From Aliarcobacter sp. (GTDB lineage: Bacteria > Campylobacterota > Campylobacteria > Campylobacterales > Arcobacteraceae): 64,000 nucleotides of DNA. The stretch lies in NCBI GenBank assembly GCA_028688995.1, contig JAQTXB010000010.1, positions 29,948 through 93,947 of the forward strand. The letters are read 5' to 3'. Each line of letters begins with the position of its first letter. The stretch's first letter is position 1. Position numbers and translations under genes: made by a program. Shown here one piece after another: positions 1 through 64,000 of the stretch. Under the pieces are notes generated by a model. That model saw nothing but the letters and a program-made list of their open reading frames with translations. It did no database searches and was not told the DNA's origin.

Positions 1-994
1 CTGTACCTACTTTAAATGTTACAGTTTCTGCAGCTGTTGTTGGATTTGCAAATGTTACTGTATATGTAATAGTTGCACTCTCTTCATTCCCACTTGATAC
101 TGACGTCAACGTATAGTTTGTTGTATCCACTGTATCACTTACTGTTACACTTCCAGTTGCCGTACTATCAACTGTTGCAAATCCTCCACCACTTGTTGAA
201 TCTACACTTACAGTATATTTCTCACCATCCACATATACATCATCTCCTTGAATAGGAAATGGTGTTGAAGCTACTGGTATTCCTACTACATAGTCTGTAC
301 CAAATGTGATTGTTGCTCCATTACTTAAAGTTATAATCAAAGGAGTTACAGGTGTTTGATTAAGTGTTGCACTTATTGTTGCTGTTCCACTACCTTCTAG
401 TACAGTAACATCACCTATAAAAGAAAACACTGCATCTAACAATGGAGCTGCTTCAACTATCTGTGCTGTTTCAACTGTAGTTAAACCACCTAAATCAGTT
501 GTATCTCTTAAATCTGTATTTATATCTACTTCTGCACCTGTTCTATTTTCTAATCTTGCTAACAGTACACCTGATGATTCACCTGTTGGAGTTGTATCAC
601 CTCCTGCAGCTGCTGCACCTAATTTCTCAATATCTTGTAATGTTAAAGTAGCATCTTGGTTATTTTGTTGTGAATCTACTTGAGTACTACTTGCAGTATC
701 TAATAAAAGAGATTCATTTAATTCTCCATTTTTGACAACTGTATCTGAGTTTAATTCTAAACCTAACATTGTTTCATCAAATAGTTGTTGACTATCGCCA
801 AGTACATTTATTAATTTTGAATTATCATTTAAAGCTACAGTAAGTAAATTTGAAGCACTATTTGCACCACTTCCTATTATAATATCTCCACTAGTTATAG
901 TATCACCAACTTTTGCAACACTAACAACTCCATCTGCATTTTTTATAAAAAATGACCCATTTATTGAACTTATACTTCCGATTACTTGTGCCAT
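1..994 (-). CDS. LapA/BapA-like T1SS giant adhesin, N-terminal part (runs off window edge)
   Basis: Open frame from ATG at 992-994 (MAQVIGSISSINGSFFIKNADGVVSVAKVGDTITSGDIIIG...), a typical retention-module N-terminus, then Calx-beta/Ig-like repeat sequence; T1SS genes lie directly upstream in the same orientation. Absent from the ORF track because it is open at the edge. Confidence 0.85.
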   Translation of the reverse strand, partial: MAQVIGSISSINGSFFIKNADGVVSVAKVGDTITSGDIIIGSGANSASNLLTVALNDNSKLINVLGDSQQLFDETMLGLELNSDTVVKNGELNESLLLDTASSTQVDSQQNNQDATLTLQDIEKLGAAAAGGDTTPTGESSGVLLARLENRTGAEVDINTDLRDTTDLGGLTTVETAQIVEAAPLLDAVFSFIGDVTVLEGSGTATISATLNQTPVTPLIITLSNGATITFGTDYVVGIPVASTPFPIQGDDVYVDGEKYTVSVDSTSGGGFATVDSTATGSVTVSDTVDTTNYTLTSVSSGNEESATITYTVTFANPTTAAETVTFKVGT

Positions 995-1081
995 TGTGTA
1001 CTCCTAGTTTTTATCTTAATCTCAGTATATAACTAAGCAAAAATAAAATCTATTGTACTTTGGTGTAAATTGTAAAAATAT

Positions 1082-1684
1082 TTAGTGATTGAATAAAAGT
1101 AAAAAGGCTAGTCTATTTGAGACATTAAATTTTTCATATATATTTTTTGTGTGAGCTTTTACAGTTCTTATTGTAATATTTAGTTGTTCTGAAATTTCAA
1201 GATACGATAATTTTTTTAAAACCAGTTCTGCCACCTCTTTTTCTCTAGCTGATAAAAGTTTTAATTTTTCATCTATTGCATTAGGATTTGCTTCATATCT
1301 CATTCTTTGTACTGTTTCATTTATAAATTCAGGATATAACCAAATATTTCCATCAGAGACACTATTTATTGCCTCTTTTAAGTGAATATCATCCATCATT
1401 AGATTTCCATAACACTTTATTCCTAAAAAGATTAGCTGTTTACCTGTTTCATAATTAGGTGTTGAATCAAGAATCATTAAATAAGCATTTTGTTCAATTA
1501 AAGAGCTCAATATTGTGAAATCATCTTCACACTCTTCAATATTCATTATAATGATAATAGACTCTTTTTTAGCCTCAAGATATAAATTTTCATACTTACT
1601 TATAACATCAAAAGTATAAGAACTCAACAATTTTTTATATCTATCTATTAGATTCAAATCTTTGCTATAAACTACAATTTTCAT
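1082..1684 (-). CDS. LuxR-family (HTH) transcriptional regulator with receiver-like N-terminus
   Basis: C-terminal LSAREKEVAELVLKKLSYLEISEQLNITIRTVKAHTKNIYEKFNV is a LuxR HTH; N-terminus resembles a receiver but lacks the phospho-Asp. Confidence 0.85.
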   Translation of the reverse strand: MKIVVYSKDLNLIDRYKKLLSSYTFDVISKYENLYLEAKKESIIIIMNIEECEDDFTILSSLIEQNAYLMILDSTPNYETGKQLIFLGIKCYGNLMMDDIHLKEAINSVSDGNIWLYPEFINETVQRMRYEANPNAIDEKLKLLSAREKEVAELVLKKLSYLEISEQLNITIRTVKAHTKNIYEKFNVSNRLAFLLLFNH

Positions 1685-1685
1685 G

Positions 1686-3014
1686 TTACTTCTCCGTGAA
1701 TGTATATTGTTTAGCTCTTAATATTGGTTTTAAAATATAATCCAATATTGATTTCTTCCCAGTTAGAATATCTACATTTGCAACCATTCCAGGAATAATA
1801 GGAAATTCTTTCCCATTTTTTTCAAGATAATTTTTTGTTGCTTGAATTTGTAGTTTATAAAAGCTTTTTTTATCTTCATCTGTTTCTGTATCAGCACTTA
1901 TTTTTATAACTTTTCCATCTAATCCACCATAAATTGCATAATCATAAGCAGTAAATTTTATTTTTGCATCTTGGTTATAATATATAAAAGCAATATCAGA
2001 AGGTTTAATTTTTGTTTCTATTAATAATGTTTCCCCTGTAGGTACAACTTCAACAAGATTATCTCCTGGTTTTATAACTCCACCTATTGTATTAAAAAAT
2101 ATTTTTTGTATAATACCGTCCTCTGGTGAATATACATTAGTTCTTTTTACCTTATCTTTCAAGCTGTAAATACTCGCATTTATTCTTTCAATTTCACCTG
2201 TAGATTTATTTAGTTCCTCTTGAGCTAATTGTTTAAACTCATCTTTTACATCATGAAGTTTATTTTTAGCTTCTTCAATTGAAGATTTTATTTTATTAAT
2301 TGAGATTCTAACACCAGATAACTCTTTTCCTATATTATTAGCTTCTCTTTTTAATTTTAAAAAGTCTGTATTTGATCTAACTTTCTGTTCAACAAGAGGT
2401 GCTGCAATTCTTAATTCTTCTTGAATCAATGAATATTCACTTGATAAATAATTAAGACTACTATTTGCAGATGATAAATCATTTTCTTTTTGTATTAATT
2501 GTTCTTTTAATACTATTGTTTCATTTTCTAATTTATTTTTATTTATGTCATATAAACTTTTTTCTAAGTTTAAATATTGTTGTAAATCTTTATTCTTATT
2601 ATCATAAACAATAAAATCTTCATCATTAATTTCAGCTTTTAATCTCATTATCTTTGCATTTAATTCTAATGCTTTTAATTTAGTTGATTCATAATCTGCA
2701 ATTGATTTTTGATTATCAATTCTAATAAGAATCTGATCTTTTTTTACAATATCACCCTCTTTTACTAAAATTTCTTCAATAATCCCACCTTCTAGATTTT
2801 GAATCATTTTATTTTGACTTTGGGCAATTACTTTTCCCTCACCTCTTACAATTTCATCAATCTTTGCAAAATATGCCCACGTAATTAGTGCAATAACTGT
2901 CACAATCCAAAACCAAAGAATCAACCTAAATTTTTTTGGACTTTGTTCAAGAATGGCAGAACCAATACTATTCATAAAATCATAATCATCTTGACTATAG
3001 TTATATTTATTCAT
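1686..3014 (-). CDS. T1SS membrane fusion protein, HlyD/LapC family
   Basis: Single N-terminal TM, biotinyl-lipoyl-like GEGKVIAQSQNKMIQNLEGGIIEEILVKEGDIV, coiled coil, C-terminal barrel; overlaps the ABC gene. Confidence 0.9.
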   Translation of the reverse strand: MNKYNYSQDDYDFMNSIGSAILEQSPKKFRLILWFWIVTVIALITWAYFAKIDEIVRGEGKVIAQSQNKMIQNLEGGIIEEILVKEGDIVKKDQILIRIDNQKSIADYESTKLKALELNAKIMRLKAEINDEDFIVYDNKNKDLQQYLNLEKSLYDINKNKLENETIVLKEQLIQKENDLSSANSSLNYLSSEYSLIQEELRIAAPLVEQKVRSNTDFLKLKREANNIGKELSGVRISINKIKSSIEEAKNKLHDVKDEFKQLAQEELNKSTGEIERINASIYSLKDKVKRTNVYSPEDGIIQKIFFNTIGGVIKPGDNLVEVVPTGETLLIETKIKPSDIAFIYYNQDAKIKFTAYDYAIYGGLDGKVIKISADTETDEDKKSFYKLQIQATKNYLEKNGKEFPIIPGMVANVDILTGKKSILDYILKPILRAKQYTFTEK

Positions 3015-5178
3015 CAGTGAAACTACCTCCTTGTGATAAAGTTTTTATTACCTCATCTTTAGTTCCATTAATATATATCGAGTGATTATTTAAAACTATA
3101 ACCCTATCAGCAATTTCTAAAAGTGACATTTTTTGAGTAACCAAAAACATAGTTTTATTTTGAAGATTTAATTTTAAATTATATAAAACATTATGTTCAG
3201 TTTGTCTATCCATAGAATTTAAAGGTTCATCTAAAAGTACAATAGGATAATCAAATAAAAAAGCCCTTGCAATCCCTACTGATTGAGCTTGTCCACCTGA
3301 TAATCCTTCTCCATTTTCTCCAATTAACATTTCATATCCTCTAGGATGTGTATTTGCAAATTTATCAACACACGCAATCTGAGCAGCTTTTATCATTTTT
3401 TCATCATTTACAAAAGAGGCTCTAAAAACAATATTGTCTTTTAATGTTCCATGAAATAATGAAACATGCTGAGAAACATATCCTATATTTTTTCTTAAAT
3501 TAGCTGGATCAATTTGAGATAAATCGACATCATCTATTAATATAGTTCCTTCTGTAGGTTCATATAATTTTAATATTAATTTTAAAATAGTGCTTTTTCC
3601 AGAACCAATTCTTCCAAGAATTGCCACATGTTCACCTGGATTTATCACAAAAGATACATTTTTTAATATTTCAACATCAGTATTTGGATAAGTAAAAGAG
3701 ACATTTCTAAATTCAATTTTTCCTTTAAAATCATGATAAGAAACAAAATTCTTTTCTTTAGGTCGCTCAACAGCTCTATTCATAATATCATTTAATAATC
3801 TATATGAATTTGCAGCATCTTCATAATTTGTAATAAGTCCAGCTGCTTGTCCCATTGGTGCAACTGCCCTTGAACTTAAAATTACAATGGCAATTAATCC
3901 ACCCATAGTTAATTTAAAATCTTGAATTAAATAAACACCTGCTACAACAATACCAACTGTATTTAATTGAATTAATAATGAAGAAAAAAATGGAATAAAA
4001 GCAGCTAACATTCTTGAATATAAGCCATTTTTAGCAATTTTACCACTACTTTCTTCCCAATCCCATTGAATATTACTAGAAGTTCCTAAACTTTTTAAAG
4101 TCTCAAGATTATTTAAAACCTCTATTAATATAGAATTCTTTTTTGAAGATATTTCGCTTATTCTTTTAATATTTGTTTGAATTGGTTCTCGTAATATTAT
4201 TGCAGTGATTAAAATAATTAAAGAGACTAATAAAGGAATTAAAACTATTACTCCACCAATATAATAAATTACAACCATAAAAATTATTGTAAAAGGTAAA
4301 TCAATAAAGGCTATTAATGTAGCATTTGTAAGAAAAGCTCGAATCATGTCAAAATTTTTTAAATTATTCGCAAAAGCGCCAATTGGTTTTGGTATTTGCT
4401 CAAGTTTTAAACCTAATATTTTTTCAAAAATAAGTGAAGACATAATTACATCACTTTTTTTTGCAGCAATTTCTAAAAAATAACTTCGTATTAATTTTAA
4501 AAAAATATCCAAAGAATAAACTAAAAAGATACCACCAGCAAAAAACCATAGTGTTTCAATTGCATTATTTGGTATTACTCTGTCATATACATTCATGGTA
4601 AATAAAGGAGTTGCTAAAACAAAAAGATTTACTAGAATAGATGCAAAAATAACATCCACATATATACTTCTTGAGTATTTTAATGTACTCCAAAACCAAT
4701 GTTTGTTTTCTATATGTAAATTTCTATCAAACTCACTATCTTTATAATTAAAACTTTTTTTAATTAAAATAGCATAACCTAAATACTCTTTTTCAATAGT
4801 TTCAATATCATGCCACTGCTCAACAATATCACCAGAGAGCTCAGAAATGATTTTTATTTTTTTTCTGTCATTTGAAAAAGAGTCTAATAGACAAGAATTT
4901 GAATTTGACAATAAAAGAATTACAGGGAGTTGAAGATTTGAAAAATCTTTCATATCCCTTTTTATAAATTTAGTTTTTAGACCAGCTCTATTAGCTGCTC
5001 GTGAAAACAAACCTTTAGAATTAGAAACTGAAAATAACTGAGGATTTTCTACTCCTTTTTCAAGAGGGAGTCCAAATACCAAGGACTCCTTACTATAAGG
5101 CTTATAATAAAACTTTGTATATGTTACAAGACTATCAAGTAACGAACTAAAACCTTCTTTATTTTCAAACTCTGTCAT
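3007..5178 (-). CDS. T1SS ABC transporter/permease, LapB/HlyB type with C39-like N-terminal domain
   Basis: Walker A GRIGSGKST, signature LSGGQAQSVGIARA, Walker B IVLLDEP, ABC transmembrane domain, N-terminal peptidase-like extension. Confidence 0.92.
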   Translation of the reverse strand: MTEFENKEGFSSLLDSLVTYTKFYYKPYSKESLVFGLPLEKGVENPQLFSVSNSKGLFSRAANRAGLKTKFIKRDMKDFSNLQLPVILLLSNSNSCLLDSFSNDRKKIKIISELSGDIVEQWHDIETIEKEYLGYAILIKKSFNYKDSEFDRNLHIENKHWFWSTLKYSRSIYVDVIFASILVNLFVLATPLFTMNVYDRVIPNNAIETLWFFAGGIFLVYSLDIFLKLIRSYFLEIAAKKSDVIMSSLIFEKILGLKLEQIPKPIGAFANNLKNFDMIRAFLTNATLIAFIDLPFTIIFMVVIYYIGGVIVLIPLLVSLIILITAIILREPIQTNIKRISEISSKKNSILIEVLNNLETLKSLGTSSNIQWDWEESSGKIAKNGLYSRMLAAFIPFFSSLLIQLNTVGIVVAGVYLIQDFKLTMGGLIAIVILSSRAVAPMGQAAGLITNYEDAANSYRLLNDIMNRAVERPKEKNFVSYHDFKGKIEFRNVSFTYPNTDVEILKNVSFVINPGEHVAILGRIGSGKSTILKLILKLYEPTEGTILIDDVDLSQIDPANLRKNIGYVSQHVSLFHGTLKDNIVFRASFVNDEKMIKAAQIACVDKFANTHPRGYEMLIGENGEGLSGGQAQSVGIARAFLFDYPIVLLDEPLNSMDRQTEHNVLYNLKLNLQNKTMFLVTQKMSLLEIADRVIVLNNHSIYINGTKDEVIKTLSQGGSFTDE

Positions 5179-5207
5179 TTTCGCCCCAATAAAAAAGTTA
5201 AACTTTT

Positions 5208-7031
5208 TTAATTATAATTTTTATAAAAATTTTTTACAGTTTCTATATTTTCAAGATAAGGTTTATTCTCTTTTACTACTGCAGGCATTTTAGACAATGC
5301 TTCATAAGCACTTTTTTTATCTTCATAAACATTTGAAACAACTTTATAAAGTTGTTTTTTATGCTCTTGTGTTACATATCCTAAAACAACAGAGTTGTCA
5401 GATAAGTTAGCACTTTTTATAAAATTATCTACTTCTGTTTTTGATGAAAGAGTCGCTAGATTTATTACAAAACCATTCTCTTTTTCTAAAAATGAACTCA
5501 CACTAGAATTTTTTTCTGTACTTTTTATTGAATTTGTTACAGGTACATTCTCAATAACTTGTACTTTTGATTCACTACAACCATACATATCAACTTTAAA
5601 TCCAGTTTGTGTATTGTCACATAAATCTTTATTGTCTTCTATACCATCTTTATCTTTATCAATAGCACCTAGTTCTAAAGAGTTTGGATTAGTTAGACCT
5701 TCAAATCCCGCATTAACTGGTGAATAATATTTTTGTGCCTCTGTAGAGAACAGACTATTCACCATCTCTCCCATAGCATCTAGAACCCTATATTTTGCAA
5801 ATAATAAATCATATGTAGCATTAATAATTTTACTTCTTGAAGAGATATAATCATCTTGAGCTGTTAATAAATCTATTAGAGTTCTAGTTCCATCTTCAAA
5901 CTCTGCTCTATATAAATCAAGAGTTGCTTTACTTTGTTCTTTATAAGAATTTAGAAAAACTAATTGTTTTTCTATCATAGTATAAGCAGACCATGATAAT
6001 TGAAGCCCCTCAACAATCTGTCTTTTTATCTCTCTTTGAGTTTCATACTCTTGCATTACATTTATTTTATTTTTATTAACATTATTTATATCAGCATTTC
6101 CTCTATATAAATTTTGTTTAAATACAACTAATGCAGTGTAATTTCTATTATGATCTGGAGAATCTCCTGTATTTCTATCAAAATTATAAGCAAACTCAAA
6201 ATCTACTGTAGGTGAAAAAACGCTTTTACTCTCTTTTAGAGCAGCTTTTGATGTTTTAATATTATATTCAGACACAATCATCGAAGGATTATTTTCAGCA
6301 GAGTAAAGTGTTGCTTCATCTATTGTTGCTGGTAATTTAGAATTAAAAGTAGGAAGTGTTAATTCAGCTTCGTTAACTTTTTTACCTAATAATTTTCCTA
6401 AATTAAATTGTGCATCCATCAAATTATTCTCTTGTGTTAAAAGATTAAATTCTGCTAATTGTAAACTAGAATCAACTTTTTTAACATCAGATAATAATCC
6501 TGAACCACCATCACTTAATTTTTTAGTTTTATTTAGAATATCTTGTGTTAATAATATATTCTCTTTTTCTAAAGTATGTAATTCCTTAAACTTAAGAACA
6601 TTCAAATAGTTTTTAACTACATTAAAAGCTATATCATTTGTTTTTTCAACATAGTTATAAGCAGCTGCCATAACTCTTGCTTCTTCATACTCTATTTTAT
6701 ATTTTGTACCAAAACCTTTAAATAAATTTTGTGTTAAAACTAAAGAATTCTGATACATATGATAACCATTTCTACTAAAAGCAGCAGAGCTAGAAGAAGG
6801 ACTATCATAATTATATTTGTAACCCATTTTACTAATTAAATCTAAGGTTGGTGCATATTCTGATTTTGCGATTTTTAAATCATAAATAGTTTTATCATAA
6901 TTTTTAAGTCGTTCTAAAACTACTGGATTTGTTGTAAGTGCATCATCTAAAGCCTCATTTAATGTCAAGGCATTTAAATTTACACTTGCTACCAAAGACA
7001 CTATTAAACTTGAATAAATTATAGCTTTCAT
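5208..7031 (-). CDS. TolC/LapE-family outer-membrane efflux protein with C-terminal TSP3-like and SPOR-like extension
   Basis: Signal peptide and TolC repeats (LNEALDDALTTNPVVLE...; GTRTLIDLLTAQDDYISSRSKI); C-terminus DKDKDGIEDNKDLCDNTQTGFKVDMYGC plus SPOR-like NGFVINLATLSSKTEVDNFIKSA...LYKVVSNVYEDKKSAYEAL. Confidence 0.88.
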   Translation of the reverse strand: MKAIIYSSLIVSLVASVNLNALTLNEALDDALTTNPVVLERLKNYDKTIYDLKIAKSEYAPTLDLISKMGYKYNYDSPSSSSAAFSRNGYHMYQNSLVLTQNLFKGFGTKYKIEYEEARVMAAAYNYVEKTNDIAFNVVKNYLNVLKFKELHTLEKENILLTQDILNKTKKLSDGGSGLLSDVKKVDSSLQLAEFNLLTQENNLMDAQFNLGKLLGKKVNEAELTLPTFNSKLPATIDEATLYSAENNPSMIVSEYNIKTSKAALKESKSVFSPTVDFEFAYNFDRNTGDSPDHNRNYTALVVFKQNLYRGNADINNVNKNKINVMQEYETQREIKRQIVEGLQLSWSAYTMIEKQLVFLNSYKEQSKATLDLYRAEFEDGTRTLIDLLTAQDDYISSRSKIINATYDLLFAKYRVLDAMGEMVNSLFSTEAQKYYSPVNAGFEGLTNPNSLELGAIDKDKDGIEDNKDLCDNTQTGFKVDMYGCSESKVQVIENVPVTNSIKSTEKNSSVSSFLEKENGFVINLATLSSKTEVDNFIKSANLSDNSVVLGYVTQEHKKQLYKVVSNVYEDKKSAYEALSKMPAVVKENKPYLENIETVKNFYKNYN

Positions 7032-7202
7032 AAGATTCTCCTTTTATACCGTTATGAACAAAGTTTACAACTTAAAATATTAAATAAATAATTAATTAAT
7101 GGAAAATAAACAAAGAATTAACAGGGAAAAATTCATCTAGCTGTAAAATAAAATAATTTATATATGTAAAAAATAATGATTAAAATTTTTAGAGAGTATA
7201 AT

Positions 7203-7236
7203 AATAATATAGTTTCAAAGAGAAAACTATATTATT
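7203..7236 (-). terminator. Stem-loop at the 3' end of 7232-7591
   Basis: Perfect 13-bp inverted repeat AATAATATAGTTT / AAACTATATTATT with 8-nt loop. Confidence 0.5.
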
Positions 7237-7591
7237 TAATAAATTGTTTTTCTATTTCTTGAGGAGTAAGTTCTATATTCTTTTCATTTAAAAATCCATA
7301 AAAATAAGTATCATCTTCTGTTATAAGCTTTATTACTAAAATATTTTTATCCGGATAATTCTTAACAAATTTCTCAATGGCTTCTTCTGCTGAATTATTC
7401 CAATATTTTTCAATTTCATCATTATTCCCAACATCACAAAACAAACAATCCTCGCACATTGAAAATAAGTAATTCCCTGCACCTTCATATATCTCTAAAG
7501 AGTTATTATCATTATCTAATTTTTCATTTGTGAAAGGGCAATATAAACTAACTTTTCCAACACTTTTACGTTCTATTACAACCATATTCAT
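7232..7591 (-). CDS. Hypothetical protein with Cys-rich MCEDCLFCD motif
   Basis: 119-aa ORF in a gap; CxxCxxC cluster; no family recognised. Confidence 0.6.
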   Translation of the reverse strand: MNMVVIERKSVGKVSLYCPFTNEKLDNDNNSLEIYEGAGNYLFSMCEDCLFCDVGNNDEIEKYWNNSAEEAIEKFVKNYPDKNILVIKLITEDDTYFYGFLNEKNIELTPQEIEKQFIK

Positions 7592-7648
7592 ACTTATCCT
7601 TTTTTATTGGAATTATACTATTTATTAAATTATTAATGCTAAAAGCTA

Positions 7649-9583
7649 TTAATCTTTTGAAGTCTTATTTTTACCACTTTTTTTTGATTGATACATTAAT
7701 TTATCAATTCTTTCATAGATAGAATCAACATCATCATCTTCATTTACTTGACTCAATCCTACACTTATTGTAATTTCTTCATTCTCTATTATAATCATTT
7801 TAGAGATTTTTTCTCTAATTTTCTCGACTACTTCAAATGCTTCATCTATTAAAGTTTTAGGGAAAATAATTATAAATTCCTCTCCTCCAACTCTAAATAT
7901 CAAATCAGTTTTTCTAATTAATAATTTAACTTCATCTGTCATCTCTTTTAAAACTTTATCACCAATATCATGGCCATAAGTATCATTAATATTTTTAAAA
8001 TTATCTATATCATACATTGCAATACAAAAAATACTGTTATATCTTTGGTATAAATCAAATTTCTCTTTTAATCTTTCATTGAATGCTTTTCTATTAAAAA
8101 TATTTGTTAATTCATCATGGTAAGCTTGTTCTTTTAACTTTTCATGAATCTCATGTAACTCAGTTATATCTCTACTTATTCCTAAAATACCTTGTTTATT
8201 ATTCTTTTTATATTGAAGAGGAATTTTTTTAGTTTGAAGAAGTATTTTTTTAGTTTGAAGAAGTATTTTTTTAGTTTCAAAAAGAACCCACTCTTCGTTT
8301 ATTAATATTCTTTTTGCTTTAATAACTGCCAAATCTTTTTCTTGAAATCCTTTTGCAACTTCTTCTTCAAAAAGTTCAAAATCATCTTTTCCTATAATTT
8401 CTGACTCTTTTTTCCCTATAAATCTCTCAAAACTTTTATTACAACCTAAATATCTAAGTTTGCAATCCTTAAAAAAGATAAAATCATCTGTTGTATTTAT
8501 CACTGTTTTTAATAAATTTTTAATTTGATGATTTTTATTAAAAAAGTAAATTATCAGTAATAAAACAAAAAATAAAAAAGCTATTGTTATAAAAATCAGA
8601 CTCTCTTCTTGATGAGTAAGTTCAAAAGTCATGGTTTTATGTGGATTTTCATCATAAATAAAAGAATCTATATCCATATCTTTATTTACTAAACCAACTA
8701 ATTTAAAGACATTTACAGTATTTTTTAATTTTTTTCCATCAATGTCTCCAATATTTTCATCATAAGCATAGGCCATTTTTTTTAAAATTTCACCCTCTTT
8801 TACTAAATGAATAAATGATTTATTTTGAGTATTATATTTATTGAATATAATTTCTGCTGTTTCACCTATATTTTCAAAGGCATATTTCCAACCTTTTATT
8901 GTTGCATCATAAAAATCTTTTGTAAGTTTGGGATTATTTTTTATAAATATTGATGATGAAAAAAGAATATCATTGTAAAAATCAAAACCAAAATCTTTTG
9001 GATGAAATATTTTATATTCTATATTTTTATCTTTTAATAATATTGGTTCATTAGACATATATGATGCCATTGCATCTGTATTCCCATTAATCAAATCCCC
9101 TATATTAAAAGAGTGTTCTTGTCTTATAAAATCACTCTCCCTTAAACCATTTGCACTTAACATTGCCAATATTGATGCCGAATTAGCCGCATCATTTGTA
9201 ATCATTATTTTTTTATTTTTTAAATCTTTAACACTGTTTATATTGGAATCTTTTTTTACTAAAAGCATCAAAGGAGATTCTTGAAGAGTTGCTCCTAAAG
9301 CAACAACATCAGCGCCATTTATTCTGTCGATTAATAAAGAACTACTTCCTATTGCAAAATCTGCCCTTTTAGTTTTTACCATCTGTATTAAATCTGTATT
9401 TGAAGTAAATTCTTTAATATCCAAATCAATGCCAACATCATTGTAAAAGCCTTTTTCTTTGGCAATATAATATCCAGCAAATTGAAATTGATTTAACCAG
9501 TTTAATTGAAGAGTTATTTTCTTATTAGTATTTGCAGATAATAAAATAGAGATCGAGATTAAAATTAATAGAATTTTTTTCAT
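7649..9583 (-). CDS. THI5/NMT1-like periplasmic sensor, TM, PAS and GGDEF diguanylate cyclase
   Basis: Signal peptide MKKILLILISISILLSA; LQLNWLNQFQFAGYYIAKEKGFYNDVGIDLDIKEF (THI5-like SBP); GGDEF motif RVGGEEF. Start chosen at Met11 of the ORF because of the adjacent AAAGGTGG RBS. Confidence 0.88.
   Translation of the reverse strand: MKKILLILISISILLSANTNKKITLQLNWLNQFQFAGYYIAKEKGFYNDVGIDLDIKEFTSNTDLIQMVKTKRADFAIGSSSLLIDRINGADVVALGATLQESPLMLLVKKDSNINSVKDLKNKKIMITNDAANSASILAMLSANGLRESDFIRQEHSFNIGDLINGNTDAMASYMSNEPILLKDKNIEYKIFHPKDFGFDFYNDILFSSSIFIKNNPKLTKDFYDATIKGWKYAFENIGETAEIIFNKYNTQNKSFIHLVKEGEILKKMAYAYDENIGDIDGKKLKNTVNVFKLVGLVNKDMDIDSFIYDENPHKTMTFELTHQEESLIFITIAFLFFVLLLIIYFFNKNHQIKNLLKTVINTTDDFIFFKDCKLRYLGCNKSFERFIGKKESEIIGKDDFELFEEEVAKGFQEKDLAVIKAKRILINEEWVLFETKKILLQTKKILLQTKKIPLQYKKNNKQGILGISRDITELHEIHEKLKEQAYHDELTNIFNRKAFNERLKEKFDLYQRYNSIFCIAMYDIDNFKNINDTYGHDIGDKVLKEMTDEVKLLIRKTDLIFRVGGEEFIIIFPKTLIDEAFEVVEKIREKISKMIIIENEEITISVGLSQVNEDDDVDSIYERIDKLMYQSKKSGKNKTSKD
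8215..8277. repeat. Three tandem 21-bp units inside a CDS
   Basis: 8236-8256 and 8257-8277 are identical (GAAGAAGTATTTTTTTAGTTT); 8215-8235 is a variant (GAAGAGGAATTTTTTTAGTTT). Encodes TKKILLQ TKKILLQ TKKIPLQ. Confidence 0.9.
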
Positions 9584-9706
9584 AATTCCACCTTTCAAAA
9601 AGTCATTCTTCAATAAATTTAGAAATATAATTATAATAACATAAAAATGTAATTATAATCTAAGATGAAAGAGTTATTTTATAAAAATTAAGAGAAAAAG
9701 GAAAGT

Positions 9707-11689
9707 TTAAAAACTTTCCCATTCATTGTCATCAGATTTATTAGTAGCTATTTTAGTCTCTTTTATTTCTGTTTTTTTATGTACTACTTTATGAGTGTTT
9801 ATTTCAAAAGAAGAGTTGTCATTTTTTGCAAAACTTCTTTTTGCTTTAACATCTTCTTTTCCTATAAACTCTTTTGCATTTGCATTACTTACAACTAATT
9901 TTGCTATTTCATCTGTTACAACTGCAACATCGTGAGTTTGACTAGCAACTGCAGCATTTTGTTGAGTTTGTCTATCAAGACTATTTACAGCATCATTAAT
10001 TTGTTCAATTCCAGTAAGTTGCTCTTTACTTGACATTTCTATATCAGAAATCAAGTTTATAGTTTGAGATATATTTTCATTTAATAGTTTATATCCTTCT
10101 ATCATGTGAGTTGCTATTTCTTTACCATAATTAGCTTTTTTCGTTGCATTTTCAACTATTGTTTTTATCTCTTTAGCTGCTTCTGCACTTCTTGAAGCTA
10201 AGTTTCTCACCTCTTGTGCAACTACTGCAAATCCTTTACCAGCTTCTCCTGCAGTTGCAGCTTCAACAGCTGCATTTAAAGAAAGAATATTTGTTTGGAA
10301 TGCAATTTGGTCAATCACTGAAATTGCATCATTAATTGCAGTAACTTGTGTATTAATCTCATCCATTGCAACTGTAGTTTGATTTGCTAATTTTTCACCC
10401 TCAGAAGATGAAGTTGTCACTCCATTTGAATATCTAGCCATTTTTGCAATATTTTGTGTATTGTTTCTAATATTTGAAGTTATCTCTTCTAATGCAGCTG
10501 CTGTCTCTTCTAAAGAAGTTGCTGCTTCATTTGAACTAATATTTAATTTATCAACATTTGCTAATAAAATATTTGAACTCTCTGCTAGGGTTAATCCATT
10601 TGATTTATTCTCTACTAACATTCCATTTATTATGTCTGCTAAATTATTTAAACCTACAGTTACACCACTACTACAACCTTTAATTCTATGAGTAAAATCA
10701 AGTTTTGCATATTTGTCTAGGGCAAAACTAATATCATTAATATTAGTACAAACTCTTAATTGAAGAGATTGTAACATCTCGTTAAATGAATTTTTCAACT
10801 CTTCAAGACTTTCATTTTGTGTAGTTTTTTCCATTCTATGATTTAAAAAACCATTTTTAACTTCATTTACTACTTTTTTTACATCATCAATTAATACATG
10901 GTCTTCTTCAATCAATTTTTCTGTTTTAATTATATTTTGATTTATAACTTTTGCCATTTCTCCAAATTCATCTTTTGAAGAATCATCTAAAAGTTTAGCT
11001 TTTGAAGTCTCTTTATTTAAAAATCCAAAAAACGACAATAATCCTTCTTCAAAATTTGTTAATGAAGTTCCAATTTGTCTAACTAATACTACGCCAATTA
11101 CAATACCAACAATAACTCCAATAACTGACATTAATATAATAATAAAAAGTGTTGAATTTGATTTTTCAGAAGTTTGTTTTGAGTTTATAAAAGCTTCATT
11201 TACCTGTGCTTCTTTTAATTCATCTACTAAAGCTGCAAGTTCTAATGTACTTTTATCTAACTCTTCCATTACAATGTCACCCTCTTCTTTGTTGTGAGCA
11301 TAACTTGAAACCATTTTTTTACCAGTTTCAAAAAGAGCTGTTGCTTTTTCTTTCATTTTGTTTATTTTTTCTAAAGCAACTTGATCATTTTCTGCTTTAT
11401 ACATTTTTTCAAAAGCTGCCATGTTAGAGATGAATTTGTCATAAGCTTCTTTTGCTTCATTTATAACTTCTAAATCTTGAGTTAAAGAGCTATCTGTTAA
11501 GAACTGCTGTATTTGACAACTTTGAAATTTTGTATCAGCTGCTATCATTGCCATTGGTACAGACTCATTTGATGTTTGTTCACTAATAGTTTTCACATCA
11601 TTAATATTCGAGATTGTTAATAATGATGTAACAATAAAAATTCCTAAAATACTCCCTATTCCATACACTAATTTATGTTTAACTTGCAA
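9707..11689 (-). CDS. Methyl-accepting chemotaxis protein with helical periplasmic domain
   Basis: Two TM segments; conserved hairpin [51 protein letters not shown]. Confidence 0.93.
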
Positions 11690-11819
11690 CTTCTCTCCTA
11701 AACTTTTAGCCTTAATAAATTACGACTAGTTATAATATATATACAATTATATAATAATTTATATGAAAAAAAGTTTTAAAATAGTAATTTAATAAATCAT
11801 TATTTTTTATATATAGTTA

Positions 11820-11984
11820 TTATTCTGTAGCTTCATGTATAGCTTGTTTAGTTGAATCGTATGCTTTACCTGTAGTTTCTTTCGTAGCTTTCCATGCATC
11901 ACTACTATCTTTTTTTATACCATACCATGTTGCACAACCTTGAAATAAAATTATTAATATAATTAATAGCATAGTTTTTTTCAT
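11820..11984 (-). CDS. Small putative lipoprotein
   Basis: MKKTMLLIILIILFQGCATW: signal peptide with lipobox-like LFQGC; short helical tail. ORF start moved to the internal Met. Confidence 0.55.
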   Translation of the reverse strand: MKKTMLLIILIILFQGCATWYGIKKDSSDAWKATKETTGKAYDSTKQAIHEATE

Positions 11985-12104
11985 AATTAACTCCAACTTT
12001 TCTAATTTTATACTTATATCATTTTTTATCTCAGAATAAATTAAAAACAATTTTTTGCCCTTAATATGATTTTAGATACAATTGCAAAAAATTATAGGAC
12101 TATT

Positions 12105-13259
12105 ATGAGTGAACAAATAGAAACATCTTTATGCCATATTGCAAAATTTGCACCTTTTAACGATATTAGTGGCGCTTCTCACTTTCCAATTTATAACACT
12201 GGAACATTTGATTTAAAAAAACAAACTGGCGATAAAATTTATGATTATACAAGAAGTGACAATCCAACACGGGAAGTTTTAGAAAATCTATTTACTCATG
12301 TTGAAGGTGGAGCTGGTTGTGTTTGTACTCATACAGGAATTGCATGTGTATCTTTATTATTTGAAACTGTTTTAAAAGCAAATTCACATATTTTAGTTGA
12401 AGCGGATTGTTATGGTGGAACTTTTAGATTATTAAAAATCTTTAAAGAAAAATATAATGTTACTGTTCATTTTGCAAACTTTTTAGATTTTGAAATGTTA
12501 GAACATATTTTAAAAACAAATCCTATAGACTTAGTTTTATGCGAAAGCCCAACAAATCCAGGTTTAAAAATTATAGATTTGAAACAAGTGGCTGATTTAT
12601 CTCATAAATATGATGCTTTATTTGCTGTTGATAATTCCCTTGCAACTTTTATATCTCAAAGACCTTTAGAGTTTGGAGCTGATTTTTCACTTTTCTCAAC
12701 AACAAAATATATTTCAGGTCATGGAAGTGTAGTTGCTGGTGCAATCGTTGCAAAAACAAAAGAGCTATCACAACAAATTCACTACTATGCAAATGCCCAT
12801 GGAAGAAGTCAAAATCCTATGGATGTATTTTTAATAAGTCTTGGAATTCCAACATTAAAAGTTCGAATGATTGAGCATGAAAAAAACTCTATATTAATTG
12901 CTAAATTCCTAGAAGAACAAGATTATATAAAAAAAGTTACTCACCCTGCCTTAGAATCTCATCCACAATATGAATTGGCAAAAAAACAGATGCAGTTTAT
13001 TCCTGGATTATTTTGTGTTGATTTTATTAGTGTTGAATTAGCTGAACAATTTATCGAAAAAACAAAAATATTTGGGGAAAAATGCTCATTTGGAAGTCCT
13101 GATAGTAGAGTTGAAATTCCTGCAAAAATTTCCCATGCAAGTTTTTCAAAAGAAGAATTAGCAGCTATTGGAATTAGTGATAGTACAGTTAGATTTTCTA
13201 TTGGTTTAGAAAGTGTAGAAGATTTAATAAATGATATTAAACAAGCAGTAAAAAAGTAG
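12105..13259 (+). CDS. Cys/Met metabolism PLP-dependent enzyme (cystathionine gamma-synthase/lyase-like)
   Basis: DLVLCESPTNPGLKIIDL, VDNSLATFISQRPLEFGADFSLFSTTKYISGHGSVVAGAIV (PLP Lys), RFSIGLESVEDLINDI. Confidence 0.88.
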   Translation: MSEQIETSLCHIAKFAPFNDISGASHFPIYNTGTFDLKKQTGDKIYDYTRSDNPTREVLENLFTHVEGGAGCVCTHTGIACVSLLFETVLKANSHILVEADCYGGTFRLLKIFKEKYNVTVHFANFLDFEMLEHILKTNPIDLVLCESPTNPGLKIIDLKQVADLSHKYDALFAVDNSLATFISQRPLEFGADFSLFSTTKYISGHGSVVAGAIVAKTKELSQQIHYYANAHGRSQNPMDVFLISLGIPTLKVRMIEHEKNSILIAKFLEEQDYIKKVTHPALESHPQYELAKKQMQFIPGLFCVDFISVELAEQFIEKTKIFGEKCSFGSPDSRVEIPAKISHASFSKEELAAIGISDSTVRFSIGLESVEDLINDIKQAVKK

Positions 13260-13269
13260 AACTACATAG

Positions 13270-14763
13270 ATGAATGACTTAATCTTTACACCAATTGCTT
13301 GTGGACAAACTCTACCAGTTAATAACATTCATGCTGTTTCTGTTTCTATGCCAGAACTTCAAGATGTTATTGATTACGAAGAGCAAACTGCTGAAATTTT
13401 AGAAAAAATCACAAGTGCATATCCAAGATTTGTGATGCACCCTTATTTAAAACTTTTGGCAACTTTTATAAAAGAGAAATATAAAGTTTCAAATGCCTAT
13501 GAAGTTGTACTTTTAAGCTCTCAAAAAGCTGTAGATGTTGTAAGTAGCAAATATTTCATTCATAATAAAATAGAAATCAATGAGCCTTTTGGAGTAATTT
13601 TAGTTCAAAATGGAACATCACAACTTCAAAAAGTTTTAAAGTTTATTCAACATGTGGGTTATAATTTATCTTCAAGGTTAGCAGAAGATTATTTATTTGA
13701 TGTTGGTTTATTAAATACTAAACATCAAGAAGAGTTAGATGATGCAAAAACAGCTTATGATAATCTAACTTCAACATTAGCAAAAGCGTATAATCAACCA
13801 CAAAAAAATGTTTGTTTAACTCCATCTGGAATGAATGCAGTTTATTGTGCCCTAAGAGGTTTAAGAACAATTCAAAATAAAAATGGAAAAACAAAATTAA
13901 TTCAACTTGGTTGGTTATATCTTGATACTATGAATATAGTTGAGCACTATTTTGATGAAAATAAAATATTTTATGATATTAATAATCTAGATGTTGTTGA
14001 AAATTATTTAAAAACTAATGGACATACAATTTCAGCAATAATCACAGAAATTCCAACAAATCCCCTACTTCAAACTGTGGATTTACCAAGACTAAAAAAT
14101 CTTTGTTTGAAATATAATATTGTTTTAGTAATTGATGCAACTTTTGCAACACCTTTTAATATGGATTTAAAACCTTATGCAGATGTTTATGTGGAATCAC
14201 TTACAAAATTTGCAAGTGGAAATGCAGATGTTTTAATGGGAGCTGTTATTTTAAATGAAAATTCTAAAATTGCTATGATTTCTCAAGAGTTTTTTAAACA
14301 CGCTGACATGCCATATATAAAAGATATTCAAAGACTTAGTTTTGAAATAAAAAATTATGAAAAAAGAATGAAAACTATCTCAGAAAATACAAAAAAATTA
14401 GTTGAATACTTTAAAAAAGCACCTTTTATAGATGAAATTTTTTATTGTTTAAATCCTAAATATGCTTCAAATTATCAAAAACTAATGATTAATGAAAACT
14501 GCTATACAGGAATAATTTCTGTTACATTTAAAAAAGATTTTGAAAAGATTTACAATAAGTTAAATTTTGCAAAAGGTCCTAGTTTAGGAACAGAATTTAC
14601 TCTTTTAATGCCTTATACTTATCTAGCTCACTACGATTTAGTTACTTCAAAAAGTGGTCAAGAGTTTTTAAAACAAATTGGACTTCCAATAAATCTTCTT
14701 CGTATTTCTGTTGGTTGTGAAGATATAAATGAGATTATAAAAGAGTTTGAAAAAGCAAATTAA
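13270..14763 (+). CDS. Cys/Met metabolism PLP-dependent enzyme, longer paralogue
   Basis: ITEIPTNPLLQTVDLPRLKNL, VIDATFATPFNMDLKPYADVYVESLTKFASGNADVLMGAVIL, LLRISVGCEDINEIIKEFEKA; extra N-terminal ~100 aa. Confidence 0.82.
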   Translation: MNDLIFTPIACGQTLPVNNIHAVSVSMPELQDVIDYEEQTAEILEKITSAYPRFVMHPYLKLLATFIKEKYKVSNAYEVVLLSSQKAVDVVSSKYFIHNKIEINEPFGVILVQNGTSQLQKVLKFIQHVGYNLSSRLAEDYLFDVGLLNTKHQEELDDAKTAYDNLTSTLAKAYNQPQKNVCLTPSGMNAVYCALRGLRTIQNKNGKTKLIQLGWLYLDTMNIVEHYFDENKIFYDINNLDVVENYLKTNGHTISAIITEIPTNPLLQTVDLPRLKNLCLKYNIVLVIDATFATPFNMDLKPYADVYVESLTKFASGNADVLMGAVILNENSKIAMISQEFFKHADMPYIKDIQRLSFEIKNYEKRMKTISENTKKLVEYFKKAPFIDEIFYCLNPKYASNYQKLMINENCYTGIISVTFKKDFEKIYNKLNFAKGPSLGTEFTLLMPYTYLAHYDLVTSKSGQEFLKQIGLPINLLRISVGCEDINEIIKEFEKAN

Positions 14764-14810
14764 AGAGTTAATAAGAGTATCATTATAAAAATCAACAGAA
14801 AGGATTTAAA

Positions 14811-15011
14811 ATGACTAACAATATAGGAACAATTGATAGAATTATTAGAATTGTAATAGGTTCAGCAATTATTATTTGGGGAGCAATGAATAATAGTTTA
14901 TTAGGGGCAATTGGTCTAATTCCACTATTAACAGCAGCAATTGGATGGTGTCCATTATACTGCCCTTTAAAAATTAATACAACTTGCAATAAAGATAATT
15001 GTAAGAAATAA
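14811..15011 (+). CDS. DUF2892 (YgaP-type) small membrane protein
   Basis: NIGTIDRIIRIVIGSAIIIWG...LLGAIGLIPLLTAAIGWCPLYCPLKINT is the DUF2892 pattern. Confidence 0.8.
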   Translation: MTNNIGTIDRIIRIVIGSAIIIWGAMNNSLLGAIGLIPLLTAAIGWCPLYCPLKINTTCNKDNCKK

Positions 15012-15014
15012 AGA

Positions 15015-15036
15015 AAAGCTAGTTAACTCTAGCTTT
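15015..15036. terminator. Bidirectional stem-loop between converging genes
   Basis: AAAGCTAG-TTAACT-CTAGCTTT followed by T/A-rich flank. Confidence 0.65.
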
Positions 15037-15699
15037 TTAAAAATTTAACTTATATCCAATCCCATACTCTGTAATTAAGTATCTTGGATTTGCTCCATTA
15101 TCACCGATTTTAATTCTTATATTTTTTATATGATAATCTAAACTTCTATCACTTTGAATAATTGAAGATAAACATTTTAATAACTCATCTCTTTTTACAA
15201 CACTATTTTTATTTTCAATTAAATATTTTAATATTTCGAATTCTGTTTTTGTAAGTTTTAAAGATTTTTCTTGAAATAAGATCATTCCATTAAATAATTG
15301 AAAAACCTTTTTTTCTATTTTTTCAACAAATGTTGAGATATTTTTTATATGAACCCAAATTCTAGCTTCTAGTTCTTCTGGGTCAATTGGTTTAATCATA
15401 TAATCAACAGCCCCTAGTTTAAAAGCCTGAAGTTTTGTATTTTTATCAGAATAGGCACTTGCAACAATCACCGGAATATTAATTTTATTTTTATTTAAAA
15501 AACTCAATACTTCAAAACCATTAAAATCAGGAATATTAATATCAAGAAGAATTATTGAATATTTTCCAAATTTTATATTTGAAATTGCACTTGTGACAGT
15601 AGTTGCAATATCAACTTTAAAATTATACTCTTCTAAAAAGTCTTTTATTAGACCTGCTGTAAATTCATCATCTTCAATTAATAAAATATTATAAACCAT
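15037..15699 (-). CDS. OmpR/PhoB-family response regulator
   Basis: Canonical receiver (IEDDE, LLDINIPDFNGFEVL, DYMIKPIDPEEL) and winged-helix C-terminus; divergent from a histidine kinase. Confidence 0.92.
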   Translation of the reverse strand: MVYNILLIEDDEFTAGLIKDFLEEYNFKVDIATTVTSAISNIKFGKYSIILLDINIPDFNGFEVLSFLNKNKINIPVIVASAYSDKNTKLQAFKLGAVDYMIKPIDPEELEARIWVHIKNISTFVEKIEKKVFQLFNGMILFQEKSLKLTKTEFEILKYLIENKNSVVKRDELLKCLSSIIQSDRSLDYHIKNIRIKIGDNGANPRYLITEYGIGYKLNF

Positions 15700-15715
15700 C
15701 TTTTTCTTTCATTTG

Positions 15716-15767
15716 CTCAGATTACTCAGATTTTACTATTGTTTCCCTTATGTTAATATTGTATTAT
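15716..15767 (+). promoter_or_regulatory. Triplicated-repeat operator and promoter, copy A
   Basis: CTCAGATTA (15716) CTCAGATTTTA (15725) N11 CTTATGTTAAT (15747), then -10-like TATTAT at 15762; same layout as copies B and C. Confidence 0.7.
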
Positions 15768-15812
15768 TTTAAATAACTACAACTATACAAAAAAATTTCA
15801 CTTAGGAAAAAA

Positions 15813-18659
15813 ATGAAACATCTATTTTTTATTTTTATTATTAGCTCTTTTTTATATTCAAATAATTTAAAATCTGTATCCATTCAACTAAAATGGAAAC
15901 ATCAATTTCAATTTGCTGGATTTTATATGGCAAAAGAGTTGGGATTTTATAAAGATGTTGGATTAGATGTTGAAATTAAAGAGTTTGAAAAAAATACAAA
16001 TATTATTGATGATATAACTAATCAAAAAAGTAATTTTGGAATAGATGATTCATCTTTAATTTATCATAAATTAAATGGTGTAGATGTTGTTGCACTTTTC
16101 CCTATATTTCAAACTTCACCTATAACTTTGATTACTCAAGAAAATTTAAAAACACTAAACTCTTTAGAAAATAAAAATATAGAATTTTCAACAAATGAAC
16201 TTGCGAATATATCAATAAAGGCTATTTTAAAAGCAAATAACATACAAATAAATCAAATACCTCATACTTTTGTTGTAAATAATTTTATAGCAAAAAAATC
16301 AGATGCAATTATTGGTTATTCATCAAATCAACCTTATTATCTTGATGAAAAACAAATAAAATACAATATTTTTAATCCAAAAGATTTTGGTTTTGATTTT
16401 TATGGAGACATGATTTTCACTTCTAAAGAGTTTGCAAAAAATAATCCAAAAATTGTAAGTGATTTTATTAAAGCCACAAAAAAAGGTTGGGAATATGCTT
16501 TCTCAAACATTCCTCAAACTATAGATTTCATATACAAAAATTACAATACTCAAAATAAATCAAAAGAATCTTTATATTATGAAGCAAATATTTTAAAAGA
16601 TTTAAGTGGTTTTGGTAAAAATTTTGCAGAGATAAAAGAAGAAAAAATAAAAGAGATTGCAAATATTATATCTTTGTTATTTCCTCAAAAATATATAAAT
16701 ACAAACTTAGATGATTTTATTTGGAATGAAAAGTATGAATTAATTAACTACTATAAAAATAATTATTTAAAACAAAAAAGTGAATTTACCGTTTGTATAC
16801 ATGATAATATGTTCCCAATAGATGGTGCAACAAATGGAGTATTAACTGGAATTTCAGGAGATATATTAAATAAAATTGCAAATCAATTTGATTTAAAACT
16901 GCAAATAATTCAAGCAAAAAACATTAAAGATTATCTTCAAAATACAATATCAGGAAAATGTGATATTTTATCTATTACAGCAGAAGATGCCTATAAACAA
17001 TATGGAACGATAAATAGAAGTAACTCATATTTAGAATCAAATGCAGTTATAATCACAAAAATTGATAAACCATTTATTGAAAACTATAGCTTTTTAGAAA
17101 ATAAAAAATTTATTACTAGATATAAAGTATTTCAAAACTATTTAGCACATTTCTATCCTGAAATAAATATCGCAGTAAATACTAATATTGAAGATTCAAT
17201 GTCAAAACTTGAGAATGATGATATAGATGGTTATATAACTGATAATATCACAGCTGATGATATTATTCAAAAGTTTGGTTATGGAAAGTTTAAAATATCG
17301 GGAATTTTAGGACTTAACAAACCATTAGAAGGTGCTTTTGGAGTAATTAATAGTAAGCCTGAATTATTAGAAATCATCAATTTAGGACTCTTAGATTTTA
17401 ATAAAAAAGAGTTAGAACAGCTAAAAGAAAAATGGAAAGTTTCAAGATATACTACAGTTATTGATTATAGTTTAATCTGGGAAGTTATCTCTATTTTTAT
17501 TATTATTCTGCTTTTTATTCTATTTTTTTTAGTAATTTTAAAAAAACATAATAAAGAACTAAATGAGTGGCTAAATTCAACAATTGAGGGAATTGCTATT
17601 TTTGAAAATGGTGAATTAATTAAAGCTAACAAACAATTATTAACAATTCTAGGATATGACAATTTTGAAGAAATTTATGGAAAATCTCACTTAGATTTTA
17701 TTGTGCCTTGGGAATATCATATTATAAAAGAGAAACTACAATTTAATCAAGAACCCTATGAAATGACCTTTATAAAAAAAGACGGTACAAAATTTGATGC
17801 TTTAGTAAAAGGGCATCAAATAGATGGTACAAAAAATATAAGAATTAGTACAATAATAGATATTAGTGAGCTTAAAAACACACAAAGAAAACTAAAAAAA
17901 CTAAACATTGACCTTGAACAAAAAGTTCAAGAAGAGCTAGAAAAAAATAAAAATCAACAAATGATAATATTTCAACAATCAAAACTAACAGAAATGGGAA
18001 TGATGCTAAATATGATTGCCCATCAATGGAGGCAACCACTAAATAATATCTCCTTAATGGTAAACACAATAATTTTAAAACAAAAAAAAGATCACTTAAC
18101 TATTGAGAATTTGGATAGATTTAAAAGTAATTTTCAAGAACAGATAAATTACCTTTCAAATACAATAGATGATTTCAAAAACTTTTTCAAACCCAAAAAA
18201 GAGAAAGAACTTTTTATATTAAGAGATTCAATCCTTACAACCTATTCATTAGTAAAACCGATATTTGACAAAAATCAAATTCAATTAAATTTTAATATAG
18301 ATTCTAAAATATCCTATTTTGGATATAAAAATGAATTCTCACAAGTTATATTAAATATTATAAATAACTCAAAAGATGCACTTATTGAAAAAAATATTGA
18401 AAATAAATTAATTGACATTTTTGTAAGTTTAAGTCAGAAAGATATAATAATTACAATACAAGACAATGCAAATGGGGTGAAAAACTCTGATTTAGAAAAA
18501 ATCTTTGAACTATATTATTCCACTAAAAAAAGCTTAAATGGCACAGGTTTAGGATTGTATATAAGTAAAATAATTATTCAAGAACACTTCAATGGAGCGA
18601 TTATTGCATCTAATAAGAATAATGGTTTAGAAATAATAATAAAAATTCCTCGTAATTAA
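15813..18659 (+). CDS. Multi-sensor histidine kinase: THI5-like SBP + SBP_bac_3-like + TM + PAS + HisKA/HATPase
   Basis: [33 protein letters not shown]; second SBP block [44 protein letters not shown]-box; [13 protein letters not shown]. Confidence 0.9.
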
Positions 18660-18699
18660 TTATTATTCTATAGAAATAATTATTAAAGAAAGAATTATT

Positions 18700-20100
18700 A
18701 TGAATATGATTGAAGAAATGAAAACTAAAAATAAGTTATTAATGATTATGTTAATAGCTCAAATTGGTTTTATTAGTATCGGGATTGCTGGAATTAATAC
18801 CAAAGATAGTTCAATAATTATTATTTTAAATATTATATTTGGTATTTTATTAGCACTTATAAGTTTTTTATTTAGTCGCTCAATTGTAAATGGTTTAAAA
18901 AACTTTAATGAATCTTTTGATGAATTCTTAAAATTTATATCTTTAAAAAATAATAGGTATATTCCAGTTATTGTAAATGGTCATGACGAAATTTCAGAAC
19001 TTCATAGAAAACTAAACACTATTTCTATTGAGTTTGATAATAAATTAAAAGATGATATGAAAGTTCTAGGTGAAATTGTAATTACAATGGATAGAGTTGA
19101 ACAAGGTATTTACGGCTGTAGAATAAAATCTCACACCTCAAATCCAATGCTTACGACGCTCAGTCGAACTATAAATCAAATGCTTGATGGTGTTGATGAA
19201 AATATGAGAAATTTAGTTAATTTACTAGAACTTTACTCAAAAGATGATTTCCGAAATCAATTAACTATCAAAGCAACACTAAAAGGTGAAATGTTACAAG
19301 TATTAACAAGCATTAATTTTTTAGGAAAAACATTAGCTACTAATGCGCAAAAAGATTTAAACAATGGACAAATTCTTGCCCAAAATTCAATAAACATGTC
19401 TAATTCTGTAAATTTATTAGTAAAAAAAGCAAATGAACAAGCCACTTCTTTAGAAGAGACAGCTGCTGCAATTGAAGAGATTACAAGTATCACAAGAAAT
19501 AATTCACAAAATGCTCAAAAAATGTCACAGCTTGGAAGTATTGTACAAGTTGCAGTTACAAATGGACAAAAACTTGCAACTCAAACAGCTAATTCAATGG
19601 ACAATATTAATTATGAAGTAAATTTAATAAATGAAGCAATTTCAATTATTGATCAAATTGCTTTTCAAACAAATATTCTTTCATTAAATGCAGCCGTTGA
19701 AGCTGCAACTGCCGGTGAAGCTGGAAAAGGTTTTGCTGTTGTTGCAGCAGAAGTGAGAAACTTGGCATCTCGTTCAGCAGAAGCTGCCCGTGAGATAAAA
19801 GATATAGTTCTAAAAGCTACACAAAAGGCAAATGAAGGAAAAAACATTAGTGACATTATGATAAAAGATTATGATGAACTAAATTCTAATATAACTCAAA
19901 CCATTCATATTATGCAAGATGTTAATACTTCTAGTCAAGAACAGATGAAAGGAATTGAACAAATCAATTCAATGATTAATTTACTAGAGCATGTGACTAA
20001 TGAAAATGCAAGCCAAGCAAATAATGTAGCTTCAATTTCTTCACAAACTCAAACAATGGCTGAACAGCTTGTAAATGAAGTTAAAAATAAAAAATTTTAA
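18700..20100 (+). CDS. CetA-like chemoreceptor (TM hairpin, no sizeable periplasmic domain)
   Basis: Two N-terminal hydrophobic segments separated by a few residues, then MCP hairpin [41 protein letters not shown]; adjacent PAS gene. Confidence 0.88.
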
Positions 20101-20116
20101 TTACTAGGAAAATATT

Positions 20117-20509
20117 ATGGAAAAAGAGACAATATTAGATGAATATACTTTTTTAGTAAGTGAAACAGATGAAAAAGGAATAATCAAATTTGCAAATAAT
20201 GATTTTTGTAAAATTGCAGGTTTTTCTTTAGAAGAATTAATTGGGAAACCTCACAATTTGGTAAGACATAAAGATATGCCAAAAGTTGCCTTTAAGGATT
20301 TATGGGATACTGTGAAAAAAGGTAATATTTGGACTGGTTATGTAAAGAATGCTACAAAAGATGGTGGATATTATTGGGTTTTTGCAACTGTTTATCCATT
20401 TGAGTCTTGCGATGGAACTAATGGTTATATAAGTTGTAGAAAAAAAGCATCCGATGAAGAGATAAAAATTCATGAAAATCTATACAAACAATTAAGAAAC
20501 AAAGAATAA
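20117..20509 (+). CDS. CetB/Aer-like stand-alone PAS protein
   Basis: FANNDFCKIAGFSLEELIGKPHNLVRHKDMPKVAFKDLWDTVKKGNIWTGYVKNATKDGGYYWV matches the Aer-type PAS pattern. Confidence 0.88.
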   Translation: MEKETILDEYTFLVSETDEKGIIKFANNDFCKIAGFSLEELIGKPHNLVRHKDMPKVAFKDLWDTVKKGNIWTGYVKNATKDGGYYWVFATVYPFESCDGTNGYISCRKKASDEEIKIHENLYKQLRNKE

Positions 20510-20533
20510 TAGAAATAATTATTTAGTAATTTA

Positions 20534-20585
20534 CATAGATTACTCAGATTCAACTCATAAAGCCCACAGATTAATATTGTACACT
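20534..20585 (+). promoter_or_regulatory. Triplicated-repeat operator and promoter, copy B
   Basis: CATAGATTA (20534) CTCAGATTCAA (20543) N11 CACAGATTAAT (20565), then -10-like TACACT at 20580. Confidence 0.7.
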
Positions 20586-20659
20586 CTTAATATTGATTTA
20601 TATCAAGTGATTATCATATAAATAACAATATAATAAATAAAAAAATTAAAAGGGCATTA

Positions 20660-21895
20660 ATGTTTGGTTATATATCTAAAAATGAACTTAAATTAATTGA
20701 TGAATATTTTCAACAATATATTAAATTTACTCAATACAAACAAAACAGATTTGAATATATTGAAAAAACTGGAAATAAAGATCTTGATGAACTTTTTTCT
20801 AGATGGAATGAAAAAATAAAAGAGACTGATAAATCTATTAAATCAGATATAAATGTAATTGGTGAGATTGTATTAACTACTGATAAAGTAAATCAAGGAA
20901 TTTTTAAATGTAGAGTAAAATCTGATACAAAAAATCCAATGATTTTGACTCTTAAAAAAACAATAAATCATATGCTTAATTCATTGGAAGATAAAATGGT
21001 TAGATTAGAAGCAACATTAAACTCTTATGCTTCTGATGATTTTAGACCAACTATAAATATAGAACCAACACTTAAAGCTAGAATGCTTGCAGTTATGACA
21101 AGTATTAATACTTTGGGAGAAGCATTAAGTAATAATGCTAGAAACAATTTAGCTAATGGTGAAACTTTACAAAACAATTCTCATAAAATGAGTATTTCAA
21201 TGAATAATTTAGCAACAAAAGCAAATGAACAAGCTGCATCTTTAGAAGAAACTGCTGCAGCTGTCGAAGAGATTACATCAATTACTCGAAATAATACGCT
21301 TAATGCTTCTAAAATGGCAGAACTAGGTCAAACAGTAAAAAATTCAGTAGCAAGTGGTCAAACTTTAGCTTATCAAACTGCAAATTCTATGGAAGAAATT
21401 CATAAAAAAGTTGCAGCCATAAATGATTCTATTAATATTATTGACCAAATAGCTTTCCAAACAAATATTCTTTCTCTAAATGCAGCCGTTGAAGCAGCAA
21501 CTGCTGGAGAAGCAGGAAAAGGATTTGCAGTTGTTGCAGCAGAAGTAAGAAACTTAGCCTCTCGTTCAGCAGAAGCTGCACGCGAAATTAAAAATTTAGT
21601 AGAAGATGCAAATGCAAAAGCAAATAAAGGTAAAGAAATTTCTGATACGATGATTAATGATTATGAAAAATTAAATGAAATTATTTCAGAAACAATTCGT
21701 ATAATTGAAGATGTAAGTCATGCTTCTAAAGAACAAATGCAAGGTATTGAGCAAATAAATGATGCAATATCAATGCTTGATAAAGTTACTCAAGAAACAG
21801 CAAGCGAAGCAAATCACACAGCACAAATTGGGGTTAATGTAGAATCACTTGCAAAGAAATTAGTTAATGATGCTAATAGTAAAAACTTTAATTAA
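20660..21895 (+). CDS. Soluble CetA-like chemoreceptor (no TM seen)
   Basis: MCP hairpin [42 protein letters not shown]-terminus hydrophilic; paralogous to 18700-20100. Confidence 0.88.
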
Positions 21896-21914
21896 AAACT
21901 AAAAAGGATAATTT

Positions 21915-22304
21915 ATGGCAGCAGGACAAGAAACAGTATTAGATGATTATGCATTTTTAGTTAGTGAAACGGATGCTAAAGGAACAATTTTATTTGCAAA
22001 TGATGATTTTTGTAAAATTGCAGAGTACACACTTGAAGAGTTAATGGGAAAACCACATAATATGGTAAGACATAAAGATATGCCAAAAGCAGCATTTAAA
22101 TCATTATGGGACACTGTTCAAAAAGGTGAAATTTGGACTGGTTATGTTAAAAATGCTACAAAAAGTGGTGGATTTTATTGGGTTTTTGCAACTGTTTATC
22201 CATTTGAGTCATGTGATGGTTCAAAAGGTTATTTATCATGCAGAAGAAAAGCCTCAGTTGAAGAGATAAATTCTACAATTCAACTTTATAAAACAATGAA
22301 TTAA
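21915..22304 (+). CDS. CetB/Aer-like stand-alone PAS protein, second copy
   Basis: FANDDFCKIAEYTLEELMGKPHNMVRHKDMPKAAFKSLWDTVQKGEIWTGYVKNATKSGGFYWVFATVYPFESCDG. Confidence 0.88.
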   Translation: MAAGQETVLDDYAFLVSETDAKGTILFANDDFCKIAEYTLEELMGKPHNMVRHKDMPKAAFKSLWDTVQKGEIWTGYVKNATKSGGFYWVFATVYPFESCDGSKGYLSCRRKASVEEINSTIQLYKTMN

Positions 22305-22525
22305 CTTCATTAATTAAGTCTACAAAAAAGCAAAAAATAAATTATAATTATTTTTGCTCTTTTGTTATAAACCAAAAAAACAAATATATCTCCTATTTTT
22401 TAATAACTTTTATAAACTTACAAAGGTTTATAAAAGAATTCCTAAAAATAGATAATTTTATAATGTTATTTATATCTTTAAACAAATAATAATAACAATT
22501 TGATAAAAAAACAACTTAATTTTTC

Positions 22526-22577
22526 CTCAGATTACTCACATTTGATTACAAAATCCCTCACATTTGAATGTTACAAT
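22526..22577 (+). promoter_or_regulatory. Triplicated-repeat operator and promoter, copy C
   Basis: CTCAGATTA (22526) CTCACATTTGA (22535) N11 CTCACATTTGA (22557), then -10-like TACAAT at 22572. Confidence 0.72.
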
Positions 22578-22627
22578 ACTTAAAATGGCTTAAATGGTAG
22601 GAAAGTTTTGTCATTGGAGGTTAGAAA

Positions 22628-24664
22628 ATGTCTAATGAAATGGAAATAATTTTAGAAAATACAGGAGCGTTAATCTATATAATAGATTTAGCTAGCCATG
22701 AAATATTATATGCTAATAAAAAATGCAAAGATGAATTTGGTGATGTGATAAGTAAAACTTGCTATAAAGTTTTACAAAAAAACCAAACTTCCCCTTGTGA
22801 ATTTTGTCCTTTACAACAACAAAATATAAATCCCTTATTACTACCTATTGGAACAACTTATGATTGGGAAAACGAAAATTCAATAAATCATAAATACTAT
22901 TTATTCACAGATAGAATTATTGAATGGAGTGATAAAAGAAAAGTAAAAGTTCAAATTGGTATTGATATTACAAAACAAAAACAATTAGAAAATCAACTCT
23001 TAAAAGAAAAAAATGATTTTATTGAATCCTTTAAAATTTTAATGGATTCTACACTTGAGGGAATAGTTGTTTATGATGAAAATAAATACTGTATACAAGT
23101 AAATGCCGTTGCTCCTAAATTATTAGGTTATTCTTCTGAAGAAATGATAGGAAAACACGCTTTAGATTTTGTTGCGCCTTCTTCTATAGAGTTAGTTAAA
23201 GAAGTAATACAAAACCATAATCAAGAAGCCTATGAAGCTACTTTGATTAGAAAAGATGGTTCAACTTTTCCTGTAATATTAAAAGGTAGAGATTTAGTTT
23301 TATTAGATAGAAAAATTAGAGTTTCTGCAATAATAGATGTAAGTAATATAAAAGCTAAAGAAAAAGAGATTCTACAATTAGCCCAATATGACAATTTAAC
23401 AGCCCTACCAAATAGATTATTATTAAAAGAACTTTTATCAATTATGATAAAAAGAGTTGAACGAAATAACTATTATGGTACCCTATTTTTTGTAGATTTA
23501 GACCATTTCAAAATAATAAATGATACAAAAGGTCATAACATAGGTGATATTGTATTAATTGAAACAGCAAAAAGAATAAAAAATTCTCTAAGACAAGATG
23601 ATATTACAGCAAGACTTGGTGGAGATGAATTTGTAATTGCAATAGAAATAGATGAAAAAGATGAAAATAAAGTAATTGAGGCTATTAATTTAATAGCAAA
23701 TAAAATTCTTGAAGAGATAAAAAAACCATATTTAATTTATAACTTTGATTTTAGATTAACTGCAAGTATTGGAATAATGTTATTTAAAGATGGAAGCCAT
23801 AAAATTGATGAGCTAATGAAATTTGCGGATACAGCAATGTATAATGCAAAAGAAAAAGGAAGAAATAGATATTGTTATTTTGACCCAAAACTACAAAAAC
23901 ACCTAGAACGAAAAGCTAATCTACTAAAAAACTTACAAGAAGCTATCGATAAAAAAATGATGTTGTTGAACTATCAACCTCAAATTCTTTCAGAAAACAA
24001 TCAAAATATAATAATTGGTGTAGAAGCTTTAGTTAGATGGGATGATCCTACGGATGGTATTATTGGACCAAATTATTTTATTCCTATAGCTGAAGAAACA
24101 GGTTTGATTATTCCTTTGGGAGAATGGATTTTAAAAGAAGTAATTATTCAATTAAAAAAATGGCAAAAGGATAAAATGAAAAAAAATTGGCGTATTTCTG
24201 TAAATGTAAGTTTTAAACAGTTTGAACAAGATAATTTTGTAACTAAAATAAAATCTTTAATTGATGAATATAAAATTAATCCAAATAAATTGAGATTAGA
24301 ACTAACAGAAAATTTATTAATAAAAGACACCCCAAATATTATAAATAAAATTACTGAACTTAGCCAAATTGGGGTAACTTTATCCATAGATGATTTTGGA
24401 ACAGGTTACTCTTCTTTGGCATATCTAAAACGATTATCTATACATGAATTAAAAATAGATCAATCATTTATTCGTGATATATTAATAGACTCAAATGATT
24501 GTCTTATTGTTGAAACAATATTATCAATAGGTAAAAAATTTAACTTAGAAATTATTGCTGAAGGTGTAGAAACAAAAGAACAATATGAAAAACTCCTTTC
24601 ACTAGGATGTAAATATTTTCAAGGTTATTTGTTTGGAAGACCTGTAATTCCTAATTTTCTGTAA
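22628..24664 (+). CDS. PAS-PAS-GGDEF-EAL protein
   Basis: RLGGDEFVIAI, EALVRWDDP, DDFGTGYSSLAYLKRL, AEGVET motifs; Cys-rich first PAS. Confidence 0.93.
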   Translation: MSNEMEIILENTGALIYIIDLASHEILYANKKCKDEFGDVISKTCYKVLQKNQTSPCEFCPLQQQNINPLLLPIGTTYDWENENSINHKYYLFTDRIIEWSDKRKVKVQIGIDITKQKQLENQLLKEKNDFIESFKILMDSTLEGIVVYDENKYCIQVNAVAPKLLGYSSEEMIGKHALDFVAPSSIELVKEVIQNHNQEAYEATLIRKDGSTFPVILKGRDLVLLDRKIRVSAIIDVSNIKAKEKEILQLAQYDNLTALPNRLLLKELLSIMIKRVERNNYYGTLFFVDLDHFKIINDTKGHNIGDIVLIETAKRIKNSLRQDDITARLGGDEFVIAIEIDEKDENKVIEAINLIANKILEEIKKPYLIYNFDFRLTASIGIMLFKDGSHKIDELMKFADTAMYNAKEKGRNRYCYFDPKLQKHLERKANLLKNLQEAIDKKMMLLNYQPQILSENNQNIIIGVEALVRWDDPTDGIIGPNYFIPIAEETGLIIPLGEWILKEVIIQLKKWQKDKMKKNWRISVNVSFKQFEQDNFVTKIKSLIDEYKINPNKLRLELTENLLIKDTPNIINKITELSQIGVTLSIDDFGTGYSSLAYLKRLSIHELKIDQSFIRDILIDSNDCLIVETILSIGKKFNLEIIAEGVETKEQYEKLLSLGCKYFQGYLFGRPVIPNFL

Positions 24665-24676
24665 AAGGAGAATACT

Positions 24677-25522
24677 ATGAAAAATGAATCTTTAGAATCA
24701 AAAGTTATCTGGAAATCAGAATATAATATTCATAATTTTAAATTAGATAAAGAACATCAAAAGCTATTTAATATCGCTAGAGATGCTATGAATATTTCAA
24801 AACTAAAAGATGATGAAGAAGTTAGAATGAAATTAAAAGAGATTATTTCTAAACTTTTTAATTATGTTAAAACTCATTTCGTTGAAGAACAAATTTATAT
24901 GGAAAAAATAAATTATCCAGAAATAGAAGAACACAAATTTCTTCATAAAAATATTATAACAATGTTAACAACACTAATTCCTTCATTAAATAATTTATCA
25001 TTAAAAGAGATTGAACAATCCCTTTTTAATTTTATTGAAGAGTACTTTATAAAACATATAATAATTGAAGATAAAAAAATTGAATTATGGAAATCTTCTA
25101 TTGCATCTTTAAAAAGAAATTTTCACTGGAAAGATATTTACAACATAGGTATAGAAGAACTTGATAATGAACATAAAGAACTTTTTGAAATAGTTCAAGA
25201 GTTATTTGAAGATATAGAAATAGGTTTTAAACGTCAAAAAATAAAAGAAGTTTTAACAAATTTATATACTCATCTTAATATTCATTTTAAAAATGAAGAA
25301 AATTATATGAGAAAAATCAATTATCCACACTTTAAAAAACACAAAACATCCCATAAATATATTATGGAAAGTATAAATAATTTTGTTAAAGAGTTATTAG
25401 ATTTAGAAGAAAATATGTTTGAAAGAGAGTTTGTAAGAATATTAAACATTACTTTTGTTTATCATATTATTAATGAAGACAAAAAAATCATTATCTGGGA
25501 AAAAATAAATTTATTAAATTAA
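24677..25522 (+). CDS. Tandem two-domain bacteriohemerythrin
   Basis: Two hemerythrin ligand sets: EHQKLF/HFVEEQIYM/HKFLH/HIIIED and EHKELF/HFKNEENYM/HKTSH/HIINED. Confidence 0.92.
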   Translation: MKNESLESKVIWKSEYNIHNFKLDKEHQKLFNIARDAMNISKLKDDEEVRMKLKEIISKLFNYVKTHFVEEQIYMEKINYPEIEEHKFLHKNIITMLTTLIPSLNNLSLKEIEQSLFNFIEEYFIKHIIIEDKKIELWKSSIASLKRNFHWKDIYNIGIEELDNEHKELFEIVQELFEDIEIGFKRQKIKEVLTNLYTHLNIHFKNEENYMRKINYPHFKKHKTSHKYIMESINNFVKELLDLEENMFEREFVRILNITFVYHIINEDKKIIIWEKINLLN

Positions 25523-25747
25523 TTTTATTCCAAATAAATAGGATACTTTTATGAAATCAATTCTATAACTAGAGAATTTTTTAAACCTAATTCCATCAAA
25601 CATTAAATTAACAATTTGATTATATTATTATACAAATGGTCATAAAAATTAAACAATTTATAATAATTTTTTTACACTTACAAACAGTCTTCTCCTACTA
25701 ATTTTCTGAATGTAATTCAAATGTTTAATAAGATTTGACCATTTTGT

Positions 25748-26614
25748 TTAATACAAATTTTTATTTACAAAATAGCAATTATCTAAAAATGAACTATCCA
25801 AAATATATAAAATCAAAATAATCATCAATACAAAAATTGTGATTCCTAAAATATAACCATTTTGTGAGAAACTTTTAAAAATATTTCTATCTTTAAACTT
25901 TTTTGTAATCAAAGATAGTTTGTTAAATTTGACCATTACATTTTCACAAGCAACTTCACAAAGTCCACACTGAATACATCTTATATCAAAACCTGCTTTT
26001 ATATCAAGGTCATCAATAGGACAGATTTTTACACATTTTTCACAACTTATACAACTCTTTTTATCAAAAAACTCAAAAGTTTGTTTTTTCTCTTGTGGCA
26101 AAATTGCACTCACAAAAAAATAAGGGCATAAAATAGAACAATACCACGCTCGAAATACTAAAAATATACTTGTAAATCCTGTTGTTAAAATTCCAACAAA
26201 AATTGAAGCTGTATCAAATTTTGTAAAATTTAAAAACAAATCAACAGCTGATGTAAAATATGAAATAGTTGAAAAGGCTAAAATAAAAGCAAATGACATA
26301 ATCGCAAAAAAAAGAACAAAAGGATTTTTTAGTTTCATAGCAATAATCGAAGCAAGAGAAGTTGGACAAAAATATCCACAAAAAAATCTTGATATAGTTA
26401 AATTTAATCCTACTAATAATCCAATAATTAGAGTAATTACAATATAAATCAACTGATGAGTTGAAGCTTCAAAAGCCATACATAAAAACTCAAATCTATG
26501 AAACTCAAAATTAAACATCAACAAATGAATATCATTGAAACTTAACCATGGAAATAGAATATACAAAAAAAAGGTAATCAATAAAGATGGAGCTAAAATC
26601 TGTTTTTTTGCCAT
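25748..26614 (-). CDS. NapH/CcoG-like polyferredoxin membrane protein
   Basis: TM segments, CGYFCP and CSILCP motifs, CISCEKCVKICP and CIQCGLCEVAC 4Fe-4S motifs. Confidence 0.85.
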   Translation of the reverse strand: MAKKQILAPSLLITFFLYILFPWLSFNDIHLLMFNFEFHRFEFLCMAFEASTHQLIYIVITLIIGLLVGLNLTISRFFCGYFCPTSLASIIAMKLKNPFVLFFAIMSFAFILAFSTISYFTSAVDLFLNFTKFDTASIFVGILTTGFTSIFLVFRAWYCSILCPYFFVSAILPQEKKQTFEFFDKKSCISCEKCVKICPIDDLDIKAGFDIRCIQCGLCEVACENVMVKFNKLSLITKKFKDRNIFKSFSQNGYILGITIFVLMIILILYILDSSFLDNCYFVNKNLY

Positions 26615-27066
26615 AAGTCTATCCTTTGTTCTGGTGGTAAAGTACCATTTTCATATAAATTGTTTTTAAGATTATTTATCAATCTACTAATCAAATTTTC
26701 GTTAAAAGTGTGATATTTTTTTACAATTCCACCTTTCTTATCAAAAATCAAAATATAAGGTACACTCTTTGTCACTCCAAAATTTTTAGAATCATTAAGT
26801 GAAATAGAGCTTGTTTTTAGATTAGAAGTTTGTTTTATTGAAGTTGGAATATCTTCATCTACAAAAAGTAAAGTTATGAAAATCTCACTATTTTTTTCTC
26901 CTAAAGAGACTAAATAATCATTTGTCTTAATACAAACAGGACACCATGAAGTTACAAAAGCAACAATATTTATTTTATCTTTTTCTATATTTTCAAAAGA
27001 AAAAGAGGTAGCAAAAGCCACCTCTTTTAATATAAAAAATAGAAAAATTATCTTGACTATTTTCAT
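26593..27066 (-). CDS. Thioredoxin-like (TlpA-type) exported protein
   Basis: Signal peptide; VTSWCPVCIKTNDYL (WCxxC) redox motif; overlaps neighbouring gene. Confidence 0.8.
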   Translation of the reverse strand: MKIVKIIFLFFILKEVAFATSFSFENIEKDKINIVAFVTSWCPVCIKTNDYLVSLGEKNSEIFITLLFVDEDIPTSIKQTSNLKTSSISLNDSKNFGVTKSVPYILIFDKKGGIVKKYHTFNENLISRLINNLKNNLYENGTLPPEQRIDLWQKNRF

Positions 27067-28391
27067 TTATTTGTATCTTTTAAAGAAAGAATCCAATCTA
27101 CAAGTATTAAAGCTTCATCAGCTGTTACATCTTGAGCTGGCATTGGAATAACATCATATTTATTTACACTTCCGTATTGAATAGAGTGAATTAAAACATC
27201 TTTGTTTCTTTCTTTATTTGAAACTTCTAAATAAGAAGGTCCAACTAATTTAACATCTACACTATGACAAGCTAAACACCCTTTTGATTCAGCTAAAACT
27301 ACTGGATTTTTTAAATCCATTGCAGGTTTATTAGCTAATTCTTCTTTATATTTTTTATATTCTGCAATTGAAGCTGTCATAAACTCAGAAGTAGCTTGAG
27401 CTTGAAGAGCAAGTGGTTCTTCAAAAGATACAACTCTTACACCTTCTCTTGTTGTTGCCATTAAAAAAATTGAAACTACCACTAGAGCTATTGCTCTTAA
27501 AGCTGTTTGAGAAGTTACTACCTCATCATTAAATTTATTTAATACATATAAAAATGCAATAATTAAAAATATTGAAGATATAAATGGTAAATAAATAAAT
27601 CCTGTATGCATTAAAGCTTCACTAATTCTTGCTGTAAATACAAATGGTAATAAAGGCATTACAACTATATTTAAAGGAGTTGCAAGTAAAAACCATTTTT
27701 TACCTTGGCTAATTGCAATTTTTCCTACTTCAATCTCACCTTTTTTTACCCATCTAGCACCTATAAATATCATAACAACACCTGTTGCCATAAATGCTGT
27801 TAAAAAGAAATTTAAAAGTCTAAATCCAGTAACAGGAGTAAACATAATGTCCCAAATATTATTTATAGTTGCAAATAATTCTGGTTGCATATAAAGATTT
27901 GTCATTGACATAAATACAAAAGGTAAAGTAAAAAATGCCAATACAGCTGATAATCCAATTGCTATATGAAAACCTTTATGATTTTGTAAAGCATGCCATG
28001 AAAATTTATAAGCATAAGAAAGTAAAAAGGCAATGATATTTCCATAAATAATATGTAAAATATGTGGACTAACTTTCAAAATTGCAGTATAAAAAAATCC
28101 TGTAAAAAGTACAGAAATTACAAGTAAAGGAGCAACTCCCCATAAAGCACCCATATTTTCTGATACTGTTGTATAGTTTGTCATTCTATATGCAAACTTA
28201 TCATAATTTGAATCTTTTTTAAATACACCCATAATATTATAAATAACAGAAGCAGTTGAAGCACCAATTAACATATAAATAAAACAGATATGAACAACAA
28301 AAACTATAATTCCCAAAATACTAAAAAACTCTAAAGGAAGTCCTAAAGTTGGTGTAATTAATGGAATATCAAATGGTAATTTCCAATTCAT
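27063..28391 (-). CDS. Multi-TM membrane protein with C-terminal cytochrome c domain (partner of CydA-like subunit)
   Basis: About 8-9 hydrophobic segments; C-terminal GCLACHSVDVKLVGP...DVIPMPAQ (CxxCH and distal Met). Confidence 0.8.
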   Translation of the reverse strand: MNWKLPFDIPLITPTLGLPLEFFSILGIIVFVVHICFIYMLIGASTASVIYNIMGVFKKDSNYDKFAYRMTNYTTVSENMGALWGVAPLLVISVLFTGFFYTAILKVSPHILHIIYGNIIAFLLSYAYKFSWHALQNHKGFHIAIGLSAVLAFFTLPFVFMSMTNLYMQPELFATINNIWDIMFTPVTGFRLLNFFLTAFMATGVVMIFIGARWVKKGEIEVGKIAISQGKKWFLLATPLNIVVMPLLPFVFTARISEALMHTGFIYLPFISSIFLIIAFLYVLNKFNDEVVTSQTALRAIALVVVSIFLMATTREGVRVVSFEEPLALQAQATSEFMTASIAEYKKYKEELANKPAMDLKNPVVLAESKGCLACHSVDVKLVGPSYLEVSNKERNKDVLIHSIQYGSVNKYDVIPMPAQDVTADEALILVDWILSLKDTNK

Positions 28392-29788
28392 TTTATAACT
28401 CCTTTAGTATTTAAAGATTTAATATAAGCTGCAAGTGCATCTTTTTCAGCTTCAGTTCCAACAAATGGAGGCATATATGGAGTTCCACCACCAGGAAGAT
28501 TATTTAATCTATTTCTAATAGCATCATGTGACCAACCTGTTGTTAAGAATTTAAGTCCATTAATTCCATTTTGGGTATGACAAATACGACACTCTATTTG
28601 GAAAATAGACTTCCCTACTTCTAAAATATTTGATTTGTCTTCATTTACTCGTTTTTTCTTTTCATCTAAAAAAACAGCATGTTCTAAAATACCAACTTTA
28701 TTCAAGTATGGAACATCTGTAACTCTAATTCCATTTGAATACATATAGTTATAAATTAAAAAAGGTTTTCGTATAAACTCTCTTACTCTTTCTTCATATC
28801 CCCAAAGAACTAAAAATCCTGCAACCATTAAACTAGCTGCTAAGTAAGGCATTCTTTTTGGAGAAAAATAAGCAATAATTGTTGTGATAATAATACTTCC
28901 ACCAATACCTATAGCAATTAGATACATTAAATCAAATCTATCTTCAAATGCTCTTGTCATAACTGCTGTTGGTATCATGGCAAGTGCTGCTGCTGGAATT
29001 TCTGTGTAATACCAATAACCAAAAATTGCACTAATTGGAACAGTTATCAGCATAATTCCTGCTAAAAATTTTACTAATCTTGCTTTTGCTTCCTTGTCTT
29101 CTTCATTTTTTGAAAAAGTTGCGATGATCCAAGTCCACATTATTGCAAGAGCTGCTGCAAAGGCAATTGATGTAAATGTTCTAAAGGCAAGTGAAGGCCA
29201 CCAAGTTGGATTAAATAAGGCATTGTTATAGTTTACATTTCCAGGATAAACTTCAGGGTCAACCCAAGGTTGTCCATCAAAATTTGGAGTAAGCATAAAT
29301 GCTAAAATAGCTGTAATAATAACCATAGTTAACCATGAAGAAATAGCATAATAAACACCAATTCTTATAGTCTTAGCTCTGCCTTGTGCAGTTTCTTGAT
29401 TTTTTTTCCAACTCATAAATAGTAAAAGTAAAAGTACAACTTCAAAGTTAAATACAATCCACTCTATAAACCATTTCCAGAAAAATACTCTAATAAGCCC
29501 ACCTATTGCATTTGGACTTAAAATATTGGCATGAATCCACATACCAACACCTGTTAATGCTCCAACTGATGTAGATACAATAAAGAAAACCATAACAACT
29601 TTAAATGTTAAGTTATATGCTGCCATATCGTTTTTCTTATTTGCCCACCAAGCCATTGCAGCTAATACAATTGATCCACCAACTGCTCCTCCATGAGATA
29701 CAAAAACATGAATAATTGCGTTTATAGCCATTAGCATTCTTTGACCTATAAAAGGCATCTCAAAAATGGGGTAATCAAACATACCCAA
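28388..29788 (-). CDS. CydA-like (bd oxidase subunit I-like) membrane protein with C-terminal cytochrome c domain
   Basis: GQRMLMAINAIIHVFVSHGG..., TSVGALTGVGMW, NPTWWPSLAFRTFTSIAFA resemble CydA; C-terminal ECRICHTQNG...GTPYMPPF. Confidence 0.78.
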   Translation of the reverse strand: MGMFDYPIFEMPFIGQRMLMAINAIIHVFVSHGGAVGGSIVLAAMAWWANKKNDMAAYNLTFKVVMVFFIVSTSVGALTGVGMWIHANILSPNAIGGLIRVFFWKWFIEWIVFNFEVVLLLLLFMSWKKNQETAQGRAKTIRIGVYYAISSWLTMVIITAILAFMLTPNFDGQPWVDPEVYPGNVNYNNALFNPTWWPSLAFRTFTSIAFAAALAIMWTWIIATFSKNEEDKEAKARLVKFLAGIMLITVPISAIFGYWYYTEIPAAALAMIPTAVMTRAFEDRFDLMYLIAIGIGGSIIITTIIAYFSPKRMPYLAASLMVAGFLVLWGYEERVREFIRKPFLIYNYMYSNGIRVTDVPYLNKVGILEHAVFLDEKKKRVNEDKSNILEVGKSIFQIECRICHTQNGINGLKFLTTGWSHDAIRNRLNNLPGGGTPYMPPFVGTEAEKDALAAYIKSLNTKGVIK

Positions 29789-29890
29789 ATCCTCCCTATA
29801 TTTTTATTTGCTTGTGCAGCTGCTATTTTAATGCTACTTTGTTAATTGTTCGTTTGTAATTTTTTATTATTTTAAGAAGGATAAAGAAGT

Positions 29891-30568
29891 TTATTTGATA
29901 TTTATTTTATAGCCATTTACTCGGCTTGAACTTATAATATCGTTACCTAAAAGTTGTCTAATCTTATGAATATGAAAACGAATTACTCCCATTTTAGAGT
30001 TGCTATTTGCAGGATATGCTCCTTTTTCTAAACTTTGTGTGGAAACATAATATCCTCTAAATTTTAATAAATAATCAAGTATTAATAAAGCTTTATCACC
30101 TAAAATTATTTCATCTTTATTTTGTAATACTTTTTTATTAAAAATTTCATATTTAGTATTTTCTTTTAAAACTATAGAATCTGTATATACTTTATATTGT
30201 CTTCGAATCAGAGCTTTTATTCTTAATACAATTTCATCTTCATCTATATTTCTAATTACACACTCATCACAACCTGATAAAAAAGAGGGTTTGATTATAT
30301 TTGGAATTGAAGCAATTACCATTTTCATTGTAATATCTTTATAATCATTTAAAAGTTGAATTAGTTGAAACCTTGGGAGTGATTTTTCATTAATATTTAT
30401 CAAATACAAATCATACAAATTATTATAAATACACTCCAAAAATTCACTGTTATTACAGCAAATATCCACATAAAAATCATTGTTTTTTAAAATTTCAATA
30501 ATTTGAGAGATTGAACTATCATTACTTTCTAAAACTAAAATTTTTACGGCTTTCAATGTTTTCTCCAA
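29891..30568 (-). CDS. OmpR-like winged-helix regulator with degenerate receiver
   Basis: C-terminal winged helix GVIRFHIHKIRQLLGNDIISSSRVNGYKI; receiver-like N-terminus with DLYLININ where LLD is expected. Confidence 0.8.
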   Translation of the reverse strand: MEKTLKAVKILVLESNDSSISQIIEILKNNDFYVDICCNNSEFLECIYNNLYDLYLININEKSLPRFQLIQLLNDYKDITMKMVIASIPNIIKPSFLSGCDECVIRNIDEDEIVLRIKALIRRQYKVYTDSIVLKENTKYEIFNKKVLQNKDEIILGDKALLILDYLLKFRGYYVSTQSLEKGAYPANSNSKMGVIRFHIHKIRQLLGNDIISSSRVNGYKINIK

Positions 30569-30656
30569 TTTTATGGTAGAAGTATTTTAGAAAAAATCTA
30601 TTAATTATCTGTTAGTTAAACAAGATATAATTCCTAAATTTAATAAAAGATTTAAA

Positions 30657-31211
30657 ATGATAAAACAAGCACAAAAAAACAATATTTCAAATATTTCAAC
30701 TCTAATTTTAGATGCAATTCATAATATTGCAAATACCCTAACAGGTGAAAATGAAAAATCAAAAATATTAGAGATTTTAGATAAATATGTAAGTATGGAT
30801 ATAAATAGATTAAGTTACAAAAATATTTGGATTTACGAAATAGAAAATCAAACGGTGGGATTAATGCTAGCTTACAATTCAAATGAGATAAAAAAATTGG
30901 ATGAGCCAATTTTAGAACATCTAAAATCTAAAAATATTTTTCGAGACTCTTTTGATAAAGAGTGTTTTGAAAATGAGTTTTATATTGATACAGTTAGTGT
31001 TAATGAAAATTTTCAAGGACAAGGAATTGCAAAAGAGTTGTTTTCTTTTATTGAAAAAAAGGCTAAAGAGTTGGGATTTGAGAAAATCTCACTTTTAGTG
31101 GATTTAGAAAACCCAAAAGCTCTTGCTTTATATGAAAAAATAGGATTTCAAAAAAATACTATTTTAGAAGTATCAAACCATCAATATCATCACATGATAA
31201 AGATGCTTTGA
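30657..31211 (+). CDS. GNAT-family N-acetyltransferase
   Basis: IDTVSVNENFQGQGIAKELFSFIEKKAKELGFEKISLLVDLENPKALALYEKIGF. Confidence 0.9.
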   Translation: MIKQAQKNNISNISTLILDAIHNIANTLTGENEKSKILEILDKYVSMDINRLSYKNIWIYEIENQTVGLMLAYNSNEIKKLDEPILEHLKSKNIFRDSFDKECFENEFYIDTVSVNENFQGQGIAKELFSFIEKKAKELGFEKISLLVDLENPKALALYEKIGFQKNTILEVSNHQYHHMIKML

Positions 31212-31218
31212 TAAAAAA

Positions 31219-32682
31219 TTAGAATTTATTAGCATTTAAAAATAACAATAATCCCAAAACAAACATAAAAATTGGTGAAGCTATTTCCAAAATATTTACC
31301 AATTTTGTTGATTTTTGTGAGGCTTTATTTAAAGAAACTCCTAAAAATGAAGAGATAAAAATCACCAATGCCATTCCAAAACTAATACTAATACTTGCAA
31401 GTATAACTGCAAAATATGTTTTTAATAAAAAGGCATAAACAAAAAGTAAAACTGTTCCAGGACAAGGAATTATTCCAGCAGTTAGAAGAAAAATCAAATC
31501 TTGTTTTTTACTTCTTAAAGGAGTAATTACAGGTTTATTTGAAGCTGCTTTTACAAAATTCATATTAGATGAAACTGCTGTGAAATTTGCAGTTTTTAAA
31601 TCCACACTACAACAAACACATGATTTTTTGCTCAACTTTCTATACAAAATATAAACTGCAAGTAACATAATAATCAAAGCTGAAAAACTTGTAATATAAG
31701 AAACCGAATCTTGCATAAATCTATTTAACACACTTTGTAAAACAAATACTGAAAATAAAACTATAGTTAAAGCTCCAAGAATATGGACTAATGCCGTAGC
31801 AAGAGAGATTATTAAAGCTTGAAAAACAGAACTTTTTTGAGAACTAAAATATGAAAAAGCTAAAGCTTTTCCATGACCAGGTCCAAAAGCATGAATAACT
31901 CCATATAAAAAAGAAGCCATTAATAAAAAGAATAAGGCAGATTTATCTTCACCTTTTTGAATTGCTATTAAATATTTTTTTATATTTTGTGTGAATTTTT
32001 CTAAAATATTTTGAGTTTGTGTTTGAGTATTTACAGAAGTTTGAACTTGTTTTGGTTCTATTTTTTCTTCAATTTTTTCTATCTTAGCAGGAACATCTTC
32101 TTTTACACTATCTTCTTGCACACCTAAAGTTGGTGCATCAATCTTAAAACTAACATCATTAATATTTATTTTTTGTTCAATTTTGTAAGGTATATACATT
32201 AACTGTTTTTGAGGATTAAATACTATATCAAAATAGTTTTCATCATCTATTATTTTAATATATAAAATATTTTTATCATAAATTTTATAGTTTAAATCAA
32301 TATTATATTCAAAACTCAAAGTTGAGTTTTTATAACTCATTTTGTAATCTTTTACTTTGTAATTATCTGATTTTTCATTAATTTGTTTATCATATGAGAT
32401 TGTAGTAATATAGTTTTTTCGCTCTAAATAATCAACCAAATATGATTGAATAACAGCTAACTCTTTTTCATTAAAAGTTCCATCTAAATTTGTGTCATAA
32501 ATTTGTAATAACTCTTTTGTAAATTCATTTGCAAAAGTCCAATTTATTCGGATAGTTTTTATATACTCTTTGTCTGCTTTTATTTGGGTATCAACATGGG
32601 TTCGGGGAGTGTAAATAGCACATAAAGAACATCCAAAAAGGATGTCCTTTAAAATAAAAAATATTAAAAAATATTTTATCAT
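31219..32682 (-). CDS. DUF1007-NicO fusion (ZevA-ZevB-like metal permease)
   Basis: N-terminal exported domain with EF-hand-like DTNLDGTFNEKE; C-terminal NicO-type permease with HAFGPGHGKALAFSYF. Confidence 0.78.
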   Translation of the reverse strand: MIKYFLIFFILKDILFGCSLCAIYTPRTHVDTQIKADKEYIKTIRINWTFANEFTKELLQIYDTNLDGTFNEKELAVIQSYLVDYLERKNYITTISYDKQINEKSDNYKVKDYKMSYKNSTLSFEYNIDLNYKIYDKNILYIKIIDDENYFDIVFNPQKQLMYIPYKIEQKININDVSFKIDAPTLGVQEDSVKEDVPAKIEKIEEKIEPKQVQTSVNTQTQTQNILEKFTQNIKKYLIAIQKGEDKSALFFLLMASFLYGVIHAFGPGHGKALAFSYFSSQKSSVFQALIISLATALVHILGALTIVLFSVFVLQSVLNRFMQDSVSYITSFSALIIMLLAVYILYRKLSKKSCVCCSVDLKTANFTAVSSNMNFVKAASNKPVITPLRSKKQDLIFLLTAGIIPCPGTVLLFVYAFLLKTYFAVILASISISFGMALVIFISSFLGVSLNKASQKSTKLVNILEIASPIFMFVLGLLLFLNANKF

Positions 32683-33578
32683 TTATAACTGTTTGCAATT
32701 TGTTTAGCACTATTAAGAAGATTTTCGCTCCAGTTTTGTGCTAATGGGTCAATAGAAATTACAGTAGCTTGAATATTTTTTGAAATTGCTAAGGCACTTT
32801 TTTGTGAAAATTGAGGAGAACTAAAAATTATTTTTATATTATGTTTTTTTGCTTCATCCATTAACTCAACTAATTCAGCAGGTTTTGGCTCTTTTCCTTC
32901 AATCTCAATTGAAATCTCTTCTAAATTATATCTTTTTGCAAAATATCCCCAAGATGGATGAAATACCATAAATGCTTTTTCTTTATATGGTTCTAAAATT
33001 GTTTTAATATTTTCATCTAAAGCATCTATCTCTTTTAAGAACTCTTCATAATTCGTTTTATAAAAATCAGCATTCACTGAATCAACTTTTACCATTGTTT
33101 CATAAATATTTTTTGCTTGAATTTTTACTAAATTTGGGTCTAACCAAACATGTGGGTCTAAACCAGAATGGTCATGTTCTTCATGCTCATTTTCATGGTC
33201 ATGATTTTTTGCATCGCTATTTTTTTCATTTTCATCATGATGTTCATGTTTGGCCATTTCCATTTTCTCTATTCCATCTGTTGAATCAACAAACACTGTA
33301 TCTTTTGCACTTTGTTTAAATTTATCCAACCAAACTTGCTCAAACGAAACTCCCGTATAAAAATAAACTTTTGATGCAACTAAAGATTTCATTTGAGATG
33401 ATTTTGGCTCATAAGTATGAGGTGAAGCACCTGGTTTTACCATAACATTTATTTCATATTTGTCTTTTACTATTTTTTCAAGAAAATATTTTTGAGGCAA
33501 AATACTTACTGACAATTCTGGTTTTGATGCGTGTAAAAATGACATTATTGTTAAAAAAATAAATACAATTTTTTTCAA
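32679..33578 (-). CDS. znuA: Zinc ABC-type substrate-binding protein, ZnuA family
   Basis: GASPHTYEPKSSQMK, His-rich loop MAKHEHHDENEKNSDAKNHDHENEHEEHDHS, DPHVWLDP, FMVFHPSWGYFAKRY. Confidence 0.9.
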   Translation of the reverse strand: MKKIVFIFLTIMSFLHASKPELSVSILPQKYFLEKIVKDKYEINVMVKPGASPHTYEPKSSQMKSLVASKVYFYTGVSFEQVWLDKFKQSAKDTVFVDSTDGIEKMEMAKHEHHDENEKNSDAKNHDHENEHEEHDHSGLDPHVWLDPNLVKIQAKNIYETMVKVDSVNADFYKTNYEEFLKEIDALDENIKTILEPYKEKAFMVFHPSWGYFAKRYNLEEISIEIEGKEPKPAELVELMDEAKKHNIKIIFSSPQFSQKSALAISKNIQATVISIDPLAQNWSENLLNSAKQIANSYK

Positions 33579-33602
33579 AATTAACTCCTATTTTTATTTC
33601 TC

Positions 33603-33619
33603 ATGCAACTTGGTTGCGT
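33603..33619. promoter_or_regulatory. Candidate Zur/Fur-family operator 1
   Basis: ATGCAACTTGGTTGCGT; GCAAC-TTG-GTTGC is a perfect inverted repeat between znuA and a Fur-family gene. Confidence 0.6.
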
Positions 33620-33648
33620 TTGTGGAATTCTAATTGATTTATACTTTA

Positions 33649-33665
33649 ATGCAACTTAGTCGTAA
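33649..33665. promoter_or_regulatory. Candidate Zur/Fur-family operator 2 (imperfect)
   Basis: ATGCAACTTAGTCGTAA shares ATGCAACTT with operator 1. Confidence 0.5.
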
Positions 33666-33708
33666 AAGTAAAAAGTAAGTTTAAAATTAAATTGCTATAA
33701 TAAATACT

Positions 33709-34089
33709 ATGGATAAAATCACAAATTTAACAAACATTACAAATATCAAACTAACAAGTGCCAGAAAATCAATTTTGGAATTGTTAATTAACTCTAATAA
33801 ACCACTATCTTATGAAGATATGAAAGATAATATTTCTATGGATAAAGCAACTTTTTATAGAAATATAACCATTTTTGAAGAAGAAAATCTTATTAGTTCT
33901 TTTGAGTCAAATGATAAAAAAAGATATTTTGAAATCAAAAAAAATCAACATTCTCACTTCATTTGTTCATCTTGCTCAAAGATAGAGTGTATTCATCAAA
34001 AATTAGAATTTAATTTACCCGATTACAAAATTGAAAATATTATTATAAAAGGTATTTGTAAAAATTGTTTAATTAAGGAAAATATATGA
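33709..34089 (+). CDS. Fur-family regulator, likely Zur-like
   Basis: SARKSILELLINSNKPLSYEDM; HSHFICSSCSKIECI and C-terminal CKNC zinc motifs; divergent from znuA. Confidence 0.82.
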   Translation: MDKITNLTNITNIKLTSARKSILELLINSNKPLSYEDMKDNISMDKATFYRNITIFEEENLISSFESNDKKRYFEIKKNQHSHFICSSCSKIECIHQKLEFNLPDYKIENIIIKGICKNCLIKENI

Positions 34090-35366
34090 TTAAAAAATTT
34101 TTAATAATTGAAGAGTTTATATCAAAAGAGGCGCTAAGTGGTGTTTTACTATTTTTAGCAACAATTGCTGCTGTAATTTGCGCAAACTCTAGTTTTGGAC
34201 AAGAGTATTATAATTTATGGCATATGCCTTTAGGTGTTACTCTTGGAGATAGAACTATTTCTATGTCTTTGACTTATTGGATTAACGATGGTCTTATGGC
34301 TCTGTTTTTCCTAATGGTAGGACTTGAAATAAAAAGAGAGATGGTAATTGGTGAATTATCATCTGTTGCAAAAGCCTCTTTCCCAATTGTTGCAGCCCTT
34401 GGAGGAATGTTAATTCCTGCCTTAATTTATGTAGCATTAAATCCAAATAATTTTATTGGTTTTGGTATTCCAATGGCTACAGATATTGCTTTTGCTTTGG
34501 GAATTTTAATGCTTTTAGGTTCAAGGGTAAATCCTGCATTAAAACTATTTTTAATGGCTTTAGCAGTTGTTGATGACTTGGGTGCTGTTTTAGTTGTTGC
34601 TACTGTTTATACAAGTGAAATAAAAGCTGAGTATTTTTTACATGCTGGAATCGCTTATGGTTTGATTTGGTTTTTAAACTATATTGGTGTTAAAAAAATA
34701 TTACCTTATTTAATTTTAGGTATTTTTTTATGGATTTTTATCCATGAAATTGGAATTCATGCAACAATTGCTGGAGTTTTATTAGCTTTTGCAATTCCAA
34801 TTAGTTCTAAAATTGATGAAAAACAGTTCATAAAAGAAACAAGAGAATCTGTGGATGATTTTGAAAAAAATATAGATGATATTCCTATTTTAAATCATCA
34901 TCAAATTAATGCCCTAGAAAGTATTGCCCATGGATATGACAAAGTTCAAAATCCACTTGTAAAACTAGAACATAATCTTCATGGTTTATCAGCATTTTTT
35001 ATTATGCCTTTATTTGCATTTTCAAATGCGGGAGTTTTTATAGATTTTTCAACAGTATCAGCAAATCTAATGATAGTTTTAGGGGTTGTGTTTGGATTAA
35101 TTTTAGGAAAACCAATTGGTATTTTCGGATTTACATTCCTTGCTACAAAACTAGGAATCATTAAAAAACCAAATGATATTTCTTGGTATGATGTACTTGC
35201 AGTTGGATTCTTAGGTGGTATTGGATTTACTATGTCAATTTTTATTACTCACCTTGCCTTTGCAGATGAAACAATAATTGCAGCAGTTAAACTAGGAGTT
35301 TTTGGAGCTTCATTTACAGCAGCTATTATTGGAGTAATACTTATTTTATTAAAGAAAAAAGCATAA
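34086..35366 (+). CDS. nhaA: Na+/H+ antiporter NhaA
   Basis: GLMALFFLMVGLEIKREMVIGEL, MATDIAFALGIL, ALAVVDDLGAV, GFLGGIGFTMSIFI. Confidence 0.96.
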   Translation: MIKKFLIIEEFISKEALSGVLLFLATIAAVICANSSFGQEYYNLWHMPLGVTLGDRTISMSLTYWINDGLMALFFLMVGLEIKREMVIGELSSVAKASFPIVAALGGMLIPALIYVALNPNNFIGFGIPMATDIAFALGILMLLGSRVNPALKLFLMALAVVDDLGAVLVVATVYTSEIKAEYFLHAGIAYGLIWFLNYIGVKKILPYLILGIFLWIFIHEIGIHATIAGVLLAFAIPISSKIDEKQFIKETRESVDDFEKNIDDIPILNHHQINALESIAHGYDKVQNPLVKLEHNLHGLSAFFIMPLFAFSNAGVFIDFSTVSANLMIVLGVVFGLILGKPIGIFGFTFLATKLGIIKKPNDISWYDVLAVGFLGGIGFTMSIFITHLAFADETIIAAVKLGVFGASFTAAIIGVILILLKKKA

Positions 35367-35378
35367 AAACGCTTTTTT
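35355..35378 (+). terminator. Stem-loop at the 3' end of nhaA
   Basis: AAAAAAGC-ATAAAAAC-GCTTTTTT with T-rich tail. Confidence 0.65.
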
Positions 35379-35440
35379 CTTTTTTCTAAAATAGCAATTT
35401 TATTCTATTTATTCAAATATTAAATTTGATATAATTTCCC

Positions 35441-36232
35441 ATGACAAAACTACTAAAAAATACTCTTTTTGAAAATGTACACAATCTAAATGAACACTTT
35501 TCAAAACATTACCATGATACCTATACAATAGGAATTACATACAATGGAGTAATAAAAACATACAATTCAAATAGAAGTTTTGATTTTTATAAATATTCAA
35601 TTCGTGTAAATAATCCAAATGAAGTTCATAGTGGAGTTTCACAAGATTGGTCTCACTCAAATTTCTATCCAACTATTGAGCTTTTATGCGATTTATATGA
35701 ACAAATATTTTTTGAAAAAAAAGTTCCATATTTTGAAAACTATATTATAAATGATAAATTTCTATTTTTAAAATTTCACAACTTTTTTGAATCTTTTTTC
35801 AGAAAAGATGAAGATATTATTATTGAATCAAACCTAATTGATGCGTTATCATATTTAATCATAAATTTCACTTCCCACACAAAAATTTATGACAAAATGT
35901 TTGATAATAAAATTGTTTTAAAAAAATCCTTAGAACTTATAAATGATTGTATCGATGAAAATATCAGTCTTGATAAATTAGCAGATAATTGTAATCTAAG
36001 TAAATACCATTTTTTGAGAGTTTTTAAAAAAGAGATGGGCCTAACTCCACACTCGTTTATAATAAATGAGCGATTAAATCGTGCAAATAATCTAATAAAA
36101 AATGGTAGAACAATTAGTGAAGCGAGTTTATTAGTTGGATTTAATGATCAATCTCACTTCACGCGAAATTTTAAGAAATATTTTGGATACACACCTACTC
36201 TACTTCAAAAAAATAGCAATATTATTCTATAA
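35441..36232 (+). CDS. AraC-family transcriptional regulator
   Basis: LDKLADNCNLSKYHFLRVFKKEMGLTPHSFI...ISEASLLVGFNDQSHFTRNFKKYFGYTP. Confidence 0.92.
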   Translation: MTKLLKNTLFENVHNLNEHFSKHYHDTYTIGITYNGVIKTYNSNRSFDFYKYSIRVNNPNEVHSGVSQDWSHSNFYPTIELLCDLYEQIFFEKKVPYFENYIINDKFLFLKFHNFFESFFRKDEDIIIESNLIDALSYLIINFTSHTKIYDKMFDNKIVLKKSLELINDCIDENISLDKLADNCNLSKYHFLRVFKKEMGLTPHSFIINERLNRANNLIKNGRTISEASLLVGFNDQSHFTRNFKKYFGYTPTLLQKNSNIIL

Positions 36233-36286
36233 ATAATTACACATTTATTATAGAATTCCATCTCAAAAATTACAAAAAGATTTTAA

Positions 36287-37183
36287 ATGACACAAACAAA
36301 TAGAAATATATTTTATTTTATGATGGTTTTAGCAATGGCAGGTTGGGGAGCATCTTGGGTAAATGCTAAAGTATTAAGTGCTTACATAGATGAATATCAA
36401 ATGATGTTTTTACGAAACTTCTTTACTATTATCACTTTAGCCCCTATTTTAGTAATAACTAGAAAATTCTTTTATACAAATATCAAAAGTCTAATTTTGG
36501 CTTTTTTTGCAGCTGTTGTAATGATCGTTTATTTAAAGTTCTATTTTTTGGGTGTTAAATTTGGAACAGCAAGTCTTGGAGGAGCATTAGTTACAACACT
36601 AATTCCCATAAATACTTTTATATTTATGGCTTTGCTTTTTGGTAAAAAAATCCTAAAAAAAGATATTTTTGCACTAATACTTGGAGTAATTGGAGTTTTA
36701 ACTATTTTAAATATCTGGTCTTTTTCACCTGAGCAAATATTTACAAAACACAACTCATATTTTTTGATAGCCTCTGTTTTATGGCCAATATTTACAATCA
36801 TTAGTTCAAAATCAACAAAAACTTCACCTTTAGTTTTTTCATTTTACATGTATGTTTTTATGACTATTTTACTTTTGATTTTTTTTGTTGAACCTACAAA
36901 AATGCCTTATGCAAGTTTTGATTGGATTTTTTGGGCAAATATTTTATGTGTGGCAGTTGTTTCAACAACTTTTTCAACTTCAATTTATTTTATTGGAATT
37001 GAAAAATTAGGAACAAATGAAGTTAGTTCTTTTATTTTTTTAGTACCATTTTTTGCAATAAGCTTGAGTATAATTTTTCTAAAAGAAGAGGTAAATATTT
37101 CAATAATTTTAGGAACAATTTTGACTTTAATTGCTGTGAAAATATTAAACAATATTAAGATATTTAGAACTTTAAAAAAGTAG
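36287..37183 (+). CDS. EamA/DMT-family transporter
   Basis: About 10 TM segments; terminal SSFIFLVPFFAISLSIIFLKEEV typical of EamA. Confidence 0.88.
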   Translation: MTQTNRNIFYFMMVLAMAGWGASWVNAKVLSAYIDEYQMMFLRNFFTIITLAPILVITRKFFYTNIKSLILAFFAAVVMIVYLKFYFLGVKFGTASLGGALVTTLIPINTFIFMALLFGKKILKKDIFALILGVIGVLTILNIWSFSPEQIFTKHNSYFLIASVLWPIFTIISSKSTKTSPLVFSFYMYVFMTILLLIFFVEPTKMPYASFDWIFWANILCVAVVSTTFSTSIYFIGIEKLGTNEVSSFIFLVPFFAISLSIIFLKEEVNISIILGTILTLIAVKILNNIKIFRTLKK

Positions 37184-37202
37184 TTTTTTAGACTACTTTT
37201 TT
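37174..37202. terminator. Bidirectional terminator between converging genes
   Basis: AAAAAAGTAG ... CTACTTTTTT stem. Confidence 0.7.
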
Positions 37203-37218
37203 AAATATAAAGATAAAT

Positions 37219-37923
37219 TTATCTAGGATATGAACAATTATTAATATCTAAACAAATTCCATTTATATACTCTGGACAATCTGTTGCTAGCCAAACGATT
37301 GCTTTTGCAACTTCTTCAGCAGTTGCAAATCTTCCAGTTGCTACTGTTTTTTTGAATTCTGCTTTTCTCTCTTCAGAATTATCTTTTTGCATATCAGTTT
37401 CAGTTGGACTTGGAGCAACACAATTTACTGTAATTCCATAAGCTCCTAACATTTTTCCATAGATTTTTGTAGCATTAATTAGCCCAGCTTTTGCAATTCC
37501 ATACCAAACATCAGGATGTCCAATTTGTCCAGCAATTGAGGCTGTATTTACAATTCTGCCATATTTTTGTTTTTTCATATGCTCAGAAAAAATATTCATT
37601 AATTCAACTGGTGTATATAAATCCACATTCATAATATGATCACGTGCTTCTTTTGGGTAATTATTATAGGTATATTTTGGTTGCATATATCCAGCATTGT
37701 TTATTAAAATATCTATATTTCCCACTTCTTTTGCAAGTGCCGGTAAACCATCTACATCTGATAAATCATATTCAATGGCTGTTACATTTTTTACTCCTAC
37801 TATTGGACAAGTATCAAAATCACGAGCCACAATAATAACTTCATATCCAAACTCTAACATAGCTCTTGAAACTGCTAATCCAATTCCTTTATTTCCACCT
37901 GTTATTAATACTCTTTTTGACAT
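37219..37923 (-). CDS. Short-chain dehydrogenase/reductase
   Basis: ITGGNKGIGLAVSRAM, INNAGYMQP, YGIAKAGLINATKIYG. Confidence 0.9.
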   Translation of the reverse strand: MSKRVLITGGNKGIGLAVSRAMLEFGYEVIIVARDFDTCPIVGVKNVTAIEYDLSDVDGLPALAKEVGNIDILINNAGYMQPKYTYNNYPKEARDHIMNVDLYTPVELMNIFSEHMKKQKYGRIVNTASIAGQIGHPDVWYGIAKAGLINATKIYGKMLGAYGITVNCVAPSPTETDMQKDNSEERKAEFKKTVATGRFATAEEVAKAIVWLATDCPEYINGICLDINNCSYPR

Positions 37924-38030
37924 TATTTTTCTCCATCTTTTAATGCTTAATTATATATGTTCATTGATTTTAATCATCTTAATATTATATATTTATGCTA
38001 GAATTGGCCACATAAAAGAATAGAGGGTAT

Positions 38031-39953
38031 ATGATTTACAAAAATGAAAAACAATTATTAAATATTATTAAATTTACTCCACCTATATTTATCATAACAA
38101 TTTCTATCATTATTACTTTTTTATTATCATTAGATAAACAAAATGAACTTGAAAAAGAGAAAATTTCTATTAAAAATAAATATATAAAAGAAAATAAAGA
38201 ATTAATTATGAATGATGTAGAAAATTTATATGATTTTATTCTTAAAACACAAGCAAAAACTGAAGAAAGACTCAAAGAAAATATCAAAAATAGAGTTTAT
38301 GAAGCTCAAACAATTGTAATGACCATCTATAATGAAAATAAAGATAAAAAAAGCAAAGATGAAATAAAAACTATGATAAAAGATGCTTTAGTTAATATTC
38401 GATTTAATGAAGGAAGAGGATATTTCTTTATCTACTCATTTGATTATGAATGTATTTTATTACCAATTAATAGAAAATTAGAAGGAAGTAGTTTTTACAA
38501 TTTTCAAGATTATAAAGGAAAATATTTAACAAGAGATATTATTACCCAACTAAAAAAAGAGAAAGAAGGATTTCAGAATTGGTATTATGCAAAGCCCAAT
38601 GATTTAACAACTGATTATAAAAAAATTGGATTTAATATCTATTTTGAACCTTATGATTGGTTTATAGGAACTGGTGAATATGTTATTGATTATGAAAATA
38701 CCGTAAAAGCAGAAGTATTAGAATATATTTCAAGACTTGTACCAAATAAAGAAAACTATTTTTTTGTTCTTGATTATAATAAAAAGACACTATTTCATGT
38801 AATAGATGATTTAATTAATAAACCTGCACATAATGTGCCAAATGTAGAAAACAATCATGTTTTTGATGAAATGCTTTCAATTGCAAAAGAGGGATCTAGT
38901 TTTTTAACATATAATTATAAACCAAATGACAAACTTTTAACAAAAACGAGTTATATAAAAGGTTTACAAAATTGGGGTTGGATTATAGGAAAGGGTTTTT
39001 ATCATGATAATATAAACGTAATTATTAAAAATAATACTAATGAACTAAATAAAAAATTCCATACAAAAGTTTTAAATATAATATCAATTGCAATAATTCT
39101 TACTATCATATTATTGATAATTTCAATTTACATTTCAAAACTACTAGAGAAAAAATTCACAAACTACAAAAAAGAAATTGATAACTATATTGATAAAAAT
39201 ACCGAACAACAACATATTTTATCTCAACAATCAAAAATGGCAGCTATGGGAGAAATGTTAGGAAATATTGCTCACCAATGGAGACAACCTCTTTCTGTTA
39301 TAACTACAGTTGCTACTGGAATGAAATTACAAAAAGAATTTGATTCCCTTGATGATGTAACCTTTGAAAAATCTATTGACAACATTACTAATTCCGCTTT
39401 ATATTTATCTGATACTATTGAAGATTTTAGAAACTTCTTTAGAACTGACAAAGAGGAAACTGTTTTTTATATAGAAAATGTTTTTGAAAAAGTTTTTAAA
39501 TTAACTAATGCTCAATTTAAAAACCACGAAATTATTTTTATAAAAAATATAAATGATTTTAAACTATTTGGTTTTGAAAATGAGTTTATTCAAGCTTTAA
39601 TTAATATTTTAAATAATGCAAAAGATGCTTTAGAAACTATTGATAATCCAAGATTAATTTTTATTTCAACTTACGAAGAAAATAATAAAGCCATCATCAA
39701 AATAACAGACAATGCAGGTGGAATTGACGAAGAGATTATAGACAAAATTTGTGAGCCTTATTTTACAACAAAACATCAAGCAAAAGGAACGGGAATTGGT
39801 CTTTATATGACCGAAGAAATTATTGTAAAACACATGAATGGAACTTTAGTATTTAAAAATGTTGATATTATTTATGAAAACCAAAGTTACAAAGGTGCGG
39901 AAATTACTATAAAATTAGCTTTTAAACAACAGGAGGAAGCTACTAAACTGTAA
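38031..39953 (+). CDS. Cache-domain sensor histidine kinase (copy 1)
   Basis: Cache-like periplasmic domain (GRGYFFIYSFDYECILLP...; WFIGTGEYVIDYE), H-box HQWRQPLS, GTGIGLYMTEEII. Confidence 0.9.
   Translation: MIYKNEKQLLNIIKFTPPIFIITISIIITFLLSLDKQNELEKEKISIKNKYIKENKELIMNDVENLYDFILKTQAKTEERLKENIKNRVYEAQTIVMTIYNENKDKKSKDEIKTMIKDALVNIRFNEGRGYFFIYSFDYECILLPINRKLEGSSFYNFQDYKGKYLTRDIITQLKKEKEGFQNWYYAKPNDLTTDYKKIGFNIYFEPYDWFIGTGEYVIDYENTVKAEVLEYISRLVPNKENYFFVLDYNKKTLFHVIDDLINKPAHNVPNVENNHVFDEMLSIAKEGSSFLTYNYKPNDKLLTKTSYIKGLQNWGWIIGKGFYHDNINVIIKNNTNELNKKFHTKVLNIISIAIILTIILLIISIYISKLLEKKFTNYKKEIDNYIDKNTEQQHILSQQSKMAAMGEMLGNIAHQWRQPLSVITTVATGMKLQKEFDSLDDVTFEKSIDNITNSALYLSDTIEDFRNFFRTDKEETVFYIENVFEKVFKLTNAQFKNHEIIFIKNINDFKLFGFENEFIQALINILNNAKDALETIDNPRLIFISTYEENNKAIIKITDNAGGIDEEIIDKICEPYFTTKHQAKGTGIGLYMTEEIIVKHMNGTLVFKNVDIIYENQSYKGAEITIKLAFKQQEEATKL
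39181..39910 (+). repeat. Long direct repeat, unit 1 (kinase domain)
   Basis: Aligns without gaps to 41214-41943 (offset 2033); only two mismatches found by eye (39231/41264 and 39867/41900). Confidence 0.93.
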
Positions 39954-40054
39954 ATAACAATTTAAATAATCCAAAATATTTATATTAATTTTTCATCATC
40001 TTAATAGAATTTATTTTATGATAAAATCAATTATTACAAAAGAATTGAGACTAA

Positions 40055-41968
40055 ATGATTTACAAAAATGAAAAACAATTATTAAATATTATTAAATTTA
40101 CTCCTCCTATATTTATTATCACTATTTCAATTATTATTACTTTTTTATTATTTCTAGAAAAACAAGATGAACTTAAAAAAGAGAAAATTTCTATACAAAA
40201 TACTTATATTAAAGAAAATAAAGAATTAGTTCAAAAAGATGTTCAAAATCTTTATGATTTCATTGTAAAAACTCAAGAAACAACAGAAGAAAAATTAAAA
40301 GATTCTATAAAAGAGAGAGTTAACGAAGCAAATAACATAGCCATGAGAATCTATAATGAAAACAAAGATAGCAAAACTAAAGATGAAATAATAAAAATGA
40401 TTAAAGATGCTATTGTTGATATTAGATTCAATGATGGCAGAGGTTATATTTTTATTTATACCTTTGACTATGAATGTATTTTATTACCTATAAACAGAGT
40501 TAATGAAGGGCAAAGTGTTTATAATTTTCAAGACTCAAATGGTATGTATTTAGGAAGAGAAATTGTTAATAGTTTAAAGAATAAAGATGAAGCTTTTTTA
40601 ACTTGGTATTATCCTAAACCAAATGAATTAAACTCTTCATATAAAAAAATTGGTTTTAATATTCATTTTAAACCCTATGACTGGTTTATTGGAACTGGTG
40701 AATATTTTGTTGATTTTGAAGATAGTGTAAAAAAGAGTGTTTTAGAGTATATCTCGAAATTTAAAACAAATAAAAATGACTACTTTTTTATTCTAGATTA
40801 CGATAATAAAGAGGGTTTATTTAAAAGAGTTGATGGAACAGAAGAGCACACTTTTGTAGAATTAACAAAACCTAAAGATAAAAATTTATTTAATAATATA
40901 GTAAAAGCTGCAAAAAACAATAAAGAGTTCATCTCGTATAACTACGAATATGATGAAAGCAATAACATTTTAACAAAAACGAGTTATATAAAAGATTTAC
41001 CAAATTGGAAATGGGTTATTGCAAAAGGTTTTTATCATAGTTATGTAAATGATATTATTAAAAATAAAACAGATGAATTAAATAATAACTTTGAAAAAAA
41101 GATTATGACTATTTTTTCTATTGCTGTAATTTTAACTGTTTTATTATTGATTTTTTCAATTTACATTTCAAAACTACTTGAAAAGAAATTTGCAAATTAT
41201 AAAAGAGAAATTAATAACTATATTGATAAAAATACCGAACAACAACATATTTTATCTCAACAAGCAAAAATGGCAGCTATGGGAGAAATGTTAGGAAATA
41301 TTGCTCACCAATGGAGACAACCTCTTTCTGTTATAACTACAGTTGCTACTGGAATGAAATTACAAAAAGAATTTGATTCCCTTGATGATGTAACCTTTGA
41401 AAAATCTATTGACAACATTACTAATTCCGCTTTATATTTATCTGATACTATTGAAGATTTTAGAAACTTCTTTAGAACTGACAAAGAGGAAACTGTTTTT
41501 TATATAGAAAATGTTTTTGAAAAAGTTTTTAAATTAACTAATGCTCAATTTAAAAACCACGAAATTATTTTTATAAAAAATATAAATGATTTTAAACTAT
41601 TTGGTTTTGAAAATGAGTTTATTCAAGCTTTAATTAATATTTTAAATAATGCAAAAGATGCTTTAGAAACTATTGATAATCCAAGATTAATTTTTATTTC
41701 AACTTACGAAGAAAATAATAAAGCCATCATCAAAATAACAGACAATGCAGGTGGAATTGACGAAGAGATTATAGACAAAATTTGTGAGCCTTATTTTACA
41801 ACAAAACATCAAGCAAAAGGAACGGGAATTGGTCTTTATATGACCGAAGAAATTATTGTAAAACACATGAATGGAACTTTAGTATTTAAAAATGTTGATG
41901 TTATTTATGAAAACCAAAGTTACAAAGGTGCGGAAATTACTATTGAACTTCCTATTAAAACCACTTAA
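40055..41968 (+). CDS. Cache-domain sensor histidine kinase (copy 2)
   Basis: Same architecture; kinase half almost identical to copy 1, sensor half diverged. Confidence 0.9.
   Translation: MIYKNEKQLLNIIKFTPPIFIITISIIITFLLFLEKQDELKKEKISIQNTYIKENKELVQKDVQNLYDFIVKTQETTEEKLKDSIKERVNEANNIAMRIYNENKDSKTKDEIIKMIKDAIVDIRFNDGRGYIFIYTFDYECILLPINRVNEGQSVYNFQDSNGMYLGREIVNSLKNKDEAFLTWYYPKPNELNSSYKKIGFNIHFKPYDWFIGTGEYFVDFEDSVKKSVLEYISKFKTNKNDYFFILDYDNKEGLFKRVDGTEEHTFVELTKPKDKNLFNNIVKAAKNNKEFISYNYEYDESNNILTKTSYIKDLPNWKWVIAKGFYHSYVNDIIKNKTDELNNNFEKKIMTIFSIAVILTVLLLIFSIYISKLLEKKFANYKREINNYIDKNTEQQHILSQQAKMAAMGEMLGNIAHQWRQPLSVITTVATGMKLQKEFDSLDDVTFEKSIDNITNSALYLSDTIEDFRNFFRTDKEETVFYIENVFEKVFKLTNAQFKNHEIIFIKNINDFKLFGFENEFIQALINILNNAKDALETIDNPRLIFISTYEENNKAIIKITDNAGGIDEEIIDKICEPYFTTKHQAKGTGIGLYMTEEIIVKHMNGTLVFKNVDVIYENQSYKGAEITIELPIKTT
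41214..41943 (+). repeat. Long direct repeat, unit 2 (kinase domain)
   Basis: See 39181-39910. Confidence 0.93.
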
Positions 41969-42683
41969 TCTGCTCACGTAAATTGACAACTTCACCAATA
42001 ACAATCATAGCTGGAGTTTCTAAACCAATTGATTTTTCAACAATATTCTCTAAAGTTCCAACTACTACTTTTTGCTCTTTTGTTGTTCCTTTTGAAATAA
42101 CTGCACATGGGTAATCTTTTCTTTTTCCTAGAGAGATTAATTTTGAAGAAATTAATTCGATATTATGGTATCCCATTAAAAAAACAATTGTTTCTTCATT
42201 TAAAAAACTCTCCCATTCTATTTGAGATATTTTCTTTTTTGGATTTTCATGTCCAGTTACTACTCTAAAAGATGTTGTTATTCCTCTATGGGTTACTGGA
42301 ATCCCAGCATATGCTGGAACTGCTATTGCTGAAGTTATTCCTGGAATGATTTCAAATTTAATATTTCTATCAAACAAGTAAAGAGCTTCTTCACCACCTC
42401 TTCCAAAAACAAAAGGATCACCACCTTTTAATCTTACTACATTTTCATATTTTAAAGATGCTTGATAGATTAATTCATTTATCTCATCTTGAGGAAGAGT
42501 ATGTTTTTTATCTTCTTTACCAACATAGATTAAATCACAAGATGGTTTTACCATTTCTAGAATTTCTGGGTTTACTAATCTATCATAGATTAGAACATCT
42601 GCATTTTGTATTACTCGAACTGCTTTTAATGTTAGCAGTTCTACATCTCCTGGTCCTGCGCCTGTTAGGTATACTTTTGGCAT
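41955..42683 (-). CDS. cobA: Uroporphyrinogen-III C-methyltransferase (siroheme synthesis)
   Basis: VYLTGAGPGDVELLTLKAVRVIQNADVLIYDRLV, RLKGGDPFVFGRGGEE, GITSAIAVPAYAGIPVTHR. Confidence 0.95.
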   Translation of the reverse strand: MPKVYLTGAGPGDVELLTLKAVRVIQNADVLIYDRLVNPEILEMVKPSCDLIYVGKEDKKHTLPQDEINELIYQASLKYENVVRLKGGDPFVFGRGGEEALYLFDRNIKFEIIPGITSAIAVPAYAGIPVTHRGITTSFRVVTGHENPKKKISQIEWESFLNEETIVFLMGYHNIELISSKLISLGKRKDYPCAVISKGTTKEQKVVVGTLENIVEKSIGLETPAMIVIGEVVNLREQIKWF

Positions 42684-42698
42684 TTTATTTCTCTTTTC

Positions 42699-44483
42699 TT
42701 ATTTTTTCATTGAATTTAATTGACTAAATACTTCATCTAATATATTCTCTATATTTGTTGAATAAGCTAATATATTTTTTTCATCTCTTTGTTTTATTGC
42801 TACTCCATAAGATAATAAATCACTATCAAGTTGAATAGTTTTTTCTATTATTTTTGACAAATATGAAGAACTATTTTTATCACTATTCTCATATTTTTTT
42901 ATAAATGAATTTATATTTCTTCTATTTTCAACATCTATATCTATATCTTTACTATTATTGTTTACTTGATTTAAAATAGCTTGTTTATATTTTGTATAAT
43001 CTATTTTTACATTATTTAGTTCTTGAACTAAATCAAAATCAGATATTCTATTTTCCACAGCTTTGTCATAATTATTTAAAGATGCTGCTTTTATCATACT
43101 AATTGCCACTTCATTTGTTTGAGTAGCAAGCTCTTTTGTTTTAGTTGCCATATTTGCATTTTCTTGAGTTATATGGTCTAGTCTATTCATTGTTTCACTT
43201 ATTTGTGAAATATTTTGCATTTGAATCTCATTTGATTTGGCAACATCTTCAATAATTACTGTATTTTCTTGAATCATTGAAGCTAGTTTTTCAAAACTAT
43301 TTTTCATATCTTGAGAATAATTTTTACCATCTATTGATTTCTGACTTGCAACTTCAACTAAATTTTTTATCTGTTTTGCTGCATCTGCACTTCTATTTGC
43401 AAGATTTCGAACTTCTGCTGCAACCACGGCGAATCCTTTTCCTGCTTCTCCAGCAGTTGCAGCTTCAACTGCTGCATTTAAAGATAAAATATTTGTTTGA
43501 AAGGCAATTTGGTCGATTATTGTAATTGCTTCTTGAATTGCACTTGTTGAATCGTTTATTTCAAGCATTGATTTTTCAGTATTTTCAACTAATTTAATTC
43601 CTTCATTTGCATAGTTTTTAGTTTTTGTAGCAATTTCTAACATATTTTTAGCTTTTATAGAAGTATCAGCAATATTTGATGTAATCTCAGCAACTGCTGC
43701 ACTTGTCTCTTCTAGTGATGCTGCTTGATTAATAGTTGCATTGTGTAAACTGCTCACTAATGATAAAAGATGATTAGATTTTTCATCTAACACATATCCA
43801 TTTTTATTTATCATTGCTAAAAATTCAGATACATTTGTTCCTATCATATTTAAACATCTTAAAAGTGTATTTACAATTGCTCCAATATCACTTTTATCTG
43901 CTTTTATCTCAAAATTTCCATTTGCATAACTAAGTGATGTTATAAAAGAATTAACAATATTTTCCCTTAAAGAGTCAATCATATGATTAAAATTATCTTT
44001 TAATTCATTGATATAAACATTATTTGCTTCACCATTTATTCTATAAACTAAAAAACCTTTTCCAATCATTTTTGATACAAATTTTGCTTCATTAATCACT
44101 TCATTATCAATTGCTAAACCATCTTTTATTTTTTGTATATTATCATTTAACTCTTTTGCCATATCACCTAAATGGTCATTTGAATTTAAATCAATCATAT
44201 CAAGATTTTTTTCAGTTGAAGTAAGATAGTTAAAAAATCGGCTAAGTCCAGATTTAATAGTAATTATTGAATTATTAATATTATTTGAAATAGCTACAAA
44301 CAAAAAAATTGTAATAAAAATAATAAACAGTATAAAAGCTATTGTAAAAGTTGAATTATTAGAATTATTTACTAATATCTCATTTAAATAAAGTATTGAA
44401 ATTAGTAAAAAACCAAAAAAAGGAAATGTTATTAGAAATATTAATTTCACTTTTAAACTAACGTTATCCAATAAACTTTTCAT
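42699..44483 (-). CDS. Methyl-accepting chemotaxis protein with minimal periplasmic loop and C-terminal helical extension
   Basis: Two close TM segments; [51 protein letters not shown]; ~120-aa C-terminal helical tail. Confidence 0.92.
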
Positions 44484-44485
44484 TG

Positions 44486-45682
44486 TTAAATCCTTTTAAT
44501 TATTATGTCTAAGCAGATTATGTAAGATTCATTTCCAATTTCAAATTTTCTAGCAAATGTCTTACAAATATTTCCAGTTGCGTATGAAATATATTTATTA
44601 CTTAAATATATTCCTTGTTTTGACTCTAAAGTAATATAGTAATACTCTTTTAAATAGTGTTCATCGCCATTTTTTGATGGGCTAAATCTATCATTGATAT
44701 TATTAATTACCGTATCATGAATCTGTTTTGATGACTCAGCATCAATTAAATAAATTGCTTCTAAATCCATATAATTATTTAATTCATCAAACATAATCTC
44801 TTTTGCATTATTTATATTGCTAAATTGTTTGATAATCTTATTAGAAACAAGATGATAATTATTTACTAAATCTCTTTTTTTATTTATTGAATTAAGTGTT
44901 CTTCTTCTAAATATACTTCCAATTTCCACAATAATTGCTATTATTTTATCTATTAAAAAAGTATCCAATTCAAAAACTGGTATACAAAAATAGTATCCTT
45001 GGAATAGATTAATATTTGATTTCATAGCAAGACAAATTGCATCTTCATCTTCTACACCCTCAGCTAAAACCCTGATTCCTAAGTTATGGCTCATTTTTGC
45101 TATTGATTTTACAATCTCTCTATTTATATGATTATCTTTTGTATTTCTAAATAAAGATTTATCAATTTTTATCAAATCTGGTTTTATTATATTTATTCTA
45201 TCAAAGGTAGAATTTCCCGTTCCAAAATCATCTAAAGCAATTGTAAATCCTAACTCTTTATAATAAGAGCAAAACTCTTCCAATGCTTTAGTATTTGAAA
45301 TTTCATCCTCTTTTATCTCTATCATAAAATTTTTATAAGGAATTCCCACCCTATCTATAGTTTCTATAAAACTATAATTTCTATCTTCCCTATCAAAATT
45401 ATTTATAAGAGAAGATTCAAAATTCAAAAAGAGTATTAATTCATTATTTTCTAAATAATAGCTTTTAAACTTTTCAATAGATTTATTTCGTGTCAAAACA
45501 TCTAACTCTAAATTTAAATTTGCATCAATTGCTAATTTAAAGAGTTCAGTAGGAGATATAATCTCTTGTTTATATGTACATCTTGTTAATGCTTCAAATG
45601 CATATAATTGTTTTGATCGTATTGACACTATTGGTTGAAAATGAATTTCAACCAACTCATTTTTTATTATTTCTTCTATCAT
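44486..45682 (-). CDS. EAL-domain protein (c-di-GMP phosphodiesterase candidate)
   Basis: [41 protein letters not shown]; extra C-terminal GAF-like region. Confidence 0.88.
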
Positions 45683-45734
45683 CTATTTTCACAACTTAAT
45701 TATTTTTTGTGTATTATAGACGAATTTCTATTTT

Positions 45735-46532
45735 TTACTCGTCATCTTTTGCAAATTTTTTATACAGAAAGTCTAAAATTGCCTCTCTACATCTTATATA
45801 CTCTTTATCACTTTGAAGTGCAACTCTATCCCTTGGTCTTGGAATATTAACTTCAAGAATTTCACCAATTGTAGCTTCTGGTCCATTTGTCATCATAATT
45901 ACTCTATCACTTAAAAGTACAGCTTCATCAATATCGTGAGTAATGATAATAACTGTATTTTGAACACTTTCTTGAATTCTCATTAAATGCTCTTGTAAAT
46001 TTGCACGTGTGAGAGAATCTAATGCTCCAAAAGGTTCATCCATTAGTAAAACATCAGGTTTAATTGATAGTGCTCTTGCAATTCCAACTCTTTGTTTCAT
46101 TCCACCACTAATTCCTCCTGGAAATTTATCCTTTGCATGGTCAAGATTTACCATAGAAACAAAGTGTTCAACCCTTTGTCGTAACTCTTGTGAAGTTAAA
46201 TCAGGCATAACTTTTTTTACTGCCATTTCAATATTTTGATAAACAGTAAGCCATGGAAGTAGTGAGTGATTTTGGAAAACCACAGCTCGCTCAGGTCCAG
46301 GTCCAGTAATTTCTTTATTATTTAAAATAATATTACCTTTTGTTTGTGCATCAAGCCCTGCAATCATATTTAGTAAAGTTGATTTACCACAACCACTATG
46401 TCCAATAATTGAAACTATTTCATTCTTTTTAATATTTACATTTACATCAACTACAGCTTTGTACTCTTTTCCACCAGAAAGTGGAAATGTTTTATATATA
46501 TTTTCTAATTGTAAAAATTTATCGTTACTCAT
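45735..46532 (-). CDS. nrtD: Nitrate/sulfonate-type ABC transporter ATP-binding protein
   Basis: [49 protein letters not shown]; beside permease and NrtA-like SBP. Confidence 0.9.
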   Translation of the reverse strand: MSNDKFLQLENIYKTFPLSGGKEYKAVVDVNVNIKKNEIVSIIGHSGCGKSTLLNMIAGLDAQTKGNIILNNKEITGPGPERAVVFQNHSLLPWLTVYQNIEMAVKKVMPDLTSQELRQRVEHFVSMVNLDHAKDKFPGGISGGMKQRVGIARALSIKPDVLLMDEPFGALDSLTRANLQEHLMRIQESVQNTVIIITHDIDEAVLLSDRVIMMTNGPEATIGEILEVNIPRPRDRVALQSDKEYIRCREAILDFLYKKFAKDDE

Positions 46533-46542
46533 CTCATCAACC

Positions 46543-47355
46543 TTACATTTTTTTTCTATAATCAAAATAATCAGCTATTTTTCCCATTAAAATATCTAAT
46601 ACAAAACCAACGAGTCCCACAATTATAATACCAATGATAATATTGTGATATGCAAGACTGTTATACTCATTCCAAATCCAAAACCCAATTCCAATTCCAC
46701 CTGTTAACATTTCAGCAGCAACAATAACTAACCAAGCAATTCCTAAAGATAGTCTCATTCCTGTAAAAATATAAGGAACAGCAACTGGTAAAATTATTTG
46801 AAATACTTTTTCTAAAGGTGAAAATCTTAAAACTTTTGCAACATTTAAATAATCTTCACTAACACTTTTAACTCCCAAAGAAGTATTTATGATAATTGGC
46901 CAAATTGATGTTATAAAAATAGTTGACATTGCAGTATTGTCAATATCTTTAAATACAAATAACAATAAAGGTAACCAAGCTAGCGGTGAAACTGGTTTTA
47001 ATATTTGAATAAAAGGATCAAGTGCATATTGAATATTTTTACTCATACCAACCATTAAACCAACTGGAACACCAACAATCACAGCTAGTGCGAATCCTCC
47101 AAATACTCTTTTTAAAGATTCAAGCACTTGCCAAAAAAGTCCTTTGTCATCTTTATTAACCACATATAAAGGATCACTTAAAACACCTTTTAATGTTTCA
47201 CCATCACTTGTCGTTCCACCAAATGCATAAATATATGTATCACTAGGAGTTGGAAAACCACTAATTAATACCGCAATGCCTGACCATACTTGAATTATAA
47301 TTACCAAAACTATTAATGGTAAAAGTATCTTTTTTATTGTCTCTTTATTCATCAT
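46543..47355 (-). CDS. nrtB: Nitrate ABC transporter permease
   Basis: EAA-type loop DYLNVAKVLRFSPLEKVFQIILPVAVPYIFTGMRLSLGIAWLVIVAAEM. Confidence 0.9.
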   Translation of the reverse strand: MMNKETIKKILLPLIVLVIIIQVWSGIAVLISGFPTPSDTYIYAFGGTTSDGETLKGVLSDPLYVVNKDDKGLFWQVLESLKRVFGGFALAVIVGVPVGLMVGMSKNIQYALDPFIQILKPVSPLAWLPLLLFVFKDIDNTAMSTIFITSIWPIIINTSLGVKSVSEDYLNVAKVLRFSPLEKVFQIILPVAVPYIFTGMRLSLGIAWLVIVAAEMLTGGIGIGFWIWNEYNSLAYHNIIIGIIIVGLVGFVLDILMGKIADYFDYRKKM

Positions 47356-47371
47356 TTTTCCTTTTTTAGAT

Positions 47372-47416
47372 TTGCCTTTTTAAGTATCAATTTTAGATAA
47401 ATACTTAAAAAGGCAA
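47372..47416 (-). other. Intercistronic stem-loop between nrtA and nrtB
   Basis: Perfect 16-bp inverted repeat TTGCCTTTTTAAGTAT (47372) / ATACTTAAAAAGGCAA (47401), 13-nt loop. Confidence 0.85.
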
Positions 47417-47452
47417 AGGCTTTAAAAGCCTATTCCTTTTTAAATTTTAAAC

Positions 47453-48835
47453 TTATTTTTTTGTTACAAATTTTGGATCTGCACAACCAGCTGGTCCATA
47501 AGGACAAACATACGAAGGTTGTTTAGTTGTAACTGTCCATTTATTAACTTTCATTAACTCTTCTTTTGAAACAACAGGAGCTGTAACTGCAAATGTGTCA
47601 TAAATATATTCAACAGCTTTATTTGGATCCCAAACTTTTCCATCTAAGAATTTGTTATATTCATCAACACCATCTTTTTTCCAAGGAGATTCAGGAAGAG
47701 AATAACCAACTTCTTTTGCAACAACTTCAAATAAATCAGGTCTATAAACTTTTTCAATTGTAGCTTTCATATCAACAGGAGCAGATAACTGTCCCCATCT
47801 ATACATTTGAGTTATAAACCACATACCATGAGAATAAAATGGATATGCTGCATAATCATTTGCAAAAACATTAAACATTGGATTTTTACTATCTACACCT
47901 TTTGTATAAAGGAATGTTCCACTCATTGATTTTCTTAAAACATCAACAGGAGCTTTTACATAAGCATCTTGTGCTAGGAATGTAATTGCTTCTTCTCTGT
48001 GTTCCCAAGATTCATCTAACCACATTTGAGCTTTTAATACAGCTCTCATAACAGCTTTTGTAGTTTCAGGATTTTTTTCTACGAAATCAGCTCTTGCTTG
48101 TAATACTTTTTCAGGATTATTGTTCCAAATATCATAATTTGTTACTAATGCTCCACCTTGCCCTTTTTCAACAATTCTTGTATTCCAAGGTTCACCAACA
48201 CAATATCCATCAATATTTCCAGCAATTAAATTTTGTGGCATAGTTGGTGGGGGAAAAGGTTTAATTGTACTATCTTCATCTGGTTTGATTCCACTTGCAG
48301 CCATCCAATATCTTAACTCATAATTATGTGTAGAAACTGGATGAACCATACCAAAATTTAAAGGTTGATAAGCATTTCCTTCAATTTTATGTTTTTCATC
48401 AATATATTTTTTTAAACTGTCAGCAGTAACTGGTCTTTCATCTTGTTTAAGACCATATTTTTCCATCTCACCGATGATTTTATTTCCAAATGTAATTGCA
48501 TTTCCATTTAAATCTAAAGACATTAATGCTTGTAAATTTACATCTCCATTAATACCTAATGTTGCAGCAATTGGCATACCAGCAAGAGCATGAGAATAAT
48601 CATATTCACCAGATATTACTTTTTGTTGGATTCCTGGCCATCCACCACCCTCTTTTGCAACGTCTACATCTAATCCCTCAGCAGCAAAAAAACCTTTCTC
48701 TTTTGCTATTACCAATGGAGCACAGTCAGTTAATGCAATAAAACCAATTTTTAATTTTGTTTTTTCTGGAGCTGCTAATAATGAACTAGCGACTAATGAA
48801 AGACCTAAACCAATTTTTAATACCTGTTTAAACAT
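47453..48835 (-). CDS. nrtA: Nitrate ABC transporter substrate-binding protein
   Basis: [61 protein letters not shown] is the NrtA pattern. Confidence 0.93.
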
Positions 48836-49121
48836 TTTTTTCTCCTCAAATATTTTTGTTATACCGAAATCTTAACATACAAAAAAATTAAAGATACAAT
48901 TTTATTGTTTAAAATTTATACATTTTAAACTTAAAATTACATTATATATATTTTATTTAGATTGATTAAATCTATTTACACAGATTAATACAAGTTATAT
49001 TTTATTTATAAACTTACAAATACATTAAAATTAATAATTGAACATTTTTTATACAATTTAATTATCTATTACTATTTTTAACACTATATAATTAGATTAA
49101 ATAAAGGGTAAGGAGATACAA

Positions 49122-50402
49122 ATGTCTTTAAAAGAGTTAAAAGGTCAAGGACACTGGCCAACATTACTAGCTGCGTTTTTATATTTTGATTTTAGTTTTA
49201 TGGTTTGGACAATGATGGGTCCATTAGCAACAGAAATTGCTGAATCATTAAAAGCTACGCAAAATTTTATTATGAGTGCAGATCAAAGTGCAACATTAGT
49301 TGCTGTTCCAGTTCTTGCAGGTGCAATTCTAAGAGTTGTATTAGGATTTTTTGTTGATAGAGTTGGAGCTAAAAAAACAGCTTTAATTTCTCAATTTATT
49401 GTAGTTATAGGACTATTCTTTGCTTATTATAAAGGTGAAACAATCACTTATGATGAGTTATTAGGTGTTGCATTTATTTTAGGTTTTGCTGGTGCTTCAT
49501 TTGCGGTGGCACTTCCACAAGCTGGACAATGGTATCCTCCTAAACTTCAAGGTGTTGTTTTAGGACTTGCAGGTGCTGGAAATATTGGAGTTGTTATTGA
49601 CTTTATTTTTGCACCAAAAATTGCAGAAATTTGGGGATGGCAATCTGTATTTTTAGTTGGAGCTGTATTATCTTTATTCATTTTAATTGTTTATATTTTT
49701 ATGGCAAAAGATGCACCATCTAATGTTTATAAAGCTAATCCAAAAAAATTAAAAGATTATGGAAAACTTTTAAAAGATAAAGATACTTGGTGGTTTTGCC
49801 TATTTTATGCAATTAGTTTTGGTGGATTTGTAGGATTTGCTGGATATATGAAAGTATATTTAATGAGTACATACAAAGCTGAAATGTCATCTTTTGGACT
49901 TGATATGTTAGCTGAGCCAAATGTAATGGTAATTGCTGGATATTTTGGAGCTTTATGTATTTTTGCAGGAGCAGTTTTAAGACCAGTTGGTGGAGCAATT
50001 GCAGATAAATTAGGTGGAATTAAATCATTATATTTCTTTTATGGAACAGTTTGTTTATTAGCTATAATTAGTGCAACTTACACTCTTCCATTTTATATTG
50101 CTATTTTTGTATTATTCTTAATTATGGCAAATCTTGGTATGGCAAATGGAGCTGTTTTCCAATTAGTTCCTCAAAGATTTGGTAAAGATATTGGAATTAT
50201 GACTGGAATCATTGGATGTGCTGGAGGTTTAGGTGGAACTGCCTTAATCAAAACTTTTGGTTGGTCAAAAGGTGCTTTTGATGGTTATGCAACTGGATTT
50301 ATTATTTTTGCGATAGTTGTATTTATTGCTATCATGGGTATTTCATTAGTAAAAACTAGATGGAGAACTACTTGGGGAGTTCAAGCTGGTGGAAGAATAT
50401 AA
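49122..50402 (+). CDS. narK: Nitrate/nitrite MFS transporter, NarK/NasA type
   Basis: FDFSFMVWTMMGPLATEI, RVVLGFFVDRVGAKK, GNIGVVIDFIFAP, RPVGGAIADKLGG. Confidence 0.93.
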   Translation: MSLKELKGQGHWPTLLAAFLYFDFSFMVWTMMGPLATEIAESLKATQNFIMSADQSATLVAVPVLAGAILRVVLGFFVDRVGAKKTALISQFIVVIGLFFAYYKGETITYDELLGVAFILGFAGASFAVALPQAGQWYPPKLQGVVLGLAGAGNIGVVIDFIFAPKIAEIWGWQSVFLVGAVLSLFILIVYIFMAKDAPSNVYKANPKKLKDYGKLLKDKDTWWFCLFYAISFGGFVGFAGYMKVYLMSTYKAEMSSFGLDMLAEPNVMVIAGYFGALCIFAGAVLRPVGGAIADKLGGIKSLYFFYGTVCLLAIISATYTLPFYIAIFVLFLIMANLGMANGAVFQLVPQRFGKDIGIMTGIIGCAGGLGGTALIKTFGWSKGAFDGYATGFIIFAIVVFIAIMGISLVKTRWRTTWGVQAGGRI

Positions 50403-50420
50403 AAAGAGATTTTCTCTTTT

Positions 50421-50465
50421 TATATTCAAATTAAAGTTTTAAAGTAGAATTTTAATTTGAATATA
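50421..50465. other. Perfect 15-bp inverted repeat between narK and kinase gene
   Basis: TATATTCAAATTAAA (50421-50435) / TTTAATTTGAATATA (50451-50465), 15-nt loop; a smaller hairpin AAAAAGAGA-TTT-TCTCTTTTT lies at 50401-50421. Confidence 0.8.
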
Positions 50466-50482
50466 TATTTTAAGGTGTTTAA

Positions 50483-52111
50483 ATGAGTAAAAATAACATA
50501 AAAACTTCGGGCTTTTGTCTTGCTAAAAGAAAAGAGTTAACAGGTGATGATTTTTATGAGATTAAACAATTTGATGATATGACTGTTGCTGTTTTATGTG
50601 ATGGAGTTGGAAGTGCCCAAGAAGGCGCAATGGCTGCTAAAAAAGTAACTCAACATATAATAAATAATTTCAAAAATATTCCAAGGGTTTGGAGTATTGA
50701 AAAAGCAATGAAAGAGTTTATTACTTCAATAAACTCAATCCTTTATGCCCAATCTATCCATGAATATGAAAGAGCTGAATATGTAACAACTGTAACCGTT
50801 TGTGTTATTAAAGGTAATCGTTTATATGGAGCAAATGCTGGTGATAGCAGAATTTATTTATTAAGAGATAATAAATTAAATCAACTTTCATATGACCACA
50901 ATGAAGATGGAATGGCTAATGTTTTATCAAATGCTGTAGGAATTAGCCCAAGTGTTGAAATCTACTATTTTGAAAACAATATCCAAAAAGATGACAAAAT
51001 TTTAATGTGTAGTGATGGTTTGTATTCATTGATGAGTAATGATACTTTATTAAAAAACATTCCAAATGGTGCTTACAAAATTGTAAAAAAAGCTAGTTTC
51101 TTAGTTGAAGATAATCTTCCTGATGATACAACAGCTGTTATTTTAGAAGTTTTAGAAGCAGACCAAATTGAAATTATGAAAAATCTAAATCTTGAAATCC
51201 CTGAAAAGTTAAAAAAAGGTGACATAATTGATGGTTATGAACTAACTCTTTCCCTAATTCAAAATGACAGAACTTGGGTTTGCAAAAAAAACAATCAAGA
51301 GTATGTGATAAAATTTGCACCCTATGAAGCCATAGAAAATGAAGAAATTTTAGATTTATATGTTAAAGAAGCATGGAATGCAAAAAGATTAAAAGCTGGT
51401 TTTTTCCCAAAAACTTTTATTCCAAAACAAAGAAGTGCTAGATATTATTTAATGACAAAATTAGATGGAATAAATCTAAAACAGTATCTCAAAAAAAGAA
51501 ACTTATCTATTGATGAAGCTATAAATTTAGCCAAAACACTTATTTCAATGAGTGAATATCTTTTAAAATTTAACCTTGTTCATGGGGATATAAAACCTGA
51601 AAATATAATAGTAATGCAAAGAGATGGAAAAAGAATTTTTAAAATAATAGACTTTGGTTCAATTACAGAGATTTTTTCTATTACCAATAAGGCAGGAACT
51701 CCCTCATATTTAGCACCCGAGCGATTTCTTGGAAGTGCAATAAATGAAAAAACAGAAATTTTTTCTATTGGAGTTACTTTATATCAAGCTTTAACTGGGA
51801 AATTTCCTTATGGAGAAATAGAACCTTTCCAAAATCCAACTTTTGGAACTGCAAAAAGACCTCAAAAGTTAAACAATAATATTCCATCTTGGTTAGATAC
51901 TTTAATCCTAAGAGCAATTAGTGCAAAAGAGGATTTAAGATATTCAAACTACTCTCATATGAGATTTGAGCTTGAATATCCAAATAAAGTAAAACCATTT
52001 TTAAGTGAAAACACACCTTTATTTGAAAGAAATCCAGAACAAACTTATAGAATTGGTTTTATCATCTCGTTTATAATTAACTGCATACTTTTAGTATATG
52101 CTTTAAAATAA
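50483..52111 (+). CDS. PP2C-type phosphatase - Ser/Thr protein kinase fusion with C-terminal TM
   Basis: CDGVGSAQEGAMAA, GANAGDSRIYLL, DGLYSLMSND (PP2C); HGDIKPENIIV, KIIDFGSITE, GTPSYLAPERF (kinase); C-terminal TM. Confidence 0.92.
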   Translation: MSKNNIKTSGFCLAKRKELTGDDFYEIKQFDDMTVAVLCDGVGSAQEGAMAAKKVTQHIINNFKNIPRVWSIEKAMKEFITSINSILYAQSIHEYERAEYVTTVTVCVIKGNRLYGANAGDSRIYLLRDNKLNQLSYDHNEDGMANVLSNAVGISPSVEIYYFENNIQKDDKILMCSDGLYSLMSNDTLLKNIPNGAYKIVKKASFLVEDNLPDDTTAVILEVLEADQIEIMKNLNLEIPEKLKKGDIIDGYELTLSLIQNDRTWVCKKNNQEYVIKFAPYEAIENEEILDLYVKEAWNAKRLKAGFFPKTFIPKQRSARYYLMTKLDGINLKQYLKKRNLSIDEAINLAKTLISMSEYLLKFNLVHGDIKPENIIVMQRDGKRIFKIIDFGSITEIFSITNKAGTPSYLAPERFLGSAINEKTEIFSIGVTLYQALTGKFPYGEIEPFQNPTFGTAKRPQKLNNNIPSWLDTLILRAISAKEDLRYSNYSHMRFELEYPNKVKPFLSENTPLFERNPEQTYRIGFIISFIINCILLVYALK

Positions 52112-52116
52112 ACTCT

Positions 52117-54114
52117 TTAAATAAGAATATTTTTAGGTTCACCAAAATAATAACCTTGTGAATAATCAACTCCAAGGTCATATAAGATATTAAAAATTTC
52201 CTCATTTTCAACAAATTCAGCTATTGTGATAATCTTTTGTTTTTTTGCAAAGGTAACTATTGTTTCAACTACATTTCTACTATAAGTATCTTTTGCGATA
52301 TTTTTTACAATACTTCCATCAATTTTTAAAATATCTGGTTCAAAATCTAATAATCTTTCAAAATTTGAATATCCAGCACCAAAATCATCGATTGCAATCA
52401 TAACACCTAGTTTTTTTACACGCTTAATAAAAGTTTTTATAACTTCAAAATCTCTTACAACCTCATCTTCTAGTAATTCAAAAACAACTCTTGAAGTATC
52501 ATCACTATACTCTTCTAAAAGAGAATAGAGTTTTTCTCTTGTTTCCTCTTTCTCAATATCTAAAGATGAAAGATTTATCGAAATTTTTGTAGTTATATGT
52601 TCTAAAATTTTAAATGAATTTTCTAAGACCCTATGGGTTATTTTGTTGTAATAACTTCCTTTTTTAGAAATATCCAAAAAAGTATAAGGAGATAAAACAT
52701 TTCCATCTTCATCCACAAGGCGAACTAAAGACTCATATTTTTCTATTACTCTTGTTTTATTATTAATTATTGGTTGAAAATATGAAACAATTTTATAATT
52801 ATCAAGGGCGATTTTTACCATTTTGATAACTTCCATATTTTTTTTAGCTTCAATATGGTCATGGATTGATGAATCATTTGCATATTTAATTAAGGTTTTT
52901 TTATTTATTGCATCATCTAATCCACATTTTGCATCTTCATATAAATGCTCTTTTCCAAAAGAGTAACTTACTATTATATTTAAGTCATACTCTATTTCAT
53001 CTACAATTAAAATTGATTTTCTAATATTTTTTACAAAAGTCTCTAAATATTCACTTATATTTGTTTCAGAAGAAGAAAAATCAAAGAAATCAGCTAAAAG
53101 TGCATATCTACCATTTCCAATATTATAAATATTTTCAAAAACATACGAATTTGGTAAATAAGATAACATATTAAAAGCAAACATTTTTTCAATTTTATCT
53201 ACTGTTAAGATATTATAAAATCTATCAAGAATTTCAAAATTCTCAATTTGAATTAAAATCAATAAAAATAGATTATTAGATTCAATTTTATCAATTAAAT
53301 GTTTTTTATCACTCATAATTGTACTTACATTACTTCTAACACTTACAAACTCAATAATTTTTCCATTTGCATCTAAAATTGGCTTAATAGTAGTTTTTAT
53401 ATAGTATGTTTTACCACTTTTTGATAAGTTCTTTATAACACCAGACCATTCAGTTTTTCTCTTTTTGATTGTTGTCCATAAGTCTTTGTAAACTTCAGGT
53501 GGATTATCAGGATGTTTTACAACATTATGAGTTTTACCAATTAACTCTTCTTTTGAATACTCAGAAGTTTTACAGAAATTCTCATTTACGTAAGTTATTA
53601 TTCCATTCTTATCAGTTTTTGAAATAATTGAACTTTTATCAACCAAATCAGTAAACTGTTTTTGAATTATTACATTCTCTTTTTGTTTATTTATTTTTTC
53701 TTTTTTCTCTCTACAATTCTCTATTGATTTATATAAAATATCTAAAAAACTATTTTCATTAAAAGGTGGAATTAAGTAGCCATCTATTTTTAGCTGAATT
53801 GTTTTTAAAAAACTCTCTCTATCATCATTTTGGGAATAAATAATTGTAATAACATCTCTATTTATATTTTTTATTTTTTCTATTAACTCAAAACCATCAA
53901 GTTCTGGAATGTTAATATCTGTAATTACAATTGAAAATTTATTTTTACCAAACTCTTTAAATGCTTTAAGACCATTATCAACAAATACAACTTCTTTAAA
54001 AAAGTTTTTAAAATATTCTAAATTATTGTTTCTATCTTTCTCATCCCTTACTACATAAAGAAGATTAAGTGTTTTGCAAAAAGAACTTATTTCTGCTAAC
54101 TTTTCAACATTCAT
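52117..54114 (-). CDS. Receiver - Aer-type PAS - degenerate GGDEF - EAL protein
   Basis: ITDINIPELDGFELIEKI receiver; PAS GKTHNVVKHPDNPPEVYKDLW; IGNGRYAL in place of GGDEF; ESLVR, DDFGAGYSNFERL, AEFVEN, YSQGYYF. Confidence 0.9.
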   Translation of the reverse strand: MNVEKLAEISSFCKTLNLLYVVRDEKDRNNNLEYFKNFFKEVVFVDNGLKAFKEFGKNKFSIVITDINIPELDGFELIEKIKNINRDVITIIYSQNDDRESFLKTIQLKIDGYLIPPFNENSFLDILYKSIENCREKKEKINKQKENVIIQKQFTDLVDKSSIISKTDKNGIITYVNENFCKTSEYSKEELIGKTHNVVKHPDNPPEVYKDLWTTIKKRKTEWSGVIKNLSKSGKTYYIKTTIKPILDANGKIIEFVSVRSNVSTIMSDKKHLIDKIESNNLFLLILIQIENFEILDRFYNILTVDKIEKMFAFNMLSYLPNSYVFENIYNIGNGRYALLADFFDFSSSETNISEYLETFVKNIRKSILIVDEIEYDLNIIVSYSFGKEHLYEDAKCGLDDAINKKTLIKYANDSSIHDHIEAKKNMEVIKMVKIALDNYKIVSYFQPIINNKTRVIEKYESLVRLVDEDGNVLSPYTFLDISKKGSYYNKITHRVLENSFKILEHITTKISINLSSLDIEKEETREKLYSLLEEYSDDTSRVVFELLEDEVVRDFEVIKTFIKRVKKLGVMIAIDDFGAGYSNFERLLDFEPDILKIDGSIVKNIAKDTYSRNVVETIVTFAKKQKIITIAEFVENEEIFNILYDLGVDYSQGYYFGEPKNILI

Positions 54115-54253
54115 TTTAATCCTTAATTATTAAAGTTATAGTTATATCATAATTGAATATATTTTTAACTTACTTAGATTAATTATTTTATTATTTTGCA
54201 TACAGTCAATCTTTCATTTTACATGGTTAAATCAACAAATTTTTAATATTTAT

Positions 54254-54269
54254 TATAAATTATACGATA
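54254..54269 (+). repeat. 16-bp direct repeat copy 1 upstream of nasA
   Basis: TATAAATTATACGATA. Confidence 0.85.
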
Positions 54270-54329
54270 ACTGTATATTTTTAAGACAATTCTTCTTAAT
54301 TTTACATTAATTATTATTGTATACTCACA

Positions 54330-54345
54330 TATAAATTATACGATA
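54330..54345 (+). repeat. 16-bp direct repeat copy 2 upstream of nasA
   Basis: TATAAATTATACGATA, exactly 76 bp after copy 1. Confidence 0.85.
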
Positions 54346-54364
54346 TGTTATGACAGGATTAAAA

Positions 54365-56353
54365 ATGATTAAATCAGTTTGTGGTTATTGTGGTGTTGGA
54401 TGTGGATTAGAATTTGAAGAAAATAAATTAATAGGTGATGTTGTATATCCCACAAATGAAGGAAAACTTTGTTCAAAAGGAATATCTGAACTTATCAGTA
54501 TTCAAACTCCTACTAGATTATTAAGACCTAAAGTAAGAGATGATTTAACACAAGAGTTCAAAGAAACAACTTGGAGTAATGCAATAAATAAAATTGCCAC
54601 GAAAATAGCCTTATCTCAAAAAGAAAAAGTAGGATTTTATCTATCAGGTCAACTTTTAACAGAAGATTATTATATTGCTAATAAACTGATGAAAGGTTTT
54701 ATTGGAACTAATAATGTAGATACAAATAGCCGAACTTGTATGTCAAGTGCCGTTGTTGCATATAAAAAATCTTTAGGAGCTGATTATGTTCCAGTTCGTA
54801 TGAATGATGTACATGATGCTAATTTACTTATTTTAGTGGGAGCAAATACAGCAGAAGCCCATGTAGTTTTTCATAATAGAATCAAAACTGCGAAAAAACA
54901 AGGTCTAAAAATTATTGTAATTGATCCTAGATTTACTGATACTGCAAAAATAGCTGATTTATTTCTTCCAATAAAACCAGGAAGTGATATTGACTTTTGG
55001 AATTTAGTATCAAAAAGAATCATAGATGAAGGTTTAGTTGATGAAAAATTTGTTGAAGAACACGTAAATAACTATGACTTACTAAAAAATAAATTCAAAA
55101 GAGTTCCTGTTACAAAAATGCTAAAAAGAACAGGTTTAAGCCCTGAGCAATTTGAAGAATTTTGGCAACTTTACAAAGAAAATGAAAACATCATAACAGC
55201 ATGGACAATGGGAATAAATCAATCATCTCAAGGGGTTGATAAAAATCTAGCTATCATAAATACTCACCTTTTAACTGGAAAAATATTCACAAAAGGAAAT
55301 GGTCCATTTTCACTAACTGGTCAACCAAATGCAATGGGAGGAAGGGAAGTTGGAGGACTTTCAACAATGCTTGCGGTTCATTTAGGATTTGAAAAAGAGT
55401 CAGTTGATAAAGTAAAAGAGTTTTGGAAAACTACAAAAGTTTCAAATATCCCAGGACTTACAGCCACTCAAATGCTTGAAGCAAATCTTGATGTTTTAAT
55501 TATCTGTCACACAGACCCAATTTATCATCTTCCAAATAGAAATAAAATGGAAGAGTTAATGAAAAAAATCCCAATGGTTGTGGAAATAAATGCCTATGAA
55601 AATTCTGAGAGTGCAAAATTTGCCCATATTAGACTTCCTGCTGCTCCTTGGGGAGAAAAAGAGGGAACTCAAACAAATCTTGACCGAACAATCACAAAAC
55701 AAGAAAAACTAACAAGAACTTCTATAGATTGTCTTCCTGATTGGGAAATTTTCCAACTAATTGCTCAAAGATTAGGATATAAAGAAGCCTTTAATTTTAC
55801 ATCAACAAAAGAGATTTTTGAAGAGTATCAAGAGATGACAAAACTAAATCCACATTTAAATATCTATGAAGCTTCGTATGATAATTTGTCAAAGGAACCA
55901 TTTATTTGGGGAGAAAAAATCAGAGAAAATAGAGAGTTTCTAACAAAAGATAAAAAAGCAAACCTATTTTTTGTGGAAAATAAACTACTAAGCGAAAAAA
56001 CAAACCTAAAATATCCCTTGACACTACTAACAGGAAGAACAAGAGACCAATGGCACACAGGAACAAAAACAAATCTTCCAAGAACTCTTTTGAAATATAA
56101 AGAGCTAAATTTTTGCGAAATTCACCCAACAAACGCAAAACAATTTGGAATCCAAGATGGAGATACAATAAAAATCTCATCAATTAGAGGAGAAATAGAA
56201 TCAAAAGCGATTCTAACAGAAGATATAAGAATAGACACAATTTTTATGCCAATAAGTAATAGAGATATAAACTATCTAACACACGATTTATATGATAAAG
56301 ACTCACTGCAACCTGATTATAATCATAGTGCAGTTAGGGTTGAGAGGGTTTAG
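54365..56353 (+). CDS. nasA: Assimilatory nitrate reductase catalytic subunit (Mo-bisMGD, 4Fe-4S)
   Basis: SVCGYCGVGCGLEF...GKLCSKG; SRTCMSSAVVAYKKSLGAD; GANTAEAHVVFHNRI. Start at 54365 preferred over 54350 because of the upstream AGGA. Confidence 0.92.
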   Translation: MIKSVCGYCGVGCGLEFEENKLIGDVVYPTNEGKLCSKGISELISIQTPTRLLRPKVRDDLTQEFKETTWSNAINKIATKIALSQKEKVGFYLSGQLLTEDYYIANKLMKGFIGTNNVDTNSRTCMSSAVVAYKKSLGADYVPVRMNDVHDANLLILVGANTAEAHVVFHNRIKTAKKQGLKIIVIDPRFTDTAKIADLFLPIKPGSDIDFWNLVSKRIIDEGLVDEKFVEEHVNNYDLLKNKFKRVPVTKMLKRTGLSPEQFEEFWQLYKENENIITAWTMGINQSSQGVDKNLAIINTHLLTGKIFTKGNGPFSLTGQPNAMGGREVGGLSTMLAVHLGFEKESVDKVKEFWKTTKVSNIPGLTATQMLEANLDVLIICHTDPIYHLPNRNKMEELMKKIPMVVEINAYENSESAKFAHIRLPAAPWGEKEGTQTNLDRTITKQEKLTRTSIDCLPDWEIFQLIAQRLGYKEAFNFTSTKEIFEEYQEMTKLNPHLNIYEASYDNLSKEPFIWGEKIRENREFLTKDKKANLFFVENKLLSEKTNLKYPLTLLTGRTRDQWHTGTKTNLPRTLLKYKELNFCEIHPTNAKQFGIQDGDTIKISSIRGEIESKAILTEDIRIDTIFMPISNRDINYLTHDLYDKDSLQPDYNHSAVRVERV

Positions 56354-56379
56354 AAACTATAAACTAATATAAAAAGGGG

Positions 56380-57405
56380 CTAAATACCTGCCCCATCTTG
56401 GAATGTCCTTAATTCCCTTGGAATTATTCCAATAATATCACCTTTATTGAGGTTTTTATTTTTAAATTCATGGTGAGAGATTTCAACTAAAATTGTTTTT
56501 GTATTATCTTCTACATCTTCTAAATCAATTTTAACTTGTGAACCTGCAAGTTGGATATATTTAATCTTTGCTTTTGAAATAATATCTTTATCTTCACTTG
56601 AAACTATTTCTAACTCATGTGGTCTGATATGATATTTTTGCTCCATATCATTTTTTCGTTCATGAAACAGATTTACATTTCCCAAAAAGTTTATAACAAA
56701 CTCATTTGCAGGATTATGAAATACCTCTTCAGGTGTTCCTACTTGTTCTATTTTTCCCTTACTTATTACTACTATTCTATCTGCAACTTCAAGTGCTTCT
56801 TCTTGGTCGTGTGTTACTAAAATTGTTGTGATTTTCAGCTCTTCTTGAAGCTGTTTTAACCACCTTCTTAAATCTGAACGCACTTTTGCATCTAAAGCAC
56901 CAAATGGTTCATCTAAAAGTAAAACTTTTGGCTCAACTGCTAATGCCCTTGCAAGTGCAACTCTTTGTCGCTGACCACCTGAGAGTTGCCAAGGAAATCT
57001 GTTTGCAAATCCATCAAGTTGGATAAGATTTAAAAGTTTTGTAACTTTTCTATTTATCTCATCATTTGATAATCTTTGTTTTTTGGGTTTTACTCTTAAT
57101 CCAAAGGCAATATTCTCAAAAACTGTCATATGTCTAAATAGCGCATAATGTTGGAATACAAATCCAATATCTCTTTGAGCTATATCTTTTTTTGCTACAT
57201 TTATTTGATTAAATAAAATCTCGCCATTATCAATATCTTCAACTGTTTCAAGTCCCGCTATCATTCTTAAAAGTGTAGTTTTTCCACTTCCTGATGGCCC
57301 AAGTAGTGCCAGTAATTCACCTGGGATTATCTCTAAATTTATATTTTTAAGAGCAACAAAGTTTCCAAAATATTTTGTTAAATTTTTTACTTCAATTTTC
57401 ATCAT
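56380..57405 (-). CDS. cysA: Sulfate/thiosulfate ABC transporter ATP-binding protein
   Basis: [66 protein letters not shown]. Confidence 0.94.
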
Positions 57406-57421
57406 TTTTTCCTAAAGTTTA

Positions 57422-58279
57422 TTATTGCTTGTCTAATTTGTCTAATTGTCTTTGAACTTTCCACTCTAAAATATATTTTAGAACCAAAGTTAAAAGAGCA
57501 AGTATTGCCAAGAGTGTTGAAACAGCAAAGGCTGCTACAAAATTATATTCGTTATATAAAATCTCAACTTGCAAAGGCATTGTATTTGTAACACCTTGGA
57601 TATGTCCAGAAACAACTGAAACCGCCCCAAACTCTCCCATTGCTCTTGCATTACATAAAATCACTCCATAAATGAGTCCCCATTTTATATTTGGAAGTGT
57701 AACTTTCCAAAATGTTTGAAATCCCGTTGCTCCTAGTAAAAGTGCAGCTTGTTCTTCATCATTTCCCAACTCTTGCATAAGTGGAATTAATTCCCTTGCC
57801 ACAAAGGGAAAAGTCACAAATATAGTTGCTAGCACAATTCCAGGAACTGCAAAGATTATTTGTACATCATTTGCAATTAACCAATGACCAAACCAACCTT
57901 GTGCTCCAAAAAGCAAAACATAAACAAATCCTGAGATAACTGGACTTACAGCAAAAGGTAAATCAATTAAAGTTATCAAAAAACTTTTTCCAAAAAAAGA
58001 GTATTTAGCTATTGCCCAAGAAGCTGCTACTCCAAAAACTAAGTTTAAAGGCACTGCAATTGCAGCTGTAATAAATGTAAGTTTTATTGCTTGTAAAACA
58101 TATTCATTTGTAAATGATTCAAAATATGCCTCGTAACCTTTTCTAAAAGCTTCTGCAAAAATTGTAATCAAAGGAGCAACTAACATAATCAATAAAAAAG
58201 TAATCGCAGTTGTTATTAATAAATATTGAACTAATTTTGACTCTTTTTGAGATGATTTTGAATTACTAATAGTTTTCAT
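57422..58279 (-). CDS. cysW: Sulfate ABC transporter permease CysW
   Basis: Homologous permease; [36 protein letters not shown] is CysW-like. Confidence 0.93.
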
Positions 58280-59130
58280 ATAGCCTCCATTCCTTTTCTT
58301 CTTGAGCTCCATCGTTGAAGCATATTAATTAATAACAACATTACAAAAGAAATCAAAAGCATCACCACAGCAATTGCAGTTGCTCCTGCATAATCATATT
58401 GTTCAAGTTTTGTAATAATCAAAAGTGTACTTATTTCTGTTTTCATTGGCATATTCCCAGCAATAAAAACAACAGAACCATATTCACCAAGAGCTCTTGC
58501 AAATGACAAAGCAAAACCTGTCAAAACAGATGGAAAAATTGTAGGAAGAATCACTTTATAAAATATTTGCCATCGTGTAGCTCCCAAACTTGAACCTGCT
58601 TCTTCTTGTTCTATTTGAATCTCTTCAAGAGCTGGTTGAATTGTTCGAACTACAAAAGGAAGTCCTATAAAAATTAAAGCTATAGTAATTCCTATTGGAG
58701 TAAAAACTACTTTAATTCCAAGTGGTTCTAAATATTGTCCAAACCAACCTTGAGTCGAATACAAAGTCGTAAGTGCAATTCCTGAAACTGCCGTGGGCAG
58801 TGCAAAAGGCAAATCAACAATTGCATCAAAAACTCTTTTTCCCAAAAATGTATATCTCACTAAACACCAAGCGACAATCAAACCAAAAATCGTATTTACA
58901 AGAGCTGCAATTAATGAAGTAAAAAAAGTAAGCTTGTAACTTGCAATTACTCTATCACTTGTTGTAGCATTTATAAATACTTGCCATCCCATACTAAAAG
59001 CTTCAGTAAAAAGTGCAAGCAGAGGAATCATAACTATGATACTTAGATAAAAAACTGTATATCCCATAGTCAAACCAAAACCAGGTATTGGTGACTTTTG
59101 CCTTTTTAATATTCCAAAATTTAGTCTCAT
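58276..59130 (-). CDS. cysT: Sulfate ABC transporter permease CysT/CysU
   Basis: [20 protein letters not shown]..., [37 protein letters not shown]. Confidence 0.93.
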
Positions 59131-60377
59131 TTTAGAATTTCTCCTTTTTTTAAATCTTTTACATTTTTTGGTTCATCAAACCAATATCCTTGAAAATAAT
59201 CAATTTCTAAATCTTTACAAGTTTCATAAATTTCTTTTGAAGAAACAAACTCTGCAACAGTTTTTATTCCTACTTTTTTAGCAAAAAAAACTATTGCTTC
59301 CACTACTGCTTTTGCTGATTTAGTTTTATTTATATCTTGAATAATAGAGCCATCAAGTTTTATAAAATCTGCTTGTAATTTAACTAAATATGAAAAATTA
59401 GAATAACCCGTTCCAAAATCATCAATGGCAATTTTGACTCCAAGATTTTTTACAACTTTGATAAAGGAGATTACCTCTTCAATATTATCAATACCTTCAC
59501 TCTCTGTTATCTCTATAGTTAGGAAATATCCTATGTCAAACTCATAAACTTTTTGAATTAAAAAATCAACAACATCTTTTTCTAAAATGTCACTTATTGA
59601 TAAATTAATACTAAATTCAATATTTTTATTTTCAAAAAATTCAAAAGATTTTTGTATTACTTTTTTTGTAATTTCACTATATAAATTTATTTTTTTTGCC
59701 CTATCAATAAAAAAATATGGACTAACTATTTCGTCCTTAGAGTTTTTCATACGAACTAATATTTCGTATTTTTTTTCAAACTGATTACTTATACTTTGAG
59801 CAAAAATTTCAAATTTATCCCTTTTTATTGCTTGGATAATTTGAGCTTCCCAATATAAATCTTGCTCGATTGATAAAGAGTTTGGATGACAAAAATGTTG
59901 TTGTTCTCCATCATAAATAACTAGATTATGTTTTATAACTCTTGTTTGTTTTAAAGCAAATTCTGCACTAAATAAAAGCTCAGGATAATTTAATGCAACA
60001 CCAACTCGCAAAGGAATATAAACCCTAAAACCATCTAATTCAATAGGTGAATAACCAAAATACCAAATAATCGATTTTATAGTTTGTATAAATCTATCTT
60101 TTGAAATATCTTCACTTGAAGCAGACGCAAAAATGTCTGCTCCTAAATAATAGATTTTGCTATTTAAAAATTTATTCTCCAATCTTAATGAGATAATTTT
60201 TAATACCTTCTCACCAAAATCGTACCCATAATAATGATTTATATTTCCAAAACCATTAATATCAAAAATAGCTACTTTATTGAATTTATTATTTTTATTA
60301 TCTTCTAAAAACTCTTTTCTATTTGGAAGATTAATTTCATTTTCTTCATCTATTTTCATATTAAATCTAAACTCCAA
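59127..60377 (-). CDS. Degenerate GGDEF - EAL protein embedded in sulfate operon
   Basis: YLGADIFA in place of GGDEF; EILVRM, IAIDDFGTGYSNFSYL, VAEFVSS, YFQGYWF. Confidence 0.9.
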   Translation of the reverse strand: MEFRFNMKIDEENEINLPNRKEFLEDNKNNKFNKVAIFDINGFGNINHYYGYDFGEKVLKIISLRLENKFLNSKIYYLGADIFASASSEDISKDRFIQTIKSIIWYFGYSPIELDGFRVYIPLRVGVALNYPELLFSAEFALKQTRVIKHNLVIYDGEQQHFCHPNSLSIEQDLYWEAQIIQAIKRDKFEIFAQSISNQFEKKYEILVRMKNSKDEIVSPYFFIDRAKKINLYSEITKKVIQKSFEFFENKNIEFSINLSISDILEKDVVDFLIQKVYEFDIGYFLTIEITESEGIDNIEEVISFIKVVKNLGVKIAIDDFGTGYSNFSYLVKLQADFIKLDGSIIQDINKTKSAKAVVEAIVFFAKKVGIKTVAEFVSSKEIYETCKDLEIDYFQGYWFDEPKNVKDLKKGEILK

Positions 60378-60388
60378 AAGTTTATTAG

Positions 60389-61474
60389 CTATTTATAAAT
60401 AGAATCAAAAGTTCCACCATCATCAAAATGTGTTTTTTGTGTAACTGCCCAACCATCAAATACATCATTGATTTTCACAAGTTCAAGTTTTGGAAATCTT
60501 GCTATATCTTCTTTGTCTGCAAGTTCTGGTTTATATGGTCTATAGTAATTTTTTGCTGCTAATTTTTGACCAGCTGATGAATATAAATATTCTAAATATG
60601 CTTTTGATACTTCATAAGTTCCATGTTTTTTTGCATTTTCATCAACAACAGCAACAGGAGGTTCAGCAACTATAGATATACTTGGAACAACTATTTCAAA
60701 TTCATCTTTTCCCAACTCATTAATAGCTAAGAATGCTTCATTTTCCCAAGCAAGCAACACATCTCCAATTTTTCTTTGAACAAAAGTATTAGTAGCTCCC
60801 CTTGCACCAGAATCAAGAACTGGAACATTTTTAAATAACTTAGAGATATATTCAAGTGCTTTTTTATCGGCTTCTTTATATTTTTGTGAAGTTTTATCAA
60901 CTTTATTTAAATCACCCAACTCTTTTTTTAAAGCATAGGCATAAGCTGCTAAATAGTTCCATCTTGCTCCTCCTGAAGTTTTCGGATTTGGAGTAATCAC
61001 AGAAACTCCATCTTTTATTAAATCATCCCAATCTTTTATGCCTTTTGGATTTCCTTTTCTAACTAAAAATACAATAGTTGAAGTATATGGAGATGAATTA
61101 TTTTCTAATTTTAATTGCCAATCATTTGGAAATAAAGCAGCTTTTTGACTTATTACATCTACATCGTAACCTAAAGCCAAAGTAACAACATCTGCACCTA
61201 AACCATCAATTACCGCCCTTGCTTGTTTTCCTGAACCACCATGTGATTGTTTGATTGTTAAATCTTGACCTGTTTTTACTTTCCAATAAGATGAAAAATC
61301 TTTGTTATATGAAGCATATAACTCCCTTGTTGGATCATATGAAACATTTAAAATCTCTAATGACTTTTTTGCTTTCTCAACTTTTGAATCATAACTCTCA
61401 CTTGAAATTCCTAATGCTGGTATTAATAATGCGCTTAATGCAATATTTCTTAAATTTTTTACTATTTTTTTCAT
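60389..61474 (-). CDS. sbp: Sulfate-binding periplasmic protein
   Basis: [69 protein letters not shown]. Confidence 0.95.
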
Positions 61475-61499
61475 TTTATTTTCTCTTTTCAATATAATG

Positions 61500-61524
61500 T
61501 ACACTAAATGTGTGATAATTAAAG
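61500..61524 (+). promoter_or_regulatory. Candidate Rrf2 operator copy 1 (upstream of sbp)
   Basis: TACACTAAATGTGTGATAATTAAAG. Confidence 0.5.
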
Positions 61525-61610
61525 ATTTAAAAAAAATCTCACCTCTTACTCTTTCTTATAATAATTTTTTACACATGTCGCACATCATTTTTAATCCTTT
61601 TAATATAATA

Positions 61611-61635
61611 TACACTAAATTGATGAATATTAAAA
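61611..61635 (+). promoter_or_regulatory. Candidate Rrf2 operator copy 2 (sbp-rrf2 gap)
   Basis: TACACTAAATTGATGAATATTAAAA; part of a ~53-bp imperfect repeat of 61488-61540. Confidence 0.5.
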
Positions 61636-61654
61636 ATTAAAAAAAATTGACGGT

Positions 61655-62116
61655 TTAGATTCCTAAACCACCAATAAATTCTTCTTTATAAATATCTTCT
61701 TTTAATATTGGTTTTTGACCTAAACATGAAGCTATAGTCATCTTATCCAAAATTTGAGCTGTTAAATTTCGTATATTTAAAAAAACTCTTCTAAAATAAC
61801 ATTTATTCTCTTGAGAACATGGTTCATAGCTTGAAACACTAACGCAAGAAATCATTGCAATCATTCCCTCAAAGTGTCTTATAACCTCACCTAATGTTAT
61901 CTCATTTGCATCTTTTGCAAGTGTATAACCACCATATCTTCCGGGAATACTTTTCACCCAACCTGCATTATTCATTTCAAGCATTATATTTTCTAAAAAT
62001 CTTCTTGGAACATCAATGTTTTCAGATAGAATTTTAGTTGAGATTGACTCCCCTTTTAACTCTGCAATTGTGAATAAAGCTCTAAGAGCATAATCTGTCT
62101 TTTTTGATACTTTCAT
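61655..62116 (-). CDS. Rrf2-family transcriptional regulator
   Basis: MKVSKKTDYALRALFTIAEL, RRFLENIMLEMNNAGWVKSIPGRYGGYTLAKDANEITLGEVIRHFEG; Cys pattern C-x8-C-x5-C. Confidence 0.93.
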   Translation of the reverse strand: MKVSKKTDYALRALFTIAELKGESISTKILSENIDVPRRFLENIMLEMNNAGWVKSIPGRYGGYTLAKDANEITLGEVIRHFEGMIAMISCVSVSSYEPCSQENKCYFRRVFLNIRNLTAQILDKMTIASCLGQKPILKEDIYKEEFIGGLGI

Positions 62117-62119
62117 TTA

Positions 62120-62146
62120 ACACCTACTAAATTGGTGATAATTATA
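62120..62146 (+). promoter_or_regulatory. Candidate Rrf2 operator copy 3 (upstream of rrf2)
   Basis: ACACCTACTAAATTGGTGATAATTATA; contains CACC...GGTG dyad. Confidence 0.55.
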
Positions 62147-62424
62147 ATCTATAATTTTTAATTTGTCAAGTAATTTATTTTATATTATTAATAATTTTAA
62201 AAATTTATTTACAAGTTGCAATTTATTTTAAAACATATAAATTTATATATTTAATGTAAAAATAAGTTTAAATATATATATAATCATTAAAAATATTATA
62301 TAAAATCATTAATTATATTTATTTAATTAAAAATTAAGATTATTGATTATTTTATATACACTTTTTTTAATCACAAAAGATTTCTTTATGCAATAATTAT
62401 TTAACGTAAATAAAAGGATTAAAA

Positions 62425-64000
62425 GTGAAAGAGAAACTTGTAGTAATCGGAAATGGTATGAGTGGACTTCGAACCATCGAAGACCTTTTAGAAATAAACA
62501 AAGATAAATATGACATTACTATTTATGGTGAAGAACCTCATGTAAACTATAATAGAATCATGTTATCTTATATACTTTCACAAGAAAAAACTTTTGAAGA
62601 TACAATCATAAATCATTTATCTTGGTATGAACAAAACAATATCACTTTACACAAAGGTGATAAGATTGTATCAATAGATAAAAATAGCAAAACAATCAAA
62701 AGTGACAGTGGAAAAACTGAATCTTACGACAAACTTCTAATAGCAACTGGTTCGACTGCTTTTGTTCCTAAAACAAAAGGAAGTGACCTTGAAAATGTAA
62801 TTGCTTTTAGAACAAAAGCAGATGTTGATGCAATTATTAGCACTATTAGAAAAGATAAAACTGCCGTTGTAGTTGGTGGTGGATTACTTGGACTTGAAGC
62901 TGCTTATGGAATTGCTATGCATGGAATTAAAACTATTTTAGTTCATAGAAGTGGAAGCATACTTTCTCAACAACTTGACTCAACTGGTGGGAAATTACTT
63001 CAAAAAAATCTTGAATCTTATGGAATTGAGTTTAAATTAAACACAACTATCCAAGAGATAAGTGGTGATGGAATTGTTGAAAAAGTGAGTTTCACAGATG
63101 GTTTTAGCGTTGAGTCAAACTTAGTAGTTTTTGCAACGGGAATTATTCCAAACACAGCACTTGCACTTGAAGCAGAACTTGAAACAAAAAAAGGAATTAT
63201 TGTAGATGACTTCCTAAAAACTTCTGATGATTCTATTTTTGCAATCGGAGAGTGTGTTGAACACAATGGAAATACTTATGGTTTAGTTGCCCCACTTTAT
63301 GAACAAGCAAAAGTTTTAGCAAAAGTTCTTGCTGGAAAATCAACAGATGGTTATGAGGGTTCTACTTTATCAACTAGACTTAAAATTTCAGGTGTTGATT
63401 TATTTAGTGCGGGAGATTATTTAGGCGATGTAACAACTGAGGATTTAATTTTACTTGATGAAAAAGTTGGAATCTATAAAAAACTTGTAATCTATGAAAA
63501 CAAAATCATTGGAGTTGTACTTTATGGAGATACAACTGATGCTTCTTGGTATTTAAAACTTCTAAAAGAACATACGGATATTTCAGATTTAAGAGCTAAA
63601 ATCCTATTTGGAAAATCAGCAATATCAGGTGATAGCGGTCATGGTGGAAATGATATAAATTCTATGAGTGATGATGAAGAAGTTTGTGGATGTAATGGAG
63701 TTTGCAAAGGTGATATTGTATCTGCCATCAAAGATAAAGATTTAAAATCCCTAAGTGATGTAAAATCTTGTACAAAAGCTGGAGCTTCTTGTGGTTCATG
63801 TCTTGGATTAGTTGAGCAAATTTTAGTAAATACTTTAGGTGATGAATATAACGCTGTTGAAGAGGGAATTTGTAGCTGTACAACACTTGGACACAAAGAA
63901 ATTAAAAAAGCAGTTGATGATGGTGAATTTGAAACTGTTTATGACGTTTTTAAATCATTAGAGTGGAAAACGCAGGAAGGTTGTTCAAAATGCCGACCAG
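62425..64000 (+). CDS. nirB: NAD(P)H-dependent assimilatory nitrite reductase large subunit, N-terminal part (runs off window edge)
   Basis: GTG start with AAGGATTAAAA upstream; KEKLVVIGNGMSGLRTIEDLL, FAD/NAD domains, BFD-like CGCNGVCKGDIVSAIKDK...CTKAGASCGSCLGLVEQIL. Open at the edge, so not in the ORF track. Confidence 0.93.
   Translation, partial: MKEKLVVIGNGMSGLRTIEDLLEINKDKYDITIYGEEPHVNYNRIMLSYILSQEKTFEDTIINHLSWYEQNNITLHKGDKIVSIDKNSKTIKSDSGKTESYDKLLIATGSTAFVPKTKGSDLENVIAFRTKADVDAIISTIRKDKTAVVVGGGLLGLEAAYGIAMHGIKTILVHRSGSILSQQLDSTGGKLLQKNLESYGIEFKLNTTIQEISGDGIVEKVSFTDGFSVESNLVVFATGIIPNTALALEAELETKKGIIVDDFLKTSDDSIFAIGECVEHNGNTYGLVAPLYEQAKVLAKVLAGKSTDGYEGSTLSTRLKISGVDLFSAGDYLGDVTTEDLILLDEKVGIYKKLVIYENKIIGVVLYGDTTDASWYLKLLKEHTDISDLRAKILFGKSAISGDSGHGGNDINSMSDDEEVCGCNGVCKGDIVSAIKDKDLKSLSDVKSCTKAGASCGSCLGLVEQILVNTLGDEYNAVEEGICSCTTLGHKEIKKAVDDGEFETVYDVFKSLEWKTQEGCSKCRP

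Follow-up and report, generated by a model that had tools for sequence, protein, structure and literature searches.

The cytochrome bd enzymes known to us oxidise quinol, as the archaeal CydAA' was reportedly found to do in a paper from 2021. In the OR-C family, the CydA subunit reportedly carries a c-type haem domain (Murali 2021). Later papers divide the bd superfamily into the qOR, OR-C and OR-N families, and according to PMC10839748 and PMC13189123 the members of OR-C and OR-N that lack a quinol site were described on phylogenetic grounds (Murali 2021); the OR-C family of Murali, Gennis and Hemp 2021 is cited also in PMC11707229. In such papers, the OR-N CydAA' probably takes cytochrome c as its donor, which is a proposal only. 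The literature open to searching contained no biochemical study of an OR-C enzyme, and none appears to have been purified.

The window analysed here, a stretch of 64,000 nucleotides from an Aliarcobacter sp. genome (contig JAQTXB010000010.1), contains four genes for a bd-superfamily enzyme that lacks a quinol site and carries a haem c domain on both subunits, together with a dedicated accessory set, a description that is well supported. The genes encode two membrane subunits, A and A', a thioredoxin, T, and a polyferredoxin, P, and a response regulator gene, RR, lies beside them (Table 1). The first-pass annotation, made from the sequence of the window, described four minus-strand genes overlapping by 4–22 bp, and the measured overlaps were 4, 4 and 22 bp. 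The CRICH and CLACH motifs that it placed at the ends of the two subunits were both found inside C-terminal class I cytochrome c domains, and its WCPVC motif was present in T. The open reading frame of A extends to a TTG at 29788 (28388–29788, 466 aa), but the ATG at 29782–29780 (464 aa) is most likely the start, since AGGGAGG precedes it by 8 nt and the Sulfuricurvum orthologues begin with MFDFPIF. The identical four-gene order was found in Aliarcobacter, one Arcobacteraceae MAG, Sulfuricurvum and genome G160, and this recurrence argues that the arrangement is not due to chance.

Table 1. Features of the oxidase-like gene cluster and its regulator, in positions of the window.
Feature	Positions	Strand	Assignment
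A	28388..29782	(-)	Catalytic CydA-like subunit, 464 aa; 8 predicted TM helices and C-terminal haem c domain
A His27	29708..29710	(-)	Equivalent to Geobacillus CydA His21 and E. coli His19, axial ligand of high-spin haem; invariant in 80/80 relatives
A His32	29693..29695	(-)	Invariant among A relatives, without counterpart in canonical CydA
A Glu109 and Glu116	29441..29464	(-)	Equivalent to Geobacillus Glu101/Glu108 and E. coli Glu99/Glu107 (alignment to 5doq_A)
A Glu337 in RExxRKP	28778..28780	(-)	Proposed equivalent of Geobacillus Glu378 and E. coli Glu445 in AExGRQPW
A haem c site CRICH (400–404)	28577..28591	(-)	Met439 likely sixth ligand
A'	27063..28391	(-)	Second CydA paralogue, 442 aa; 8 predicted TM helices and C-terminal class I cytochrome c domain
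A' His34	28290..28292	(-)	Equivalent to CydA His21/His19; invariant in 77/77
A' haem c site CLACH (372–376)	27264..27278	(-)	Met417 likely sixth ligand; limited to the double-c clade
T	26593..27066	(-)	TlpA/ResA-like thioredoxin, 157 aa; signal-like N-terminus
T active-site motif WCPVC	26932..26946	(-)	
P	25748..26614	(-)	Membrane polyferredoxin, 288 aa; CcoG/NapH-like without the CcoG C-terminal part
RR	29891..30568	(-)	OmpR-type response regulator, 225 aa; degenerate receiver

In a single-sequence search of the PDB, A matched Geobacillus CydA with an E value of 5.4e-8. The best PDB matches of its AlphaFold model (pLDDT 82.8, built from 80 relatives) were found by Foldseek to be CydA chains, with CydB chains lower, and the bd-like fold proposed earlier was thus borne out by the structure comparison, in which the top matches of the models were all CydA. 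The TM-scores of the A and A' models to solved structures were moderate (0.5–0.6), as expected for remote homologues, and neither protein matched PF01654 (Cyt_bd_oxida_I) in Pfam at E values up to 0.1 or presented a COX1 domain in Pfam. The residues H27, E109, E116 and E337 of A were invariant in 80/80 relatives; H27, E109 and E116 were assigned from the phmmer alignment to 5doq, and the equivalence of E337 with E445 is a motif match made by eye. Alignment of A with canonical CydA by hhalign (probability 93%) also placed H27 on the H19-equivalent His, but shifted the Glu helix, and the phmmer alignment was chosen for this reason. No His was found between residues 190 and 330 of A, and the TM6–TM7 segment was 17 residues long in 80/80 relatives; the b558 His ligand and the Q-loop are therefore missing, and for the Q-loop this agrees with the first-pass annotation. 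Equivalents of the b558 ligands His186 and Met393 and of the Q-loop, features of canonical CydAB, were not found in A. The C-terminal domain of A corresponds to Pfam Cytochrome_CBB3, and CXXCH was present in all 80 A proteins aligned. By these features, rather than by a published OR-C profile, A fits the cytochrome-c-linked OR-C branch.

Similarly, A' matched Geobacillus CydA with an E value of 4.4e-5 in the single-sequence search, and the best PDB matches of its AlphaFold model (pLDDT 81.4, built from 77 relatives) were CydA chains, followed by CydB. The wide A' alignment, used as a profile against the PDB, found no CydA, and for this reason the homology of A' rests on the single-sequence match and the predicted fold. 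As judged from these, A' is a CydA paralogue and not a CydB-like partner: CydA chains ranked above CydB by structure, and no CydB match was obtained in Pfam. The earlier idea of a CydA and CydB-type pair was thus contradicted, both subunits being CydA paralogues, as in CydAA'. A' keeps R315 and R319, and both Glu positions (E99/E107) are absent. His161, conserved in 64 of the 68 ordinary A' proteins, is replaced by Met in the clade with two haem c domains (double-c clade), which additionally gains E78, H110, H113, H138, H142 and H262; H34 and position 161 may hold a relay haem b. The neighbour of the invariant R315, residue 316, is a Glu in the Aliarcobacter proteins and a His in those of Sulfuricurvum (L032–L036); this position is a possible counterpart of E445, a haem ligand in CydA. 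The C-terminal domain of A' was found to be closest to the cytochrome c551 family (E 7e-14). Descent of this domain from the small cytochromes encoded beside ordinary OR-C pairs was considered and rejected, as these are not close relatives (best E 5e-4); any argument that it replaces them therefore concerns role and not descent.

A scan of 84,980 species genomes yielded 80 A loci. At 68 ordinary loci, A is followed by a gene for an A' of about 340–440 aa without CXXCH (haem c on 0/68 of these other partners), and an A' with CXXCH was found only in Aliarcobacter, an Arcobacteraceae MAG and Sulfuricurvum, the only places where T and P follow. The earlier view that haem c on both subunits departs from canonical CydAB was supported; as an oddity, the haem c on A did not stand, since it is common to 80/80 relatives, and the one on A' did. 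What is distinctive and unusual is thus the combination of a haem c on A' with the T–P pair, and not the haem c of A. The double-c clade was separate in the tree (support 100/100, branch of 3.45 changes per column, with a root placed for drawing only), and the clade, on this deep separate branch, therefore did not split off recently from the ordinary enzymes of Campylobacterota. Of 397 Campylobacterota genomes, 10 contained the haem c-bearing A', and the same 10, and no others, contained T and P, T being counted across a gap in E values from 5e-55 to 1e-14, beyond which generic thioredoxins lie; as the three genes are adjacent, this co-occurrence shows travel and persistence as a unit and not independent gain. 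Within the genus, 9 of 31 genomes presented the double-c form, five the ordinary OR-C pair and 17 no oxidase of either type. The hosts of the clade are mesophilic Campylobacterota, and their genomes include complete ones in a single contig.

The present pair shares with OR-C the CydA core with its active-site ligands, the missing quinol site, the haem c domain on A and the A' partner gene, and differs from OR-C, as described in the citing papers, in the cytochrome c domain of A', in the dedicated T and P and in its deep separate clade. Like the OR-N CydAA' (the bd-like oxidase of Nitrospira and Nitrospinota), it comprises two CydA paralogues encoded together, without a quinol site and with cytochrome c as the suggested donor, whereas the bd-like oxidase of Nitrospina has 14 predicted TM helices and the models here present 8 TM helices and a fused haem c domain per subunit. 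Two CydA paralogues are also associated in the archaeal CydAA' (Caldivirga), but the present A lacks the Q-loop and the b558 His. The fold and the high-spin haem ligand positions are those of canonical CydAB (qOR), from which the pair differs by the lack of a PF01654 match, Q-loop, b558 His and CydB and by the added haem c. The first-pass annotation had called the complex uncharacterised, which is too broad for its type, as OR-C and OR-N members without a quinol site had already been described phylogenetically.

The C-terminal tail of T (ENGTLPxxxRxDxWxxxR) was found to be invariant and to be unmatched in generic thioredoxins. P carries two CX3CP and two CX2CX2CX3C (4Fe-4S) motifs, the second of the latter followed by E and not by P, and as a membrane protein with these motifs it resembles both CcoG (RdxA/FixG) and NapH. 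It differs from both in scoring below their curated cut-offs, and its CcoG match is incomplete: against TIGR02745 (CcoG) it reached 84.8 bits, under the cut-off of 316.7, and the match to the 435-position model stops at position 317. The NapH-like polyferredoxin of the first-pass annotation proved NapH/CcoG-like, with a stronger match to CcoG (E 6e-24) than to NapH (7e-6). The identity of P was 31–38% across the two families, compared with about 75% for A, and their association has therefore persisted through much divergence of P. By family resemblance, T and P probably function in assembly, in keeping with the redox or assembly role suggested earlier. In some Sulfuricurvum (L032, 4815–8829; L033, 14256–17102), the cluster is followed by genes for a TonB-dependent receptor, a DUF4198-like protein and a second NapH-like polyferredoxin, perhaps a metal or haem uptake set; the TonB receptor and NapH-like genes vary among the Sulfuricurvum loci and were left out of the parts of the system.

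The host genome (96% complete) was found to encode a Rieske–cytochrome b–dihaem cytochrome c operon, detected through PF00033, and a cbb3 oxidase, the sole COX1 match being ccoN on another contig. No canonical CydA was found in this genome, and the search for CydD gave only general ABC matches below the curated cut-off. Cytochrome c1 gave no match with PF02167, whose control matched just one genome. Among 50 ordinary OR-C loci with full coverage, 11 encoded a small haem c protein within 3 kb, compared with 2/50 farther off, and none of five double-c loci did so; in several Pseudomonadota, its gene lies directly after A'. Cytochrome c as the electron donor would be the simplest reading, since it is suggested by the bc1-type operon, the small haem c neighbours and the cytochrome c551-like domain of A'.

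It therefore appears fairly probable that A and A' form an OR-C-like, cytochrome-c-linked heterodimer of the bd superfamily that reduces O2, with T and P acting in its assembly and RR in its control. The haem c domains of A', A or both, on the periplasmic side, would receive electrons from the bc1 complex or from a small cytochrome c of the periplasm and hand them on to two high-spin haems in A, held by H27, E109/E116 and E337, where O2 would be reduced to water. A', in which only the H19-equivalent H34 is kept, would be the partner, possibly holding one relay haem b, and its fused c domain may stand in for the separate small cytochrome c encoded near many ordinary OR-C pairs. T would be a periplasmic thiol reductant and P a membrane Fe–S reductase, both most likely serving assembly by keeping the CXXCH thiols of the apocytochrome reduced or by handling a cofactor.

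The main rival to this assembly role is that P is an electron-input module, passing electrons from menaquinol or a cytoplasmic ferredoxin to haem c, in a four-protein oxidase independent of bc1. The NapH/CcoG-like nature of P, its strict linkage to the enzyme and the second c domain, to which P could dock, speak for such a chain, which is nevertheless unlikely: a NapG-like periplasmic ferredoxin is absent from the operon, P is nearer to CcoG than to NapH, T would have no place in a pure electron-input chain, and a bc1 operon exists in the host genome. A detoxifying c-type reductase that acts on a stress substrate (NO, peroxide or O2 to be scavenged), and not on O2 for energy, would accord with the detoxifying roles known for canonical bd enzymes, with cbb3 as the main oxidase and with the patchy distribution of the double-c form in the genus (9/31 genomes); we regard it as distinctly unlikely, as the active-site residues of the O2-reducing CydA are conserved in A and no NO-linked genes were found among the neighbours examined. 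It is highly doubtful, though conceivable, that electrons enter the core on both sides through the two fused haem c domains and that the remodelled A' site is loaded by T and P, possibly with copper; under that same joint reading, equally doubtful, a copper-loaded A' site would make this the first bd-type enzyme to be assisted by a metal. An electron-transfer unit (a cytochrome c shuttle or sensor) that is degenerate or non-catalytic and has lost its oxidase function, to which the missing b558 site and Q-loop and the loss of acidic ligands from A' could point, is very improbable, since relatives from several phyla (80/80) strictly conserve H27, E109, E116 and E337.

Orthologues of RR (57–100% identity) adjoin the oxidase in all 14 genus genomes with either type (nine double-c, five ordinary), the gene being broken in one of them (G019), and the 17 genus genomes without an oxidase gave RR matches of only about 33% identity or less. 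In most copies, the acidic pair of the receiver reads ES and the phospho-acceptor position is occupied by Asn; the copy in genome G010 keeps Asp, and relatives beside oxidases in G031 and L031 retain LEDD and Asp. RR most likely controls the oxidase genes. An identity with CemR (Abu0127) was discarded, as CemR has about 296 aa compared with the 225 aa of RR. With candidate assembly factors and a regulator in one compact locus, the system bears on whether a bd fold can act as a cytochrome c oxidase.

In G010, an ordinary OR-C pair takes the place of the four genes, with the RR, GNAT, NicO, ZnuA, Fur and NhaA flanks kept, and a 58-codon remnant of A was found beside the pair (L171, 8942–9115 and 6414–8951, respectively). 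Here one bd-type oxidase appears to have been replaced in place by another, which argues that the double-c and ordinary OR-C forms fill the same role, and this sister genome offers a natural comparison for the contribution of the second haem c. A NicO-type nickel/cobalt transporter fused to DUF1007 and a ZnuA-like binding protein (31219–33578) are kept beside the locus in several members of the genus. Beside the oxidase operon, just downstream of a PAS–GGDEF–EAL protein, a protein with two hemerythrin domains is encoded (24677–25522), with possible O2-linked signalling. Farther off in the window, two tandem PLP enzymes of Cys/Met metabolism were found (12066–14763), the second with a long N-terminal extension outside the domain.
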